A stretch of 64,000 nt of DNA from an uncultured Bacteroidia bacterium (GTDB lineage Bacteria; Bacteroidota; Bacteroidia; Bacteroidales; ML635J-15): the NCBI GenBank assembly GCA_902791865.1, contig CADAXK010000015.1, positions 1 through 64,000 on the forward strand. The letters are read 5' to 3'. The stretch's first letter is position 1. Every line of letters begins with the position of its first letter. Of the stretch, positions 1 to 64,000 are shown piece by piece. The position numbers and the translations under genes are program-made. The notes below the pieces were generated by a model. It was given only the letters and a program-made list of their open reading frames with translations. It was not told where the DNA came from and did no database searches.

Positions 1-72
1 TGAAAGCACTTTTTTTGCCATAAATATTTTGACCGCTATAATACAAATAAAAATCAACAACTTACAAGGATT

Positions 73-2823
73 TCAGGTCTCTTTTTGCGACTTATGCCGG
101 AATTTCTTGAATTCGTCGATAAGGTTCACAAATTTAGCCTCTTTCTGGTCGAAATTGCGGTCAAATTCCATCATTACCCTTGTTGCGCGTTCCTTGATGT
201 CGTTGTTGTATATGCGAAGTTCTTCACTGCTTTTGCGCTTGAACAGGAAATCTATTTGCGAAAGCAGAAGGTTTATGTTGTCGCTTACCTCTTCGTTGTG
301 CATCAGTTTTTCCTGCTGGTTCAGCATTTCGATTCGGTGGTTTACTACACTCAGCAAGTCGCTGGTTGCTCCGATTGACATTTTTTCGCTGTATGCTTTC
401 AATTCATCGTCGCCGAAACTGCGTATTTGGTTTGATAGCGCCTTGGCATTGTCCAGGGCATGGCGAATTTCGTACAATCTGTTCCTGTCGTCTATCTCGT
501 CAATCTGCTGGCTGAAAAGTTCGGGGTTTTCGCAGGCGTAGGCGAACATTACGGTTTTGATTTCGCGCAGTTGTTCCTTTATCTCGTCTGGGTCTTCAAG
601 AATTGAAACGCCTATCGGTGTCTGATTGTCTTCGCCGTTGTTATTGTCGTCGTCGCAGCGGTTCAGTTCTCGCAGATATTCATTGTTGGTATCTTCAAAG
701 TTTTGCTTGATATTGGCAAAATCGACAACATAGCCGTATTTAAAGTCCTTGTATGGTCGGTTTACGCGAGTTAGAGCCTGTAGCAGGTCGTGACCGTACA
801 TTTTTCGTGTAAGGTAAAGCCGTTTTAGCCGTGCTGCATCAAAACCCGTGAGCAACATTCTGTTTACAATGAGCAGGTCGATGTTGTTTTTGTCCTTGAA
901 ATCATTGATTATTGCTTCGCGTTCCTCCTTGTCGCCTTCGTCGTGTAGAATTAAAGCGGCTGTCGGTTTTGAGTAAATAGGTATTGCACCGGCAGCAAGA
1001 TTCGTGCTGGATAAAGCCTGAGTGTCGGTCTGCGAATACGGTTGCAGGTTCTTGTATATCTCGAAAAGGCGTCGAGCCTGCTTGTTTGTTTCGCATACAA
1101 TCATACCTGCTACGGTTTTGTCGTTCTTCTCTATGCGGAACCGTTTCAAGTCCTTTATGATATATTCCAGCAGACTGCTAAGGTAATTGTCGGATTCGAT
1201 TATGACATCCTTGCTTATGTCGCCCTTTTTTATCAGCGGATTGTTTTTTTGTGCCTCGTCAAGCAGGTTGATGAGTTTTTCCTTGTACGAAGTTTCAATG
1301 TCTTCGCGCATGAGTTTCAAGGTATAGCCGTCGGCAATTGACTTGTCGTAGTAGTACTTGTCGATGTAGTCGCCAAACACTTTCCACGAAGCGCGTTCGT
1401 CCGATAGTAGGGGAGTGCCAGTAAGAGCAATCTTGATGGCATCGGTATCGGCGCTAAGCAGATTTGCCAGAAAAGAACCTTTGGGATTGTATCCGCGATG
1501 TGCCTCGTCGATGAAGAAAATGCGCTGAAGTTTTATGTTGTATTGCGGTAAAACTACCTTTTCGTGGTCTTCCTCAAATTTCTGTATGTTTACAACCATA
1601 ATTTCAGGTTCTCCCGAATCGTTTTCTGTTATATGGTTGTTCTTGATGTCGTCCATCAGTTCTTTTCTGCTTTCGGCTGTGCGAACGCGTAGGCCTCTTG
1701 CAACAAATTCGTCTCTTGCCTGTATCATAAGGCTTAGGCGGTCAACTATGAAATAGAACTTGGCGACTGTATCTTGCTTTGCTAAAAAATCGGTAAGACT
1801 CTTTATTGAATAAAATGCCAATGCTGTTTTTCCGCTTCCCTGCGTATGCCATATAATTCCCGATTTTACACCTTGTCCCAGTTTTCGTCTTATGGCAAGC
1901 GAAGCAAACAGTTGCTGGTATCGCATAACATGCTTTTCCAGTTTTACAATGGTTTCGCCCGTTTCCAGTTCTTTCTTTTTCTCTACATACGCAAAACCGT
2001 AATGAAGCAGGAACAGGAATCTTTCTCTGCTCAGCAGCGACGATAAGACTCTGTTTGTTGGAGTAGTCGGTTGTTTATTGGTTTGGTATTCAGGGAGATT
2101 TGATATAACAACCATATTGAATGACTTTAGAATATTGAGTTCTGTGTCTTTGTCAATAGGTTTCAGTCTCAAATTCTCGTAGAACGATTGCTTTTGTTCT
2201 CTGAACACATTGAAAAATATATCGCTTTTGGATATAGAAGCGTAAAATGCACCTTGAATTGGGATTCTGTTTTCGGTATCGTATTCTTGGTTGTTAGAGA
2301 AAATCATCAGTTGTGTGACATTCAAGAACCTACGGAACTTTTTGTTTGCCATGCGCTGGTTCATCCTGTTTCGTTCTGCCATTATTCCGTCTTTGTTGTT
2401 AGGAATTTTCACTTCGATGAATACCAAAGGCAAACCGTTTACAAAGCAGGTAATGTCAGGGCGGAAATTGTCACCACTATCCTCGTTCTTGCATGTAAAT
2501 TCGGCAGTGCAGTTCCATTCGTTGCGGTCGGGATTATCAAAGTCGATTATTTTCGTCCCGCTGGTAGCATTGATAATCTTGTAAAATTCTCGTCCCAAGT
2601 CGTCGTTGTTGGCAACTCGAATCAATTTGTCGAGCAATATGCTTATTTCTTGTTCTGTTGCATTAGGGTTGAATTCCTTTACCTTTCGTTTGAATACATC
2701 GGTAAGGATGTTTGTCTTGTTGTCATAAATTTCGACCTGCGGAATGTATGTATAACCTAAGCGTGTAAGGTGCAGAATTGCAGGAATCTGTACTCGTGTT
2801 GCTTCTGAAAATTGTCTCGACAT
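73..2823 (-). CDS. hsdR: Type I restriction enzyme, R subunit (HsdR)
   Basis: This is the 916-residue motor and nuclease subunit of a type I restriction-modification complex, which translocates DNA and cuts it far from the recognition site. The N-terminal nuclease motif is readable: Asp123 in RPDITCF, then Glu137 and Lys139 in FIEVK (PD-(D/E)xK). The helicase Walker A GSGKT lies at residues 329-333 and DEAH at 439-442, followed by helicase motifs such as LTGTP. The length suits the family (about 900-1100). The start follows a -7 element at 2855-2862. No hsdM or hsdS is visible: the upstream neighbour is dnaK and the downstream side leaves the window after 72 bases, so partners may lie beyond the left edge. 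Confidence 0.95.
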   Translation of the reverse strand: MSRQFSEATRVQIPAILHLTRLGYTYIPQVEIYDNKTNILTDVFKRKVKEFNPNATEQEISILLDKLIRVANNDDLGREFYKIINATSGTKIIDFDNPDRNEWNCTAEFTCKNEDSGDNFRPDITCFVNGLPLVFIEVKIPNNKDGIMAERNRMNQRMANKKFRRFLNVTQLMIFSNNQEYDTENRIPIQGAFYASISKSDIFFNVFREQKQSFYENLRLKPIDKDTELNILKSFNMVVISNLPEYQTNKQPTTPTNRVLSSLLSRERFLFLLHYGFAYVEKKKELETGETIVKLEKHVMRYQQLFASLAIRRKLGQGVKSGIIWHTQGSGKTALAFYSIKSLTDFLAKQDTVAKFYFIVDRLSLMIQARDEFVARGLRVRTAESRKELMDDIKNNHITENDSGEPEIMVVNIQKFEEDHEKVVLPQYNIKLQRIFFIDEAHRGYNPKGSFLANLLSADTDAIKIALTGTPLLSDERASWKVFGDYIDKYYYDKSIADGYTLKLMREDIETSYKEKLINLLDEAQKNNPLIKKGDISKDVIIESDNYLSSLLEYIIKDLKRFRIEKNDKTVAGMIVCETNKQARRLFEIYKNLQPYSQTDTQALSSTNLAAGAIPIYSKPTAALILHDEGDKEEREAIINDFKDKNNIDLLIVNRMLLTGFDAARLKRLYLTRKMYGHDLLQALTRVNRPYKDFKYGYVVDFANIKQNFEDTNNEYLRELNRCDDDNNNGEDNQTPIGVSILEDPDEIKEQLREIKTVMFAYACENPELFSQQIDEIDDRNRLYEIRHALDNAKALSNQIRSFGDDELKAYSEKMSIGATSDLLSVVNHRIEMLNQQEKLMHNEEVSDNINLLLSQIDFLFKRKSSEELRIYNNDIKERATRVMMEFDRNFDQKEAKFVNLIDEFKKFRHKSQKET

Positions 2824-2854
2824 AAAAGTGTATAATATCCCATTTTACAAAAAG

Positions 2855-2862
2855 CAAATATA
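2855..2862 (-). promoter_or_regulatory. Bacteroidetes -7 element for hsdR
   Basis: Read on the minus strand the sequence is TATATTTG, matching TAnnTTTG. It lies 31 bases before the hsdR start. No good -33 TTTG at 19 bases was found. Confidence 0.45.
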
Positions 2863-2944
2863 CAAAATATAAAACGAATACTAATAGTTGTAGTGTAAAA
2901 AATAATGGCTATTTCTTTGTGTTTTTTCGCTTGTGTTGCGGTTA

Positions 2945-2982
2945 CAAAAACAAAAAAGGCGCAATGTAAAAATCGCGCCTTA
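2945..2982 (-). terminator. Intrinsic terminator of dnaK
   Basis: On the minus strand AAGGCGC (2975-2981) and GCGCCTT (2956-2962) form a 7-bp stem around a 12-base loop, followed by a T-rich tract (TTTTGTTTTTG). It starts about 27 bases after the dnaK stop. Confidence 0.8.
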
Positions 2983-3008
2983 ATTATTCATAACTTATTG
3001 ATTGTCAA

Positions 3009-4934
3009 TTATTTGACTTCTTCAAAGTCCACGTCCGTGACTTCATCCGAATTGTTGCTTGAGCTTCCCGACTGCTGCTGCTGTCCGCCCATGTTAGGGT
3101 TAGCCTGCTGCTGACCTGCGCCTGCACCGGCACCAGCGTTCTTGTACATGTCTTCGGATGCTGCGTGGAAGGCGTTGTTCAGTGCTTCCATTGCCTTGTC
3201 GATTGCAGCTACATCCTGGCTCTTGTGAGCTTCCTTAAGGTTGTTCAGAGCGGTTTCGATAGGAGCCTTCTTGTCGGCTGGAATCTTGTCGCCCAATTCC
3301 TTGAGCTGCTTTTCGGTCTGGAATATCATCGAGTCGGCCTGGTTGATCTTGTCGATTCTTTCCTTTGCAGCCTTGTCGGCGTTTGCATTGGCTTCGGCTT
3401 CGGCCTTCATACGCTTGATTTCGTCTTCCGAAAGTCCCGATGAAGCTTCGATACGGATGCTCTGCTCCTTGCCAGTGCCCTTGTCCTTTGCCGAAACCTT
3501 CAAGATACCGTTTGCATCGATGTCGAAGGTAACTTCAATCTGCGGAACGCCACGCGGTGCTGCTGGAATGCCGTCGAGGTGGAAACGACCGATGGTCTTG
3601 TTGTCGCTTGCCATCGAACGTTCGCCCTGCAATACGTGGATTTCAACTGATGGCTGGTTGTCGGCAGCGGTCGAGAATACTTCCTGCTTCTTGCAAGGTA
3701 TTGTGGTGTTCGATTCGATGAGCTTTGTCATTACGCCACCCAAAGTCTCGATACCGAGTGACAACGGGGTAACATCGAGAAGCAATACATCGGTAACATC
3801 ACCTGTGAGGACACCGCCCTGGATTGCAGCACCAACAGCCACAACTTCGTCGGGGTTAACGCCCTTCGACGGGGTCTTGCCGAAGAACTGCTTTACCTTT
3901 TCCTGAACTGCCGGGATACGGGTTGAACCGCCGACCAACAGAACTTCGTCAATATCCGATGCCGAGAAACCAGAGTCCTTCAATGCCTGCTGGCAAGGTG
4001 CGATGGTTGCGTTGATAAGACGGTCGGCCAACTGTTCGAACTGCGAACGGGTCAAGGTCTTTACCAAGTGCTTTGGAACACCGTCAACCGGCATGATGTA
4101 CGGCAGGTTGATTTCCGATGATGTCGATGACGACAATTCAATCTTTGCCTTTTCTGCAGCCTCTTTCAGACGCTGGAGTGCGATAGAGTCCTTGCGGAGG
4201 TCAACGCCGTTTTCCTTCTGGAATTCGTCTGCCAGCCATTCGATGATAACGTGGTCGAAATCATCACCGCCGAGATGGGTATCGCCGTTGGTTGACTTTA
4301 CTTCGAAAACGCCGTCGCCAAGTTCAAGGATTGAAATATCGAATGTACCGCCACCGAGGTCGAATACTGCAACCTTCATATCCTTGTTCTTCTTGTCAAG
4401 GCCGTATGCCAAAGCTGCTGCTGTAGGCTCGTTGATGATACGTTTTACCTTCAAGCCTGCGATTTCGCCAGCTTCCTTGGTTGCCTGACGCTGTGAGTCG
4501 CTGAAGTATGCAGGAACGGTGATAACTGCTTCGGTTACATCTTCGCCAAGGTATTCTTCAGCGGTCTTCTTCATCTTCTGGAGGATGATTGCCGAAATTT
4601 CCTGCGGAGTGTAGTTGCGGTCGCCAATCTTAACACGCGGAGTGTTGTTGTCGCCACGTACAACTTCGTAAGGGACACGTTCGATTTCCTTTGTTACGTT
4701 GTCGTATCTTTCGCCCATGAAACGCTTGATTGAGAAAACAGTGTTCAACGGGTTTGTGATAGCCTGACGCTTTGCAGGATCGCCGACCTTGCGCTCGCCG
4801 TCTTTCAAAAATCCTACTATTGAAGGGGTGGTCCTATGACCTTCGCTGTTGGTGATAACAACAGGTTCGCCGCCTTCCATAACTGCCACACATGAATTGG
4901 TGGTACCTAAGTCTATTCCTATAATCTTACTCAT
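3009..4934 (-). CDS. dnaK: Chaperone DnaK (Hsp70)
   Basis: This is the 641-residue cytosolic ATP-dependent chaperone that binds exposed hydrophobic segments of client proteins together with DnaJ and GrpE. The N-terminus carries the phosphate-1 motif IDLGTTNS. Other Hsp70 hallmarks include [20 protein letters not shown] and the substrate-binding segment [17 protein letters not shown], and the acidic C-terminus ends in EEVK after a Gly/Ala/Gln-rich stretch. Length is normal. The gene stands alone: dnaJ, grpE and hrcA are not adjacent. A sigma-54-like sequence lies upstream (4988-5003) and an intrinsic terminator follows the stop. No CIRCE operator is visible. Confidence 0.99.
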
Positions 4935-4987
4935 AATTTTATGTTTTTTTTTGTTTTACAATTTTGAAAAATTCACGACTTGGATAT

Positions 4988-5003
4988 GGCAATCTGTGTG
5001 CCA
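4988..5003 (-). promoter_or_regulatory. Sigma-54-type -24/-12 sequence upstream of dnaK
   Basis: The minus strand reads TGGCACACAGATTGCC, which fits the sigma-54 consensus TGGCAC-N5-TTGC with GG and GC ten bases apart. Transcription would begin near 4977, about 43 bases before the dnaK start. No TAnnTTTG element was seen in this leader. One match could be chance; no activator site was identified. Confidence 0.4.
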
Positions 5004-5265
5004 GCGGAATGGGAAAATGTTGAAAAAAGCGGCCGCTTTTGTTTTTAATGTATTGATTGTTAGTGTGTTGTGTAAAATGTGGGATTTTTTATGCCAAAAT
5101 TCTTCATGTCATACCAAAAGTTTCGGAGTGTTGTTTTGTCACAAAAAAGTTTGATTTTCTGGATTTTGGTGTCAGGGTTGGTGACAAAATGGCAGTAGCA
5201 TCGTGTCATGGCTTCGCCTGTTTCTGAGTTTCTAGGTTTCTATGGGCTGACGCCCGTTTCTGTTG

Positions 5266-5285
5266 AGACGCAAAATTTTGCGTCT
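5266..5285. repeat. Dispersed palindrome, copy 1
   Basis: AGACGCAAAATTTTGCGTCT is a perfect 20-bp palindrome. Exact copies occur at 8815-8834 and 36005-36024, all preceded by GTTG. This copy sits just past the 3' end of the O-antigen ligase-like gene. Confidence 0.9.
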
Positions 5286-5295
5286 GTACAAATGT

Positions 5296-6540
5296 CTAGC
5301 CTTTTAGCCCATTTTTGTTTCCCAACAGCATTATTCCCGTAAACAGACAGAAGAATATTATTCCATTGATAATGCTTAGCATATCTTCGATGCAGAAGAA
5401 ACAGAGGGTTATTATGCACCACCATATCGTTGCGCTGTTGCGCGACTTGATGGCCGTGCGGAACATTGCGAAGAATAGCAGTAGGAGTGAGGCTATTCCC
5501 ATGATTCCGAACGAGGCAAATGTACGCAAAAACTGGTTGTGCGGAGCACATGTGCCAGCGTAGTTTTCGCCCATGCGCAGTTTCATTTTCTTTTCCATTT
5601 CGGCATACACATCGCCTTGACCTGTGCCAATGAGCCAGTTTTCGGAGATGACATCCAACGCGGAAGCCATGCACTTGATGCGGATGGTGGTTGATTCGTT
5701 GCGCGTATATGCTGTTTGTTCATTGTCGTGCTGTGCCTTAAAACTAGCAACCATGCTGTCGATTCTGTATTTTACCATAGGTATTGACATGATGGCGGGG
5801 GCAATGGCAATTATGCTTGCCGTAACCGCTATCGACAGCCATTTCGGAATGCGTTTCGATAGCAACATTCTGATTATTAGATATACAGTATATATGGAAA
5901 GAATCAAAATAGTAATCTTTGACGAAAGCAGGCAGATGAATCCAACATTTGCAATAATGAGAATTATTTCGCTGATAGTTAACAATTTCTGCTGTTTCCA
6001 ATCTCTATGCATCAGGCTCTCGGCAAGTATTATTATGGCAAACATGGCATAGTAGGAATGGTGGTGTGGCGACCTAAGCAGGTATACATAGAAAAACATA
6101 TCCGCATTTTGTGTTTCTGTGTAGTTGCCGTATGCGTTGATTATGCTAATTATCATTATGGCTAGAATCCCGGCGATGAGCGATATTTTTATAAGGTCAA
6201 GCTTTTTTTCGATGCAGTTTTGCCTGAAGGCAGTTGCTATGAACGGGAACGCCAGTAGCGATAGAGCTGTTTCGGTGTTGTGTAGCGCTGTTTTCAGATC
6301 TTCGGAGTAAGTAAGACCGATGAGGTATAGCGCAAAAGGTATTATCATTGCCCAGAAGCCAAGTGTGCGGGCTGATTCGCATAAAGCCTTGTAGTTTCGT
6401 GGCCGTACAAGGAACAAAAGTCCAAGTGCGGCAATTATCGGAGAGGTGTATTCAATGTGCAGGGGGATAAGGAAAGCAACTGCGCAGAGTAGCACAATTT
6501 CGAGCATATCAAGGTAATATGTGGACTTCCTTGTAGTCAT
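5296..6540 (-). CDS. O-antigen ligase / polymerase-like membrane protein
   Basis: This is a polytopic membrane protein of about 414 residues with roughly ten to twelve hydrophobic segments and one larger extracytoplasmic loop rich in charged residues (around FKAQHDNEQTAYTRNESTT). It ends in repeated hydrophobic helices, as in the Wzy_C / O-antigen ligase superfamily. The motif WLIGTGQGDVYAEM followed by PHNQFLRTFASFGIMG is typical of the conserved Wzy_C loop. The start at 6540 (MTTRKSTYY) is preferred over an upstream ATG at 6582, because a -7 promoter element lies between them. It could ligate or polymerise surface glycans; the substrate cannot be told. A second member of the family lies at 28228-29790. 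Confidence 0.75.
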   Translation of the reverse strand: MTTRKSTYYLDMLEIVLLCAVAFLIPLHIEYTSPIIAALGLLFLVRPRNYKALCESARTLGFWAMIIPFALYLIGLTYSEDLKTALHNTETALSLLAFPFIATAFRQNCIEKKLDLIKISLIAGILAIMIISIINAYGNYTETQNADMFFYVYLLRSPHHHSYYAMFAIIILAESLMHRDWKQQKLLTISEIILIIANVGFICLLSSKITILILSIYTVYLIIRMLLSKRIPKWLSIAVTASIIAIAPAIMSIPMVKYRIDSMVASFKAQHDNEQTAYTRNESTTIRIKCMASALDVISENWLIGTGQGDVYAEMEKKMKLRMGENYAGTCAPHNQFLRTFASFGIMGIASLLLLFFAMFRTAIKSRNSATIWWCIITLCFFCIEDMLSIINGIIFFCLFTGIMLLGNKNGLKG

Positions 6541-6549
6541 TTCAGTTTG

Positions 6550-6557
6550 CAAAGTTA
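6550..6557 (-). promoter_or_regulatory. -7 promoter element for the O-antigen ligase-like gene
   Basis: The minus strand reads TAACTTTG (TAnnTTTG). It lies 10 bases before the ATG at 6540, so the transcript would have a very short leader. It argues against the upstream ATG at 6582. Confidence 0.5.
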
Positions 6558-6589
6558 TAAAATTCAAGCAGATGAAAAGCATTAATAAT

Positions 6590-6617
6590 AAAAAAAACGG
6601 GAAACCTAAGTTTCCCG
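6590..6617 (-). terminator. Intrinsic terminator of the DUF4476 gene
   Basis: The minus strand has an 8-bp stem CGGGAAAC / GTTTCCCG with a four-base loop, followed by eight T residues. It begins about 25 bases after the stop of the DUF4476 gene. Confidence 0.85.
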
Positions 6618-6641
6618 CTATGTCTTTTGTCTGTCAATCTT

Positions 6642-7892
6642 TTAATAGTTGTGCTGGTTTATGTACCTGTTGAGTTCGCTAACCGATGACGAGAAGGTAA
6701 AAACTTCGTTTACCTTGAAGTAGTTGCGTCTGTCGTAGCAGTGGTCGTAGGCGTATTTTGCAAATGTGAGCCTGTCGCTGTCGAAAGTAAACAGACGGCA
6801 GATTTCCCTGACTTGTTCGGCGCTTATGCAGGTTGCCGAGCAAGCTTGCTTTGCAATTGTCATCTTTGTGCTCGAGTACGGCGTGTTGTTTATCATCTGC
6901 CTCAAGTCGCTGAAATCATGGTCGGACATAATGTAGTGGCAATTTGGATTGTCGCTTTGGAAATATCCGCCATTGTTGTAACCGCCGTATGGTTGCTGAT
7001 AGTTAGCCATCTGGTTTGTGATGTACCTGTTGAGCTGATCAACCGATGAGGAATATGTAAATGCCTGTCCAACAATGTAATATCTGTAGCGGTCGTAGCA
7101 GTATTCGAAGGCATATTTTGCAAAGTCGAGTCTGTTACTTTCGTATGCGAATTCCTTGCATAAATCTCTGATTTGGTCGGATGTCATGCAGTTGTAACGG
7201 CATGCCTGCTTTGCCACTGTCATACGCGAGCTGTCAAAATAGCGAGCTCTTACTTGTGACCTCAGTGAATTGAAGTCGTTTTGTTGCATCGGGAAATGGC
7301 AGCGAGGATTGTCGGTTGGCCCGTAACCATTGTTCCAATAGCCATTATTGCCATATCCACCATTACCATATCCACCATTTCCATGATTGTTGTTTCCATA
7401 ACCGCCATTTCCATGACCACCATTTCCGTGTCCGTTGTTGCCGTGGCCGCCATTGTTGTTGCCGTGTCCACCATTACCACCATGGCCGTTGTCCTTTGTT
7501 TCGTTAGAACCGTTGCTTCCCTTGACTACTGTGGTGCTATTGTTGTTCGATGAAGAGTGATGACGGTCTGTGGTGCTTACTGTTTTCATTGTGTAGACAT
7601 TTTCGCGACCTTTGACGAGCTGTACCTTTATTTCCTTGTCGTTGCTACTAACTGACATTGTCCTGCTGAATGTAGGGACACCGCTGCGCTCGAATACTAC
7701 TCTTACCGATATTGATTTGCCACTTATGTTTTCCGCTTTGACATTAGTTGCGGCAGTTGCGTTTTGCTTTACATTATTAAGGTATAGGGTGAACTTGTCG
7801 CCGTTGTCGGTGTAAAAAACAAAATCGTTGTTCTGCGCAATGCCTGCTAATACCAATAGGCAAAGGATTGCTGTTGAAATAAAATTTCTCAT
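6642..7892 (-). CDS. DUF4476 protein with two copies of the domain and a Gly/Asn/His linker
   Basis: This is an exported protein of 416 residues. A signal peptide covers about residues 1-19 (ending GIAQ), followed by a beta-rich region to about 120. A low-complexity linker of GHGNGG / GYGNNG-type repeats spans about 125-195, and two copies of a helical domain lie at about 198-290 and 318-412. Each copy contains CHxxM, a MTxAKQAC stretch and a YCYDR or HCYDR motif with conserved Cys, matching DUF4476. The domain's function is unknown. The linker is encoded by imperfect tandem repeats near 7330-7480. It is a single-gene unit with its own terminator. Confidence 0.85.
   Translation of the reverse strand: MRNFISTAILCLLVLAGIAQNNDFVFYTDNGDKFTLYLNNVKQNATAATNVKAENISGKSISVRVVFERSGVPTFSRTMSVSSNDKEIKVQLVKGRENVYTMKTVSTTDRHHSSSNNNSTTVVKGSNGSNETKDNGHGGNGGHGNNNGGHGNNGHGNGGHGNGGYGNNNHGNGGYGNGGYGNNGYWNNGYGPTDNPRCHFPMQQNDFNSLRSQVRARYFDSSRMTVAKQACRYNCMTSDQIRDLCKEFAYESNRLDFAKYAFEYCYDRYRYYIVGQAFTYSSSVDQLNRYITNQMANYQQPYGGYNNGGYFQSDNPNCHYIMSDHDFSDLRQMINNTPYSSTKMTIAKQACSATCISAEQVREICRLFTFDSDRLTFAKYAYDHCYDRRNYFKVNEVFTFSSSVSELNRYINQHNY
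7330..7490. repeat. Imperfect tandem repeats encoding a Gly/Asn/His/Tyr linker
   Basis: On the plus strand, units such as CCATATCCACCATT and TTTCCATGACCACC recur every 9-15 bases. They encode the GHGNGG / GYGNGG linker of the DUF4476 protein. Such arrays often vary in copy number by slippage (inference). Confidence 0.8.
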
Positions 7893-7930
7893 TATGTTAA
7901 TTTTTTATTGACGGCAAAGATAGTCAATTA

Positions 7931-8698
7931 TTATTCAACTTCCAACACAATTCTAAAACCTCTGTCGTTGGCACTGCTTGCCGGCTGTTCGTCGTATCTG
8001 CACGAAACACGGCAGTAGCTTGGTGTGTCGTCGTCCCATCCGCCACCACGGAAAACATGAAGTACGCCGGTGTCGGGACCTTGGGGATTTGTCTGCGGAT
8101 GCTCGTCGTAGTAGTCGTACCAGTCGCTACACCATTCCCACACATTGCCGCTCATGTCGTACAAGCCAAGTTCGTTTGGTTTGTACTGTCCGACTTTTTC
8201 GGTGCGTTGCGCGGTGCAGTGGGCGACTTCTAGAACCTTGTCGCTTCCTGCGTACTTGTAGCCTTTGCTTAGGTTACCACCGCGAGCGGCAAATTCCCAT
8301 TCGGCTTCGGTGGGCAGACGGTATTTCTTGCCAGTGTAGTAACGAAGCGTGTCTATGAAATCGTTGGCATATTTCCAGGTCATTCCTGTAGCTGGATAAT
8401 CGCCCCATTTCGATAGGGTAGCAGCGTCGGTTCTTTCCATCACATACGACCATTGCGCCATGGTAACTTCGTACTTGGCAATATAGAAACTTCCTACAGT
8501 GACTTCGTGTGCCGGCTTTTCTATTGTCTTGCAGCTTTTGCCCTGCTCGTCGGTGCATCCCATTGTGAATGTTCCCCCTTCTACGAATACCATTTCTCCT
8601 TCAAACGGGTCCTTGAACTCATCATACTGCGCTGTTGCCTTTAGGCAGAGCGCCATTGCCATTATGCATAATACAGATGTTGTAAATAAATTTTTCAT
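7931..8698 (-). CDS. Exported SUMF1 / formylglycine-generating-enzyme-like domain protein
   Basis: This is a protein of about 255 residues with an N-terminal signal peptide (MKNLFTTSV...ATAQ) and a single SUMF1-type domain. Hallmarks are MVFVEGGTFTMG near the start, a YEVTMAQW stretch, YRLPTEAEWEFAARGG, GNVWEWCSDWYD, a FRGGGWDD segment and the C-terminal GFRIV. The start at 8698 is chosen because it begins a clean signal peptide and follows a -7 element at 8726-8733. There is no lipobox and the protein is much shorter than GldK/PorK, so it is not that gliding or T9SS component. No sulfatase lies nearby, so true formylglycine-generating activity is doubtful. Confidence 0.85.
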   Translation of the reverse strand: MKNLFTTSVLCIMAMALCLKATAQYDEFKDPFEGEMVFVEGGTFTMGCTDEQGKSCKTIEKPAHEVTVGSFYIAKYEVTMAQWSYVMERTDAATLSKWGDYPATGMTWKYANDFIDTLRYYTGKKYRLPTEAEWEFAARGGNLSKGYKYAGSDKVLEVAHCTAQRTEKVGQYKPNELGLYDMSGNVWEWCSDWYDYYDEHPQTNPQGPDTGVLHVFRGGGWDDDTPSYCRVSCRYDEQPASSANDRGFRIVLEVE

Positions 8699-8725
8699 AG
8701 GAAAAGTAGTTTTAGTTATCAGCAA

Positions 8726-8733
8726 CAAAGATA
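8726..8733 (-). promoter_or_regulatory. -7 promoter element for the SUMF1-domain gene
   Basis: The minus strand reads TATCTTTG, matching TAnnTTTG, 28 bases before the chosen start at 8698. The -33 region is weak. Confidence 0.45.
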
Positions 8734-8814
8734 CTTTTTCCAAACGATATATATGTTTCTTTTTGCTTAATGAACTGTTATATTTTCGTTAAGCAAGTCC
8801 GCGCTTTTATGTTG

Positions 8815-8834
8815 AGACGCAAAATTTTGCGTCT
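8815..8834. repeat. Dispersed palindrome, copy 2
   Basis: This is an exact copy of AGACGCAAAATTTTGCGTCT. On the plus strand the left flank TTTTATGTTG is shared with the copy at 36005. It abuts the stop codon of the MutS-like gene, where it could act as a 3' RNA hairpin. Confidence 0.9.
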
Positions 8835-10220
8835 TTATAAAATCATTTTTTTTGCTTCGCTGATGAATTCCTCGTCGATACCAAAGATTTCGGCTATGGT
8901 AAGACCTTCGGTCGGAACTTCCTCTTCGGTGGTACGTACGAGCGAATAATCCATGTAGCGGTTGATATTTTCGGGCGTTACCTTTGTGCCTTCTGGAACT
9001 TGCAGTCCTTTTACTCTCAGTCGGTTGCATTGTGCGGTTATGCCGTTGTAATGAGTGGTGATGAGGCTGCGTGTTGCATGGCGTGATAGAATCTTTATGA
9101 ATGCGTTGACCAATGCGCGACCTTCGCTGGGATTGGTAGTGCGTGCAAGCTCATCGACTAGGGCAAGTATCTTTTGTCCCGACTTTACCGCCTTAAGAAT
9201 CTTATCAATGTTGAGCATTTCGATTGCAAACGACGACAATCCGTTCACTTCCGACTGGGCATCACCAATGCTGGTCATAATCTCGTCAACCAAAGCGATT
9301 TCCGCACTCTCGGCTGGCACGAAGAACCCAAACTGAAACATCATCTGTATGAGCGACATTGTCTTGAGGACTACCGTTTTACCCGACATATTTGCGCCTG
9401 TAATAAGGTTGGGCGTGTCGTCGAAGTGCAGGTCGATGGGCTGGAATTCGCAGCCACGTTCCTTTAGCGATTCGGCAACAACGGGATTGAATGCGCCTTT
9501 TATGGTTGTGTCGTTTGCAGAAATAGTCGGTTTGCACAATTTGAAGTCGCGTGCGAGCAGTGCCTTTGCCAATAACATGTCCAAATAAGCAAGCTGGTCG
9601 TAGTTGGCTTGGATGGCTTCGCTGTAGTTGCGCAACTTTTCAGATAGGTGTTCGCGGATGCGGTCTTCGATTTCGATGCATTCGAGGCGTATGCGTTCTG
9701 CCTTTTCGTTCTGGTTGGCGTTCTTGGCGATGTCGTACTCCTTGCGCAGAGTAGCCAGTTTCTCGTCGTATGCCGAGTAAATGTAGAAGCTCTGTATTCC
9801 GTTGTGCTCTGGGTCAAGGATTTCGACTACTGGATTGAGGTCGTGGAACGGCAGTATATCAATTGGGGTGTCTTTTATCAGTTTGCAGATGTCGCGCGAA
9901 ACCATGCAGAAATTTTTTACCTCGAAAAGTTCAATGTCGTCGAGTGTCTGAGCCGAACGCAGGTTGTGTATGGTCTGGTGAATGTCGTTCTGGCAGTACA
10001 GGCGATGTTGAATTGCGACAATGCTCTTGGCGTTTTCGCGGTTGCTGACGAAGTTTGCAAAAATTTCAAGGGTGTCGAGTTCCATTTTCAGCTCGAAGTC
10101 GCTTGTGATGAAACGCTGCGACAGCAGTCGTTTGCGACCAGTCGCCGAGCAGATTTCCATTTTCTCGTATATGAAGCGTAGTCCACGGTTTTCGTTGATA
10201 TGATATTTGAAGGTTTGCAT
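8835..10220 (-). CDS. MutS-family ATPase (KamC-like?)
   Basis: This is a 461-residue protein with only the C-terminal ATPase half of MutS. Walker A is GANMSGKT (residues 275-282; MutS has GPNMGGKS), Walker B is LVDELARTTNPSEG (about 354-367), and the switch histidine lies in TTHYNG (390). It has a helical lever-like region before the ATPase and a predicted coiled coil around 155-200, but lacks the mismatch-binding domain I. The C-terminal MDYSLVRTTEEEVP motif recalls the MutS-like reactivase of lysine 5,6-aminomutase (KamC), as I remember that family. No kam genes are in the window. Its role is therefore uncertain: DNA-structure ATPase or enzyme reactivase. Confidence 0.75.
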   Translation of the reverse strand: MQTFKYHINENRGLRFIYEKMEICSATGRKRLLSQRFITSDFELKMELDTLEIFANFVSNRENAKSIVAIQHRLYCQNDIHQTIHNLRSAQTLDDIELFEVKNFCMVSRDICKLIKDTPIDILPFHDLNPVVEILDPEHNGIQSFYIYSAYDEKLATLRKEYDIAKNANQNEKAERIRLECIEIEDRIREHLSEKLRNYSEAIQANYDQLAYLDMLLAKALLARDFKLCKPTISANDTTIKGAFNPVVAESLKERGCEFQPIDLHFDDTPNLITGANMSGKTVVLKTMSLIQMMFQFGFFVPAESAEIALVDEIMTSIGDAQSEVNGLSSFAIEMLNIDKILKAVKSGQKILALVDELARTTNPSEGRALVNAFIKILSRHATRSLITTHYNGITAQCNRLRVKGLQVPEGTKVTPENINRYMDYSLVRTTEEEVPTEGLTIAEIFGIDEEFISEAKKMIL

Positions 10221-10224
10221 ACTC

Positions 10225-10330
10225 TAAATTTGATGATTTGAAGATTTGATAATTTGAAGATTGGGGCTTGAAGGCTCACAGGCTAACGGGCTAACAGACT
10301 GTCTGCCTGCAAGACTGTAAGCCTGTTCGA
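10225..10330. repeat. Composite intergenic repeat array A
   Basis: An AT-rich part (GATTTGAAGATTTGATAATTTG type, 10231-10262) is followed by a GC-richer array of words such as GGCTTGAAGGCTCACAGGCTAACGG, CTAACAGACTG and AAGCCTG. The same composition recurs at 41757-41890 and 49770-49922. It lies between queD and the MutS-like gene. Confidence 0.75.
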
Positions 10331-10331
10331 C

Positions 10332-10781
10332 TTATTCATTATCTGAAGCGTACCATTCTGCGAAAGATGTTGATGTTTCGTAAAGCCTTAGGCTGAAAAG
10401 TTCTATGCCGTCGGGTAGGAGAGGCTTGATAAGTTCGGCGAAGTGAGCAACGATATTCTCAGCAGTAGGTTGAAAATCAACGATATGTATGCGCTTGAAA
10501 ATTGACTTGTTGCTTTCTGCAAAGCTTGTGTTTTCGCTGCGGCTTACGATGAGGCTGTGGTCGAACTTGTCGATGAGGTTCTCCTTGATTTTGTTTTTCA
10601 GCACGCCGAAGTCAACCACCATTCCATATTTTGGCGATGAAATGTCGGCTATCGGTTCTCCGATGACGGTAACGTGTAGTTTGTAGGTGTGTCCGTGAAT
10701 GTTGCTGCACAGTCCGTCGTAGTTGTGGAGTGTGTGGGCGGTGTCGAACTCGAATATTTTTGTTACTCTAATCTTGGGCAT
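10332..10781 (-). CDS. queD: 6-carboxytetrahydropterin synthase (QueD / PTPS family)
   Basis: This 149-residue zinc enzyme converts dihydroneopterin triphosphate to 6-carboxytetrahydropterin, the second step of queuosine (preQ0) synthesis. The PTPS hallmarks are readable: FDTAHTL with one zinc histidine, then CSNIHGHTYKL with the catalytic Cys and two further zinc ligands. VVDFGVLK and LYETSTS with the conserved Glu near the C-terminus complete the pattern. Length is normal for QueD. No other queuosine gene is adjacent, and no preQ1 riboswitch was recognised in the leader, which is largely repeat sequence (10790-10880). Confidence 0.92.
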   Translation of the reverse strand: MPKIRVTKIFEFDTAHTLHNYDGLCSNIHGHTYKLHVTVIGEPIADISSPKYGMVVDFGVLKNKIKENLIDKFDHSLIVSRSENTSFAESNKSIFKRIHIVDFQPTAENIVAHFAELIKPLLPDGIELFSLRLYETSTSFAEWYASDNE

Positions 10782-10789
10782 AACTATAT

Positions 10790-10880
10790 TGTCTAACGGG
10801 CTAACAGTCTAACAGGCTTGCAGTCGGACAATTCGACTGTTTGTCTGGTCTTCTGCAAGACTTTTAGACTTTTTGCCTTG
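10790..10880. repeat. Intergenic repeat array B
   Basis: Words such as GGGCTAACAGTCTAACAGGCTTGCAG and TCTGCAAGACTTTTAGAC follow one another, together with the small palindrome CAGTCGGACAATTCGACTG. It belongs to the same family as arrays at 10225, 41757, 49770 and 63645. It lies inside the predicted queD leader. Confidence 0.7.
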
Positions 10881-10892
10881 TTTCTTCGTTTG

Positions 10893-10900
10893 CAAAGGTA
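10893..10900 (-). promoter_or_regulatory. -7 promoter element, probably for queD
   Basis: The minus strand reads TACCTTTG (TAnnTTTG). It would give a leader of about 105 bases that contains repeat array B. Confidence 0.4.
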
Positions 10901-10944
10901 ATATTTTTTCGGCAAATAATAATTGAATCGGAGAGAACACAAAT

Positions 10945-11556
10945 TTACACAAGGTGTCTAGTTATTGCGGTTCTTACAAGCGAGGCCGTATTTCCGCAAC
11001 CGAGTTTATGCCTAAGGCATTTTGTGTAACTATGTACCGTCTCGAAAGCAAGGCACAACTTGCAGGAAATCTCCTTGATAGTATATCCCTCGACCATTAA
11101 CCGAAGAATTTCTCGTTCGCGCATCGTAAGAGTAGGCGGAACTTCGGAATCATCTTCAACAAGAGACATAGCTTCCTTACAGATAAACGAACCCGACTCG
11201 GCTACCTTCCTAATTCCTTCCAGCAGTTCGTCCATGCCTGTACTTTTCAATATATATCCATGGGCACCGCCATGCATGGCACGTTGTATTACCGCCGATT
11301 CGGCAAAACTTGTACAAATAATGAACCTCGACGACGGACTAATCGCCGACATACGAGGAATAGCATCAATACCATCACCGTCGGGCAAAGCTACATCAAG
11401 CAAAACAACCTGTGGCTTGTGAACTTCGAGCAAACGTTCAGCCTCGGACAAAGTGCAGGCGATGTCCAGAACTTTCACGTCTTCGTTTTCATCGATTAGT
11501 TTCGAAAGGCCCTCAGCAACAACCCGATGATCATCAACTATTAATACACTTATCAT
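10945..11556 (-). CDS. Response regulator, NarL/FixJ (LuxR-HTH) type
   Basis: This is a 203-residue cytosolic transcription regulator. The receiver domain covers about 1-120, with the acidic pair Asp8-Asp9, the phosphoacceptor Asp54 in VVLLDVALPDGDG, and the Thr/Lys positions in ICTSFAES and ILKSTG. The C-terminal LuxR helix-turn-helix covers about 137-203 (LTMREREILRLMVEGYTIKEI, read in two parts; then LCLAFETVHSYTKCLRHKLG). The partner kinase gene lies 12 bases upstream on the same strand, so the two form an operon and a cognate pair. The target genes cannot be inferred. Confidence 0.93.
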   Translation of the reverse strand: MISVLIVDDHRVVAEGLSKLIDENEDVKVLDIACTLSEAERLLEVHKPQVVLLDVALPDGDGIDAIPRMSAISPSSRFIICTSFAESAVIQRAMHGGAHGYILKSTGMDELLEGIRKVAESGSFICKEAMSLVEDDSEVPPTLTMREREILRLMVEGYTIKEISCKLCLAFETVHSYTKCLRHKLGCGNTASLVRTAITRHLV

Positions 11557-11568
11557 CCTCAGCTAAAA

Positions 11569-13482
11569 TTATTTGTTTTTGAACTCGACATTTATCTCGC
11601 TGCCCCTTCCTGGCTCCGAATAAACGCTAAACTTTCCTCCAATAGCATCGGCTCTGGCCTTGATGTTACGAAGTCCCGAACCCTCGCCGTTAAATTCAAT
11701 ATTGCCTCGGCCGTCGTCGCTTACGTTGATGATAGTGGTGTTTTCATCAACAAACAACTGAACGCGGATATGTTCGGCTTCTGCATTTTTCACGGCATTG
11801 TTTACAAGTTCGTAAACTATGCAATACACCGCTTCTTCGTGCTTCACCACCGCCCCAGTCTCATCGCCGACAAAAGAGAACGACACATTTCTCATGCTTC
11901 GGCAATAATCGCGTAGGGCAACCCTAAGTCCGTAACGCTTCAATGATTCGGGAAGCAAGTGATGTGCGACATTGCGCATCTCGCATATAGCCTCGTCGGT
12001 TTGCGACTTAGCAACTTGTATCGAAGACTTTGTTTCGTCGGGATTATCAGCATATTCCAAATTTCTCTTTATGCTTGTCAGCAGGCCTCCCATACGGTCG
12101 TGCAAGTCGCGGGCAATGCGTACGCGCTCGGCAACTTCACCGCTCAACTTTGCAACGACGATGGCATTCTGCCTGTTTTTGCGCACATTGCGCCACAACA
12201 GGAAAAACAACAATGCTACCAGAAGCATTATGCAGCCTATCAGAGCCGCACCAATTACGTACCACCGTTTTTCCCGTGTCAACTGTTCGATGGCAGCCTG
12301 CTTCTTCTCGGTTTCGTACAGCACTTCCATCTGCGAAAGCCCCGACTGATAGTTTGCATTGGCAAACTGCACCATTCCATTGAAAATCTTTTCAGAGTAT
12401 TCCTTCACGCCTTCATTATTTCCCAGTTCGGCGTATATCTGTGCCAGATAAACGTATATGCCAATGTCATCATAGGTTTCATATTCATCTTCGAGCGACA
12501 TAAGGGCATATTCCTCTGCTTTTTTCCACTGCTTACGCGCCATTGCCAGTTCGCAGCAGGCGGTATAGACATTGCTTCTTGTTTCCCAACTTGTCTCATC
12601 ACCAAGCAGCGACAATGCTTCCGAAATGTATCCCTCGGCACAGTCCAAGTCCTTGTAATGATTCATCTGCAACCTCGCAAAGGCAAGGATAGTCACAATG
12701 TAGTCGCCTTTCTCCTCCTCTATATGATTGTGGTAATATTCATAGCAAACATTTGCAGCCTCCTCGGCCTTTGCCATATCGCCGGCATCATTATATATCG
12801 CAACCAAACCCTTGTGCGACATGGCAACAAGCAGCGAATCGCCAGACTTCTGTGCAGCATCGACTGCCATAAGATAGTTGCTGCGGGCTTCGTCCGAATT
12901 GCCCATGCTATGGTACAATTCACCTATATTATAATGGAGTATGGCAGTAGATTCCAACCAACCATACTTCTCAAAAATCGGAAGCGCTTGCTGATAATAA
13001 TGTATTGCAAGATGAGCCTTGTCCTGCATATTGTACACGTTGGCAATGGAACCATATATAACGCTCAAGTTATCGTCGATGTCGGACTCGCTGTAGCGGC
13101 TATCTTCCTTCATTGAGTCGCAGACCTCCAGAGCACGATTGTAGTAATCGATAGCCTCATCATAATCGTCGTTGCCGTACGCGATTAGTCCGAGGACACG
13201 CAAAGCATCGGACCGAGCATTGAGCAAATCCTCTTCGTACGACAACTCAATGGCCTTGTTGGCATAATACCGCGACTTTGCTCCGTCGGTACTCAAATAG
13301 CCCCACATAAGGTTGTTATATGCCTTCATCAGCTCCTTGCCCTTGGGCGGATTTTTGCTATTCAGCAGCATCTCAACCGAATCGACATTCCTGTTCCGAT
13401 GGTCGGAATATTGACCATATCCGGCTATACAAACGACAGACAGACAGAATAATACAGCAATATGAGATATAAGTTTCATCAT
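11569..13482 (-). CDS. TPR sensor histidine kinase (HisKA_3 type)
   Basis: This membrane sensor kinase has about 637 residues from the start at 13482. It has a signal peptide (MMKLISHIAVLF...GYGQ), a periplasmic region built of TPR repeats (NNLMWGYLSTD, AIDYYNRALEVC, AIHYYQQALPIF and others), and one membrane helix near 407-430. The HisKA_3 dimerisation box IARDLHDRMGG carries the phosphoacceptor His461, and a HATPase_c domain follows with VNNAVKNAEAEHI and VSDDGRG. It pairs with the LuxR-type regulator just downstream. The start is placed after a -7 element at 13494-13501. TPR domains suggest that it senses a protein or peptide in the periplasm (inference). Confidence 0.9.
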   Translation of the reverse strand: MMKLISHIAVLFCLSVVCIAGYGQYSDHRNRNVDSVEMLLNSKNPPKGKELMKAYNNLMWGYLSTDGAKSRYYANKAIELSYEEDLLNARSDALRVLGLIAYGNDDYDEAIDYYNRALEVCDSMKEDSRYSESDIDDNLSVIYGSIANVYNMQDKAHLAIHYYQQALPIFEKYGWLESTAILHYNIGELYHSMGNSDEARSNYLMAVDAAQKSGDSLLVAMSHKGLVAIYNDAGDMAKAEEAANVCYEYYHNHIEEEKGDYIVTILAFARLQMNHYKDLDCAEGYISEALSLLGDETSWETRSNVYTACCELAMARKQWKKAEEYALMSLEDEYETYDDIGIYVYLAQIYAELGNNEGVKEYSEKIFNGMVQFANANYQSGLSQMEVLYETEKKQAAIEQLTREKRWYVIGAALIGCIMLLVALLFFLLWRNVRKNRQNAIVVAKLSGEVAERVRIARDLHDRMGGLLTSIKRNLEYADNPDETKSSIQVAKSQTDEAICEMRNVAHHLLPESLKRYGLRVALRDYCRSMRNVSFSFVGDETGAVVKHEEAVYCIVYELVNNAVKNAEAEHIRVQLFVDENTTIINVSDDGRGNIEFNGEGSGLRNIKARADAIGGKFSVYSEPGRGSEINVEFKNK

Positions 13483-13493
13483 TATCATTGACG

Positions 13494-13501
13494 CAAAATT
13501 A
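13494..13501 (-). promoter_or_regulatory. -7 promoter element for the kinase-regulator operon
   Basis: The minus strand reads TAATTTTG, matching TAnnTTTG, 12 bases before the start at 13482. The -33 match is poor. Confidence 0.4.
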
Positions 13502-13629
13502 TAAAAATTAAATAAAAGCACCTCAAAAAATCCCCCAAATGGGGGGTTGTAAAACACTCCATTCGGCAAGAACTTTGTTCAGATAAAGTTATAATATCTA
13601 ATTGTCTAATTTTAAAAATCTTAAATAGT

Positions 13630-15078
13630 ATGAAAAGATTATTAATTATCGCAACGACATTCCTTTTAGGAATATTAGCAATGAATTCGTGTATAAAGGA
13701 ATACACAATCACAGTGGGTACAAACAATGCGGAATGGGGTTCTGTAACAGGTTCAGGAACTTACGTTGCAAATTCAGAAGTTGTAATTTCGGCAATTCCC
13801 GCATCGGGCTATTATTTTATAAAGTGGGACGATGGCAATACCGACAATCCACGCACCATTTTGGTGACAGGCGACAAGGCCTATCAGGCTATCTTCTCCA
13901 ACAATCCTAATGGTGGCGGACAAGGCGGAGGCAATGGTACATCCATGAACATTAGCGACAACATCAGTGAAAACACCACTTGGCCAGACCTTGGTCTCGA
14001 TGTTGACTACATTGTTGACGGATGGATTAATATCGAAGGTAATGCATTACTTACCATCGAACCTGGCGTAACGATCATGTTCACAGGTGAAAATGGTGGC
14101 ATGACAGTACACGAAAATGCAGGCTTGAAGATGGTTGGTACTGCCGACAAGCCCATCAAGTTTGTTGGTCCATTAAACAATCCTAACAATGGTTCGTGGG
14201 GCAGAGTCGAAATCCATTCGAAGCGCAACGACAACGTTTGGGAATACGTACAGTTCCTCCGCGGCGGAAGCAGCGATTACGTATGGGATGGTGTCATTGA
14301 CGTTTATGATGCAAAACTTGCAATGCGCAACTGCACAATCGACGGTTCCCTCGGCTATGGACTTGTTATGGAATACGGCACACGTCTAACTGCTTTCGAA
14401 GGCAACACAATAAAGAACTGTGCACAATATCCAATTGTCGCCGAATACTGGGTAAACTTGCTCGACCTTACTGCCAACAACACTTTCGTAAGCAACGGTC
14501 ATAACTTCATTGACGCAAGATGCCGCGACATCAGTATGGAAAACCACACCACAATAAAGGCTATGCCAATACCTTATTGTCTTGAATATGGCTTACATTT
14601 CGATGGCGGTTATAAACTTACCATAGAACCAGGTACACAGTTCTACATAAGACCAGGTCAAAATATTGATATGGACGAGAACAGCACTTTTATTGCTGAC
14701 GGTACAGCCGAAAAGCCTATTATTTTCCGTGGAGTGGAAGATGAGGACAGCTATTGGATTGGTATAAAGTATCACAGCACCAAGCAGGCATCTGTTATGA
14801 ACTATTGCACAGTGCTCAACTGCGGTGAAGACACCGAATCATTCCACGGCGGATGCATTTGCGTATACAGTCAGTCGCGCCTTACACTTACCAACTGCAC
14901 CATAGGCAAGAGCCTGCACTATGGAATTACCTTGGACGATGTTGAACTTATGGGTCGCATCTCACACAGCAACAATACATTCACAAATTGTGCCGGTGGC
15001 AATGTATGGCTCGAAAGCGGTGGAACATACAACGGTGTTGACTACGAAAGCGGTCAGATACTTAACGACCTCCCATAA
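13630..15078 (+). CDS. Lipoprotein with InlB-type B-repeat and parallel beta-helix
   Basis: This is a 482-residue surface or periplasmic lipoprotein. A signal peptide ends in the lipobox LAMNSC (Cys21). Residues about 24-90 match the divergent InlB B-repeat fold seen in Bacteroidetes (TITVGTNNAEWGSVTGSG ... FIKWDDGNTDNPR). A Gly-rich linker (NPNGGGQGGGNG) leads into a right-handed parallel beta-helix of about 370 residues, with recurring GTADKPIKFVG / GTAEKPIIFRG steps and NCTIDGS / NCTIGKS turns. Such helices often bind or cleave polysaccharides, but no catalytic residues can be named. It is monocistronic and transcribed away from the kinase operon, and ends at a bidirectional terminator. 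Confidence 0.8.
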   Translation: MKRLLIIATTFLLGILAMNSCIKEYTITVGTNNAEWGSVTGSGTYVANSEVVISAIPASGYYFIKWDDGNTDNPRTILVTGDKAYQAIFSNNPNGGGQGGGNGTSMNISDNISENTTWPDLGLDVDYIVDGWINIEGNALLTIEPGVTIMFTGENGGMTVHENAGLKMVGTADKPIKFVGPLNNPNNGSWGRVEIHSKRNDNVWEYVQFLRGGSSDYVWDGVIDVYDAKLAMRNCTIDGSLGYGLVMEYGTRLTAFEGNTIKNCAQYPIVAEYWVNLLDLTANNTFVSNGHNFIDARCRDISMENHTTIKAMPIPYCLEYGLHFDGGYKLTIEPGTQFYIRPGQNIDMDENSTFIADGTAEKPIIFRGVEDEDSYWIGIKYHSTKQASVMNYCTVLNCGEDTESFHGGCICVYSQSRLTLTNCTIGKSLHYGITLDDVELMGRISHSNNTFTNCAGGNVWLESGGTYNGVDYESGQILNDLP

Positions 15079-15099
15079 TAAAGGATAACAACAAAACAA

Positions 15100-15127
15100 A
15101 AGGCAGCCTTGAGCTGCCTTTATTTTT
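15100..15127. terminator. Bidirectional terminator between lipoprotein and beta-mannosidase
   Basis: AAGGCAGC and GCTGCCTT form a stem with a short loop. It is followed by TTATTTTTA on the plus strand and by TTTTGTTTTG on the minus strand, so it can end both convergent genes. Confidence 0.85.
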
Positions 15128-15165
15128 ACTATCCTTTTTGCATTATGCAGAATAGATAGTGATTT

Positions 15166-17802
15166 TTACTTGATAATCTTCTGTATTCTTATCGGCTTTT
15201 CTATTATTGGAAGTGTTTTCTTAATTGGTGTCCATACATTGAAAGCACGAATCTGAAGTTGCTTGTCAAATTCTGATTGGGAAATGTTAGTCCTTACAAA
15301 GATTTTCACCGGCTGGTTGGGCAGAATGTCGAAATAGTTGTCGGAGAATGCATTGTCAACGCCAGTGATACTTAGGTAGGCACCTCGGACAAATGTCTTG
15401 CTGTTTAGTGTTACAAAGTAGCCGCCATCTGCCTTTTCGGATTTCCAGCCAACTTCGGCTTGCGGGAAATTCATTTCTTTCATTGTGCATAGGAAATAGT
15501 TGTTGTCGGTAATGTAGCCGCCATGTTGCGGAACAAATTCTGTCCTGACGAATATCTCGTTTCTTTTCTTGCCAGCGATAATTTCAGAAGTTTGTTTGCT
15601 GAAATAAATCTGTGAGGCATTGGCTTTTACGGTTATATTTTGCGTTTCGCTGAATATTGTGTCGCCGTTGAAGTCGAGCACGCTTACTGAAAGTTTTCCG
15701 TTGCAGTCGCTAAGACTGTCGGAAACGATGTAAACACTTAGTTTTCCGTTCTTTTCGATTGGTGACACCAGTATGTTACGATAGGCTTTCTTTGTATAGT
15801 AGTGCTGGGCTTTCCATCGTCCGTAAAAGTCGCGGCTCGACCATGAAGCAACTGGCCAGCAGTCGTTGTGCTGCCAGAAGAGTGTACCCATGCAGTAGGG
15901 CATGTCGCGGCGATGCGCTTCGATGGCTGTCTTTATGGCATCGCCCTGAAGCAACTGGCTTAGGTACAAGGTCTCCTCAAAGTCGGCTGGCTTGCGGTAT
16001 TCGCTTTCCAGATACCACAGAATGCGGTTGTTGGCGTTGCTTCCGCCACGCTGATGCGACATCATAACTTCGGAATGAATGTCGTGGTCTTCGGTGTTTG
16101 GTGCAAACTGCATTACGCTCTGCATGTCGGGGAACGACTGGAAGCCGTATTCGGAGAAAAAGCGGCATCTTACATCGTTGAATGTTGCGATTCTACCCTC
16201 TGTCTGCCAAACGCCCCAGTAGTGTCCGTCACCGTTGGGGTTCCAAAGCGTGTCGCCAGTTTCGGGCTTGCTGTACGGATTTCCGTTGAATGGTGACGAC
16301 GGCACATAGAATCTATCATCGTATTTCTCAACCACTTCGGGAAGCGTAACAAGGTAGCAGTCGGTGTATTGCTTCATTATCAGTTCGGAAATTCCGTTGC
16401 CCATAGCATCGTACCTAGCCTTGTAGCCCCAGCCGTACCATGCCGCCTGACACTCGTTGTTGCCGCACCACAACGCAATGCTCGGATGGTTGCGCAGACG
16501 CACAACATTGTCGATGGCTTCCTGCCTTACGCTTTCAAGCATTTCGCCCTCAGTAGGATAAAAACTGCAGGCAAACATAAAGTCCTGCCATACAAGGATT
16601 CCGTACTTGTCGCACAGGTCGTAGAAAATGTCGTTCTCGTAGATTCCGCCACCCCACACGCGCAACATATTCATATTGGCGTTCACTGCGTCGAGGATTG
16701 TGCGCTCGTACATAGAATCGGTAACAGCGGTAAGGAAACTATGCTGAGGAATATAGTTGGCTCCCTTCATAAACGCCTTTACACCATTGATTTGCACGGT
16801 GTATGATGTTCCGAACTCGTCCTTTTCGCGCAGAACCTTAATGTCGCGCAGACCAATGTTTTCGCTACGGCTGTCGGTTGTGTTTCCGAGCGAAACGCTT
16901 GTGGTAAAATGATATAGGTTTGGCTCGCCAAGTCCATTGCACCACCAAAGTTTAGGATTGCGGATGCTTACAGGGATTTCGATTGTGTTCGTACCTTCCT
17001 TTAGTTGTGCTTTTGCTGTCAATTTTTGCGAAAGCCCATCGGCGGAAACGGTCATTGTGGCTGTGCCAGCCTTTGTGGTTTCTACTTCGGCGATAACTTT
17101 CAACGAGGCATTTTTAGCGGTAATGCTTTCCTGAATATATCTTACATTGTTGATTTTCAGATTGTCCCAAGCCTTTACAACTATCGGTTGCCAGATTCCG
17201 CTAGTTACAAGTCGCGGACCCCAGTCCCAGCCGTAGTGGTAGCCAGCCTTTCGAGCAAAAATGCCGACCTGCTTGTCGAAGATGCCACCGTTTGCCGACT
17301 GGTCGTTGTCGGACACATAGCGGAAATCCAAAGCGTCAAACTTGGGAATGTCAACCTTGATGGGCGAATGCAGATAAACGCGCAGTTCGTTGCCTTTTGC
17401 CTTAGCAATTCCCTTGACATTCACCGTCCAAGTGCGGAACATATTGTCGGCTTTCAGGATTAGGCTGTCGTTGAGATAAATGTCAGCGTAGGTGTCAAGC
17501 CCGTAGAATGTCAGTTCGATGTTCTGGCGATTAAACATTTCGTCGCTGATGTCGAAAGTGGTCTTGTATTCCCAGTCTTCCTTATCGACCCACTGCACCC
17601 CGCGTTCGTTGAGGCGGAAAAACGGGTCTTCGATTATGTTGTTGGCGATTAGGTCGGTATGCACAACTCCCGGAACCGTTGCCTTGTGCCAGATGTTTGC
17701 CCGCACCTGACGGAAAGTCCAGTTGGATGAAAGTGTATCGGTTTGTGCGGATGCTGTAATTGCGGTTATTGCCAGTATTGCGATGAATATTAGTTTTTTC
17801 AT
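15166..17802 (-). CDS. Beta-mannosidase, glycoside hydrolase family 2
   Basis: This is an exported 878-residue enzyme that releases terminal beta-linked mannose from mannan or N-glycan fragments. A signal peptide ends at ITASAQ. The GH2 sugar-binding domain carries WDWGPRLVTSGIWQPI, typical of beta-mannosidases. It is followed by an immunoglobulin-like domain and the TIM barrel with ANMNMLRVWGGGIYE. The acid/base is Glu450 in WCGNNECQ and the nucleophile is Glu551 in FFSEYGFQS. Length is normal. No SusC/SusD pair or other carbohydrate enzyme is adjacent, so it is not in an evident polysaccharide utilisation locus. A -7 element lies at 17822-17829. Confidence 0.95.
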   Translation of the reverse strand: MKKLIFIAILAITAITASAQTDTLSSNWTFRQVRANIWHKATVPGVVHTDLIANNIIEDPFFRLNERGVQWVDKEDWEYKTTFDISDEMFNRQNIELTFYGLDTYADIYLNDSLILKADNMFRTWTVNVKGIAKAKGNELRVYLHSPIKVDIPKFDALDFRYVSDNDQSANGGIFDKQVGIFARKAGYHYGWDWGPRLVTSGIWQPIVVKAWDNLKINNVRYIQESITAKNASLKVIAEVETTKAGTATMTVSADGLSQKLTAKAQLKEGTNTIEIPVSIRNPKLWWCNGLGEPNLYHFTTSVSLGNTTDSRSENIGLRDIKVLREKDEFGTSYTVQINGVKAFMKGANYIPQHSFLTAVTDSMYERTILDAVNANMNMLRVWGGGIYENDIFYDLCDKYGILVWQDFMFACSFYPTEGEMLESVRQEAIDNVVRLRNHPSIALWCGNNECQAAWYGWGYKARYDAMGNGISELIMKQYTDCYLVTLPEVVEKYDDRFYVPSSPFNGNPYSKPETGDTLWNPNGDGHYWGVWQTEGRIATFNDVRCRFFSEYGFQSFPDMQSVMQFAPNTEDHDIHSEVMMSHQRGGSNANNRILWYLESEYRKPADFEETLYLSQLLQGDAIKTAIEAHRRDMPYCMGTLFWQHNDCWPVASWSSRDFYGRWKAQHYYTKKAYRNILVSPIEKNGKLSVYIVSDSLSDCNGKLSVSVLDFNGDTIFSETQNITVKANASQIYFSKQTSEIIAGKKRNEIFVRTEFVPQHGGYITDNNYFLCTMKEMNFPQAEVGWKSEKADGGYFVTLNSKTFVRGAYLSITGVDNAFSDNYFDILPNQPVKIFVRTNISQSEFDKQLQIRAFNVWTPIKKTLPIIEKPIRIQKIIK

Positions 17803-17821
17803 TGAATTTTTTTTAGTGTTG

Positions 17822-17829
17822 CAAACATA
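17822..17829 (-). promoter_or_regulatory. -7 promoter element for the beta-mannosidase gene
   Basis: The minus strand reads TATGTTTG (TAnnTTTG), 20 bases before the start codon. Confidence 0.45.
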
Positions 17830-17871
17830 GTGATTTTTTGCAAGATGGGGAAATTACGTGTATAAAAAAAG

Positions 17872-17891
17872 GAACGCAAAATTTTGCATCT
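17872..17891. repeat. Dispersed palindrome, diverged copy
   Basis: GAACGCAAAATTTTGCATCT differs from the exact palindrome at three of twenty positions. It is followed at about 17897-17914 by another near-palindrome, GTCGTGGCGCGCCGCGAC. Confidence 0.6.
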
Positions 17892-17938
17892 GTTGTGTCG
17901 TGGCGCGCCGCGACCGACAATTATTTATGATTTTGATT

Positions 17939-17968
17939 TTTGCCGTAGAAATTTTTTCATTAAATTTG
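17939..17968 (+). promoter_or_regulatory. Bacteroidetes-type promoter for the small lipoprotein
   Basis: The -33 element TTTG (17939-17942) is followed after 18 bases by the -7 element TAAATTTG (17961-17968). The leader to the start codon is about 75 bases; its sequence was not recognised as a known riboswitch. Confidence 0.6.
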
Positions 17969-18050
17969 CAACGTTATTTGTCTGAAACCCGAATGGGCTG
18001 CTAACATTTAAAACCGATGTGCCGATGGGATATAACTGGTGCAGAAATTT

Positions 18051-18614
18051 ATGAATAGAAAATTATTTTTGCTTTCACTGGTGGCGTTTGTTTTGACGCT
18101 TGCCATTGCGGGCTGCCAGAGGGAAGGCTGTACCGACCCCAAGGCGACCAACTACGACCCCGACGCAAAGAAGGATAACGGAACCTGCGTGTATGCAACC
18201 TCACAACCGGACCCCACCGACACAATCGTAATCCCAACCAAGGAAAAAGTGTTTGACGTGGATTGGAATGTGGATTCTTATGGTTCACCTTCGGTTGACT
18301 CTATAAAAAAATACGCCGATAATCCGGAATATAAATACATTTTTATAAATCTGATGAACAAAGGTTTACCGTTGCCAAGTGGCCAAGAAGGGTGCAATCG
18401 CACAGGCTCTCCTGCAAGGGGGTTTGCCCGTGCCTGTGATTCATTACAAGCACGTTTTGATATTTCGGGTAAAGTTCGTGGTTCTGGCACGGTTATTGTA
18501 AATAGTGAGGCTGGTGCTTCATTGCCAGACGATGCGTATGACGAAATCGGTATGCGTAGACTAGATAGTTTAAAATTAAGAAAGTGGGGGATAGGAGTAG
18601 AACGCCTTTGGTAG
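18051..18614 (+). CDS. Small lipoprotein with a GCTDPxATNYDPxA motif
   Basis: This is a lipoprotein of about 187 residues. The start at 18051 (MNRKLFLLS) gives a compact signal peptide ending in the lipobox LAIAGC. Directly after it comes the Bacteroidetes Cys-pair motif GCTDPKATNYDPDAKKDNGTC (given here as GCTDPKATNY + DPDAKKDNGTC), an acidic element that may bind calcium and often repeats in surface proteins. The remainder (VDWNVDSYGSPSVDSIKKY, MRRLDSLKLRKWGIG) is not recognised. It has its own promoter and is followed by the hairpin cluster. The function is unknown. Confidence 0.75.
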   Translation: MNRKLFLLSLVAFVLTLAIAGCQREGCTDPKATNYDPDAKKDNGTCVYATSQPDPTDTIVIPTKEKVFDVDWNVDSYGSPSVDSIKKYADNPEYKYIFINLMNKGLPLPSGQEGCNRTGSPARGFARACDSLQARFDISGKVRGSGTVIVNSEAGASLPDDAYDEIGMRRLDSLKLRKWGIGVERLW

Positions 18615-18766
18615 TTTTTCTTGCGTATTTAATTGTTTTTTATCGGCACGTAATGTGCCGTGATTTGCTCAGATAAAGGATTTATCCGAAAATATTTAAG
18701 GTCGCTATAAGGCGACTTTTTTTGTTTGCATACAGCAATGATTATTGGCATTGCTTTTGTCCTTGC

Positions 18767-18792
18767 TCGTCGTAGGCTCTTGCCTGCGACGA
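18767..18792. repeat. Long REP-like hairpin with TCTT loop
   Basis: TCGTCGTAGGC and GCCTGCGACGA pair over 11 positions with one G-T pair around the loop TCTT. Outer bases TTGC/GCAA extend the stem with a bulge. The loop equals that of the hairpin at 32637-32652 before the RAYT gene. Confidence 0.75.
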
Positions 18793-18841
18793 AGCAAATC
18801 CAAGGCTCTGCCTTGAACAATATCAATAATAGAAAATAATC

Positions 18842-18880
18842 AACTCGGCAGTTGCGCAGGTGGCTGCCGAGTTTTTTTGT
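18842..18880 (+). terminator. Strong intrinsic terminator with no gene in front of it
   Basis: AACTCGGCAG (18842-18851) and CTGCCGAGTT (18864-18873) form a 10-bp stem, followed by a run of T residues to 18878. The nearest plus-strand gene ended 230 bases earlier, so it may end a long 3' tail or a small RNA. Confidence 0.7.
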
Positions 18881-18886
18881 ATGGTG

Positions 18887-19044
18887 CGACCTCGCTGAGG
18901 TCGTTTTGTTTTGTATGTGTTTGTGTTATAAATATTTGACCTCTCCGAGGTCTGCTTGGCGAGATGCACATTCTTGGCGACCTCAGCGAGGTCGGATATT
19001 TATAGAAAGGTTGCCATCCGATAACAGCGACCTCGGAGAGGTCG
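18887..19044. repeat. Four GACCTC-nnn-GAGGTC hairpins in two inverted pairs
   Basis: Copies lie at 18887-18903 (loop GCT), 18938-18952 (loop TCC), 18978-18994 (loop AGC) and 19028-19044 (loop GGA). GCT is the complement of AGC read backwards, and TCC of GGA. Copies 1 and 3 are therefore the same element in opposite orientation, and so are copies 2 and 4. Alternating orientation is typical of REP-based mosaic elements. Confidence 0.9.
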
Positions 19045-19095
19045 TATAATTGGTAGAAAATTGTTGATGCTCTGAATAAAACGATGGTTGTCTGT

Positions 19096-20928
19096 TTAAT
19101 CCTTCTTTTTGATGCGCTTCTCCTTACGCGACTGGCGGCGCTTAGTGCGTTCGCTCCTGCGGTCGTCGCGCTCAGAACGGCGAACCATAGCGTTGCGGCG
19201 TATGTTCGACAGCTTGTCTCCCAATATCAATACTTGGAACTTCTCTCGGCGCTTCTCGTCCTGCATGAGCAAATTAAACTTGAACTGTCCGTCGCGCATA
19301 CCGTCTTCGAGGCAGGCCGCCTTAAAACGCGCATACGCATTTTTCTGTAACCTATGCGCAATCGGTGCGTTAAGGCGGAAACTTGCTCGCTTCGATTCGT
19401 ATTCGATATTTATTGCACGCAGTTTTTCATCGACAACATTAGCAAACATGTCGGCAGTTTCCTGCGTAGTCTCCTCGTCGGCAAACTCAAAATAAAAATG
19501 ATAGTCGGACTCGTTCACATCGGCAAAACCGACAAAGAACTTCGTTTTTATCTTGGTTTCCTCTTCTGCCTGATGCACAGCCTCGATAAACTGCGGTTCG
19601 TAAAGTTTTTCGCCAGTAAGCGACACTATGCCGTTTACTTTGCCAACCATGTGAATTGTCGGGGTTTTCTCGTACATACCGCCAACTTCTACAAGGTCGT
19701 TCATGTTGTATCGGAATAGGCCCGAATAAGTTGTCACGTATGTGCAATAGCGCTTGCCCTGCTCAAGTTCGTCAACCTGCAGGAAACGCTTGTGAGGCTT
19801 GTCCATGTCCTCCTCGGGAACAAACTCGTAGTAGTGCAGATGCGGAAACAAAACCGACTCGTTGCTCATGTCGAGGGCAAAGCCGAAGCGGCATTCGGTG
19901 GCAATATAGCCCAACTCCTGATAGCAAGTCTGCTCGAAATCGAAATAATCGAGATATTTGTCCATGTAAACCTTTGTGTTTCCGCACTTCCATGTGCTAA
20001 GTATTTGCAGTTTTTTCCAATAGTCGCGCGGCAATATGCGGCCTCCGTTCTTGTCACGCAGTTCACGCAGTTCCTTTGCTCGCTTTGGCCGGGGACGCAT
20101 GTACGCCTTCAACTCTTCGCGTATGCTGTTGTCAATTGCAAACTTATCGGATAGCGTACCTTTTTCAATGTCCTCAATCATCAGTTCGAGGTTTTCGTCC
20201 ACAGCGCGTTGCAATTCCAGTATGGTAGATGGATTTGCCGTTGACCATAATGTTACATCCCAGTGTTGTATGGCAAGGCGCATGAGCGTGTAGTTGCGTG
20301 CTGCATAATCTTCAATCGACATTACACTGGCTGGGGCGGTATAGCGTTTCTTGATTATGGGTGGCAAATCGCGCACCAGAACACCACTTACCGAACCATA
20401 CAAAGTCCCGTCGGGGGCATAGCCCTCACATTCTTTGCCTACAATTGCGAACACCTTGCCAGACAATGCCATCTTGCGGTGCTTGATAAAGTTCCACACC
20501 CACACATTCGACATTTTTCCATATACATCGCGCAGATACTTGCGTGTCATCGGTACCCACTTTGGTGCGGAGGTTGTGCCAGAGGTTGTGGCGTACATTT
20601 CGGGGCGGCCGGGAAATAAAATCCCTGTCTCACCGTTTTTGTGCCGTTCCACATACGGACGAAGCGCTTCGTAATCGTTTATAGGAACCAGATGCTGGTA
20701 CATCGCAAACAGTTCCGAATCGGTGGAGGCCGACAATATTTCATCAAAATGGTGTTCCTTGCCGAAAACCGTGTCCTTGCTTATCGACAATATGTCGCGC
20801 AAGGTGTGTTCCGATGCCAGACGCGGACGGCGAGCCTCGCGGAGCAGTCTCCTTGTCTGGAGGCCACCCTTTATCCAAAGAGCCAGATTTATGAGTAGTG
20901 GAAAGTGTAAACATCTCGCCATAGGCAT
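19096..20928 (-). CDS. GH3 auxin-responsive-promoter family acyl-adenylating protein
   Basis: This is a 610-residue protein of the GH3 branch of the ANL adenylating superfamily. In plants, members join amino acids to jasmonate or auxin; the role of bacterial members is unknown. The ATP-binding motif TTSGTTSAPKWVP is clear, as are LWSTANPSTIL, LFPHLHYYEFVPEED and YRYNMNDLVEVGG-like segments (here FRYNMNDLVEVGG). The last about 40 residues form a very basic tail (RRSERDDRRSERTKRRQSRK), beyond the usual bacterial length. It lies 44 bases downstream of the lytic transglycosylase and is probably co-transcribed with it. Confidence 0.88.
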   Translation of the reverse strand: MPMARCLHFPLLINLALWIKGGLQTRRLLREARRPRLASEHTLRDILSISKDTVFGKEHHFDEILSASTDSELFAMYQHLVPINDYEALRPYVERHKNGETGILFPGRPEMYATTSGTTSAPKWVPMTRKYLRDVYGKMSNVWVWNFIKHRKMALSGKVFAIVGKECEGYAPDGTLYGSVSGVLVRDLPPIIKKRYTAPASVMSIEDYAARNYTLMRLAIQHWDVTLWSTANPSTILELQRAVDENLELMIEDIEKGTLSDKFAIDNSIREELKAYMRPRPKRAKELRELRDKNGGRILPRDYWKKLQILSTWKCGNTKVYMDKYLDYFDFEQTCYQELGYIATECRFGFALDMSNESVLFPHLHYYEFVPEEDMDKPHKRFLQVDELEQGKRYCTYVTTYSGLFRYNMNDLVEVGGMYEKTPTIHMVGKVNGIVSLTGEKLYEPQFIEAVHQAEEETKIKTKFFVGFADVNESDYHFYFEFADEETTQETADMFANVVDEKLRAINIEYESKRASFRLNAPIAHRLQKNAYARFKAACLEDGMRDGQFKFNLLMQDEKRREKFQVLILGDKLSNIRRNAMVRRSERDDRRSERTKRRQSRKEKRIKKKD

Positions 20929-20972
20929 TTCCTTTTAATTACACAATATGTTTGCGCTCTTTTGCATAGGGT

Positions 20973-22208
20973 CTATTGTTCAAGATAAATCTTTATTTCG
21001 TCACCAACATGAATCACATGGTCTTCCGCCATGCCGTTCCATTTCTTAATTTCGTTAATCGAACAACTGTATTTCATCGAAATGCGGAACAGATTGTCGC
21101 CAGCAACCACCTTGTGGATTATAAGTTTGTCGCGCTTAATGGTTGACGGAAGTTCCTCGGTTGCAATTATCGAATCGTTCACCTGTTGCGGAACATTCTG
21201 CACCTCGGTCATCTTCGAAAGAAAGACGGTAGTTTTGTCGAACGGCATTGTAATCGTGTGGTATTCTCCGTCGTTTGGAATGTACGCAAGCAGATATTGC
21301 GGGTTTAGTGCCTTTAGTGTTTCGTAGTCGATGCCAGCGGTTTGCGCAACATTTTTCAGGTGAATAGGACCTTTTACCTGCAAGGTGTCGGTTTTCATGT
21401 ATTCGATGTAGCCCTTGTTAGGGAAAAGGTTGTGCTCGGCGTGATACTGCATCAGGTATTCCATTGCAATGAATGCACCGACATAGTTTTTCATCTGTTC
21501 GGTGAAAAACGGCAGCAAATCCCAGTGGTTTGTCTTTCCTCCGCTGCGTTCGATTGCGTTTTTGACCGTGCCTTGTCCGCCGTTGTAAGCCACAAGTGCA
21601 AGTTGCCAGTCGCCAAAGGTTTCGTAGAGATAGCGCAGGTAGCGGCAGGCGGCGTCGGTCGATTTGCGCACATCTCGGCGCTCGTCGATGTAGGTGGTGA
21701 CTTTCAAGCCCATGACATCGGCTGTTGGCTTCAAGAATTGCCATAATCCCACAGCTCCTGATTTTGAAATTGCGTTCGGGTCGAGCGAAGATTCCACGGC
21801 AGCCAAGTACTTAAGTTCGAGCGGAAGTCCGTATTTTGCAAAATATTCCTCGAAGATTGGAAAGTAGTATGCCGACAGTCCGATTACCTTCTGCATCTTG
21901 GGGCGATTGCTAAGTCCGTATGCTTTTATGTACTTCAGCACCACATCGTTGTATTCCAGCTTTATGCTTGTCAGTTCGTCGAGGTTGGCGATGCGTTTTT
22001 CATAGACTATTTCGGGGTAGTTCGGCGCTTTCAGTTGCCTGATGCTGTCGGGAATGCTTGAGGGCGAACGCCACCAGACATTCACAGAATCGTATTTCTG
22101 AGCCATCGACTTGTTAATCCGTCCAATAAGGTCGGTGTCGGACTGCGAAACTGCAACGAATGAGATTGTTAGTGATAATATGGTAAAAAATATCCGTTTC
22201 ATCTGCAT
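20973..22208 (-). CDS. mltD: Membrane-bound lytic murein transglycosylase D-like protein
   Basis: This is an exported 411-residue peptidoglycan lytic transglycosylase. A signal peptide covers about 1-21 (ending FVAVSQ). The SLT domain (about 115-260) has catalytic Glu139 in LAAVESSLDP, then SKSGAVGLWQF and LVAYNGGQGTV, the standard family motifs. A C-terminal LysM domain (IIHKVVAGDNLFRISMKYS ... HVGDEIKIYL) binds peptidoglycan. Escherichia coli MltD has the same order with more LysM copies. ATGs at 22208 and 22202 are both possible. It heads a two-gene unit with the GH3-family gene. Confidence 0.93.
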   Translation of the reverse strand: MQMKRIFFTILSLTISFVAVSQSDTDLIGRINKSMAQKYDSVNVWWRSPSSIPDSIRQLKAPNYPEIVYEKRIANLDELTSIKLEYNDVVLKYIKAYGLSNRPKMQKVIGLSAYYFPIFEEYFAKYGLPLELKYLAAVESSLDPNAISKSGAVGLWQFLKPTADVMGLKVTTYIDERRDVRKSTDAACRYLRYLYETFGDWQLALVAYNGGQGTVKNAIERSGGKTNHWDLLPFFTEQMKNYVGAFIAMEYLMQYHAEHNLFPNKGYIEYMKTDTLQVKGPIHLKNVAQTAGIDYETLKALNPQYLLAYIPNDGEYHTITMPFDKTTVFLSKMTEVQNVPQQVNDSIIATEELPSTIKRDKLIIHKVVAGDNLFRISMKYSCSINEIKKWNGMAEDHVIHVGDEIKIYLEQ

Positions 22209-22340
22209 GATACAATTTTGCGAAATTCGGAATAATAATCAAAACATGTATATGGTTGTGAAACAAAGTATCAACAGACGGCTATTCATTATTTTTATCT
22301 AAAAAGTTTTAACGAATTGTTTAGTGTCGCAAAAAAGTAT

Positions 22341-22348
22341 TATCTTTG
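22341..22348 (+). promoter_or_regulatory. -7 promoter element of the 22-30 kb envelope operon
   Basis: TATCTTTG matches TAnnTTTG; a TTGT lies 20 bases upstream in the -33 position. The first start codon follows within 25 bases. Confidence 0.55.
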
Positions 22349-22372
22349 AAATTTGAATAAATGCAACTATTG

Positions 22373-25054
22373 ATGATACGAAATATTTTTGCGTATATCG
22401 TTGGTTTTCTTGTTGTTGTTGCGGTTTTAATATCGTGTGGAGACAACAAGTCTGCCGTGTCGGATGTCTTTGATGCTGTTCCGGATAATTCTTCTTTTGT
22501 TGTAAGCACGACAAATTTTGATACCGTTGCTTTGCTTTTTAGCAATGAAAATGCTCTAATGCGGATGTTTTATTCTCCGAAATCGGACATCGGAATGCCT
22601 ATATGTTGTGTTGTCGACAGTCTTAAAGGAAGTGGAATGTTCGGCGAGCATTTGTTGCCCGAGGCTGTTGTTGCGGTTCGCAAGGATGGCAATAGCGGAT
22701 TGTGTCAATTGCTCGTTTGCCGTACGGACATGGGCGACAAGAGCGCCATATCGGAGTTTATGGACAGTTTGAAGCGGATAGATGGTTTTGAATCGCGTAT
22801 TTTCAACGAGGTTGAAATTCTGAAGTTAAAGTCATCGTCTTTTTCATCGTCGCTTTCTATGGCATTCTCTAACGGACTTGCAATGTTTTCATCGTCGGCG
22901 AGGTATATTGAGGATGCTATTTCGTGTGTTTCGGGAAACGGAAAGAGACTTAAGGATAACGAATGTTTTTCGAGGGCATGGGCATCATCGGGCAAAAAGG
23001 AGCTTGCCAATGTGTTGTTCGATTCGAAGGCAGTTCTTGATATTTTCAAGAGTGAACTTTTCGATGACTGCAATGTGGTTGCCGATGCTGGAATAATTGA
23101 TAGTTGGTTTACATTTGATGTGGTCAGCAAGAGCCCGTTGTCGCTCAACGGATTCGAGTTTGCGAAATCGGATTCGTCTAGCTTTTCCATGCTTGTTAAG
23201 TCGCAACCCGACATAGAGTTTAGTGCCTTGTCGGTAATTCCCGACAAGTCGTCGGCATATATGCTTGTGTCGTTTGCCGATGCGCAGAGATACGACGAAG
23301 CATTGACATCGTTTATGGAATCCACTGGCAAGTCTGGCGAACGCAAGAAAAAGATTGACAAGATGAACGATGTATTTGGTTTTGATGCCAAGTCGAAGTT
23401 CTATTCCATAATAAAGCGTGAGGTTGCGTACATTGCATCGGAAAATAGCGATAATCCTGAAAGTGGAGTTCTTGTTGCCTGCGGATTGCAGTCGCAGTCG
23501 TCGGCTGAGATTGTGCTTGGCGAGATGGTTTCGGAAAAAGAAGTGCAGATATTGGGAGAATCGCAGAATGTCAAGGTTTTCCATTTGCCATACGACGATA
23601 TTCCCTACGCTTTGTTTGGCGATTTGTTTGCAAACTGCAGGGGTGAATATGTATGTTGTATCAACAATTTCATGGTGTTTGCAAATTCGGTGGATGACAT
23701 ACGGATGCTTGTGCGCGAGGTTTCTTTGAACAACACCATGAAGGCAAGCATTTCGCATAGGGAATTCCTCAGTCGGTTCTCCACGAGTTCAACAATATTC
23801 ATGTATTATTCGTTTGCAAGTGGCTCCGAAATAATGAAGAGGATTTTCTCGCGTCAGTATGCATCCGACATAGAATCGAATCGTTCTGAAATTGCTGGCA
23901 ATGGTGTACTTGGAATACAGTTGAAGCGTTTGGACGATTTGGTTTACTGCAATGTTTCGTTCGGCGTACCCGACAGCAAGTTGACGGCAGGTTCGGAAAT
24001 AATATGGGAGACGAATGTCGGAGCTTCGCTTGCAACCAAGCCGTTCGTAGTACGCAACCACGATACTGGTGAAAAGGAGGTAATAGTGCAGGCCAAGAAC
24101 AATATGCTGTATTTGTTCGATGCATCGGGCAAGGAAATATGGCACATATTGGTTGACGACGCAATAACAAGTCAGATTGTTCAGGTCGATGCCTACAAGA
24201 ACGGCAAGTTGCAGTATGTATTTTCTACAAAGGACAGGATATACATGGTCGACCGTCTTGGAAATTTCATAACCAAATTCCCGTTGACGTTAAGGGAGAC
24301 CGCCACATCACCGTTGTCGGTATTTGACTACGAGAACAATCGCAATTACCGTATGTTTGTTGCATGTGACGATAAAGGCGTATATGTCTACGATGTAACT
24401 GGCAATTTGCTTAAGGGATGGGATTTCTCTGGAACCGAGAACAAAGTGGAATCGGAAATTTCCCATTATGTCATTTCGGGCGAGGATTTCATAGTTTTCC
24501 ACGACAGCTACAAGGCTTACTTTGTGGCGCGTAACGGAAATTCGAAGTTGGAGTTCCTTACTGATTTCAGATTTTCGTCGAACAATATTTACTGTGATGT
24601 GACAGGAACGCCAAAGTTCGTTACTACCGATGAAAACGGAATTGTGCGCAGGTTCTTCAAGGATAAGCATCAGGATTCTGTAAAGCTGGGCGATTTCTCG
24701 GAAAACCATCGTTTTGCAATGAAGGACATTGATGCCGATGGTCGTCCCGACTATGTATTTGCCGATTCAACAAAGCTTATGGTGTTCTCGAATAATGCAA
24801 AATTGTTGTTTGAGCACGATTTCGGTTCCGAAATCTCAGCTATGTCATTCTACCAGTTTGGCGGGCAGACGAGAATTGGCATTACTGCCGAAAATAAAAA
24901 GTTATACCTATTAAATATGAACGGAACAATGTATGAAGGTTTTCCGCTTGATGGAGAAACCCCGTTCAGCATCTTCGAGACGTCAGGAGGTTCTGCTTAT
25001 AGCCTCGTAACAGGAATGAAAGGACGTTTGGTTAATTATAGAATAACAAAATAA
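22373..25054 (+). CDS. Large lipoprotein with C-terminal propeller-like region (DUF3352-like?)
   Basis: This is a lipoprotein of about 893 residues from the start at 22373 (MIRNIFAYIV); an ATG at 22361 is also possible. The signal peptide ends in the lipobox LISC. The N-terminal half begins AVPDNSSFVVSTTNFDTVALLF, recalling DUF3352-type periplasmic proteins. The last about 350 residues contain repeats such as LFDASGKEIW, MVDRLGNFITKFPL, VYDVTGNLLKGWDF and DIDADGRPDYVFAD, typical of a beta-propeller with FG-GAP/PQQ-like blades. It is first in an operon of envelope genes, 7 bases before the next. The function is unknown. Confidence 0.75.
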   Translation: MIRNIFAYIVGFLVVVAVLISCGDNKSAVSDVFDAVPDNSSFVVSTTNFDTVALLFSNENALMRMFYSPKSDIGMPICCVVDSLKGSGMFGEHLLPEAVVAVRKDGNSGLCQLLVCRTDMGDKSAISEFMDSLKRIDGFESRIFNEVEILKLKSSSFSSSLSMAFSNGLAMFSSSARYIEDAISCVSGNGKRLKDNECFSRAWASSGKKELANVLFDSKAVLDIFKSELFDDCNVVADAGIIDSWFTFDVVSKSPLSLNGFEFAKSDSSSFSMLVKSQPDIEFSALSVIPDKSSAYMLVSFADAQRYDEALTSFMESTGKSGERKKKIDKMNDVFGFDAKSKFYSIIKREVAYIASENSDNPESGVLVACGLQSQSSAEIVLGEMVSEKEVQILGESQNVKVFHLPYDDIPYALFGDLFANCRGEYVCCINNFMVFANSVDDIRMLVREVSLNNTMKASISHREFLSRFSTSSTIFMYYSFASGSEIMKRIFSRQYASDIESNRSEIAGNGVLGIQLKRLDDLVYCNVSFGVPDSKLTAGSEIIWETNVGASLATKPFVVRNHDTGEKEVIVQAKNNMLYLFDASGKEIWHILVDDAITSQIVQVDAYKNGKLQYVFSTKDRIYMVDRLGNFITKFPLTLRETATSPLSVFDYENNRNYRMFVACDDKGVYVYDVTGNLLKGWDFSGTENKVESEISHYVISGEDFIVFHDSYKAYFVARNGNSKLEFLTDFRFSSNNIYCDVTGTPKFVTTDENGIVRRFFKDKHQDSVKLGDFSENHRFAMKDIDADGRPDYVFADSTKLMVFSNNAKLLFEHDFGSEISAMSFYQFGGQTRIGITAENKKLYLLNMNGTMYEGFPLDGETPFSIFETSGGSAYSLVTGMKGRLVNYRITK

Positions 25055-25061
25055 TATCATT

Positions 25062-26762
25062 ATGAGAAAATTGTTTGAAATATTGGCGTTGGCAACTATT
25101 CTAGCAATCGGTATTTTGCCTTCATGTACTAAGGACAATTTCGACATGGACAGACTTAGTGGAGAAATCTCCTACGATGGCAGTTTTGCAATACCGTTGG
25201 CGTATAGCAATGTGTCATTTTATAAAATTATCGGTGTCATGGATACATCGTTTGCTCTTCAGGATAACGATGATGGCTATCTTTCGATGTTCTATAACTC
25301 ATACGTTGAGTCGAAGCGCGTGCAGGATTTGCTGAATCTCGGACCTCAACATTTCGAGAAGACAATAGGTTTTTCTGAATTGCGTTCTAGAGGTATTAAT
25401 GCAGGTTCGCAGTTGCATTATGAAACGGAGGAGGTGATATCGTTTACGCTGATGAACGAAAATACCGAAAATGGTGAGGCAGAAATAGATTCTTTGGCGT
25501 TAAATTCAGGAACTCTGGAATATACTATTGAATCGACTTTCGGATTTGCATCGAAGGTTGTCGTTGAATTTCCATCGATAAAGAAAGGCGGACATCCATT
25601 AAAGGATTCGATTTCCTTGTATTCTACCGATAGCTACGATCACAGAACCCTTTCGCTTGCCGGTTATACTATTGACTTGACAACGACTAGCAAACATTTC
25701 AACGAGATACCTGTAAAAATAAAGACTGTTCTTGATTGCGGTAGTTCCGTGCCTTCTATGGGTGCTTTCTCCATTACTCTTGATATCTACGATTTCAATT
25801 ACAAGGGTTTGTACGGGTATCTTGGCAGAAACGAACTTTTGTTCCAGAGCGACACGATAGACATTACAATGTTTAAGCAAAATCCAAAGTACGACTGGGA
25901 ACATTCTCAATTCTATTTTAAGAAACCTCGGTTGACTGTGACATATTGGAATTCGTATGGAGTTCCTGCAATGTTTTACTTTACCGAATTGGATGCCTAT
26001 ATGCAGGCCACAGACGTAACTTGGAATATAAATAACATAATTACCCCGGATTTCCCGCTTAGTGAATCCACTCCGTTTATATTGAATTCTCCTATAAGGC
26101 CAGGAGATGAAGTTGAGGGTATGGTTACTGTCAATGCTGATAATTCGCATATAGACGAACTTATTCCAAATCGTCCTACTTGGCTTCATTTTGCTGCAAA
26201 GGCTGAAACCAATCCGGGAACATCACACGAACATAATAGCAGAAACTTTATTGATGGAGACTCAAAGGTTAAGGCAAAAATAGAAGTTGAGATTCCGTTG
26301 TACGGACACTTGTATAATTTTGTATACCGTGATACTGCCGACATAGATATTAGTAGTTATGTTGGCAACCTGCCAATAAAGCGTATGGCTGTAATGCTTA
26401 ATGTTAAAAACAATATGCCGGTAAAGGCCAACGCACAATTTTATCTTGTTGATGAGAACTATAACGTGCTCGATTCTTTGATACAGACACAAAATTCGTT
26501 GGTTCTTGATGCTGCACGTGTCGATGCCAATGGTCGTCTGATGACTAATGAGCCGGCAACAGCAATTACAAAGATTGAACTTACACGTGAACAGATTGAA
26601 AATCTTTCCAATAGTAGGCACATGTTGATAAAGTTCGTTGTAAATACAGCTGGTGATGCTTATGGAGGTCAAGATTTGAAGTTGTATCGTGATTATGGCT
26701 TCAAGGCAAATATTGGACTTGATGTTGATCTTGATGTTGACGCTAACGTAAAAGGAAACTAA
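25062..26762 (+). CDS. Bacteroidales lipoprotein of unknown function
   Basis: This is a 566-residue lipoprotein: a signal peptide ends in the lipobox ILPSC (MRKLFEILALA...ILPSC). The mature protein is beta-rich and has no motif I can assign; segments such as SGEISYDGSFAIPLAYSNVS and a late ITKIELTREQIENL are typical of secreted Bacteroidales proteins of this size. It lies between the propeller lipoprotein and the DUF5723 gene with 7- and 12-base gaps. The three probably form an envelope-located set, with this one as a partner of the DUF5723 beta-barrel (inference). Confidence 0.7.
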   Translation: MRKLFEILALATILAIGILPSCTKDNFDMDRLSGEISYDGSFAIPLAYSNVSFYKIIGVMDTSFALQDNDDGYLSMFYNSYVESKRVQDLLNLGPQHFEKTIGFSELRSRGINAGSQLHYETEEVISFTLMNENTENGEAEIDSLALNSGTLEYTIESTFGFASKVVVEFPSIKKGGHPLKDSISLYSTDSYDHRTLSLAGYTIDLTTTSKHFNEIPVKIKTVLDCGSSVPSMGAFSITLDIYDFNYKGLYGYLGRNELLFQSDTIDITMFKQNPKYDWEHSQFYFKKPRLTVTYWNSYGVPAMFYFTELDAYMQATDVTWNINNIITPDFPLSESTPFILNSPIRPGDEVEGMVTVNADNSHIDELIPNRPTWLHFAAKAETNPGTSHEHNSRNFIDGDSKVKAKIEVEIPLYGHLYNFVYRDTADIDISSYVGNLPIKRMAVMLNVKNNMPVKANAQFYLVDENYNVLDSLIQTQNSLVLDAARVDANGRLMTNEPATAITKIELTREQIENLSNSRHMLIKFVVNTAGDAYGGQDLKLYRDYGFKANIGLDVDLDVDANVKGN

Positions 26763-26774
26763 ATAGGGAGGTAA

Positions 26775-28220
26775 ATGATTATGAAGAATATTGTTATAAT
26801 ACTGATAGTTGCTTTATTGTCGCTCCCTTTCGTTGCTAATGCTCAGCAGGCCAATACGCTGTATTATATGAACAGGGTGTTCCAGTCGCAGACTGTAAAT
26901 GTTTCGCAAATACCTGAAAACAAGATACAAGTTGGTGGACTTATTGTGCCTATTGCAGGTCAGTTGCCTCCGGCGTTCTATTTCAATTACGGAAACAATT
27001 CGTTCAACTATAATCACATATTGCATTTTGGTAAAGCAGAAAAGAAGGATAGCCTTGTTCTTGATTTGCCGTTGCTCATGAAGAAGGTGCATAGGAATAC
27101 TTGCATACGTGGTGAGTTTAGGCTCGATTATTTCAACTTGTCAGTCCGTACCAAAAAGAATTCTGTTATTACAGTTAATCTGTCGGACAGGTTTATGTAT
27201 GGCACTACTATACCTAAATCTCTTTTCGACTTCATTTTGAATGGAAATAAGGAGTATATGCTCGAAGGCAAGCCGCACGATATTTCAAAGTTGTCGTTTG
27301 GCTTTTCTGCATTTCACGAACTAGGTGTTGGCTATACAGCCGAAATCAGAGAGAAATTTTCTATAGGTGGACGAGTGAAACTTCTATTTGGCATGGCCGA
27401 CGTGAGTACAAAAATAACAAGTCTCGAGTTGAATACCGACCCAGATATGTATTTTATTACCGCAACCGCCGATATGCAGATCCGTAAGTCTACTGGAATG
27501 TTCGAATATGATGGCGAAGAGTTTAACTTTGGAGATATTAACCAGCTGACGGGTGACCTTGCAGCTTTTGGTAATGTGGGACTTGGTCTCGACTTGGGTG
27601 CAAGCTACAAGATTACAGACAAGATAGCTGTATCGTTGTCGGTTACCGACCTTGGTTTCATAAACTGGCTTCAGAACTCGCAGATTGCATCTACCAAGGG
27701 TGAATATACTTTCGAAGGCGTTGAACTTGGCTTCAAGGAAAACGATGAAGGAAAACTTTCGTTTGGTATCAATTCCGAAAGGTACAATATGGATCATGTA
27801 ATGGATACGCTTGTCGACTTGTTTGAAATGGAAGTTCGCGATAAAAGCTATATGACATGGTTGCCATCAAACGTATTTGTCGGTGCAACGTATCAGTTCC
27901 ACGAGAAACTTGGATTTGGCTTCCTTTATCGTGGTGAAATATACAGGAAAACATATAATCAGGCTTTGTCACTTTCTGTAAATTCTAACCTTACACATTG
28001 GCTCTCGTTGCATGCAAGTTGGTCGTTGATAAACAATACTGTAATGAATCTGGGACTTGGTTTTTCGGTAAGGGCAGGTTTCATTACTTGGTTTGTCGTA
28101 ACCGACGATGTCATTGGCTTGGTTTTCCCACAGAAAGCAAAGACAGTAAATATGCGCATGGGTTGCAACCTTACATTTGGTCATAAGAAGAAAGTTCTGA
28201 ATTCTGCAACTAGACTATAA
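26775..28220 (+). CDS. DUF5723 outer-membrane protein
   Basis: This is a 481-residue exported protein with signal peptide ending FVANAQ. The sequence matches the DUF5723 family of Bacteroidota: TLYYMNRVFQSQTVNVS near the N-terminus, then alternating amphipathic strands (FSIGGRVKLLFGMADVST, LGLDLGASYKITDKIAVSLS, NVFVGATYQFHEKLGFGFLY), as in an outer-membrane beta-barrel of the PorV/FadL type. An ATG at 26775 is used; a second ATG at 26781 is possible. The gene is within the 22-30 kb operon. Its cargo or substrate is unknown. Confidence 0.8.
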   Translation: MIMKNIVIILIVALLSLPFVANAQQANTLYYMNRVFQSQTVNVSQIPENKIQVGGLIVPIAGQLPPAFYFNYGNNSFNYNHILHFGKAEKKDSLVLDLPLLMKKVHRNTCIRGEFRLDYFNLSVRTKKNSVITVNLSDRFMYGTTIPKSLFDFILNGNKEYMLEGKPHDISKLSFGFSAFHELGVGYTAEIREKFSIGGRVKLLFGMADVSTKITSLELNTDPDMYFITATADMQIRKSTGMFEYDGEEFNFGDINQLTGDLAAFGNVGLGLDLGASYKITDKIAVSLSVTDLGFINWLQNSQIASTKGEYTFEGVELGFKENDEGKLSFGINSERYNMDHVMDTLVDLFEMEVRDKSYMTWLPSNVFVGATYQFHEKLGFGFLYRGEIYRKTYNQALSLSVNSNLTHWLSLHASWSLINNTVMNLGLGFSVRAGFITWFVVTDDVIGLVFPQKAKTVNMRMGCNLTFGHKKKVLNSATRL

Positions 28221-28227
28221 GTAAGTA

Positions 28228-29790
28228 GTGAAAAGGCAACAGGTTCATACCGCAATATATCATATAGGATTGCTATTGATGGCATTTTTCATGCCCTTGT
28301 CTATCTTTATGACCAATGCATCTATGATTATGATCGCAGTGAACTGGGTGCTGGAAGGCAAGTATAAGCAAAAGCTGAATAGGATAAGGGACAATTGGAG
28401 CATTCTAGTTTTTTGCTTAATATACATTGTTCACCTTGTATGGCTTGCGAATACGTCCAATTTTGCTTATGCAGCTAGCGACTTGCGTGTAAAGTTGCCG
28501 TTGCTAATATTGCCGATTGTTATCGGAACATCCGATTTGCTTTTGACAAAGCGCTTGAATCAAATATTATTGGCATTTGTAGGAGGCGTTTTTGTTTCGG
28601 CATGTATTGGTATATCGGCAAGTTTGCTCGGATTTGGCGATAATTTTAGGGATTTGGCCTTGTTTGTTAGCAACATAAGACTTTCGCTTATGGCATGCCT
28701 TTCCATATTCATAATATTGTATTTTGTGGACAAAGGCATATTTTTCAAGCGTTGGACAATTGTTGTTGCAGTACTTGTAATTTTGCAAATGCTGGTTTTC
28801 ATGTGGCTTATTCAGTCAATTACTGGATACGTCTGTCTGTTTGCTACTCTTATTATCGTTTTAATATCTGTTTCAATAAAGACAAAGCGTAAATTGTATT
28901 CACGCATTTGTTTGTCGCTGGCCATAGTTGTGCCATTGGTCGTAATTGGATTGTTGGCATTTTGCATACACGATTTTTATAAACCTACAGGCGAAAATGT
29001 GCAGTTGGAAAAGACTGCAAGGGGAGTTCCATACGATGAGGTGTTTTCGGACGGGACAATAGAGAATGGCAATGTAGTGTGGATGAATGTTTCGAAGCAG
29101 GAATTGGAGCAGTCGTGGAAGGAAAGAAGCGGTATTCCACTTGATAGCCTTGATAATCGCGGTCAGCATATTTATTATACGCTTTTGAGGTATATGACGT
29201 CTATTGGTCTTACTAAGGATGCCGAAGGAGTGGCAAGGTTGTCGCAGGCTGACATTAAAAATATTGAGAGCGGAGAGACAAACTACAGGTTTGTAAAAAA
29301 TGGCGGATTGCTAAATCGTATTTATGTGATAATATGGGAATTCGATGTATATCGCAAGACTGGAGACTGTAATGGTCATTCGGTGACACAGCGTGTAGAA
29401 TTCCTGAAGTACGGTTTAAAATTGATAGGACGGAATTTTTTCGCAGGGACTGGTGTCGGAGATGTAAATGATGAATATCAGGCGATATATGAGGAGGAAG
29501 GTTCCTCGTTAATGCGTGATTATTGGCATCGTGCGCACAATCAGTTTGTTACGTTCTTTATTGCATTTGGTATATTTGGATTGCTGATATGTGTTTTTGC
29601 ATGGTTTTATCCTGCTATTGCCGGATGGAAGTCACGCAACTATTATTTCATGATATTTTTCCTGATAGCTACCATATCAATGTTTTCTGATGATACGCTC
29701 GAAACATCTACTGGGGCAGTTTTCGTGGCGTTCTTTTATTCACTTTTAAGATGGACAACGGATGAAAAACGAGAAATTAATGAGGGATAA
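28228..29790 (+). CDS. O-antigen ligase / polymerase-like membrane protein, GTG start
   Basis: This is a 520-residue polytopic membrane protein with about ten hydrophobic segments and a large hydrophilic loop (about 255-385) between helices, as in O-antigen ligases. The conserved loop motif is FFAGTGVGDVNDEY followed by HRAHNQFVTFFIAFGIFGLL, the same arrangement as the family member at 5296-6540. The start is GTG: an in-frame TAA lies one codon upstream and no earlier ATG exists. It follows the DUF5723 gene by 7 bases. It may act on a surface polysaccharide handled by the proteins of this operon (inference). Confidence 0.78.
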   Translation: MKRQQVHTAIYHIGLLLMAFFMPLSIFMTNASMIMIAVNWVLEGKYKQKLNRIRDNWSILVFCLIYIVHLVWLANTSNFAYAASDLRVKLPLLILPIVIGTSDLLLTKRLNQILLAFVGGVFVSACIGISASLLGFGDNFRDLALFVSNIRLSLMACLSIFIILYFVDKGIFFKRWTIVVAVLVILQMLVFMWLIQSITGYVCLFATLIIVLISVSIKTKRKLYSRICLSLAIVVPLVVIGLLAFCIHDFYKPTGENVQLEKTARGVPYDEVFSDGTIENGNVVWMNVSKQELEQSWKERSGIPLDSLDNRGQHIYYTLLRYMTSIGLTKDAEGVARLSQADIKNIESGETNYRFVKNGGLLNRIYVIIWEFDVYRKTGDCNGHSVTQRVEFLKYGLKLIGRNFFAGTGVGDVNDEYQAIYEEEGSSLMRDYWHRAHNQFVTFFIAFGIFGLLICVFAWFYPAIAGWKSRNYYFMIFFLIATISMFSDDTLETSTGAVFVAFFYSLLRWTTDEKREINEG

Positions 29791-30250
29791 CGAGTATTTT
29801 ATGAGGTTGGCAATCGAGAAGTCGATTGAAAGTGTGGAAAATGGAGGAGGCCCTTTTGGCGCTGTTGTAGTTAAGGATGGCGAAGTCGTATCTGTAGCAT
29901 CAAATTCTGTTACTATCGACAACGACCCAACAGCTCATGCCGAGGTTAATGCTATAAGGCAGGCATGCCGTAAACTTGGCACATTCGACCTTTCTGGCTG
30001 TGAAATTTATGCATCATGCGAGCCATGTCCGATGTGCTTGGCTTCAATATATTGGGCGCGGATAGATAAGTTGTACTATGCAAACACCAAGTCCGATGCC
30101 GACAAGATTGGTTTCAGCGACAACTTCATATACGAAGAGTTTGCAAAACCCGAATCCGAACGCAGTATCAAGGTTGTTTCAATGTTGCGTGACGAAGCTT
30201 TGACTGCATTCAAGAAATGGGAAGCAAAAACCGACAAGACCGAATATTAG
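29762..30250 (+). CDS. Guanine deaminase-like nucleoside/base deaminase
   Basis: This is a 162-residue zinc deaminase of the cytidine deaminase fold. The zinc site is His59-Ala-Glu61 in PTAHAEVNAIR plus Cys90 and Cys93 in PCPMCLAS; Glu61 is the proton shuttle. The spacing, the DNDPTAHAEVNAI stretch and the GFSDNFIYEE segment match bacterial guanine deaminases (guanine to xanthine) better than tRNA adenosine deaminases. The ATG at 29762 overlaps the previous gene by 29 bases; an ATG at 29780 would overlap by 11. Both imply translational coupling. Confidence 0.88.
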   Translation: MKNEKLMRDNEYFMRLAIEKSIESVENGGGPFGAVVVKDGEVVSVASNSVTIDNDPTAHAEVNAIRQACRKLGTFDLSGCEIYASCEPCPMCLASIYWARIDKLYYANTKSDADKIGFSDNFIYEEFAKPESERSIKVVSMLRDEALTAFKKWEAKTDKTEY

Positions 30251-30282
30251 ATTTCTGGAAGATACATTTGCTACGATATTTT

Positions 30283-30314
30283 TTTGAATATTAGCGATAA
30301 CTTGTGTAGTTTTG
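30283..30314 (+). promoter_or_regulatory. Bacteroidetes-type promoter for nitroreductase
   Basis: TTTG (30283-30286), then 20 bases, then TAGTTTTG (30307-30314). The start codon follows 25 bases later. Confidence 0.65.
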
Positions 30315-30339
30315 TGGCGTTGAAAATAAAAAGTTAACT

Positions 30340-30882
30340 ATGCTAACATTCAGGGAGTTGGCTTTAAGTCGCCAAAGCACCAGAAGCTTTTCCGACAAGG
30401 AAGTTGAACTAGAAAAGATAAAAAGAATATGTGAGGTGGCAGCTATGTCGCCTTCGTCGTGCAATTCGCAGCCGTGGAAAATGCATATAGTAAGACCTAC
30501 TTATGCAAAAATCGCCGATTTACGCAAGGCATGCCAGGCTGTCGGACTTAATCCTTTCCTGGACAATGTTTCAAATTTCATCGTGGTTGAGCAGACTTTT
30601 GGAAATATGAAGTCAAAGGCTGGTGGCTTTTTCTCAAACAACGACCTGAATTCAATCGACTTGGGCATTCTGGCGGCACATATTTGTTTGGCTGCCGAGG
30701 AAGAAGGCCTTGGTACATGCATGATTGGTTCATTCAGAAATAAGATTGCCAACAAGGCTATGAATTTCAGTTCTTTCCGAAGGATAAGGCTAGTTGTCGC
30801 TGTAGGCTATGCTGCCGACGGCTACGAAATCCGCAAGAAGACAAGAAAAAACACCGAAGACATAATTGATGTAATCGAGTAA
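30340..30882 (+). CDS. Nitroreductase family FMN oxidoreductase
   Basis: This is a 180-residue flavoprotein of the nitroreductase fold. The N-terminus SRQSTRSFSDKEV carries the FMN-phosphate-binding Arg-Ser segment. MSPSSCNSQPWKMHIV is the flavin and dimer contact motif, and LGTCMIGSF and LVVAVGYAADGYEIRKKTRK match the C-terminal flavin-binding stretch. The family reduces nitro compounds, quinones or enones with NAD(P)H; the natural substrate cannot be told. It has its own promoter, and the acyltransferase gene starts one base after its stop, so the two are co-transcribed. Confidence 0.93.
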   Translation: MLTFRELALSRQSTRSFSDKEVELEKIKRICEVAAMSPSSCNSQPWKMHIVRPTYAKIADLRKACQAVGLNPFLDNVSNFIVVEQTFGNMKSKAGGFFSNNDLNSIDLGILAAHICLAAEEEGLGTCMIGSFRNKIANKAMNFSSFRRIRLVVAVGYAADGYEIRKKTRKNTEDIIDVIE

Positions 30883-30883
30883 T

Positions 30884-31786
30884 ATGGCAAAGGCAAATTG
30901 GAGCGGAAAGACTGGTGGCGGTCGTTTCGGACAGAGAGCTATGTTTAAGATTCTCCGTTCGGTCGATGTCAGGTTTGCCTATGTAGTATTGTATTTGGTC
31001 ATACCTTTCAGTATAGCATTTCGTCCGAAGCAATTTCGTGCCATATACTATATGCAAAGGAAACGCTTGCATAGGAATCCTATAATGGCTTTTGTTCAAA
31101 CTATCCGAAACTTCTTGTTGTTTGGTAAGGTGGTGCTCGACAAGTTCGCCATGTTTGCCGGCAACACTGCACAATTCAAGGTTAATGTTCGCGATCAGGA
31201 CTTGTTTTCGCAAATGCTTAGTAAAGAATGCGGTTTCATAACGGTAGGTGCACATGTGGGTAACTTCGAGATTGCAGGATGTACATTGCAGCAGTATAGC
31301 AAGAAGTTTAACTTTATTTCATGGGGTGGCGAAAGCGAGGAAATGATAAGTCATCGTCTCGAGGCGTTCAAGAAAGTCAATCCAGATGCCAAAATAATAA
31401 CAATAGGTAACAATATATCGTATCTTTTCGACATAAAATCGGCTATCGACAAAGGAGAAACTATTATTACTTCGTGCGACAGACTTTGCGGAAGTCCTAA
31501 GCACTACGATGCGGATTTTCTTGGCGAAAAAGCCTCTTTCCCGCTTGGACTTTTCTTGATTGCGACAAAACTCAAGGTTCCAGTATTGGTCGTGCACATA
31601 TTCAAGTACAGAGGTTTGAGGTACGAAGGTTTTGTGAAGGAACTGAAATACGATTCATCTATAAAGTCGGATGTTGAGCAAGCACAGTCGTTGGTTCGGC
31701 AGTATGTTGAAATACTTGAGGATTCTGTTGTCAAGCATCCGCTTCAATGGTTCAATTACTACAATTTCTGGCAACCGGTTGTGTAA
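30884..31786 (+). CDS. Lysophospholipid/lipid A acyltransferase (LpxL/HtrB family)
   Basis: This is a 300-residue inner-membrane acyltransferase. The catalytic HX4(D/E) motif is HVGNFE in VGAHVGNFEIAG, preceded by an N-terminal hydrophobic helix (FAYVVLYLVIPFSIAF). A substrate-binding stretch CDRLCG and the LGEKASFPLGLFLIATK segment follow, as in LpxL-type lauroyl/myristoyl transferases. Its probable task is adding a secondary acyl chain to lipid A. It lies one base downstream of the nitroreductase gene. Some Bacteroidales relatives act on other lipids, so the acceptor is not certain. Confidence 0.85.
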   Translation: MAKANWSGKTGGGRFGQRAMFKILRSVDVRFAYVVLYLVIPFSIAFRPKQFRAIYYMQRKRLHRNPIMAFVQTIRNFLLFGKVVLDKFAMFAGNTAQFKVNVRDQDLFSQMLSKECGFITVGAHVGNFEIAGCTLQQYSKKFNFISWGGESEEMISHRLEAFKKVNPDAKIITIGNNISYLFDIKSAIDKGETIITSCDRLCGSPKHYDADFLGEKASFPLGLFLIATKLKVPVLVVHIFKYRGLRYEGFVKELKYDSSIKSDVEQAQSLVRQYVEILEDSVVKHPLQWFNYYNFWQPVV

Positions 31787-31813
31787 TAACTGGACAAATC
31801 ATAAAATTAGCAT

Positions 31814-31821
31814 TAACTTTG
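31814..31821 (+). promoter_or_regulatory. -7 promoter element for mazG
   Basis: TAACTTTG (TAnnTTTG) lies 21 bases before the ATG at 31843 and supports that start over an upstream ATG at 31747, which would sit inside the preceding gene. The -33 region is weak. Confidence 0.5.
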
Positions 31822-31842
31822 CGGAATACAAATTTTTGCACG

Positions 31843-32619
31843 ATGGAAAAGACTTTAAAGGAATTTCAGAGATTAATTGAGATACTGGACGAACTGCGAG
31901 AGAAATGCCCGTGGGATCGCAAGCAGACAAACGAAAGCCTGCGCATACAGACAATAGAGGAGGTTTACGAACTATCGGATGCTTTGTTGAACAATGATGC
32001 AGACGAAGTGAAAAAGGAGCTTGGTGATGTGCTTTTGCATGTTGCTTTTTATGCCAAAATAGGCAAGGAGAAGGGGCAGTTCGAGTTGTACGATGTGATT
32101 CATGGTATTTGCGAAAAGCTGATTTTCCGCCATCCGCATATCTTTGGCGATGTGAAGGCCGAAACAGCCGAGCAGGTAAAGGAAAACTGGGAGCGCATAA
32201 AGCTTAAGGAAGCGCCGAAAAAGACCGTTCTTGGTGGAGTGCCAGAATCGTTGCCATCCATAATCAAGGCTTACCGCATGCAGGACAAGGCGCGTGGCGT
32301 TGGTTTCGACTGGGACAAGCGCGAGCAAGTGTGGGACAAGCTTAACGAGGAATATAACGAGGTGCTTCTCGAGACTGCAATTTCCGACAATCAGGATAGA
32401 ATTGAGGCTGAATTTGGCGACCTGTTGTTTTCGGTGATAAATGCAGCGCGGCTCTATGGTGTAAATCCCGACACTGCCCTCGAACGCACCAACCGCAAGT
32501 TCAAGAACCGTTTCGGCTACCTCGAGGAAAAGACCATACAGCAAGGTCGCGACCTCAAGGACATGACATTGGCGGAAATGGATGAAATATGGGAGGAATC
32601 GAAGAAATTGTATAAGTAA
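31843..32619 (+). CDS. mazG: Nucleoside triphosphate pyrophosphohydrolase MazG
   Basis: This 258-residue enzyme hydrolyses NTPs and dNTPs to monophosphates and pyrophosphate, cleaning the nucleotide pool. It has the duplicated MazG fold. The N-terminal unit has CPWDRKQTNESLRI, then the metal-binding EEVYELSDAL and EELGDVLLHV-type motif (here KELGDVLLHVAFYAKI). The C-terminal unit has VGFDWDKREQVWDKLNEE and EAEFGDLLFSVIN. Length is normal (about 260). It has its own -7 element. A GC-rich hairpin without a T tract lies between its stop and the RAYT gene. Confidence 0.95.
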   Translation: MEKTLKEFQRLIEILDELREKCPWDRKQTNESLRIQTIEEVYELSDALLNNDADEVKKELGDVLLHVAFYAKIGKEKGQFELYDVIHGICEKLIFRHPHIFGDVKAETAEQVKENWERIKLKEAPKKTVLGGVPESLPSIIKAYRMQDKARGVGFDWDKREQVWDKLNEEYNEVLLETAISDNQDRIEAEFGDLLFSVINAARLYGVNPDTALERTNRKFKNRFGYLEEKTIQQGRDLKDMTLAEMDEIWEESKKLYK

Positions 32620-32636
32620 TATGAATTTGCGTCTTG

Positions 32637-32652
32637 CCCGCATCTTTGCGGG
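32637..32652. repeat. REP-like hairpin directly upstream of the RAYT gene
   Basis: CCCGCA-TCTT-TGCGGG, a 6-bp stem with TCTT loop, sits 16 bases before the RAYT start. No T tract follows, so it is a poor terminator for mazG. The preceding bases TTTGCGTCTT match one half of the dispersed 20-bp palindrome. Confidence 0.7.
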
Positions 32653-32668
32653 TATTAAAACAGCATAA

Positions 32669-33733
32669 ATGCCAAACAAACCAGAACATATAGAACATGG
32701 TTGGCGATATCCGGTTGATTCAAATCGCCATCATCGCGAAAACAGCTGGGATTATTGTGGGCGAGCCATCTATCATATAACACTAGTTGTAGCAGAACGA
32801 CAACATTTGTTTGGTGAGTTAGTTGGTGACAGTGCAGAAAAAGCACAAATAGAACTCAATGAATTTGGACGCAAAGTCAATCGCTTACTTCGTGACACCC
32901 CAGAGTTCTACAAGTCAAAAGGTTATTCGCTTAGAATACTTGCGCTCAAGATTATGCCCGATCATTTGCATGTGGTTATTCATGTCCTAGACCATCTCCC
33001 CAAACCAATAGGAAATGTAATTCGAGGTTTTAAAAGTGCCTGTACGAGTCTTTTTAAGCGTACATATATTGGCGGTGATGACACCGCCGAAATGCACAAT
33101 CACACATCAACTATTCCACCAGTGATTTTGCATTTTGCTACCATCTTTGCTGACGCCGGTAGCATTTGGGAGAAAACCCCTGCAGGTTATCATGAGCGTA
33201 TCCTTCATGCGGAAGGCCAACTTAATAATATGATTTCTTATGTTCACGACAATCCTCGTCGTCTATGGCTGAAGAAAAAGCGTCCCGAATACTTTGCCGT
33301 TCAGCATAATGTGCAGTGGAATGGACATAGCTTTTCTATTGTCGGCAATATTTTGCTTTTGGATAGTTCTTTGTGGGCGGTTCATGTTCGCAGTCGCTTT
33401 TCTGAAGAGGAGGCTCGTAGCTATATGCACGAATGCATAGTTGCTGCAAGAAAAGGTGCAGTATTGGTAGGTGCATTCATTAGCCCCAAAGAAAAGCAGG
33501 TGCTTGAAATGGCAGTAGCAGAAGGCCTTCCTGTTATCTTTTTGGTGCCATATAGTTTCTCGGAATATTCCAAACCAACTGGTAAACTTATTGAAATGTG
33601 TACTAAAGGGAAAATGCTTTTTTTAACTGAAGTTTCTTCTGAAGTTAGCCCGCGCAGAAGTATATCAAGAGAGGTGTGCAATACCCTTAATGCCCTTGCC
33701 GAAGAAATGATGCAAACTACAATAATAAAATAA
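32669..33733 (+). CDS. REP-associated tyrosine transposase (RAYT) with extra C-terminal domain
   Basis: This 354-residue protein has an N-terminal Y1/HUH domain (about 30-200) of the IS200/RAYT type. The metal-binding His-Leu-His motif is His99-His101 in IMPDHLHVVIHV. RAYT hallmarks include GNVIRGFKSACTSLFKR and IWEKTPAGYHERIL, and a candidate catalytic Tyr191 lies in MISYVHDNPRRL. RAYTs cut and join single-stranded REP hairpins. The C-terminal part (about 225-354: GNILLLD, RKGAVLVGAFISPKEK, EGLPVIFLVPYSFSEY, SREVCNTLNALAEEM) looks like a Rossmann-type DprA/LOG domain (inference). It lies between mazG and a glycosyltransferase, two bases before the latter. No terminal inverted repeats or second copy is visible. 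Confidence 0.85.
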   Translation: MPNKPEHIEHGWRYPVDSNRHHRENSWDYCGRAIYHITLVVAERQHLFGELVGDSAEKAQIELNEFGRKVNRLLRDTPEFYKSKGYSLRILALKIMPDHLHVVIHVLDHLPKPIGNVIRGFKSACTSLFKRTYIGGDDTAEMHNHTSTIPPVILHFATIFADAGSIWEKTPAGYHERILHAEGQLNNMISYVHDNPRRLWLKKKRPEYFAVQHNVQWNGHSFSIVGNILLLDSSLWAVHVRSRFSEEEARSYMHECIVAARKGAVLVGAFISPKEKQVLEMAVAEGLPVIFLVPYSFSEYSKPTGKLIEMCTKGKMLFLTEVSSEVSPRRSISREVCNTLNALAEEMMQTTIIK

Positions 33734-33735
33734 AA

Positions 33736-34818
33736 ATGCCTCTCATCATTCTTTCTACCATATTATTGTTACTCCTTTTAATTCAGGCTGTCTTTTATAT
33801 CCTGCCTGCTTTTGCATTGAGGAAAAGCGATGATGAGAAATCCAATGCTGATTTGCCATCAGTTTCTGTAATAATCGCTTGTCGTAACGAATTGCAAAAC
33901 CTAAAATCGAACTTACAATACATAATCAATCAGCGATATCCTGAGTTTGAAATCGTGATTGTCGATGATAATTCCACTGATGGAACTTATGAATATGTTT
34001 CAAATTTGGCGAACCCATCTCCTTGTAGCATAAAACTTGTCAAGAATGATGGCAAAGGCAAAAAAATAGCCCTTTCGTGTGGAGTACGCGCAGCGTCTTA
34101 CGAACATTTGATTTTTACCGATGCCGATTGCCGTCCTGCTTCCGAAAAATGGATTTCGGGCATGATGTTGCACTTCGATGAGGCAAATCCACTAGTTGTT
34201 GGTTACGGCGAATTGTCGGGCAAGACTTTCGCATCCCGTTTTTCTTCGTATGATGCTACTCTTATTGCCATGCAGTATATGGGATTCGCATCTCTCGGGC
34301 ATGCCTACATGGCAGTTGGTCGCAATATTGCATATTCGCGCAAACTTTGGGATACACTTGGCGGTTTTGCATCCCATTCCGACATGGCTTCTGGTGACGA
34401 TGACCTCTTTGTCAGGGAGGCAGCAAAACATATTCGTCCTACCGTATGCTTTTTGCACGATGCAAAGACTATTTCACCAGCAAAGGATAGACTTGCCAAA
34501 TTGTTGCGGCAAAAGTCGAGGCACGTTTCAACGTCTGCAAGGTACAGTTTGCCAGATAAATTCTTGTCGGGAGGCGAAATCGTTACGCGGACATTATTTT
34601 TCGCAATGGCTGTTGCAATGATGTTTGTAAATTGGAAAATTGCACTTGCTTTTGTGGTGCTGCGATTGGCAATGGTTTTGTTTGCTTTAGGCAGGTTTTG
34701 CTCGTTGACAAAAACCGATTCCAATTTATTTATGTCGCTGATATTTGATATCTTTGCACCGATTTTTTATTTGGCATTGTTGGTTTACAGAATCTTTAAT
34801 CGGAAAACGGAATGGTAA
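33736..34818 (+). CDS. Glycosyltransferase family 2 membrane protein
   Basis: This is a 360-residue protein with an N-terminal membrane helix (LIILSTILLLLLLIQ), a GT-A fold GT2 domain and two or three C-terminal membrane helices. Hallmarks are VSVIIACRNE, VDDNSTDGT, FTDADCRP (metal-binding DxD) and SGDDDLFVREA with the late acceptor-site acidic residues. It is expected to transfer a sugar from a nucleotide donor at the inner membrane, in surface glycan or lipid glycosylation. It starts two bases after the RAYT gene and overlaps the sigma-factor gene by 7 bases. Transcription probably comes from further upstream. Confidence 0.9.
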   Translation: MPLIILSTILLLLLLIQAVFYILPAFALRKSDDEKSNADLPSVSVIIACRNELQNLKSNLQYIINQRYPEFEIVIVDDNSTDGTYEYVSNLANPSPCSIKLVKNDGKGKKIALSCGVRAASYEHLIFTDADCRPASEKWISGMMLHFDEANPLVVGYGELSGKTFASRFSSYDATLIAMQYMGFASLGHAYMAVGRNIAYSRKLWDTLGGFASHSDMASGDDDLFVREAAKHIRPTVCFLHDAKTISPAKDRLAKLLRQKSRHVSTSARYSLPDKFLSGGEIVTRTLFFAMAVAMMFVNWKIALAFVVLRLAMVLFALGRFCSLTKTDSNLFMSLIFDIFAPIFYLALLVYRIFNRKTEW

Positions 34819-35387
34819 AGAGATCGCGCGAACTTTCTGAAATGGACGACTTGTCGTTGAGGCAACTTGTGCTAGATGGTGATGATGGTGCCATGTCGTG
34901 TCTGTTTATCAGGTATCAGACCGAAATAAAGTCGTTTCTTGTTTCTCGCGGTTGCCAAAGCGATGATGCCGACGACATTACAATCATTTCGTTGCAAAAG
35001 ATTTTGAAATCGCTCGATAAGTATGATCCGAGCCGTGATGCTTCGTTCTGTACTTGGGCATTTACGATAGCAAAGAATACCTATCTAGATTGGCACAAGA
35101 CTTACAATTTGCAGGAGTCGCAGATGCCTACAAGCGATTCGTTGTCGGTTCCCGATGATGCAACTCCAGAAACTTCGCTTATTGAGAAGGAGAGGCAGGC
35201 TTACTTCGATTCGCTGTTGGGACGTCTTTCGGAATACGAGCAGAAGATATTGCTGATGAAAGGTGCAGGAATGAAGTACGAGGAAATAGCAAATGAACTT
35301 GGAATATCGCTGTCGGTAGTGAAAAACAGGATACATCAGGCCAAATTGAAACTAGTTGAACTTTCGAAGGATGTTAGAAAAGATTAA
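34812..35387 (+). CDS. RNA polymerase sigma factor, sigma-70 family (ECF-like)
   Basis: This is a 191-residue sigma factor with region 2 (LFIRYQTEIKSFLVSRG ... WAFTIAKNTYLDWHK) and region 4 (LSEYEQKILLMKGAGMKYEE, IANELGISLSVVKNRIHQAK) only, as in ECF sigma factors. The region 2 core contains an unusually acidic SDDADDITI stretch. No anti-sigma gene is adjacent. The gene overlaps the upstream glycosyltransferase gene by 7 bases and the downstream rsmG by 17, so it is translated within an operon rather than from its own promoter. Targets are unknown. Confidence 0.9.
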   Translation: MVKRSRELSEMDDLSLRQLVLDGDDGAMSCLFIRYQTEIKSFLVSRGCQSDDADDITIISLQKILKSLDKYDPSRDASFCTWAFTIAKNTYLDWHKTYNLQESQMPTSDSLSVPDDATPETSLIEKERQAYFDSLLGRLSEYEQKILLMKGAGMKYEEIANELGISLSVVKNRIHQAKLKLVELSKDVRKD

Positions 35388-35982
35388 GGAATATTTCCCA
35401 GAGCTTACTGATGTTCAGGTTGACCGACTGGTTGAACTGGAAATGCTTGTGCGCGATTGGAACGAGAAAATAAATGTTATAAGTCGCAAGGATACCGACA
35501 ATATTTTCGTCCATCACATACTGCATTCGATGGCAATTGCGAAAGTAAAGCAGTTCAAGCCTGAAGAATTTGTTCTTGATGTCGGCACAGGTGGCGGTTT
35601 CCCCGGAATTCCGCTTGCAATAATATTTCCAGAGACAAAATTCACTTTGGTGGATAGCATCGAGAAGAAAATCAAGGTTGTGAAGGGCATATCGGAAAGC
35701 CTAGGGCTTACAAATGTGGAAGCCATGAAGATTCGTGCCGAACTATTGCCGCCCAAGTATGATTGCATAGTTAGCCGTGCCGTCACCGCCTTCCCCGATT
35801 TCGTAAAAATGACGCGCAACGTGCTGAATCCAAAATCTACCGAGCATTCGATAATTTATCTCAAGGGTGGCGACTTCGACGATGAGCTGAAAGGTATGAA
35901 AAACTATTCGATTACGAATATTTCCGACTTTTTTGATGAGGAATTCTTCGAGACAAAGAAGATTATATACCTGAATTTGTAA
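35371..35982 (+). CDS. rsmG: 16S rRNA (guanine527-N7)-methyltransferase RsmG
   Basis: This 203-residue enzyme methylates N7 of G527 in 16S rRNA using S-adenosylmethionine; its loss gives low-level streptomycin resistance in other bacteria. The family signature is LVRDWNEKINVISRKD, followed by the SAM-binding LDVGTGGGFPGIPLAI. LVDSIEKKIKVV and CIVSRAVTAFPDF follow in the standard order. The start at 35371 (MLEKIKEYFPE) is preferred to an ATG five codons earlier. It overlaps the sigma-factor gene by 17 bases. A perfect 36-bp palindrome follows 14 bases after the stop. Confidence 0.95.
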   Translation: MLEKIKEYFPELTDVQVDRLVELEMLVRDWNEKINVISRKDTDNIFVHHILHSMAIAKVKQFKPEEFVLDVGTGGGFPGIPLAIIFPETKFTLVDSIEKKIKVVKGISESLGLTNVEAMKIRAELLPPKYDCIVSRAVTAFPDFVKMTRNVLNPKSTEHSIIYLKGGDFDDELKGMKNYSITNISDFFDEEFFETKKIIYLNL

Positions 35983-35996
35983 TGATTTGAAATGTT

Positions 35997-36032
35997 TTAT
36001 GTTGAGACGCAAAATTTTGCGTCTCAACATAA
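35997..36032. repeat. Dispersed palindrome, copy 3, extended to 36 bp
   Basis: The core AGACGCAAAATTTTGCGTCT (36005-36024) is extended on both sides by TTATGTTG and CAACATAA to a perfect 36-bp palindrome. It lies directly after rsmG, where it could form a long 3' hairpin on either strand. Confidence 0.92.
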
Positions 36033-36151
36033 TATGAATCATTTATTTGTAATCTCCTCACTTTTCAGTGGTTAATGCTATTGATTACCAATTCTTTATT
36101 CAAAATTTTACACAAAATCAAAAAAAATGCTTTGTTTTCAAAAAAATGTAG

Positions 36152-36159
36152 TACTTTTG
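36152..36159 (+). promoter_or_regulatory. -7 promoter element for tRNA-Leu
   Basis: TACTTTTG matches TAnnTTTG, with TTTG at 36131-36134, 17 bases upstream. It lies 24 bases before the tRNA. Confidence 0.5.
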
Positions 36160-36182
36160 CAATCCCAAAAGGCATACCGAAT

Positions 36183-36266
36183 GCCCGGGTGGCGGAATCG
36201 GTAGACGCGCTGGTCTCAAACACCAGTTCCTTCACTGGAGTGCCGGTTCGACCCCGGCCCCGGGTA
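36183..36266 (+). tRNA. tRNA-Leu, anticodon CAA
   Basis: This 84-base class II tRNA has acceptor arms GCCCGGG and CCCGGGT (first pair G-U), D-arm GGCGGAATCGGTAGACGC, anticodon stem CTGGT-CTCAAAC-ACCAG with CAA, a long variable arm (TTCCTTCACTGGAG) and the T-arm GCCGGTTCGACCCCGGC. The 3' CCA is not encoded. It is followed by an intrinsic terminator. Confidence 0.95.
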
Positions 36267-36270
36267 CAAA

Positions 36271-36299
36271 AAAGAGATTGCAACAGCAGTCTCTTTTTT
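36271..36299 (+). terminator. Intrinsic terminator of tRNA-Leu
   Basis: AAGAGA ... TCTCTT forms a 6-bp stem around a 12-base loop and is followed by a run of T residues. Confidence 0.75.
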
Positions 36300-36346
36300 T
36301 GTTACACTCTCCAATTTTTTTTTCTGTCGAAAAATGCGGATGTCTC

Positions 36347-36377
36347 TTTGCTTATTTGGCGCATATACATAACTTTG
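36347..36377 (+). promoter_or_regulatory. Consensus Bacteroidetes promoter for the first TPR-CHAT gene
   Basis: TTTG (36347-36350), exactly 19 bases, then TAACTTTG (36370-36377). This is a full match to TTTG-N19-TAnnTTTG. The start codon follows 14 bases later. Confidence 0.8.
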
Positions 36378-36391
36378 CAAAAAAAAGTAAT

Positions 36392-39300
36392 ATGAAGAGA
36401 CTTGCCTTAATTTTAGCGATAATACCATTCTGTCTGCATTCGTTCTCGCAGGTGGAAACTAAGTTGCAGAAAGCCGATGCTCTTGCAAAGGCTTGTCTAT
36501 CAAGCGATGCCGACATATATGCAGAATGCCTTGGCGAAGCCAACGAAATGTATTTTTCGGCTTACAATGATTTTGTTTCGAAAGCCATGTCGGCAACAGA
36601 AATTGGCGAACTGCCATACGCCCGCATGATGTTTCATGTGGGATATTACAGAAAACTGAACTTTTATTTTAAGGAGTGCATTCCATACTACGATACGGCA
36701 ATGACAGTGTATGCAAAAGCCGACAAACTTGACAATAACGATGTATGGCGGTGCTTCGAAATGCTTGATGTGCTGAAAGCGTACTATTCTTACGATATGA
36801 TTGACTATGAAAAAAACTTGCGGTATGCTTTGCTGAATGCCGATTTCACGAAGAAATATCTTAAAAAGCAGTACCACGAACTTTCTTCTGCCATGGAAGA
36901 AGTTGCTTTCGCATATATGAACATAAACGAATACGACAAGGCAGAAGAAGCTATAAATGAAGCATTAAAAGCCGAAGAAAAAGCAGGTGGCAAAGATTCG
37001 GAACATTATTTCAGCCTTGAACAATACAAAGATCTTATTGCATCAGAAAAGGAGTATCCAATAGCAACATATACGATGACAGCCTATCTGCCGATAGAGA
37101 ATCCTGCAAACCGGCGCGATTCGCTTTACAACATGCTTCTAGAGGTCAGGTACGATGTTGAAGAAGCTATGCCGTTGTTCGAGGAACTGGAAACTTCGTT
37201 TGAAAAAGCCGGAATGAAAAACTCTGATGATAGCCTACTTTATGCCAAGTCGTTATATCATATAGCAATACGTTGCTGGGATGCATCACAAAGCAGTGAA
37301 GACGATGAAACCACAGCACTTATGGCAGCTCGTGCTATCCGCTACATGAAGCAGGCAGACGAACTATATGCTTCTTCCATAGAAGCAATCTCCGATATTC
37401 ACGCCAACATATTGTATGAACTAGCTATATTTTATAACAATGGGCGAAACGACAGGGAAACCGCAATGAAATATGCCGAAGCATCATTCGAAATTTTCAA
37501 GAAACTTACATTCAACGAATATATTTTATCAAGTTGCGCGAGCATACTGGATGCGCTTGACAGTTATTATTGCGGTGACGAAATGCGCGACTGCGAAAAG
37601 GCTATCCGCTACAACGAACAGATGGTGGAAATATGTCGCAACGCCGACAACGACTGGTACATTTATGCACTTATTCGAACTGGAAATAATTACTTCAAAA
37701 TAGGAAACTACAACAAGGCGCTGGAATACTATATGCTAGCCTACGAAAACAACGACAATCCCAACGGTGGCGATGCTGAGATTCTGTTGAAACTTGCCGA
37801 CACATACAAGAACCTTGGCGACAGCAAGTTGGAAGAAAAATACCGCCTAATGTATGAAGGTGTAGTTGCTAACGAAATGCCGACAGATGATGACTATTAC
37901 ATTCCAACATCCTATATGTCAATCGCCGACTTCCTGACGGTAGCTGTTGACGATGACGAGGTTGAACTGTTGTACGATAGTTCTTTCCGTCCTATTAAGG
38001 GAACACATTGCGATTCATTGCGCTACGATGCCGTGTGTGCCATTATGAAACGCAGTTCGACCAATCCGAGCGAACGCATAAACAGCACTCGTCCGATAAT
38101 GATTGCATTCGAGGATTATTTTGCAAAAGGGAAAGCCTCCCATGCCGACAGCATCTACTATGCTTATTCGCTTTACAATGTAGGAAAGTACATTAGCGAT
38201 GCATCCAAAGGCTTCAAGGGTATGCAAATGTTGTTGAAAGCAAAGGAAATGTTCGAAGCCTTGTCTCTTACAAATACAAGAAACTATGCCAACACGCTTT
38301 ACGAACTAGCCTTAGTGAAAGACGAATCCGCTGAATATTACATAGATGCGTATGGTGTGTATAAAACATTGCCAACCAATATCTTCATCAATAATCGTTG
38401 CATGAAAATCTTTGGTGAACTGCTGGATTATGGAGAAAAAAGCTACAATAATGAGTTCTCTCTCAAAATCTTCGAAGAATTAGAATCGTATCTCGAACAG
38501 CATCCCGATTATATAGAGAAGGAAGAACTGGAAACTTTAAAAATACAAATCACCATACGAAAGGCCGAATTATATTACAAACTTTTCAACTACGATTCAT
38601 CTCTGCTATGCTACAAGAAGGCCATTTCGATGATGGACAATGCTGGAATGAAAAAAACATATACTTATTGCGAAACTATCCACAAACTTGCAGATATTAG
38701 TCGTTGGAACCACAACTACGATGATGCCAAGAAATACGCCAAGCAGTACGAAAAGCTGTCGAAGAAATTCAAGAAGGAAGAAAACGATGATGGCGAATTT
38801 TGGGCTGGCGATGATGACGGCACAGATATTTATGGCATGGAGGAGCAGAGCGAACTGGAGCAATTGTACCAATACCTATATATGTTAAATACTAGCGTCA
38901 GATCCAACAATGTCAACGATTGCAGACCGTATGCTATTGAAACTTTTGTAAAGATAAAGAATCTGTTTGCGCGCGATGGGTTCAATACAAGTAACGACAG
39001 TATATTTTACGAGTATTCGTTGCTTCATATAGGCTATATCGAATATATAGCCGAAAAATACGATTCCACTTTGGGTTACATGTCGGAACTTGATAGGTTC
39101 CTGCCTCAAAGCAATAGCATTTCGGGTAATGGATACGCAGAAATACATTATTATTACCTGCTTTACAAGGCTCTTGCGCTAGCCGGAAAGGAAGAAAAAC
39201 GGGAAGCGTTGAAGAATTTTGACCTTATACTGGATTATTACAAACTTTTGGAATCCAGAAACGAGTATTATGAGATTGATTATACAATGATGCTTTATGC

Positions 39301-41755
39301 CTCTTATATGTATGCTACGCTTCACGACTACGACAAGGCATTTGTGTATTACGACTATTTGATGTCGCAATTCGATGAAAATGAGATAAGCGATAATTAT
39401 TTCGCCACGAAATATGCAATGGCATCCACCTACGCCGAAATGGGTGAATATGTTTCGGTTATCGGTTGCCTTGAACCCGAATTCAAGCGCTTTGAATATA
39501 CATATGTTGATAGCGATGTTTGTGCTGGAATATGCAACTTGCTCGGCAATGCGTATGTGGCCGTTGGAAATTACGACCGTGCATACAAGTGCTACATTTT
39601 GGCGCAGGAGTCGATAAGGGTTTATCAGGGAGCTGATACTAATGCAGAAGTTCAGACGCTCAACAATCTTGGAAATTTCTGCAAGAAGGCAGGAAAACAC
39701 AGGGAAGCAATCGACTATTACGATGATGCTCTTGAAATGTTGGATAGAATACAGAGCAACAACCCTGCCCAATATGCTATGCTATACGAAAACAAAGGCT
39801 CTTCATACACTATGCTAGGGATGTACGACGAAGCAATGTCGCTTTTCGAGAAATGCCTTGCGATAAATCAGGAAATATTCGGAGAAAACAGTTCGAATTA
39901 TGCTACAACCCTTTGCAATATCGCACTGGCATACAAGTCGAAGGGAGACTATGACAAGGCCTTGAAGAATTACAACGATGCACTAGCCATTTTACGTAAC
40001 ATCTACGACGACAGGCATCCGACTTATGCAGAAACGCTCAACGGCATAGGTGATGTATATTTTGCGATGGGCGAGTATGGCAAGGCTGCAGAAAGTTTCT
40101 CAGATGCAATGGAGATAAACAGGAAGCATCTCGCAAACGACTTTTCGTTCCTTACATCTGCCGAACGCGAAATGTACTGGGAGAAAAACAAGGACATGAG
40201 CCAGCACATACTTCGTTGCGGAAGCAAATTGTCGAACAATGGTGTGATTTCGAGCGGAGCCTACAATGCCGAGTTGATTACCAAGGGCTTGTTGCTGACA
40301 TCAGATGTTGAGTTTACGCGTTCTGTTTACGAAAGTGGCGATTCTGCTCTTATTTCCGATTATGCGGAACTTATTTCCATGAAGGACAAGCTGGGTAAAG
40401 CTTACGAAATGCCTGTTGAGGACAGGTACATCGACTGCCGCAAACTTAAGGAGGAAATAAACGCAGCAGAGCGTGACCTTGTAGCTAGGGTCGAGAAATA
40501 TGGAGGCTTCAATGCATCAATCGGACTTACATGGAAAGATGTGCAGTCGGCAATGCGCAAGGGCGATGTGGCTGTCGAATTTACAAGATTCGAGGTCGAT
40601 TCCTCCGAGACCCGCTACGCCGCACTTTTGGTTAACAAGTTTATGAAATCGCCGATGTTTGTTCCGCTATGTTCCGAAAAGGACTTGCAAAGACTTTTGC
40701 GCACAGGCGTTATGCCCGAAAAGCCATCTGATGACCGCGGTGCAACCGTTTTGCGCGACAGACGCATGGGCGTATATACATCCACCGACTTGTACAATGC
40801 AATTTGGAAGCCTCTGGAAAAGTATTTCACGCCAAATGCACGCATATATTTCGCTCCGACAGGCTTACTGCATCAGGTAGCGATAGAGTATGCAATGGTT
40901 AATTCCACAAAGTCAATTTCGGACATCTACGAAATTTACCGCGTATCATCCACTCGTTTCCTTGCCATGGACTATTCGCCACGTCCGTTTGACGAGGCCG
41001 TGCTGTATGGTGGCATACGCTACGATTCCGATCCTGCATCCATGAAGCGCGAAAGCGAACGCTTTGGAACGCGAGCAGCATCATATAATTCATTTGCCGA
41101 CATCAGTAGGGATGAGGAAAGGACGAGTTTGAGTTATCTGCCAGGCACCAAAACCGAGGTAGAAACCATTAATGCTAAACTTAAAGCCGGAAAAATCAAG
41201 GTCGACATGCATATAGGCGAGGCTGCCAACGAAGAATCGTTCAAGAACTTGTCGGGGAATAAGGTTTCGCTTTTGCATATTGCAACACACGGATTTTATG
41301 TTCCTGCCGATACTATTCTCAATTCAGAGCAGTCGCTCAACTTGTCGGGACTTTTGCTTGCTGGTGCCAACAACATTTGGACAAACCGACCAGTTCCAGA
41401 GGGCGTTGAGGATGGTGTGCTCACTGCAAAGGAGATAAGCAATATGGATTTGCGTGATGCTGATATGGTGGTTCTTTCAGCCTGCCAGACAGGGCTTGGC
41501 GAAATTACCGATGAAGGCGTTTTCGGACTTCAGCGCGGATTCAAGAAAGCAGGTGTGCATACGCTCATAATGAGCCTCTGGTCGGTTGATGACAAAGCCA
41601 CGCAGTTGATGATGACCGAGTTCTACTCAAATCTGATGGCAGGAATGTCGAAGCGCGAAGCTTTCCTGAAGGCTCAGCGCACATTGAAGGAGACAAAAGG
41701 CTTCGAGAATCCGAGATTCTGGGCTGCATTTATAATGTTGGATGGAAACAAATAA
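36392..41755 (+). CDS. Exported TPR-CHAT (caspase-like) protein 1
   Basis: This is a very large protein of about 1787 residues with a signal peptide (MKRLALILAIIPFCLHSFSQ), so it acts in the periplasm or at the surface. About 1250 residues of irregular TPR-like helices follow, with a canonical TPR block near the end of the array (KALKNYNDALAILRN). The C-terminal CHAT domain is a caspase/separase-type cysteine protease fold: catalytic His1633 in LLHIATHGFYVP and Cys1698 in VVLSACQTGLGE are both kept. The start at 36392 follows a consensus promoter; an upstream in-frame ATG at 36278 lies inside the tRNA terminator and is rejected. A paralogue follows downstream. The target is unknown. Confidence 0.88.
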   Translation: MKRLALILAIIPFCLHSFSQVETKLQKADALAKACLSSDADIYAECLGEANEMYFSAYNDFVSKAMSATEIGELPYARMMFHVGYYRKLNFYFKECIPYYDTAMTVYAKADKLDNNDVWRCFEMLDVLKAYYSYDMIDYEKNLRYALLNADFTKKYLKKQYHELSSAMEEVAFAYMNINEYDKAEEAINEALKAEEKAGGKDSEHYFSLEQYKDLIASEKEYPIATYTMTAYLPIENPANRRDSLYNMLLEVRYDVEEAMPLFEELETSFEKAGMKNSDDSLLYAKSLYHIAIRCWDASQSSEDDETTALMAARAIRYMKQADELYASSIEAISDIHANILYELAIFYNNGRNDRETAMKYAEASFEIFKKLTFNEYILSSCASILDALDSYYCGDEMRDCEKAIRYNEQMVEICRNADNDWYIYALIRTGNNYFKIGNYNKALEYYMLAYENNDNPNGGDAEILLKLADTYKNLGDSKLEEKYRLMYEGVVANEMPTDDDYYIPTSYMSIADFLTVAVDDDEVELLYDSSFRPIKGTHCDSLRYDAVCAIMKRSSTNPSERINSTRPIMIAFEDYFAKGKASHADSIYYAYSLYNVGKYISDASKGFKGMQMLLKAKEMFEALSLTNTRNYANTLYELALVKDESAEYYIDAYGVYKTLPTNIFINNRCMKIFGELLDYGEKSYNNEFSLKIFEELESYLEQHPDYIEKEELETLKIQITIRKAELYYKLFNYDSSLLCYKKAISMMDNAGMKKTYTYCETIHKLADISRWNHNYDDAKKYAKQYEKLSKKFKKEENDDGEFWAGDDDGTDIYGMEEQSELEQLYQYLYMLNTSVRSNNVNDCRPYAIETFVKIKNLFARDGFNTSNDSIFYEYSLLHIGYIEYIAEKYDSTLGYMSELDRFLPQSNSISGNGYAEIHYYYLLYKALALAGKEEKREALKNFDLILDYYKLLESRNEYYEIDYTMMLYASYMYATLHDYDKAFVYYDYLMSQFDENEISDNYFATKYAMASTYAEMGEYVSVIGCLEPEFKRFEYTYVDSDVCAGICNLLGNAYVAVGNYDRAYKCYILAQESIRVYQGADTNAEVQTLNNLGNFCKKAGKHREAIDYYDDALEMLDRIQSNNPAQYAMLYENKGSSYTMLGMYDEAMSLFEKCLAINQEIFGENSSNYATTLCNIALAYKSKGDYDKALKNYNDALAILRNIYDDRHPTYAETLNGIGDVYFAMGEYGKAAESFSDAMEINRKHLANDFSFLTSAEREMYWEKNKDMSQHILRCGSKLSNNGVISSGAYNAELITKGLLLTSDVEFTRSVYESGDSALISDYAELISMKDKLGKAYEMPVEDRYIDCRKLKEEINAAERDLVARVEKYGGFNASIGLTWKDVQSAMRKGDVAVEFTRFEVDSSETRYAALLVNKFMKSPMFVPLCSEKDLQRLLRTGVMPEKPSDDRGATVLRDRRMGVYTSTDLYNAIWKPLEKYFTPNARIYFAPTGLLHQVAIEYAMVNSTKSISDIYEIYRVSSTRFLAMDYSPRPFDEAVLYGGIRYDSDPASMKRESERFGTRAASYNSFADISRDEERTSLSYLPGTKTEVETINAKLKAGKIKVDMHIGEAANEESFKNLSGNKVSLLHIATHGFYVPADTILNSEQSLNLSGLLLAGANNIWTNRPVPEGVEDGVLTAKEISNMDLRDADMVVLSACQTGLGEITDEGVFGLQRGFKKAGVHTLIMSLWSVDDKATQLMMTEFYSNLMAGMSKREAFLKAQRTLKETKGFENPRFWAAFIMLDGNK

Positions 41756-41756
41756 T

Positions 41757-41890
41757 GATTTACGATTTTAGATTTACGATTTGACTGACAAGATGCAAAG
41801 GGATTTATTTTATTGGGCAAAAAGGCTAAAAGAAGGAAAGGCTAAAAGTCAATTGGCTGTCAGCCTGTTAGCCTTTGAGCCTTCAAGCCC
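41757..41890. repeat. Composite intergenic repeat array C
   Basis: An AT-rich GATTTACGATTTTAGATTTA-type part is followed by ATTGGGCAAAAAGGCTAAAAG and then AGTCAATTGGCTGTCAGCCTG, TTAGCCTTTGAGCCTTCAAGCC-type words. The ATTGGGC...GGCTAAAAGAAGG segment is the reverse complement of a segment near 63760-63785. It separates the two TPR-CHAT genes. Confidence 0.7.
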
Positions 41891-41914
41891 AGAAAACCAA
41901 GAAACTGAAACGCA

Positions 41915-44900
41915 ATGAAGAAAATATTATCACTCACAATTCTCGCTCTTTTGTGCAACCTGCTGTTCTCGCAAAACGATGCTACCGCCATATACCACAT
42001 GGTGGACTCCATAAAAAAAGTGGGCGACAGCTACTACAATGTCCAAAATTACAACGAAGCAATTGCCAAGTATGGCGAAGCAGCAGAACTAGCCAAGAAG
42101 GTAGACAATGGTAACAACTCATATTATGCCATGGCAATTTACAATATGGCGTATGCATATTCAAAAAATGGTGAACATCAGAAATCCGTGAATTGTTACA
42201 TCATTGCAAAGGATGTATATGGAGGTCTCAATGGAACTGAAAATATTAAATATGCGGCACTGCTCAGTCAGGTTGGTCTTGAATATGAAAAGATGAATGA
42301 GTACCATAATGCTTTTAATTACTTGGTTCAAGCGTTGGACGTTCGAAAAAAAGTCGTAGGAATCGAACACGCCGACTACATGAAAACACTAAATAGCATT
42401 ATCTCCATCTGCAAGGAAATGGAAGACTATCAAAATACTATCAAATATTATCTGGAGATTTTGGAAATCAAGGAGAAGACACTCGGAAAAACCCATTCCA
42501 GCTACGCATCAACATTGTCCGACATAGCATCTACATATTATACCATAAAAGACAATCAGAACGCATTGAAATATTACATAAAACTGGGAGATGTACAAAA
42601 AAACACCCTTGGAGAGAATGATCCAGAGTATATACAGACTGTTTTCAACATCAGCTTAATGTATTACAAAATGGACGACTACCCAAACACATTGAAATAT
42701 GCTCTAACAATTGTAGACACTTACGATAAGACATCTTCCAAATATGTGAATCTGCTTGCCATGATCGGATATTCATATTATTATCATGAGGATTATCGAA
42801 GCTCATTGAAATATAATGTTCCTGCAATGGAAACATGGAAAATGCTATATGGCGAGGAAAATGACGGATACATATATCTTCTTACCTTGGTGTCCAATGC
42901 ATATTATGCCACGAAGGACATTCCAAACGCAATGAACTATTTAACTCAGCTTGAAGAAATACTAGAGAAAAATGGAAATATGAGTGTTGACTATTCGAAA
43001 ACAGTCTACAAAATCGGAAAACTGTATTACGACAAGGGCGACTACTATAACTCTTTGAAATATTATCTAAAAACGCCAAAAGGATCCGAAGACAACCCTG
43101 AAGATTATGCAAAAGCGCTCAGTGCCATAGGCGTTGGATATTATAATATTGGCGACTACACAACCTCCTTGAAATATCATCAGCAGGCATTGGAAATAAG
43201 GAAAATGACTCCCGGAGTGAATTCTCCCGATTACATTGAGTCATTGCACCACCTCGGTGCCGTTTATGAAAAACTGGAAGATTATAAAACGGCAATGGAA
43301 TATTATCAGCTGGTGCTAGAATATGATAGGAAGAATAATGGTGAAAATTCGCTCGAATATGCAACTGCGCTTAGCAATATAGGTAATATATATATATCGA
43401 AAGAGGATAACTCCAATGCATTAAAATATTACCAGAAGTCGTTGGAAATAAAAAGCAAAGTATGCCCTGATAATTCTATTGACATTTCAATCTTGCTTAA
43501 TAATATAGGTGTTACTTATGAAAATATGGGCGAGTACCAGACTGCAAGGAAATATCTTGCTCAATCATTGGAAATATGTAAAAAGGTATACGGTGAAAAT
43601 CATCCCGAATATGCTAAAAGCCTAAACAATATTGGTGATGCCTATTTGAAAATGGCGGACTATCAGAACGCTTTGAATTGTTATATGCAAGCCGCCGATA
43701 TTCGCAAGCGGGCACTGGGCGAAGAACATCCCATTTATGCCATATCGCTTACAAGTATAGCTGCTCTATATAAAAGCATGGCAAACTATCAGGAGGCTAT
43801 AAAATATTATACCCAAGCAATGGAAATCAAAAGGAAGTTTTGGGGAGAAAGCAATTCCGAATATGCAAAAGCATTGAGCGATATAGGTAATTTATACCTT
43901 GACAAGGAAGACCATCGTAATGCTTTGGAGTATCATAAACTTGCATTGGAAATAATAAGGAAAGCAAAAGGAAAGGAGCATCCTTACTATTCAAAAGTAC
44001 TTAATAATATAGGTCTTGTTTATAATCATAAATGCGACTACATGACCGCACTGAAATATTTTATGCAGGCACTGGAAATAGACAAAAAGCTTTATGGAGA
44101 CGAACATATAAATTGTGCTGCGCCGCTTAACAATATCGGTCTTGCATATATGGAAATGGGAAACTTCAAGAATGCCTTGAAATATTATACGCAATCGCTT
44201 GAAATCCGGAAAAAGTTTTATGGCGAGAATAATCCCGAATACGCATCTTCGCTTAATAATATTGCAATGGTATATGATAGGCTGTGCGACTACCAGACTG
44301 CCCTGAAATATTATACGGAAGTATTGGATTTCCGCAAAGCCTTCTTTGGCGAGAACAATCCCGAATACGCAGATGCGCTTAATAACATTGGCGTTGTTTA
44401 TATGAATATGGATGACTACCAGAATGCCTTGAAATACCATTCACAGGCTATGGAAATACGGAAAAAAACACTTGGGGAAGAACATCCCGACTATGCTGCA
44501 TCGCTTCATAATGTTGGATTGCTATATTATGAATTGGGAGACAACCGAAACGCTGTGGAATATCTTATTAAAGCATTGGAAGTAAAACAAAAGATTTATG
44601 GTGAATACCATCCTGACTATGCTATGTCGTTGTCTAGTATAGCCAATATTTTTATTGATATGAAAGAATATCAAGATGCGTTGGAATATCATAAGCAAGC
44701 GATGAAAGTTAGAAAAAAGATTTTAGGAGAAGAACATCCCGACTATATATTCTCGCTTAATAATATTGGAATTGTATATAAGCATCTGAAAGATTACCCA
44801 AATTCATTGAAATGTTTTACGCAAGCACTGGAAACAGCAAAAAAAATTTTTGGCGAGAATCACCCCCAATATGCAATGTCACTAACCAATATGGGCAACA

Positions 44901-46612
44901 CGTATTACCAAATGGGAGACTACGCAAATGCCATAAAAATCAACAAACTTGCCATTGATAAGCGCAAAAGCCATCTGAGCAGCAACTTTTCGTTTATGAC
45001 TGCCCATGAACGCGAAGCATACTGGAATGCCAACAGGCAATTTATCCAATGCAACATTATATATATGTCACAATTGCCCAACGACACCATGGCGACAAAA
45101 ACATCGTATGATGTAGAACTAATCACCAAAGGTTTGTTGCTCGCCTCTGAAATCAGCGTGACAAACATAATTATGGAAAGTGGCAACAATTCACTGATTT
45201 CCGATTACGAAGCGATGAAAACCATGCAGATGCAACTTAACAAGGAACTTGACAAACCTGCCGACAACCGTGAATACAACTGCGATTCGCTTGAAAACGA
45301 AATAAGGAAAAAGGAAAGGCTCGTTATGGAAAACTGCAAGGAGTTTGGCGATGTAACGCATTTCATAAAAATAGATTGGAAGGAAGTGCAAAAGTCATTG
45401 AAAAACAACGATGTCGCAATTGAATTTTCCAGTTATATCAAGAAAGACACAACATGGTATGTTGCACTTGTGCTTACAAAGGGCATAGATGCGCCTGTAT
45501 GCGTGCCGCTTTTCAATCAGTACGAACTGCAGAAGATGATTCGTGGTGTCGCTCCGGCAAGAACAGAGGCACCAGCCGATGACGAAAACCGTGGTGCGGT
45601 GTCGGTTTCGTCAAAACGGCAGGGAATTTATGAATCGACTGAATTATACAGGACACTTTGGAAACCTATGGAAAAATATTTCCCCGAGAATCCGCGCATT
45701 TATTTCGCACCATCGGGAATGCTGCATCAGGTGGCCATCGAGTATGCTCCAATAGGTAACGGGAAACTTATATCTGACAAGTACGAGATTTATAGAATAT
45801 CCTCCACTCGTTTTCTAGCCATGGACTACATTGTAAAGCCGATGACCAGTTCGACACTTTACGGAGGCATATACTACGATAGCGACACCACTACCATGAA
45901 GCGTGAGAGTAACCGATATTCAACTCGCAGTGCGACCTATACATCATTTGCTGCATTCAACAAGGATGAGGATCATGGAAGTGTAAATTATTTGCCTGGC
46001 ACCAAGACGGAGGTCGAAGACATTGTGAGCACTCTAAAGTCGAAAGGGAAAATATCAACAACACTATACGAAGGTTCGCAGGCAAACGAGGAATCGTTCA
46101 AGGCTCTGTCGGGGAAAGGCATTTCTACAATTCACATTGCAACTCACGGATTCTTCCTGCCTACCGATGAAAAATTGCAGGGCGACTTCTCGCTTATACA
46201 GTCGGGACTTATGCTTTCGGGAGCAAACTATGCATGGCAAAACCTGCCAATCCCTGATGGCGTTGAGGATGGGATCCTTACAGCCAAGGAAATCAGTCAG
46301 CTGGACTTGCGCGGCACCGATTTGGTTGTACTTTCGGCCTGCCAGACTGCTTTGGGTGAAATTTCCAGCGAAGGCGTGTTCGGTCTGCAGCGAGGCTTCA
46401 AGAAGGCAGGTGTGCGTACTATAATCATGAGCCTTTGGCCAGTAGATGACAATGCAACCTTGCTGATGATGACGGAGTTCTATGCAAACCTCACCAAAGG
46501 CATGACCAAGCGCGAAGCTTTCCTGGCTGCACAGAACAAGGTAAAGACGACACAAGGATTCGAGAATCCAAGATATTGGGCAGCATTTATAATGCTGGAT
46601 GGAAACAAATAG
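41915..46612 (+). CDS. Exported TPR-CHAT (caspase-like) protein 2
   Basis: This is a 1565-residue protein with signal peptide (MKKILSLTILALLCNLLFSQ). Residues about 30-1010 are some twenty regular 42-residue TPRs of the kinesin-light-chain type, each close to NALKYYxQALEIRKKxxGE followed by HPxYAxSLNNIG. The C-terminal CHAT domain keeps His1411 in IHIATHGFFLP and Cys1476 in VVLSACQTALGEI and ends NPRYWAAFIMLDGNK, almost the same as its upstream paralogue. TPR-CHAT proteins are protease effectors or scaffolds in several bacterial systems, but those are cytosolic; export makes this pair different. The role is not known. It may be co-transcribed with the first gene across the 159-base gap. Confidence 0.88.
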   Translation: MKKILSLTILALLCNLLFSQNDATAIYHMVDSIKKVGDSYYNVQNYNEAIAKYGEAAELAKKVDNGNNSYYAMAIYNMAYAYSKNGEHQKSVNCYIIAKDVYGGLNGTENIKYAALLSQVGLEYEKMNEYHNAFNYLVQALDVRKKVVGIEHADYMKTLNSIISICKEMEDYQNTIKYYLEILEIKEKTLGKTHSSYASTLSDIASTYYTIKDNQNALKYYIKLGDVQKNTLGENDPEYIQTVFNISLMYYKMDDYPNTLKYALTIVDTYDKTSSKYVNLLAMIGYSYYYHEDYRSSLKYNVPAMETWKMLYGEENDGYIYLLTLVSNAYYATKDIPNAMNYLTQLEEILEKNGNMSVDYSKTVYKIGKLYYDKGDYYNSLKYYLKTPKGSEDNPEDYAKALSAIGVGYYNIGDYTTSLKYHQQALEIRKMTPGVNSPDYIESLHHLGAVYEKLEDYKTAMEYYQLVLEYDRKNNGENSLEYATALSNIGNIYISKEDNSNALKYYQKSLEIKSKVCPDNSIDISILLNNIGVTYENMGEYQTARKYLAQSLEICKKVYGENHPEYAKSLNNIGDAYLKMADYQNALNCYMQAADIRKRALGEEHPIYAISLTSIAALYKSMANYQEAIKYYTQAMEIKRKFWGESNSEYAKALSDIGNLYLDKEDHRNALEYHKLALEIIRKAKGKEHPYYSKVLNNIGLVYNHKCDYMTALKYFMQALEIDKKLYGDEHINCAAPLNNIGLAYMEMGNFKNALKYYTQSLEIRKKFYGENNPEYASSLNNIAMVYDRLCDYQTALKYYTEVLDFRKAFFGENNPEYADALNNIGVVYMNMDDYQNALKYHSQAMEIRKKTLGEEHPDYAASLHNVGLLYYELGDNRNAVEYLIKALEVKQKIYGEYHPDYAMSLSSIANIFIDMKEYQDALEYHKQAMKVRKKILGEEHPDYIFSLNNIGIVYKHLKDYPNSLKCFTQALETAKKIFGENHPQYAMSLTNMGNTYYQMGDYANAIKINKLAIDKRKSHLSSNFSFMTAHEREAYWNANRQFIQCNIIYMSQLPNDTMATKTSYDVELITKGLLLASEISVTNIIMESGNNSLISDYEAMKTMQMQLNKELDKPADNREYNCDSLENEIRKKERLVMENCKEFGDVTHFIKIDWKEVQKSLKNNDVAIEFSSYIKKDTTWYVALVLTKGIDAPVCVPLFNQYELQKMIRGVAPARTEAPADDENRGAVSVSSKRQGIYESTELYRTLWKPMEKYFPENPRIYFAPSGMLHQVAIEYAPIGNGKLISDKYEIYRISSTRFLAMDYIVKPMTSSTLYGGIYYDSDTTTMKRESNRYSTRSATYTSFAAFNKDEDHGSVNYLPGTKTEVEDIVSTLKSKGKISTTLYEGSQANEESFKALSGKGISTIHIATHGFFLPTDEKLQGDFSLIQSGLMLSGANYAWQNLPIPDGVEDGILTAKEISQLDLRGTDLVVLSACQTALGEISSEGVFGLQRGFKKAGVRTIIMSLWPVDDNATLLMMTEFYANLTKGMTKREAFLAAQNKVKTTQGFENPRYWAAFIMLDGNK
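42450..44950 (+). repeat. 126-bp coding tandem repeats (kinesin-light-chain-type TPRs)
   Basis: Units of 126 bases encode the 42-residue TPRs of the second TPR-CHAT protein. Phrases such as GCTTAATAATATTGG and GAACATCCCGACTATGC recur nearly unchanged from unit to unit. The later units (about 43500-44800) are the most alike, which suggests recent duplication or gene conversion. Confidence 0.8.
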
Positions 46613-46772
46613 AAGGCGATTGTTTAGATTTGAGAGTAGTTGCGAAATGCTTTGCGCAAAATGAAAAGTCGCGTAGCAGTGTCTTCTGTTATGCAATATG
46701 TTGAATTTCAAAGGATAAGTAAATATTTTAAAATATTAGAATATTTTTCTTGTCAGTTTGGATTTGTTTATT

Positions 46773-46780
46773 TACCTTTG
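46773..46780 (+). promoter_or_regulatory. -7 promoter element for atpD-atpC
   Basis: TACCTTTG matches TAnnTTTG; TTGT lies 19 bases upstream as a partial -33. The atpD start follows 26 bases later. Confidence 0.55.
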
Positions 46781-46803
46781 TTAGCAAAAATTTTATCAGT
46801 TAA

Positions 46804-48324
<1,521 letters not shown>

Positions 48325-48332
48325 TAGTTGCT

Positions 48333-48572
48333 ATGACAGTAGAAATCATCACACCTGAAAAGAAGTTGTTCGAAGGCGAAACCTCAATGGTGAAGGTGCC
48401 AGGTTCAAAGGGTTCGTTCCAGATGCTGAACATGCACGCTCCAATAGTTTCCACTTTGGAAAAGGGCGAGGTCGTTATCCGCGAGATGAGTGGTAACGAA
48501 CTAAAGTTCAGCGTCAATGGAGGACTCGTTGAATGCAAGAACAATAAGATTGTTATTCTCGTAGAAGAATAG
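48333..48572 (+). CDS. atpC: ATP synthase F1 subunit epsilon
   Basis: This is a 79-residue protein matching only the N-terminal beta-sandwich of the epsilon subunit (MTVEIITPEKKLFEGE, VKVPGSKGSFQMLNMHAPIVS, EMSGNELKFSVNGG). The C-terminal helical hairpin found in many bacteria (total about 130-140 residues) is absent, as in other Bacteroidetes epsilon subunits. It lies 8 bases after atpD and is followed by an intrinsic terminator, so the operon ends here. Without the C-terminal helices the usual epsilon brake on ATP hydrolysis should be missing (inference). Confidence 0.95.
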   Translation: MTVEIITPEKKLFEGETSMVKVPGSKGSFQMLNMHAPIVSTLEKGEVVIREMSGNELKFSVNGGLVECKNNKIVILVEE

Positions 48573-48593
48573 TACAACTGAAAAATAATTCGT

Positions 48594-48626
48594 AAAAAGG
48601 AAATTTCCATTGGAAGTTTCCTTTTT
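48594..48626 (+). terminator. Intrinsic terminator of atpD-atpC
   Basis: AAAAAGGAAA and TTTCCTTTTTT pair around a short loop with an inner TTTCC/GGAAG pairing and end in a T run, 22 bases after the atpC stop. Confidence 0.85.
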
Positions 48627-48683
48627 TGTTTGCGGAAAAATTCACAGGTAGTACAGCTGGTAACTACAATTGAAATCCAAGCA

Positions 48684-48722
48684 ACAAAAAATGCGGAGAA
48701 AAACTTGTTTCCTCCGCATTTG
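48684..48722 (-). terminator. Intrinsic terminator of the YitT-family gene
   Basis: A 10-bp stem AAATGCGGAG / CTCCGCATTT with a 14-base loop; on the minus strand it is followed by a T run. It lies 30 bases after the YitT stop. Confidence 0.85.
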
Positions 48723-48751
48723 ATAGATTATGAAAATAAAAACCTTTTGGC

Positions 48752-49696
48752 TTATTCCTTTATAGCCTTGAACCCGTTTCCTAGAATCTCGTTGCTGTCG
48801 ATTACATTGATGAATGCTTCGGGATCGATGTCGTAGATTTGTTCCTTGAGGTGAGTGAACTCACGGCGCGAAACTGTTGTGTAGATGAAGTTGCGCTCCT
48901 TACCGTTGTACATTCCGATACCTTTCATACAGGTTCCACCACGTTCGAGATCGTTGATAATCATCTGGCGTACTTCCTCGTACTTGTCGCTTACGATGAA
49001 GATTGTCTTGTAGCTCTTTACACCTTCCACAACAATGTCTATCACCTTGCTCTCGATGAAGATTAGGATTATGGAGTAGATTGGCAGACGGAAGTCGCCG
49101 AGCGAAAGCGAAGTGAGCGTAATGCAGCTATCAACGATAAGCACCAAAGTTCCGAGCGAAATCTTGGTGTACTTGTGCAAAATCATAGAGATAATGTCGC
49201 TTCCGCCAGATGTTGCACCTGACTTGAAGACCAACCCGATTGCAAGACCGTAGATGATACCCGAAACCACAGTGTTGAGGAAGTAGTCTGGGATGAACCA
49301 TCCGCCGTTGTTTGGAATTTCTACCATGCTTACACCTTCAATTGGGGTTTGCATTATAGCACCATCGTGGATTACAGGAATATAGCCCCAGAACATTTCA
49401 AGTATGAACGTAAAGCAAAATATCAGAATGGTTGACACAATTGTCTTTATGCCGAATTTTGGACCGAGAATTATCGTTCCAATAATCAGAAGCGGAATGT
49501 CCATGCATATTGCGTACAAACTCACTTTCCAAGGCCAGATGGCGTTGAGAACATTCGATAGACCGTATGTTCCGCCGGGAGCCATGTGGTATGGGTTGAC
49601 GAACATCACATCGCCTACGGCAAATAGCAGGCTGCCAATGAAAACCAAAAAGTAGGAAAAGAACCACTGTTTTGAGAATATTTTTTCCTTAGTCAT
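48752..49696 (-). CDS. YitT family membrane protein (DUF2179)
   Basis: This is a 314-residue inner-membrane protein. Five or six hydrophobic segments cover about residues 15-215, with the family motif NPYHMAPGGTYGLSNVL in the first pair and FKSGATSGGSDIISMIL later. A soluble C-terminal DUF2179 domain follows (about 220-300: YKTIFIVSDKYEEVRQMI, IYTTVSRREFTHLKEQIYDIDPEAF, the latter given in part). The transported substrate of this family is not known. It is a single-gene unit with a -7 element at 49757-49764 and its own terminator. Confidence 0.93.
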   Translation of the reverse strand: MTKEKIFSKQWFFSYFLVFIGSLLFAVGDVMFVNPYHMAPGGTYGLSNVLNAIWPWKVSLYAICMDIPLLIIGTIILGPKFGIKTIVSTILIFCFTFILEMFWGYIPVIHDGAIMQTPIEGVSMVEIPNNGGWFIPDYFLNTVVSGIIYGLAIGLVFKSGATSGGSDIISMILHKYTKISLGTLVLIVDSCITLTSLSLGDFRLPIYSIILIFIESKVIDIVVEGVKSYKTIFIVSDKYEEVRQMIINDLERGGTCMKGIGMYNGKERNFIYTTVSRREFTHLKEQIYDIDPEAFINVIDSNEILGNGFKAIKE

Positions 49697-49756
49697 ATTA
49701 TAAAGTTTTATTAATCAATAATTTAAATCTGTAATTCCGTTGAAAAATTGCAGGTG

Positions 49757-49764
49757 CAAAAATA
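49757..49764 (-). promoter_or_regulatory. -7 promoter element for the YitT-family gene
   Basis: The minus strand reads TATTTTTG (TAnnTTTG), about 60 bases before the start codon. Confidence 0.45.
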
Positions 49765-49769
49765 CAATA

Positions 49770-49922
49770 ATATTTACGATTTATGAAGTACGATTTACGA
49801 TTGATTTATTGAAGATTATTAGGCTAAAAATCTTACTGTCTAGCTGAAGACCTGTCTGACAGTCTGCCAGACTGTTAGCCTGCAAGCCTGTCGGTCTGTT
49901 AGCCTTTGTGCCTGCAAGCCGA
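49770..49922. repeat. Composite intergenic repeat array D
   Basis: An AT-rich part (TATTTACGATTTATGAAGTA, then CGATTTACGATTG) is followed by a long array of words TGTCTGACAGTCTGCCAG, ACTGTTAGCCTGCAAGCCTG, TCGGTCTGTTAGCC and TGCCTGCAAGCC. It is the clearest example of the AT-part plus GC-part composition also seen at 10225 and 41757. Confidence 0.75.
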
Positions 49923-49938
49923 AAACGAGAAACATTCG

Positions 49939-50472
49939 TTACGACATTCTCAGCACACTATTTATTTCCTCGTACTTCTTTATTAATTCTTCAAGATTTT
50001 CGCGACAGACGAACGAACCGCCATTTTTTATCAAGTCCACCATGTATTGCTCTTGTTCCGTGAGTTGCGACTTGCCCTTTTCGGCTTTGCGCAATATTGG
50101 ACGGGCTACCATATTGAACATAATCTTGTAGAATCCTTTCAGTCTCTCGCGGTGCATTCCGCCTTGCAGGTAGTAAAACGGCACATCAATGTTGTTTTGT
50201 TGTGCCAGGGCAAAAGCATATTTGTCGCTTTGCGGAGTCATTCCTACGCCAGCAATGATTATAGGATTGAATTTCAGTCGTGCCATGCGTATGCCGTTTA
50301 TCTTGCCGGCACATACCCAGCCGAGGAAAATCACAGGTTCTCGCTCGCCATGAAACATCGAGTTGTCAATGGTGGGAATGGCTGGAATACCGATAATTTC
50401 GGACAAAAGTTCGGCATACTCCTTAGTGAAGCCTGTGTTAGATTCGTATACTATTGCCTTTATTTCTGCCAT
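49939..50472 (-). CDS. Flavodoxin-like protein
   Basis: This is a 177-residue cytosolic protein with a flavodoxin fold. The N-terminal phosphate loop reads YESNTGFTKEYAELL, similar to the T/SxTGxT FMN-binding loop of flavodoxins. VIFLGWVCAGKINGI and IIIAGVGMTPQS follow at the positions of the isoalloxazine loops. The C-terminal helical part (KGFYKIMFNMVARPILRK) is longer than in electron-transfer flavodoxins and recalls flavodoxin-domain proteins of the HemG type, but no haem gene is near. The start overlaps the methyltransferase gene by 13 bases, so the two are translationally coupled. Confidence 0.75.
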   Translation of the reverse strand: MAEIKAIVYESNTGFTKEYAELLSEIIGIPAIPTIDNSMFHGEREPVIFLGWVCAGKINGIRMARLKFNPIIIAGVGMTPQSDKYAFALAQQNNIDVPFYYLQGGMHRERLKGFYKIMFNMVARPILRKAEKGKSQLTEQEQYMVDLIKNGGSFVCRENLEELIKKYEEINSVLRMS

Positions 50473-51626
50473 TTTGTTTCGATGTAGTGTTGCTTTATTC
50501 CAAAGAATGTCTTGAGTGCTTCCAGTTGAGCTAGTATTTTCTGCTTTTGTTCTTCAGAAACTGTTGATTTTGTCGCGATAATCATGACATTCTTGTGGGT
50601 GTGTGCATCCGAAATGAACTCGACTACCTTTGTCTTGTAGCCGTGATACTGCAAGTAAAGCACCCTTATGCTGTCGGTGACGAGTTCGGCCTGGCGTTCC
50701 ATAAAAATTCCGTGGCGTAGTATCGGCGACAGAATTTCGTTTGGTGTTCCGCTTTCCATTTCGTTGCGAATCTGGTGCTGGCAACATGGTGCAGCTACAA
50801 TGACTTGCGCTCCTGCGTAGACGCCTTTTGCAAGTGCATCATCGGTGGCGGTGTTGCATGCGTGGAGTGCAATTAGCATGTCGAGTTTGTCGGCATTGTA
50901 GCTGTCGATTGCGCTCTCGGCGAAGTGCAAGCCATCAAATCCCGATTCGGTGGCAAATTTATTGCAAAGTTCCACCATGTCGTGGCGAATTTCAACGCCG
51001 GTGACATCTGCCTTGCACTTGAGCGTATTGACAAGGTAGTCGTAGAGTGCAAAAGTAAGGTAGCCCTTGCCGCTTCCCATGTCGGCGACTGTTATTGTGC
51101 GGTCTGTAGTAAGCGTATCGATGTGACTGCTAAGGATTTCTATGTAGTGAGTTATCTGTCTGAACTTGTCCTGCGACTTAGGATTTACATTGCCATTTGC
51201 ATCGGTTATTCCGAGCAGATGAAGGTATTTCTTGCCATCGGAAGCCTCAAGTTTGCGGTTCTTGTTACGGTCGTGGCTAAGTGAAGGCAATTCGGTAATG
51301 CTGGCTTCCTGTTGCTTCATCTTGAAGTGGTTGCCGTTGTGTTGCAAAACGAAGTCGCCAGAAGTAGTGAAAAGCGTTGCGAACCTGTATTCCTCGCCTA
51401 TATGCTTGCGCAGGTTGCTAATAGCTTCATCGAAAGCATAGTTTTTCACAATGTCGCGCTTCTGGTAGCGGTAGGTGAAACTGAGTTTACGTTCGCCCTT
51501 TATTTCCACCTGCTTGATGTAGATATTGCGTACATCAATGTCCTTGCGCATTGGCGACGACAATGTAATCTTGACGAAAGTATTCGCTTCGAGGCTTTTG
51601 CTAATCAGGCTGATAAATTCTTCCAT
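50460..51626 (-). CDS. SAM-dependent methyltransferase
   Basis: This is a 388-residue protein. The N-terminal about 150 residues are an unassigned beta-rich region ending LEASDGKKYLHLLGITD. The C-terminal Rossmann methyltransferase domain has the SAM loop VADMGSGKGYLTFAL, then TGVEIRHDMVELC, LIALHACNTATDDAL and VAAPCCQHQI. The HACNTATDDAL and PCCQH motifs match a family of class I methyltransferases related to eukaryotic GSTCD and probable RNA methyltransferases. The substrate is unknown. It lies upstream of and overlaps the flavodoxin-like gene. Confidence 0.82.
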   Translation of the reverse strand: MEEFISLISKSLEANTFVKITLSSPMRKDIDVRNIYIKQVEIKGERKLSFTYRYQKRDIVKNYAFDEAISNLRKHIGEEYRFATLFTTSGDFVLQHNGNHFKMKQQEASITELPSLSHDRNKNRKLEASDGKKYLHLLGITDANGNVNPKSQDKFRQITHYIEILSSHIDTLTTDRTITVADMGSGKGYLTFALYDYLVNTLKCKADVTGVEIRHDMVELCNKFATESGFDGLHFAESAIDSYNADKLDMLIALHACNTATDDALAKGVYAGAQVIVAAPCCQHQIRNEMESGTPNEILSPILRHGIFMERQAELVTDSIRVLYLQYHGYKTKVVEFISDAHTHKNVMIIATKSTVSEEQKQKILAQLEALKTFFGIKQHYIETKWQK

Positions 51627-51741
51627 GAGTTGTTTACATAATCTGTTGTTTTGCGCAAAAAGAGATTTCGGATAGCCGTCTTCACAACGCTCCTCGTTTC
51701 GTATCGCGTGTTCTGTCTAGTTTCCGAAATGACTTTTTAAA

Positions 51742-53637
51742 TTAGTGCTTCGAGCTACCGATGTTCACAAGCTTCTTCATGCCGTCGGTAATCTTTCCTA
51801 TGATTGCATTGGGGTTTACTGGTCCTTGCTGTTGCTGTTCTTCCTGATGCATATATATTTCATCAATTACCGATGCATATTTCTTCTTTATCACATTTCG
51901 TTTGAGCTTCAGGGTGGGGGAGAGTTCTCCTGTTTCCTGCGACCATTCCTCGCAAACAAGACGGAAACGCTTGATGCACTCGTATTCGCTCAGTGTGGCG
52001 TTCAGCTTGTCGATTTCACCTTGATATTTCTTGATAACCTCAGGATCGTTTATAAGTGCAACATTGTCGCGGTAGTGAATCTTGTGTTTCGAAGCATAGA
52101 AGTGCAGATAGTTGAAGTCGGGCGAAATGAGTGCGCTTGCAAACTTTTCGTTCTCACCAATAATCATTGCCTGTTCCACGAAGTTGGAGTTCTTGAGCTT
52201 GTTTTCGATGACCTGCGGAGCAATGTACTTTCCGTTCGACATCTTGAAGATTTCTTTCTTGCGATCGGTGATCTTCAAGAACTTGCCATCAACAAGTTCT
52301 CCAATGTCGCCGGTATGGAACCAACCGTCTTCGTCGATTACCTGACGGGTAGCTTCCTCGTTGTTGTAGTAGCCCTTCATGATGTTCGGACCTTTGGCAA
52401 GGATTTCTCCGTCATCATCAATTTTTACGGTAACACCATCGAGGACTGGACCTACAGTTCCAAGCATCGACTTGTCCCAAGCTGGCCAGTTCACTGCGAT
52501 TACAGGCGAAGTCTCGGTAAGACCATACCCTTCGCAAATCTTAAGTCCTGCTGCGGCAAACAGCTTGGAAATGTGCAGACTAAGAGATGAACCACCAGCC
52601 ACAATCACTATGATGTTACCACCAAATGCTTCCTGCCATTTCTTGAAAACAAGTTTGCGTGCAATGCTGAGCCTCAACTTGTAGAAAGCCGAGTTGTTGT
52701 TGCGGACATCAAACTTGCTACCAACCTTAAGCGACCAGTTGAAGATGTGCTTCTTGAAAGGTGTCATATCCTTTCCCATCGACACAATCTTGTCGTAGAA
52801 TTTTTCGGCAACACGTGGCACCATATTGAAAATGTGCGGCTTGACATCCTGAACATCACGCATGATAGTTCCTAGGCTTTCGGCGTAGTAAATCGAAATA
52901 CCCTTTATCTGGAATGCGTAGTTCATCATTCGCTCGTAGATATGGCACAAGGGCAGGAAACTTACGGCTCTCTGCTTGTAAACTGCAGGAATAACAGGCC
53001 TTACGCCGTATGAATTTGAAAGGATATTCTTATGCGAAAGCATTACGCCCTTGGGATTGCCTGTGGTTCCAGATGTGTAAACTAGCGAAAATACATCGTC
53101 CTCGCTGATCTCCTTCTTTCTCTCTTCAATGAGTTTCCTGAGCTCAGCCTCTCTGCTTCGGCTGTCAATCATTAAGGTTGTCCAGTTGTCGGCATCGGGG
53201 ACATCGGTAAATGTAAAAATGCGAGGTTTATCTTCAAGGTTTTCGACAACTTGCTTAACTTTTGCAAAAAGCTTAGCATTCGATACGAAGACCATCTTAG
53301 CCCCGCAGTCGCGCATAATGAACTCCAGTTCATTGTTATTAAGTGTCGGATAAATAGGCACGTGTACCAGGCCGGCCATAGCGATTGCCATGTCGAGGAT
53401 ATTCCAGTGTGGCAAGTTCTGCGATATGCTTATTATCTTGTCGCCCTTCTGCATTCCAGCATCTATTAGCGAACAAGCGCACATGTACGAATACCGTCTG
53501 TAGTCGGCTGGCGTGTATTTTATCCATTCGCCCTTGTCCTTGTGAGCGAATGCCACATCAAGGTCGGAGTGTTCGTTTTTATATATGTCTAGGATGTCGA
53601 AAACCCTTGTTGCTTTTGTCTCTTCTACTTTTTCCAT
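51742..53637 (-). CDS. Long-chain fatty acid-CoA ligase (AMP-forming)
   Basis: This 631-residue acyl-adenylating enzyme activates fatty acids to acyl-CoA for lipid synthesis or degradation. The AMP-binding P-loop is YTSGTTGNPKGVMLSH. EGYGLTETSPV, WFHTGDIGE and DRKKEIFKMSNGKYIAPQ (with the catalytic Lys region) follow in the order expected for the FadD/LCACS class. Length is normal for the Bacteroidetes type (about 600-640). Its start overlaps the end of the upstream outer-membrane protein gene by 13 bases. A small Gln/Pro-rich stretch (HQEEQQQQGPVNPN) lies near the C-terminus. Confidence 0.95.
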   Translation of the reverse strand: MEKVEETKATRVFDILDIYKNEHSDLDVAFAHKDKGEWIKYTPADYRRYSYMCACSLIDAGMQKGDKIISISQNLPHWNILDMAIAMAGLVHVPIYPTLNNNELEFIMRDCGAKMVFVSNAKLFAKVKQVVENLEDKPRIFTFTDVPDADNWTTLMIDSRSREAELRKLIEERKKEISEDDVFSLVYTSGTTGNPKGVMLSHKNILSNSYGVRPVIPAVYKQRAVSFLPLCHIYERMMNYAFQIKGISIYYAESLGTIMRDVQDVKPHIFNMVPRVAEKFYDKIVSMGKDMTPFKKHIFNWSLKVGSKFDVRNNNSAFYKLRLSIARKLVFKKWQEAFGGNIIVIVAGGSSLSLHISKLFAAAGLKICEGYGLTETSPVIAVNWPAWDKSMLGTVGPVLDGVTVKIDDDGEILAKGPNIMKGYYNNEEATRQVIDEDGWFHTGDIGELVDGKFLKITDRKKEIFKMSNGKYIAPQVIENKLKNSNFVEQAMIIGENEKFASALISPDFNYLHFYASKHKIHYRDNVALINDPEVIKKYQGEIDKLNATLSEYECIKRFRLVCEEWSQETGELSPTLKLKRNVIKKKYASVIDEIYMHQEEQQQQGPVNPNAIIGKITDGMKKLVNIGSSKH

Positions 53638-54278
53638 GAATTATTTGTTTTTGTGAATGGGCAGCTTCCGCACTTTATCGGGTGCTTTATTATGGAAGAC
53701 AGCCAGTATCTGTATCCTATTGTAAAGTTAAATGTTTTTTTCTGATATCCGTATGTTATGTTGAACATAAGGTCGCTCTTGTCGTTGAGGAAGATGGCGT
53801 ACTCGAGGTCGGCCAGGAATCCCACTGAATATTCCCAGCTTCCATTTTGTTTCCATCCGCGTTCTTCTTGATAGTTAGGTACGGTATTCCAGCATTCGTG
53901 TCCGTAGCCCATAAGTCCTGCGCCAAAGCTAAGAGAATTACGATAAACCTGAAACATCCTGACTTTCAGTCCTGCCTGTAGGAAAAGTCCGGGTTTGGAA
54001 ATTGCATCGCTAAGTCCGCCGAAGTTGGCCCTGAAGCAAAGGATGTCGCTTACAAGATAGGTTTCAACGCCAAGGATTACGCAGGGTTCAAGAACGAAGG
54101 TTGCGTTTGCATCAATCTTGTTTTCGTAAAGATTTTTGTTTGGCTCGTTGAAGAAATGGAAGCCGAGAGGCGAAATTTTTAGCTGCAAAGTTGTCTGCCC
54201 CGACAATCTGCTGGGGGTAAGCATAGTTGCTAAAACTATGACAATCAGTGCAGTATAAAATAATCTTTGTTTCGTCAT
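53625..54278 (-). CDS. Predicted outer-membrane beta-barrel protein
   Basis: This is a protein of about 217 residues from the start at 54278 (MTKQRLFYTALI), with a signal peptide ending RLSGQ. The mature part is made of alternating hydrophobic and polar strands typical of a small barrel: LQLKISPLGFHFFNE, CVILGVETYLVSDILCF, GLFLQAGLKVRMF, SLSFGAGLMGYGHEC and FNFTIGYRYWLSS. No family is recognised. It overlaps the acyl-CoA ligase gene downstream by 13 bases, so a part in fatty-acid uptake is possible but not shown. An ATG at 54308 is a less likely start. Confidence 0.65.
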   Translation of the reverse strand: MTKQRLFYTALIVIVLATMLTPSRLSGQTTLQLKISPLGFHFFNEPNKNLYENKIDANATFVLEPCVILGVETYLVSDILCFRANFGGLSDAISKPGLFLQAGLKVRMFQVYRNSLSFGAGLMGYGHECWNTVPNYQEERGWKQNGSWEYSVGFLADLEYAIFLNDKSDLMFNITYGYQKKTFNFTIGYRYWLSSIIKHPIKCGSCPFTKTNNSWKK

Positions 54279-54430
54279 ATACGGCAATATATAATGCAAA
54301 TAACGCACAATTTTATTATTTATTTTCCCGTCTTGAAAATTATTTGTTCATTATTCGTTGTTAATATGTTGAATCGCGACATGGCACAATTGTACAAGAA
54401 ATGTTTGCTTGCGATAATTTTAAACTTTGC

Positions 54431-55156
54431 CTAGTCGTTGCCAAACACTTCGTTCAGCACTTTAAGCGACTTTATTTCCGATAGGTTCTCTGTGTGAATT
54501 TTGTAGTATTCAAGCATCTGTCTGATGATTTCCTTTCGGTATGCGTATGGGATTGTCATGTTGCCAGTTTCGTATGATGCGCTAAGGATTGTTGAGAAAG
54601 CAAGGCTTAGCTGTCGGTCAAACGATTCCTCCTCGGAGGTAAAAAACGGCAGGAACATTCCTTCGCGTGAGTTGAAATATGGCGTTTCGGTGCAATAGTT
54701 GTTTGTTATCTCGAAGCCGAGAAGCCGTGCAAACTCCTTTAGGAAAATTATGTGCAGGTTTACTATGTTGTTGTTAGAGATTTCTATTGCCTCGATTGTG
54801 CTTCTGAAGAATTGATATAGTGCTGTATTTTGTTCCTCTTCCTTTACCATTTTCATAATTACTTCGGCGATGAACTGCGATATGCATATTCTTACCACGT
54901 CGCTGTCGATGGCGGTAGGGCTTTTTACAAGCTCGCAGTACGACATACCTTGTACAGAGCGTGTGTCCTTTAGCCGAAGTTCTGTGCGGACAATATTCAG
55001 TGGTGCAAAAATGTTTGCCTTTTGTCCTGCTTTGCGGGTAGATGTCCTAGCCAGTACCGAAATTTTTCCGCATGCTTCGCTGAACATGTTTACCACAAAC
55101 GAGTTGTCGGTGTATTTTATGCGGTTGAGGATTATGGCTTCGGTAGGGATGAGCAT
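54431..55156 (-). CDS. recO: DNA repair protein RecO
   Basis: This is the 241-residue RecF-pathway mediator that helps load RecA onto SSB-coated single-stranded DNA. The N-terminal OB fold begins TEAIILNRIKYTDNSFVVNM and continues GKISVLARTSTRKAG and LRLKDTRSVQGMSYCELV, all typical of RecO. The C-terminal part is helical, with FLKEFARLLGFEI and the late FNSREGMFLPF segment. The four zinc-binding Cys of some RecO proteins are not present. Length is normal. Flanks on both sides are repeat-bearing gaps, so it is probably monocistronic. Confidence 0.93.
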   Translation of the reverse strand: MLIPTEAIILNRIKYTDNSFVVNMFSEACGKISVLARTSTRKAGQKANIFAPLNIVRTELRLKDTRSVQGMSYCELVKSPTAIDSDVVRICISQFIAEVIMKMVKEEEQNTALYQFFRSTIEAIEISNNNIVNLHIIFLKEFARLLGFEITNNYCTETPYFNSREGMFLPFFTSEEESFDRQLSLAFSTILSASYETGNMTIPYAYRKEIIRQMLEYYKIHTENLSEIKSLKVLNEVFGND

Positions 55157-55181
55157 GGCGAAGGTTTTTGTGTTTCAATGG

Positions 55182-55233
55182 GCTAACGCCCGTTTCTATG
55201 TTTCTGAGTTTCGGGACGATGCATGCATCGTCC
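55182..55233. repeat. Repeat cluster with GGGCTAACGCCC hairpin and GGACGATGCATGCATCGTCC palindrome
   Basis: ATGGGCTAACGCCCGTTTCT is followed by TGTTTCTGAGTTTC and by the perfect 20-bp palindrome GGACGATGCATGCATCGTCC (55214-55233). The first two words recur in the reverse order at 5221-5260, next to a different palindrome. Confidence 0.8.
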
Positions 55234-55309
55234 GAATGATTTATTAAGAGTGTCCTTGTGGACAGAAATCTGACAAATACTTTTCAAATTTAACAAATTT
55301 GCACTAATG

Positions 55310-55368
55310 CTTGTCAGATTCTTCATTGTCAATTATTCATTATCCATTATAAATTGTAAATTATCCAT
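55310..55368. repeat. AT-rich short-word repeat
   Basis: Words TCAATTATTCATTATCCATT, ATAAATTGTAAATTATCCATT repeat just past the porZ stop. Sequences of this kind are common between Bacteroidales genes and resemble the AT-rich half of arrays A, C and D. Confidence 0.5.
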
Positions 55369-57719
55369 TATTTCAGAAAAATGATTTTAGTCGTTGATTT
55401 CTGTTCTCCTATTTCGGTAGATGCGAATACAACATAAACACCTGATGCAACGCGGTTTCCGTTTAGATTTCGTCCATCCCATACTAATTGTCCGCCTGTT
55501 GCTCGTGCCTCATATACGATGTTGCCCGATATGTCGGCAATCTTAACAATGGAGCCTGCGACAAGACCTCTTATTGTGACGGGACCATCGTAGTCGGACT
55601 TTACAGGATTTGGGAATGCGTATATTTCATCGTATGTTTCGAATCCTTCGGTGGCGGATCCACGATACGAAATTATGCCTTGTGGAGTGGCGAAGAATAC
55701 ATCGCCAGTTTCTGGCACTATGCTTATGCATAGGATGTTGTCACTAGGAATTGGACTATTCTGCGTATTGAAATGGTGTATTGTTTCTATTCCGTCGGCA
55801 CTTGTATAGTATACACCTCCGTTTTGCGTGCCAAACCATTTGCAGTTGGCACCATCGACACTTATTGATGTGACAACATCTGCCGACAGCAGTATGTCGG
55901 CATTGTCGGTGCCGTCGTTGCGGGGTACTTTTATCTGTCTGCCACGAAATGTTCCGCTTTCGAACACCTTGTCGGGATTGTAGTAAACCACAACGCCCTT
56001 TGCCGTTCCTACCCAAATGTATCCGTTTTTATCTTCGGCAATGGAGTATATGTCGTTGCTTACAAGTTCTCCTTCCTCGTTCATTACGCTTAAGTGTTTA
56101 TAGTGGTCGTCGGATGTATTTTCTGGGGTTCCGTTGTCGTCAAAAACGAACAATCCTCCGTACTGTCCTATAACTAGCCATTTTTGTCCGGAACTTGTGA
56201 TAATCATTGATTTTATGTTGCGGTCCATGTCGGGAAACGAAAATGCAGTCCATTTTCCATCGGGGGTCATTCGATGAAGGCATTTTGCGGATAGGGAATT
56301 TGTTACCCATAGATTTCCATCTGCATCGTATACGGCGCTTCCGGCTCTTATCCAGTCAGTATCGTCAATAAATATAAAGGAACTGTTTTCGGTGTTGTGT
56401 ATTTTGTAGAACTGGTTATTACGAAATTCTATTAGACCTTTAACCCAGGAACTTAAAAAGAAGTGTGAGTCGTCTTTGGGGTCTATGGTTACATTTACAA
56501 GATCACTTGCACCCAATAGTTCAGGGATATCGTTTGCTGATCGAGTAGTCCATTCATAGTTTTTGTATTCATACATTGTAGGGAATGTCCATGTCGGTGT
56601 ATATGAAGCATTGTATGCTCCTCTTACCGCTATTGTTTTCGATTTCGAGGATGATAAGTAGAATACATTATTTAGGCTTGGCGAGTTGATTTTTAAAAGA
56701 TCACCGCCACCTTCTGCATTTACAAGCCAGCCAAGTCCATTGATGCGGTCGGCTATCCATATTTTTGTTCCAGCTATTGCTGTGTTGTTAGCATATATAG
56801 GAATCCAATTATCCTGGGTTCTGTATTCCCTATTTTCATTTATTTGCTCAAGGTTTGTGTTGTATGTGTATATTGGACCGTCGGTTGAGCAGAGCAATAT
56901 TTCATCGTTACATGACATTGAGGTGGTCGAATTCATTTCGTTCATTACATGGTTCCACGAATTTCCATCGTATGCCATTATGGTATCGCAGTTCCTTTCT
57001 GTGCTATTGTAGTTAGCAAGCAGTTTTCCTGCAAACCATTTTACACAGTTGTAGTTTTTCCCTTTCATCCAAATGTTTGGTGATGTGCTATCTATGTCGG
57101 TGAGAACCTGCCAGTTGGAAAAATTTACCAGGTTGTCGGAAAGATTACCATGAAATATGCCAGTTGTGCTGGCTACATATATGTCGTCGTTGTGGTTGGT
57201 CATATCATTCACCTGAACGTATGAGCCATTGTTGCCAATAAACCAGGTTTCACTGATTTCCATTCGTTCAAGGTTAAGCTTTACTATTCCGAAATCGCAG
57301 CCAAGATAAGCGATGCCGTCGATGGTTATTATTGAATTTATTGATTTGCTGCTATTTATTGACTTTTTCTTTATGTCGTTGATGTTTATTATTTCGTTTC
57401 CGCGTAGAATGTCAATATTTCCATTTGAATAACCGATAATCACGCTTTGAGTTTTTTTGTCGTATTCGATTCCTCTTGGAGTTATATCTGATAGCACATT
57501 GAATCTGTTGAGCCGTTCAATTTCTTCAGACTTGCTATCGTATTTTATGATTCCACATTCCGAAATCAAGTATGCGGTTTCGTCAACAACTATTACTTTT
57601 TTGCCGTTATTATATGAGAAATGGTCCTGCCATTGTCCGACAGCGACCTGTGCCGATGTGATAATGGATGTTATCAGGAAAAAAAGTGTGGCGCTTATGT
57701 ATTCGATTTTATTCATCAT
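55368..57719 (-). CDS. porZ: Type IX secretion system component PorZ
   Basis: This is a 783-residue exported protein (signal peptide ending ITSAQ). Its length and architecture fit PorZ of Porphyromonas gingivalis (776 residues): two seven-bladed beta-propellers and a C-terminal domain. The start of the mature protein ([16 protein letters not shown]) and [20 protein letters not shown] match the PorZ N-terminal propeller. Later blades read [15 protein letters not shown] and [15 protein letters not shown]. The end ([38 protein letters not shown]) is the CTD-like domain. PorZ takes part in handing LPS to the PorU sortase. It overlaps rdgB by 4 bases (ATGA). Confidence 0.9.
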
Positions 57720-58297
57720 TCTTGGTGTTCTTTTAGATATGCTGCCATTTTTTTTGCTGCATTGCCTCGGTGGCTGATTTTGTTTTTAATTTCGGCTGGG
57801 AGTTCGGCAAAGGTTTCGGAGTATCCGTCGGGAAGAAATACTGGGTCGTAGCCAAAGCCGTTGTGCCCGCGATATTCCTCGATGATACGACCTTTTACTT
57901 CACCTTCAAATATATGTTCCTTGTTGTTTAGAATCAGTGCGATTGCTGTTCTGAACCTTGCCTTGCGGTTTTCGTGTCCTTTCATATTGGCGAGCAGTTT
58001 TGCAATGTTGTCGTCGAAAGTTGGGTGTTCGCCAGCATATCGAGCCGAATAAACTCCTGGTTCTCCGTTGAGGCATTCCACTTCGAGGCCCGTATCGTCG
58101 GCGAAGCAGTTGAGTCCATACTTATCATGTATATATCTTGCCTTTTGCAGAGCATTGCCTTCTATAGTGTCCTGTTCTTCGGGGATTTCGTCGTGGCAGT
58201 TGATATCTGCAAGCGACAGTATTTCAATGTCGTTGCCAAGAATTCCTCTCATTTCTTCGAGTTTATGCTTGTTGTTGCTTGCAAGAACGAGTTTCAT
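57716..58297 (-). CDS. rdgB: Non-canonical purine NTP pyrophosphatase RdgB/HAM1
   Basis: This 193-residue enzyme hydrolyses dITP, ITP and XTP to monophosphates, keeping them out of DNA and RNA. The family signature [14 protein letters not shown] is at the N-terminus. [20 protein letters not shown] (metal-binding Asp pair), [22 protein letters not shown] and the C-terminal [10 protein letters not shown] follow in standard order. Length is normal. It overlaps porZ by 4 bases and starts one base after the upstream unknown gene, so it is in the middle of the envelope operon. Confidence 0.97.
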
Positions 58298-58298
58298 A

Positions 58299-59120
58299 TT
58301 AATTGAATTTTATTTTCTTTAAAATTTGACGCATTATATCGGGAAAGTATTGGTTTACGATACGTTCCTTGTCGTCTTCATAAATTGGCACTTTGGTGCT
58401 GGCGTAGTTTCCAGAAATAAATTCTCCGTTGGTGTTGTATATGCTGAAATGCACGCGCATAAGCCGTTGTACATTCCTTTGTCCGCTGATGTATGGGTCG
58501 CGGTAGTCGGTCTTTATGTCGAACTGATTGATGAACAGGAAGTAATCAATGTTTCTTCGGCTAGCGATTTCTTTAAGCACTTCGGGTTGACCGATTATTA
58601 TATGCAGATACATGTCGTCGGTTTGTTGTTTGCGACCAACGAGTTCACCATTTTGCATTCCAGGACGGGCGTTTCGCATTTCCTCTTCGCGTTGCTTGCG
58701 TCTTGCTTCTTCCAATTTTTCGGCTCTTTTTTTCGCAAGAGCCCCCATGTTCTCTGTGTCTAGTTCTAATTCGGCAAGTCGCAATTCGTACGACATTGTG
58801 GTATATAGTCCCGAAATATCGGCTTCATCCTCGCGGGTATTGTTTTTAAGCAGGTCAACAACTTCACACGAATCGTTTAGCGCATTGGTCAGTTGCAAAT
58901 TCAGCTGGTAGCGGAAATATTCCATAATCTCGTCGTGTGTAAGTCTGTCGCGTCTTGCGATGTCGGCTGTGGCATCGTTGAAGTATATCCTTTCGTCGAA
59001 TGGGACTAACAGCACTCTTTTCTGCCTGTTGTACCTGCTGTTGAAATCAAGGTATTCCTGTCCGTATGTTATTGTTACGGAAGAAATTACAGCAAGCATT
59101 ATGAAAATAATACGTTTCAT
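58299..59120 (-). CDS. Exported protein of unknown function with coiled coil
   Basis: This 273-residue protein has a signal peptide ([20 protein letters not shown]) and no lipobox. An N-terminal mixed region ([20 protein letters not shown]) recalls the first strand of periplasmic lipoproteins that form secretion-type complexes, but no family can be named. A charged coiled coil covers about 125-150 ([19 protein letters not shown]), followed by a beta-rich C-terminal domain ([19 protein letters not shown]). It sits one base from both rseP and rdgB. Its position next to porZ suggests an envelope role (inference). Confidence 0.7.
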
Positions 59121-59121
59121 T

Positions 59122-60510
59122 TTAGAAAAGGTTTAGTATGTCGTTAAAGATTATGAATACCATGAGTATTAGCAAAATAATCAGTCCGATTCTTTGTATT
59201 ATGTCGAGGGCCTTGTTTGGCAGTTTACGACGTGTAATTGCCTCGATTGCCAGAAGCAGTACATGTCCGCCGTCTAAAGCAGGAATAGGCAGTATGTTCA
59301 TGAATGCAAGGATAATGGAAATTATTCCTGTCAGTTTCCAGAATCTTGCCCAATCCCATATTGGTCCGTACACTTTTGCTATGCCTATAGGTCCTTGCAG
59401 GCTTTCGCGTGCGCTTTCCTTTCCGCTGAAAATCAGGCCGAAGCCTTTTATATTGGCGTAAAGAGTTTCCATAGCATCGCGCCAGCCGTACTTCATTGCG
59501 CTTGCAAGCGTGTAGTTCCTTGTCTCGTACTGTGGTTGCTTTACAAAAACGCCTATTTTGCCTGTGCTGTCGATTTCCACAGGTGCGGTGTATTCGCTAC
59601 CATTGGATGAAAGAACAAAATCGAGCTGGCGGCCTTTGTTGTGATTGAGCAGGTCGCGCATCTGTCCGAAACTTTGGACTTCCACATTGTCAATTTTCAG
59701 CAATCGCGAATTCGCTTTGATTCCAGCCTTGTCTGCCGACATTCCACTTACTACGCTGTCGATGAACACTTCGTGGTTCGACAGGTCGAACAGCATTCCT
59801 CCGCTTTTCATGTACGAGTACAGCGTATCAGGAATTTCGATTTCCTTGCGATAGCCATTGCGGTCAACGGTTATTGAGTTGGCAAAGAACAGTTTGGCAG
59901 AAAAGACATCTTCGTAGCGTTCCACATCGTTGCCGTTTATAGCGACAATCTTGTCGCCAGCCTCAAATCCAAGGAAGCGACCATATTCGGATGGATAAAT
60001 GCCTTCGGTAACATTTTCGACAGGAAGATATGCCTTGGTAAATGCGAGATGCGAAAATCCAAGAATCAGCACAGCGGCAATCACATTCATGGTCACACCG
60101 CCAATCATTATTATCAGTCGCTGCCATGCTGGTTTGGTGCGGAATTCCCATGGTTTCGGTTCTGCAGGTAGTTGGTCTGACGATGTGGTTTCGTCAACCA
60201 TTCCGTCGATTGCACAGTAGCCACCAAGCGGGAAGTATCCGATGCCCCATTCGGTTGATGTTTCGTCTTCTTCGTATTCCTTTGGAGCATTGCGGCTAAA
60301 CCAACTGAATATCCACTTGCCGTTTACCTTTTTTGCGCGGAACAATGCAAAAGTCGGTGCGGTGAAGAACATTGGAAAGTCGAAAAATAGATAGAACTTC
60401 TTTACTCTTACGCCAAAAGCCTTTGCTGCAAGGTAATGTCCAAACTCATGTATGACAACCAATAGCGAAAGCGCCAAAAGCAATTGTACGGTCATTGTAA
60501 GTGCTCCCAT
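59122..60510 (-). CDS. rseP: Site-2 protease RseP (membrane zinc metalloprotease)
   Basis: This 462-residue inner-membrane protease cleaves transmembrane substrates such as anti-sigma factors within the membrane. The zinc site HEFGH is at residues 21-25 in the first helix. The third ligand lies in LPIPALDGGHVLLL near the C-terminus. Two PDZ-like segments lie between (FLGFEAGDKIVAINGNDVE and SADKAGIKANSRLLKIDNVEV). Length is normal for Bacteroidetes. It lies 12 bases after the LysM-receptor gene and one base before the next gene. Whether it processes an anti-sigma factor here is unknown. Confidence 0.95.
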   Translation of the reverse strand: MGALTMTVQLLLALSLLVVIHEFGHYLAAKAFGVRVKKFYLFFDFPMFFTAPTFALFRAKKVNGKWIFSWFSRNAPKEYEEDETSTEWGIGYFPLGGYCAIDGMVDETTSSDQLPAEPKPWEFRTKPAWQRLIIMIGGVTMNVIAAVLILGFSHLAFTKAYLPVENVTEGIYPSEYGRFLGFEAGDKIVAINGNDVERYEDVFSAKLFFANSITVDRNGYRKEIEIPDTLYSYMKSGGMLFDLSNHEVFIDSVVSGMSADKAGIKANSRLLKIDNVEVQSFGQMRDLLNHNKGRQLDFVLSSNGSEYTAPVEIDSTGKIGVFVKQPQYETRNYTLASAMKYGWRDAMETLYANIKGFGLIFSGKESARESLQGPIGIAKVYGPIWDWARFWKLTGIISIILAFMNILPIPALDGGHVLLLAIEAITRRKLPNKALDIIQRIGLIILLILMVFIIFNDILNLF

Positions 60511-60522
60511 TGTCCTTCAGTT

Positions 60523-62460
60523 TTATTTGTTGTTTGAATTTTCGGTTGTCGGATATACGATGGAGAAAGAATAGTCCTTTTGTATGGAGTAGATGTAAAC
60601 ATCCTTGTTGCTGTACGATTTAGTGTTGTATCCGCTGGCGCTTACATATTGTCTTTTTCCGCCAAGTCCTTCCTGTACAAAGTTCTGGTCTAAAATGCTT
60701 GTGAAATTTTTCCCAGCCTTCTGTAGCAGAGGAATGAAATAGTTGATTGCATCGGCAGCGATGTATGCGTCGGTGTTTGGCTCGCAGAGGAATGCGCTGT
60801 GGAATTTGCTTATGAACGACTTGACATCCATGTTCTTGTAGTTTATGCTTATGTTGGAATAGTAAGCGAATCTTACTTCTGCATAATAGTTAGGATCGAT
60901 GCTTTCGTAGTTCATAATCTTCGGGTCGGCGATGAGGATTATCTTATTGTCCTCGCAGAGTTTGAAAACTTGAGTGAGCACCCTTGTAATTGCCATTTCG
61001 TTTTCGAATGTCACTACAATCAGGTTTTCTTTTCCTTTCTGCAATGCGCTTCCAATGGCTTCGATGCTACTGCCGTTGAAATTCAATTCTGTGGCTTCTA
61101 CACCTGCGTTCTGCATGGCTTCGAGGTATTTTGCCGAAGATGATTTTGATTCATCGGAAGTTCCCTTTATAATCAGTGCGTTGCAGTTGCCAATCTGTGC
61201 GGCATACTTGGCGACTTCGTTGCGGATGTCTTGTTTGCTTGGGTTAAGCATGATGTTGTTGGGGTAGTTTTTTAGTACGCTTTCGTCGGTTATGAACGGC
61301 AGAAGCATTGGTATGCCGAGGTTGAGTGAATTCAAGTAATCGACTTGGCTCTTGTATGCAGGACCTATTATCATGTCAACGTTGTCGAGTTTTCCGCCGT
61401 CAATCATTTCGGTAAGTATTGTGTTGTCCTTTCCGATATCGTATGTCTTGAATGTTATATGTATGTCCTCGTGCCTGAAATTTTCGAGAGCGACAAGGCA
61501 TCCCGAATAGAAATCTACAGCTCTTTCGGTTGCGGTGCGTATCTTTTGTGGAACTTTACGTTTTTCCTGGTTGGCAAGGTCACGAAGGTTGGCGCTAGTC
61601 TCGAACGACATCAGCAATGCCACTGTGAAATTTTTCTTGTCTGTGTAGATGGATGCAGAATCAGGCTCTTCGGTTTCCAGATCGTTGTTTTTCACAGGGC
61701 GGACATTATTTGTTTGTTCGTTTTCAGTGTCGTCATTGTCGGTGTTTGCAACAGGACGAACTGTAGGAGTGTTAGTTTCGCTTTCTGCCTGTTTGCGAGG
61801 TATGCGTATTGTTTCGCCTATTGACAGAGGACGGTCGGCTAGGTTTGGGTTTTCGGCTACAAGTTCGTCAAGGCTGGTTTCGTACTTCTTGGTAATTTTG
61901 TATAGGGTTTCGCCTTTTTCTACTGTGTGGTAAATGTATTTGGTTTCGTCGCGAGGTCTTACGATGGGAGTAGGCTTTGTTTCTTCTTCGGGTTTTACTG
62001 TCGCAGTATTTTCTTCTGTTTTTTCCTTTATGGGGAAGTATATTTCATCGCCGGCCTTTATGCTTTCGTTACGGCTCAATTTTGGATTGGCATCGTAGAA
62101 TTCCTTTTCGGTGGTATTGAAGCGTTTGAGTAGCGAGTATAGAGTTTCGCCTTTCTTTACCATGTAAACAATGTACTTGCCGTCCTTTGATATTTCGTTT
62201 TCAATTGGAATCTTTATAATCTGACCTATTGACAGTGTTCCGGTCTGCAATTCGGGGTTGACATTAAGGACATCCTTTTCCTTTACAGAATACGCCTTGC
62301 ATATTGAGTACAATGTTTGTCCTTGCTGAACTGTGTGCAAGTAGAACTTTTGTCCGTTTTCGAGGACTTTTTCCTGTGAAATTTCAATGTTTACTTGTGC
62401 CGTTGCACCGCAAACGGCAAAAATTGCAGGAATGAGGAGTATTATGATTCGTTTAAGCAT
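60523..62460 (-). CDS. LysM protein with periplasmic ligand-binding (ABC receptor-type) domain
   Basis: This is a 645-residue exported protein with signal peptide (ending VCGATAQ). Three LysM domains lie in the first about 215 residues: HTVQQGQTLYSICKAYSV, YMVKKGETLYSLLKRFNT and HTVEKGETLYKITKKYET. A low-complexity acidic linker of repeated PTVRPVANTDNDD and NVRPVKNNDLE type follows. The last about 370 residues resemble a type 1 periplasmic binding protein (FTVALLMSFETSANL, YSGCLVALENFRHEDIHITFKTYD read in parts, DMIIGPAYKSQVDYLN). Combining LysM with a receptor fold is known from Bacteroidales; it may sense or hold a wall-linked ligand. It is second in the envelope operon. Confidence 0.85.
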   Translation of the reverse strand: MLKRIIILLIPAIFAVCGATAQVNIEISQEKVLENGQKFYLHTVQQGQTLYSICKAYSVKEKDVLNVNPELQTGTLSIGQIIKIPIENEISKDGKYIVYMVKKGETLYSLLKRFNTTEKEFYDANPKLSRNESIKAGDEIYFPIKEKTEENTATVKPEEETKPTPIVRPRDETKYIYHTVEKGETLYKITKKYETSLDELVAENPNLADRPLSIGETIRIPRKQAESETNTPTVRPVANTDNDDTENEQTNNVRPVKNNDLETEEPDSASIYTDKKNFTVALLMSFETSANLRDLANQEKRKVPQKIRTATERAVDFYSGCLVALENFRHEDIHITFKTYDIGKDNTILTEMIDGGKLDNVDMIIGPAYKSQVDYLNSLNLGIPMLLPFITDESVLKNYPNNIMLNPSKQDIRNEVAKYAAQIGNCNALIIKGTSDESKSSSAKYLEAMQNAGVEATELNFNGSSIEAIGSALQKGKENLIVVTFENEMAITRVLTQVFKLCEDNKIILIADPKIMNYESIDPNYYAEVRFAYYSNISINYKNMDVKSFISKFHSAFLCEPNTDAYIAADAINYFIPLLQKAGKNFTSILDQNFVQEGLGGKRQYVSASGYNTKSYSNKDVYIYSIQKDYSFSIVYPTTENSNNK

Positions 62461-62468
62461 CTCGATTG

Positions 62469-63536
62469 TTATTTATCTTTCTTGTCTCTTAATTTTGATT
62501 TGTATTCGTCGTAGTATTTTTGCAGATCAACATTTTTGTTTAGCATGTCATCTCCGAAATATGTCAGCAGTTTCTCGATGGTTGTGTATGATGAGAATCC
62601 GCGTTGCACGAACAATGGATGGGTTGCGTTCTCATCAAAAATCACGAAAGCGGGAATCCTGTAGTCGGGGTGAAGCAACGACAGCACAAGCTGGTGAGGG
62701 TACTGCACTTGCTTGGTTTCGTTTACGAATGCCTTGCCTGCAATTGTCAGCGTATCGGCAATATCGTAAGGTATTTTAGCTGCATAGAAGTTTTTGTTTA
62801 TATAGTCGGCAATGACTTTTTCCTTGAACGAACCACCGAGCATTATCTTACTGCTTGAGTTCCAGTCGGAATAAATGTAGAGCAGGAGTTTCTTCGGCTG
62901 TGTTTTCATTTTTTCTACAGCCTTGTTGAAGTCCATCCAGTCGATAGTGCCGTTGAACATTTCTATTGTGTCGAGTTCTGGACGGAAGGCGGCGTTGAAG
63001 CATTGCATGTATTCGTCCCATGCGCTGTATTTGTTGATTCTTTCGGCAAAATATATTAATAAAGGTTCAAAGTTTTCTACTGTCATAAACCCGGGCACAG
63101 GAGCAATGTTGCCTTCGAAGTCGATGAAAACCGTTGACGGATACGACATTCGTCCGCTTAGTAGCATTTGTGCAAGCATGTGCGATGAGCGGTTGCCAAT
63201 CTGCGGATTTATGAAGGGCTTGAGTTCTGTGACTTTTTCGCCAGTTTTCTCATCGGTGTGCTTTACGGGGAACATTATAGTGTCGGTGGTTTCGGCATTG
63301 AATTTTACAGGGTAGAAGTTGGCGTTTATGTATGCTGCCAGTTCGGGGTTGCTGAAAGTTTCGGCATCCATCTTCTTGCACCATCCGCACCAGTCGGTGT
63401 ACATGTCAATCATTACCGTCTTGGGCATCGAGTCCTGCTTGCGCATGGCTTCTTCTATGCCCATCCATTTTATCTGTGCAGTAACGACTTGTGCGCCACA
63501 GATAACCGCTATTATAATGAACAAGACCTTTTTCAT
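62469..63536 (-). CDS. Exported protein with two thioredoxin-like domains, second lacking cysteines
   Basis: This is a 355-residue protein with a signal peptide (MKKVLFIIIAVICGAQVVTA). The first thioredoxin-like domain has the redox motif Cys50-Gly-Trp-Cys53 in MYTDWCGWCKKMDAETF and the cis-Pro region SYPSTVFID. A second domain begins LLLYIYSDWNSSSKIMLGG: the same frame, but Ser and Asn replace both cysteines, so it is not redox active. The pattern suggests a duplicated DsbD-gamma/thioredoxin_7-type fold. It is the first gene of the operon running to porZ, with a -7 element at 63556-63563. Confidence 0.88.
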   Translation of the reverse strand: MKKVLFIIIAVICGAQVVTAQIKWMGIEEAMRKQDSMPKTVMIDMYTDWCGWCKKMDAETFSNPELAAYINANFYPVKFNAETTDTIMFPVKHTDEKTGEKVTELKPFINPQIGNRSSHMLAQMLLSGRMSYPSTVFIDFEGNIAPVPGFMTVENFEPLLIYFAERINKYSAWDEYMQCFNAAFRPELDTIEMFNGTIDWMDFNKAVEKMKTQPKKLLLYIYSDWNSSSKIMLGGSFKEKVIADYINKNFYAAKIPYDIADTLTIAGKAFVNETKQVQYPHQLVLSLLHPDYRIPAFVIFDENATHPLFVQRGFSSYTTIEKLLTYFGDDMLNKNVDLQKYYDEYKSKLRDKKDK

Positions 63537-63555
63537 CTCATAAAAATTTAAACTG

Positions 63556-63586
63556 CAAATATACGAAACTATCCGTTTATAAACGG
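63556..63586 (-). promoter_or_regulatory. Promoter of the envelope operon with an overlapping palindrome
   Basis: The minus strand has a -7 element TATATTTG (63556-63563) 20 bases before the start codon. In the -33 region lies a perfect 14-bp palindrome CCGTTTATAAACGG (63573-63586), a candidate operator. No TTTG is seen at -33, which fits regulated transcription (inference). Confidence 0.4.
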
Positions 63587-63644
63587 TATTGTAACCTTAA
63601 AATTATTTTAATGAAAAATTAGTCTTGCAATGTCCGTGCCGAAA

Positions 63645-63785
63645 AGGGGCTTGAAGGCTTGCTGTCTCACAGGCTAACAGTCTCACAGGCTAACAGTCTC
63701 ACAGGCTTGCGGACAGAAAGACCGGCCTTCTGCTTGACTGACCTTCTGCTGGACTTTTGCCTTCTCTTCTTTTAGCCCAATATCT
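63645..63785. repeat. Intergenic repeat array E with exact 16-bp tandem units
   Basis: TCTCACAGGCTAACAG occurs twice in exact tandem (63665-63680, 63681-63696) and begins a third unit that diverges after TCTCACAGGCT. TTGAAGGCTT precedes them, and CTTCTGCTTGACTGACCTTC and TTCTTTTAGCCCAATA follow. It belongs to the same family as arrays A-D. Confidence 0.8.
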
Positions 63786-63819
63786 GTTGGCTAAAGGTTG
63801 ATGTTTGTGGTGATGAATG

Positions 63820-63999
63820 CTATCTTTTCTTGCATTTGTAAGAAGTGCTACCGCTGGCTCCTGGACTATAAGTTTGACCTATTTGAATTATTAGGCTATC
63901 GCTGGAAAAAGATCCAACATTTATCCTAATGTTTTTTAGCGTACCGTCTGTTTTTACATAATAGAACATTGCTTCCGGATTGTCTGTTATTTCTTCAAT
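63820..63999 (-). CDS. C-terminal part of an unknown protein (cut by right edge)
   Basis: An open frame enters from the right edge and ends with TAG at 63820-63822, giving 59 residues: it begins IEEITDNPEAMFYYVKTDG and ends SGSTSYKCKKR. The composition (NVGSFSSDSLIIQIGQTYS) looks like a beta-rich secreted protein or lipoprotein. No family is recognised from this piece. It has no start in the window. Confidence 0.5.
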   Translation of the reverse strand: MEEITDNPEAMFYYVKTDGTLKNIRINVGSFSSDSLIIQIGQTYSPGASGSTSYKCKKR

Positions 64000-64000
64000 C

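Follow-up and report, generated by a model that had tools for sequence, protein, structure and literature searches.

A RAYT-type HUH enzyme fused to a truncated DprA-like domain in Bacteroidales, with hairpins private to its gene as likely substrates

Among domesticated transposases of bacteria the RAYTs are the best known, but what the host gains from them is still an open question. The closest described relatives of the protein analyzed here form subclass 2.4 of the RAYT/TnpAREP class (Bertels group 4), with which it has in common the HUH and Y-x3-NP motifs, a low copy number and hairpins near the gene (PMC6006769). Subclass 2.4 proteins have a median length of 194 aa, consist of a core domain without extension and carry the HuH motif NH[IFV]H, and in-gene hairpins between the HuH and Y codons are a hallmark of the subclass (PMC6006769). 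C-terminal extensions are known elsewhere in TnpAREP, HTH or DnaA_C-like in subclass 2.1 and subclass-specific in 2.3, and no DprA or Rossmann domain is named among the extensions listed (PMC6006769). A second related system is the TIRtron, or TIRYT, defined by terminal inverted repeats private to the gene (PMC3733652). For the other half of our protein, the reference is DprA, and the Rossmann domain of HpDprA by itself binds both single- and double-stranded DNA (PMC4489622).

We analyzed a 64,000-nucleotide stretch of DNA from an uncultured Bacteroidia bacterium (the window), in which an open reading frame had been predicted to encode a RAYT transposase with an extra DprA/LOG-like C-terminal domain. 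The frame was confirmed at 32669-33733 on the + strand, with an ATG start and 354 aa. Its product is probably a RAYT/TnpAREP-type HUH single-strand nuclease with a truncated DprA/SMF-type Rossmann domain at the C-terminus and a predicted role in hairpin processing. The HUH enzyme, the in-gene hairpins, the private flanking repeats and the DprA fold are each already known, and it is the DprA fusion that appears to be new; our literature search, which had most subscription papers outside its reach, found no earlier description of a RAYT-DprA fusion. An HUH enzyme joined to the single-strand-handling fold of natural transformation, with private hairpins as its likely substrates, makes a compact and testable system, and single-strand DNA processing, recombination and regulation are the candidate functions on the host side.

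Two conserved halves of the protein

The HUH/Y1 catalytic domain of RAYT type (residues 23-211; 32735-33301, +) was recognized by NCBIfam, Pfam and Foldseek. The HUH motif D98-H99-L100-H101 lies at 32960-32971 (+) and the catalytic Tyr191 with Asn195 (Y-x3-NP) at 33239-33253 (+), and D98, H99, H101, Y191 and N195, which make up the class 2 TnpAY1 (RAYT/TnpAREP) signature, are invariant in all 37 homologues. The two histidines and the YVHDNP tyrosine named in the original prediction are thus present at the expected codons (H99, 32963-32965; H101, 32969-32971; Tyr191, 33239-33241). The RAYT identity is supported by a match of the model REP_Tyr_transpos (NF047646) to residues 72-200 with E 1e-10, which at 41.7 bits falls short of the curated cut-off (80), and by structure: with the AlphaFold2 model of the full-length protein (pLDDT 82.6, pTM 0.75), the front part matched in the PDB the IS200/IS605 transposase ISDra2 TnpA (2xqc, E 2.6e-6) and, with E 1.1e-3, a RAYT in complex with a REP hairpin (4er8). 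Pfam Y1_Tnp matches with E 6e-4, below its curated cut-off, and both family databases detect the HUH part alone in the 354-aa protein. IS200/IS605 TnpA has the HUH/Y1 fold, the catalytic residues and the gene-near hairpins in common with our protein, but the latter has Y-x3-N rather than Q, an extra domain, no adjoining TnpB and no recent copies. Subclass 2.4 differs in turn, since our protein has DHLH (DHxH in the family) and a 143-aa DprA-like extension, and because of these two features we do not file it as a 2.4 member.

Residues 212-354 (33302-33730, +) form a truncated DprA/SMF-type Rossmann domain as judged from AlphaFold2, Foldseek and a bridge through stand-alone homologues to PF02481. 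About 130 further residues had been noted behind the tyrosine; the C-terminal patterns are where they were expected, but the extension is longer, about 143 residues. Modeled by itself, the domain reached pLDDT 85.0 and pTM 0.83. With the full protein as query, its back part matched HpDprA (4ljk, E 4.5e-4) and ShosA (8zva, E 2.6e-6), and with the isolated domain ShosA (8zva) was the top match (E 7.6e-5), followed by HpDprA (E 2.8e-4 with 4ljr, to 4.4e-3) and SpDprA (E 2.6e-3 to 7.9e-3), all with probability 1.00, then by one further DprA and nothing convincing beyond. The alignments with ShosA 8zva and HpDprA 4ljr cover about 130 columns, and the superposition on the DprA matches is loose (4.4-5.8 Å). 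For the strands that the domain retains, the Rossmann fold is of the DprA type (probability 1.00 with both HpDprA and SpDprA), in line with that part of the original prediction.

Direct comparison of the domain with full DprA profiles is weak but collinear (E 0.012-0.02, probability 2-4), and none of 21 family members matched PF02481 in Pfam. A profile of the domain, searched against 393 genomes from the order, reached stand-alone proteins of about 150 aa from other Bacteroidota (L111-L118) with E 1e-13 to 6e-6 per genome, and the two compare with an hhalign probability of 98.4. Five of six tested stand-alone proteins match PF02481 (DNA_processg_A) with E 9e-7 to 8e-5, all of them below the cut-off (29.6 bits). 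The combined profile of the domain and the stand-alone proteins aligned with the DprA of relatives over 127 columns (E 1.5e-5, probability 79.5), and the N-domain, as control, gave E 0.47-0.55. The proposed sequence link between the domain and DprA, which supports the structure search, is therefore dependent on the stand-alone intermediates. These DprA-like proteins appear related to PsyrA as well: three that we tested match the PADLOC model of this DprA-like antitoxin with E 3e-9 to 4e-7, a model that does not match the two-domain protein itself.

Mapped on DprA, the domain runs from just before the GSR loop through the RNR helix, with GSR-like, SGxAxGID-like, YP-like and RNR-like motifs in the same order as in DprA/SMF (PF02481; HpDprA 4ljk, 5mll). 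It differs from DprA in its fusion to an HUH domain and in its end after the RNR-type helix, the later strands and the DML1 winged helix being absent. The GSR arginine is kept in most members and the flanking arginines of RNR are not. Two other residues are invariant in 37 of 37 proteins: Glu275 (33491-33493, +), which we placed by eye opposite the Asp in the SGxAxGID loop, and Asn341 (33689-33691, +), which aligns with the Asn of the RNR motif in the profile alignment.

Distribution, genomic position and hairpins

Matches were found in 14 of 61 genomes of relatives, mostly of the same genus, and a contig search detected two-domain homologues in other Bacteroidales records, including Muribaculaceae. 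Across the order sample the domain matched in 25 of 393 genomes; of the 30 loci fetched, 22 encode the two-domain protein and the remaining eight make up the stand-alone group. In a phylum-wide sample of 395 genomes, the matches outside the gene's own genome were all stand-alone proteins, apart from a single weak and partial one within a frame of 675 aa. On present sampling, the RAYT-DprA fusion is a Bacteroidales feature. The architecture extends beyond this gene and, because the C-terminal part is conserved in homologues, it is not the fusion or frameshift artefact that had been considered at the outset; the two-domain homologues rule this out. Both parts are under purifying selection: over 14 pairs (NG86), dN/dS ranges from 0.04 to 0.19 in the N-part and from 0.06 to 0.27 in the C-part, mostly about 0.1, with very few changes behind the value of 0.27. 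No relative of the two-domain gene was found in plasmids and phages (tblastn) or in viral contigs, and a search among viral folds had no hit with E 0.001 or better; on these searches we rejected phage, plasmid or viral carriage. Structured RNA at the locus was likewise rejected, as an Rfam scan of 31500-34500 gave no match.

Flanking the gene are mazG (31843-32619, +) on one side and a glycosyltransferase gene (33736-34818, +) on the other, an order found in five genomes. In four relatives (G416, G409, G396, G410) mazG and the glycosyltransferase gene are adjacent and the two-domain gene is absent, so it counts as a variable gene at this site. The suggestion of a domesticated RAYT fits the constant position in five genomes but not the four relatives with an empty site. 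The gene had also been called a single copy, which is incorrect: three further two-domain paralogues are present in its own genome (C3:311625, C2:111140 and C4:47492), together with several single-domain RAYT-like genes. The copies within the genome are divergent, at 55% identity or less, and are not recent transposition copies.

About 15 nt before the ATG stands a hairpin, TGCCCGCATCTTTGCGGGTA (TGCCCGCA-TCTT-TGCGGGTA; 32635-32654, +; DNA fold z -2.27), which is slightly degraded and the only copy in its genome. In the orthologue L020 a 31-nt stretch containing the upstream hairpin has an exact, in-frame repeat within the gene, which starts at gene nt 458 and falls between the codons of the HUH motif and of the tyrosine. 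The place of this in-gene hairpin, present in orthologues L020, L010 and L011, corresponds to 33126-33156 (+), where the window copy has decayed. With its in-gene hairpin decayed and the upstream one slightly degraded, the window copy may be partly degenerate at the DNA level. A second in-gene palindrome, GGCGGTGATGACACCGCC, is located in the HUH-Tyr loop (33071-33088, +; DNA fold z -2.72). In two relatives (G415 and G402) the in-gene copy reads TGTCCGCA-TCTT-TGCGGACA, in which both arms have changed and the pairing is kept by compensatory changes, and these two and a third (G400) have exactly two hairpin copies each, all at this gene. In the C3-type paralogues (group 2), GCGACG-N4-CGTCGC precedes the gene and its reverse follows it, an inverted pair that was not found away from the genes in the genomes searched. 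In group 3 (L024-L026, L041), CCCGAATTNAATTCGGG occupies the HUH-Tyr loop, with one further copy elsewhere in a 399-kb sample of G401.

A search for palindromes beside the homologues had been proposed, and such palindromes were found. The absence of terminal inverted repeats claimed for this gene is true in a narrow sense only, given the upstream hairpin here and the inverted pair at the C3 paralogue. Flanking by REP-like hairpins, a RAYT feature, is seen as one upstream hairpin at the window gene and as the inverted pair at the C3-type paralogues, and the in-frame REP insertion between HuH and Y codons that characterizes subclass 2.4 is seen in L020, L010/L011 and group 3 and has decayed in the window. 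The many dispersed cognate REPs of canonical RAYTs were not found: neither the hairpin of the window gene and its orthologues (group 1) nor that of group 2 has dispersed copies in the gene's own genome (G000) or eight relatives, or specifically in 797 kb of G000 stretches. In these genomes dispersed cognate REPs are thereby ruled out for both hairpins, which in the tested cases are private to their genes, whereas those of subclass 2.4 are dispersed. This scarcity does not put the window protein outside the RAYT/TnpAREP class, because subclasses without REPs exist (PMC6006769).

Proposed action and alternative readings

Under the reading that we favor, the HUH domain would bind its own hairpins and nick and rejoin them when the strand is single, as on the lagging strand or in incoming DNA, and the reaction at these private hairpins would be strand-specific. 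The DprA-like domain may hold or position the adjoining single strand, or may sense a nucleotide-type ligand, and could in this way restrain or direct the HUH reaction. The protein would then be a low-copy, locally acting enzyme of single-strand DNA processing and not a disperser of many REPs, and one or two private hairpins are its likely substrates.

The main rival is an auto-regulatory role of the DprA-like part, possible but considerably less probable, in which it would be an antitoxin-like DprA/SMF module, as in ShosA and PsyrA/RqlI, that holds the HUH nuclease in check or acts as a sensor of a nucleotide ligand. RqlI is a DprA-like protein. Its constraint of the RecQ-like helicase RqlH (PMC4670107) offers a precedent, and the rank of ShosA as top structure match of the isolated domain, the PsyrA matches of the stand-alone homologues and the invariant E275 and N341, which suggest a pocket, all agree with such a module. 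Yet ShosA and DprA have a common fold, so that the match cannot tell the two roles apart; the two-domain protein itself has no PsyrA match; and, unlike in the ShosA/PsyrA (RqlI) antitoxins, the domain is fused to an HUH domain and no toxin gene partner was identified beside the gene.

Decay of an insertion sequence, IS200-like or of TIRtron type, with the extra domain as passive baggage, we consider improbable. Hairpins private to their genes are TIRtron-like (PMC3733652), and the C3-type paralogue group resembles TIRtrons in having a tyrosine-transposase gene with private flanking inverted repeats; the empty mazG-glycosyltransferase site in four relatives and the decayed in-gene hairpin of the window would also fit. 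From TIRtrons the window gene differs in having no downstream partner hairpin, and the TIRtron text consulted (PMC3733652) describes no DprA domain. Decay is opposed by the low dN/dS of both domains across many lineages, the same position in five genomes, the catalytic and C-domain residues that are invariant in 37 proteins, and the divergence of the copies within the genome.

In one relative the gene is a mosaic. Over gene nt 30-579, the orthologue L010 (G415) differs from L011 at 15 of 535 sites and from the window at 123 of 535, and over nt 594-1062 it differs from the window at only 4 of 469 sites (99% identical) and from L011 at 132 of 469; the gene after L010 differs from both (122/535 and 80/535). 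No such run arose in 2000 shuffles (0/2000). The switch comes shortly after the codon of Tyr191, the C-terminal segment having been exchanged as a block. Since G415 is an 80% complete MAG, an assembly error is possible, but it is less likely because the switch goes there and back. Comparison of the group-1 with the group-2 paralogues gives 35% identity over residues 23-130 and 66-75% over the part after the in-gene hairpin place, a contrast (N 35%, C 66%) that suggests an older exchange. The N-part tree separates the two groups, with one clade not rejected (AU p 0.107), and the identity contrast is the only evidence that points to this putative module exchange.

Such exchanges would be explained if hairpins and enzyme formed a system that reshuffles its own gene, which we regard as rather far-fetched. 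Cutting of single-stranded DNA at the upstream and in-gene hairpins would swap the HUH half, and with it the hairpin specificity, between copies, and the Tyr helix with the DprA-like half, handling the strand for rejoining, would be retained or swapped as a cassette. The jump in identity past the in-gene hairpin place and the near-identity of the L010 C-domain segment with the window fit this scheme, but in L010 the switch is some 100 nt past the in-gene hairpin instead of at it, and ordinary homologous recombination is enough to account for the exchanges. Finally, a LOG-type (lysine decarboxylase-like) C-terminal domain, the other half of the DprA/LOG prediction, draws some plausibility from the SLOG superfamily fold common to LOG and DprA but has almost no probability left and is rejected on both structural and family grounds, LOG structures being absent from the best 50 Foldseek matches, Pfam LOG matching 0 of 21 members and the stand-alone homologues matching DNA_processg_A instead.

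Other hairpins and repeats in the window and in related genomes

Besides the hairpins at the two-domain genes, we noticed several other repeat families. The perfect palindrome AGACGCAAAATTTTGCGTCT occurs three times in the window (5266-5285, 8815-8834 and 36005-36024) and in six exact copies in 797 kb of its own genome, forming a dispersed REP-like family. In a relative, a single-domain RAYT gene carries this hairpin within it (L029:1787-1806), which suggests that an L029-type single-domain RAYT is the partner enzyme of these hairpins. Another single-domain RAYT gene, in the window's own genome (L006:1446-1465, C21), contains GGACGATGCATGCATCGTCC, and five GACGATGC-N2-GCATCGTC hairpins were found in the 797-kb sample (L126, L127, L128 and L143 among the sites); the L006 RAYT and these hairpins are likely a RAYT/REP pair. 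A further dispersed hairpin is built around GGCGCAA-N4-TTGCGCC (L129:14932, L143:14674, L154:9631, L160:1049), mostly with a GTAG/CTAC foot like the 'double foot' REP type of subclass 2.4.

In related genomes, the Muribaculaceae two-domain homologue L013 has on either side a long array of a roughly 22-bp repeat (AAAGTCTTTCGTCGAAGGTGCC), at 4529-4968 and 5931-6638, with about 20 copies before the gene and 28 after it. A 42-bp tandem repeat with CGGCATGATATGCCGG lies directly upstream of the two-domain gene of L012 (4842-4957), which itself holds a related palindrome, CCGCATATTATGCGG. The relative G401 has clustered palindromes ATGCTGAATTTATTTCAGCAT and ATCCTGAAACAAGTTCAGGAT (L186:9789, L190:3296, L190:14744-14944, L193:4502), and ATCCTGAAACAAGTTCAGGAT also adjoins the single-domain RAYT genes L039 and L040. 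In the window, 36278-41755 (+) is an 1825-aa open reading frame in which we recognized, by eye only, TPR-like repeats and a CHAT-like C-terminal part (ATHGFY, VVLSACQTGLG).
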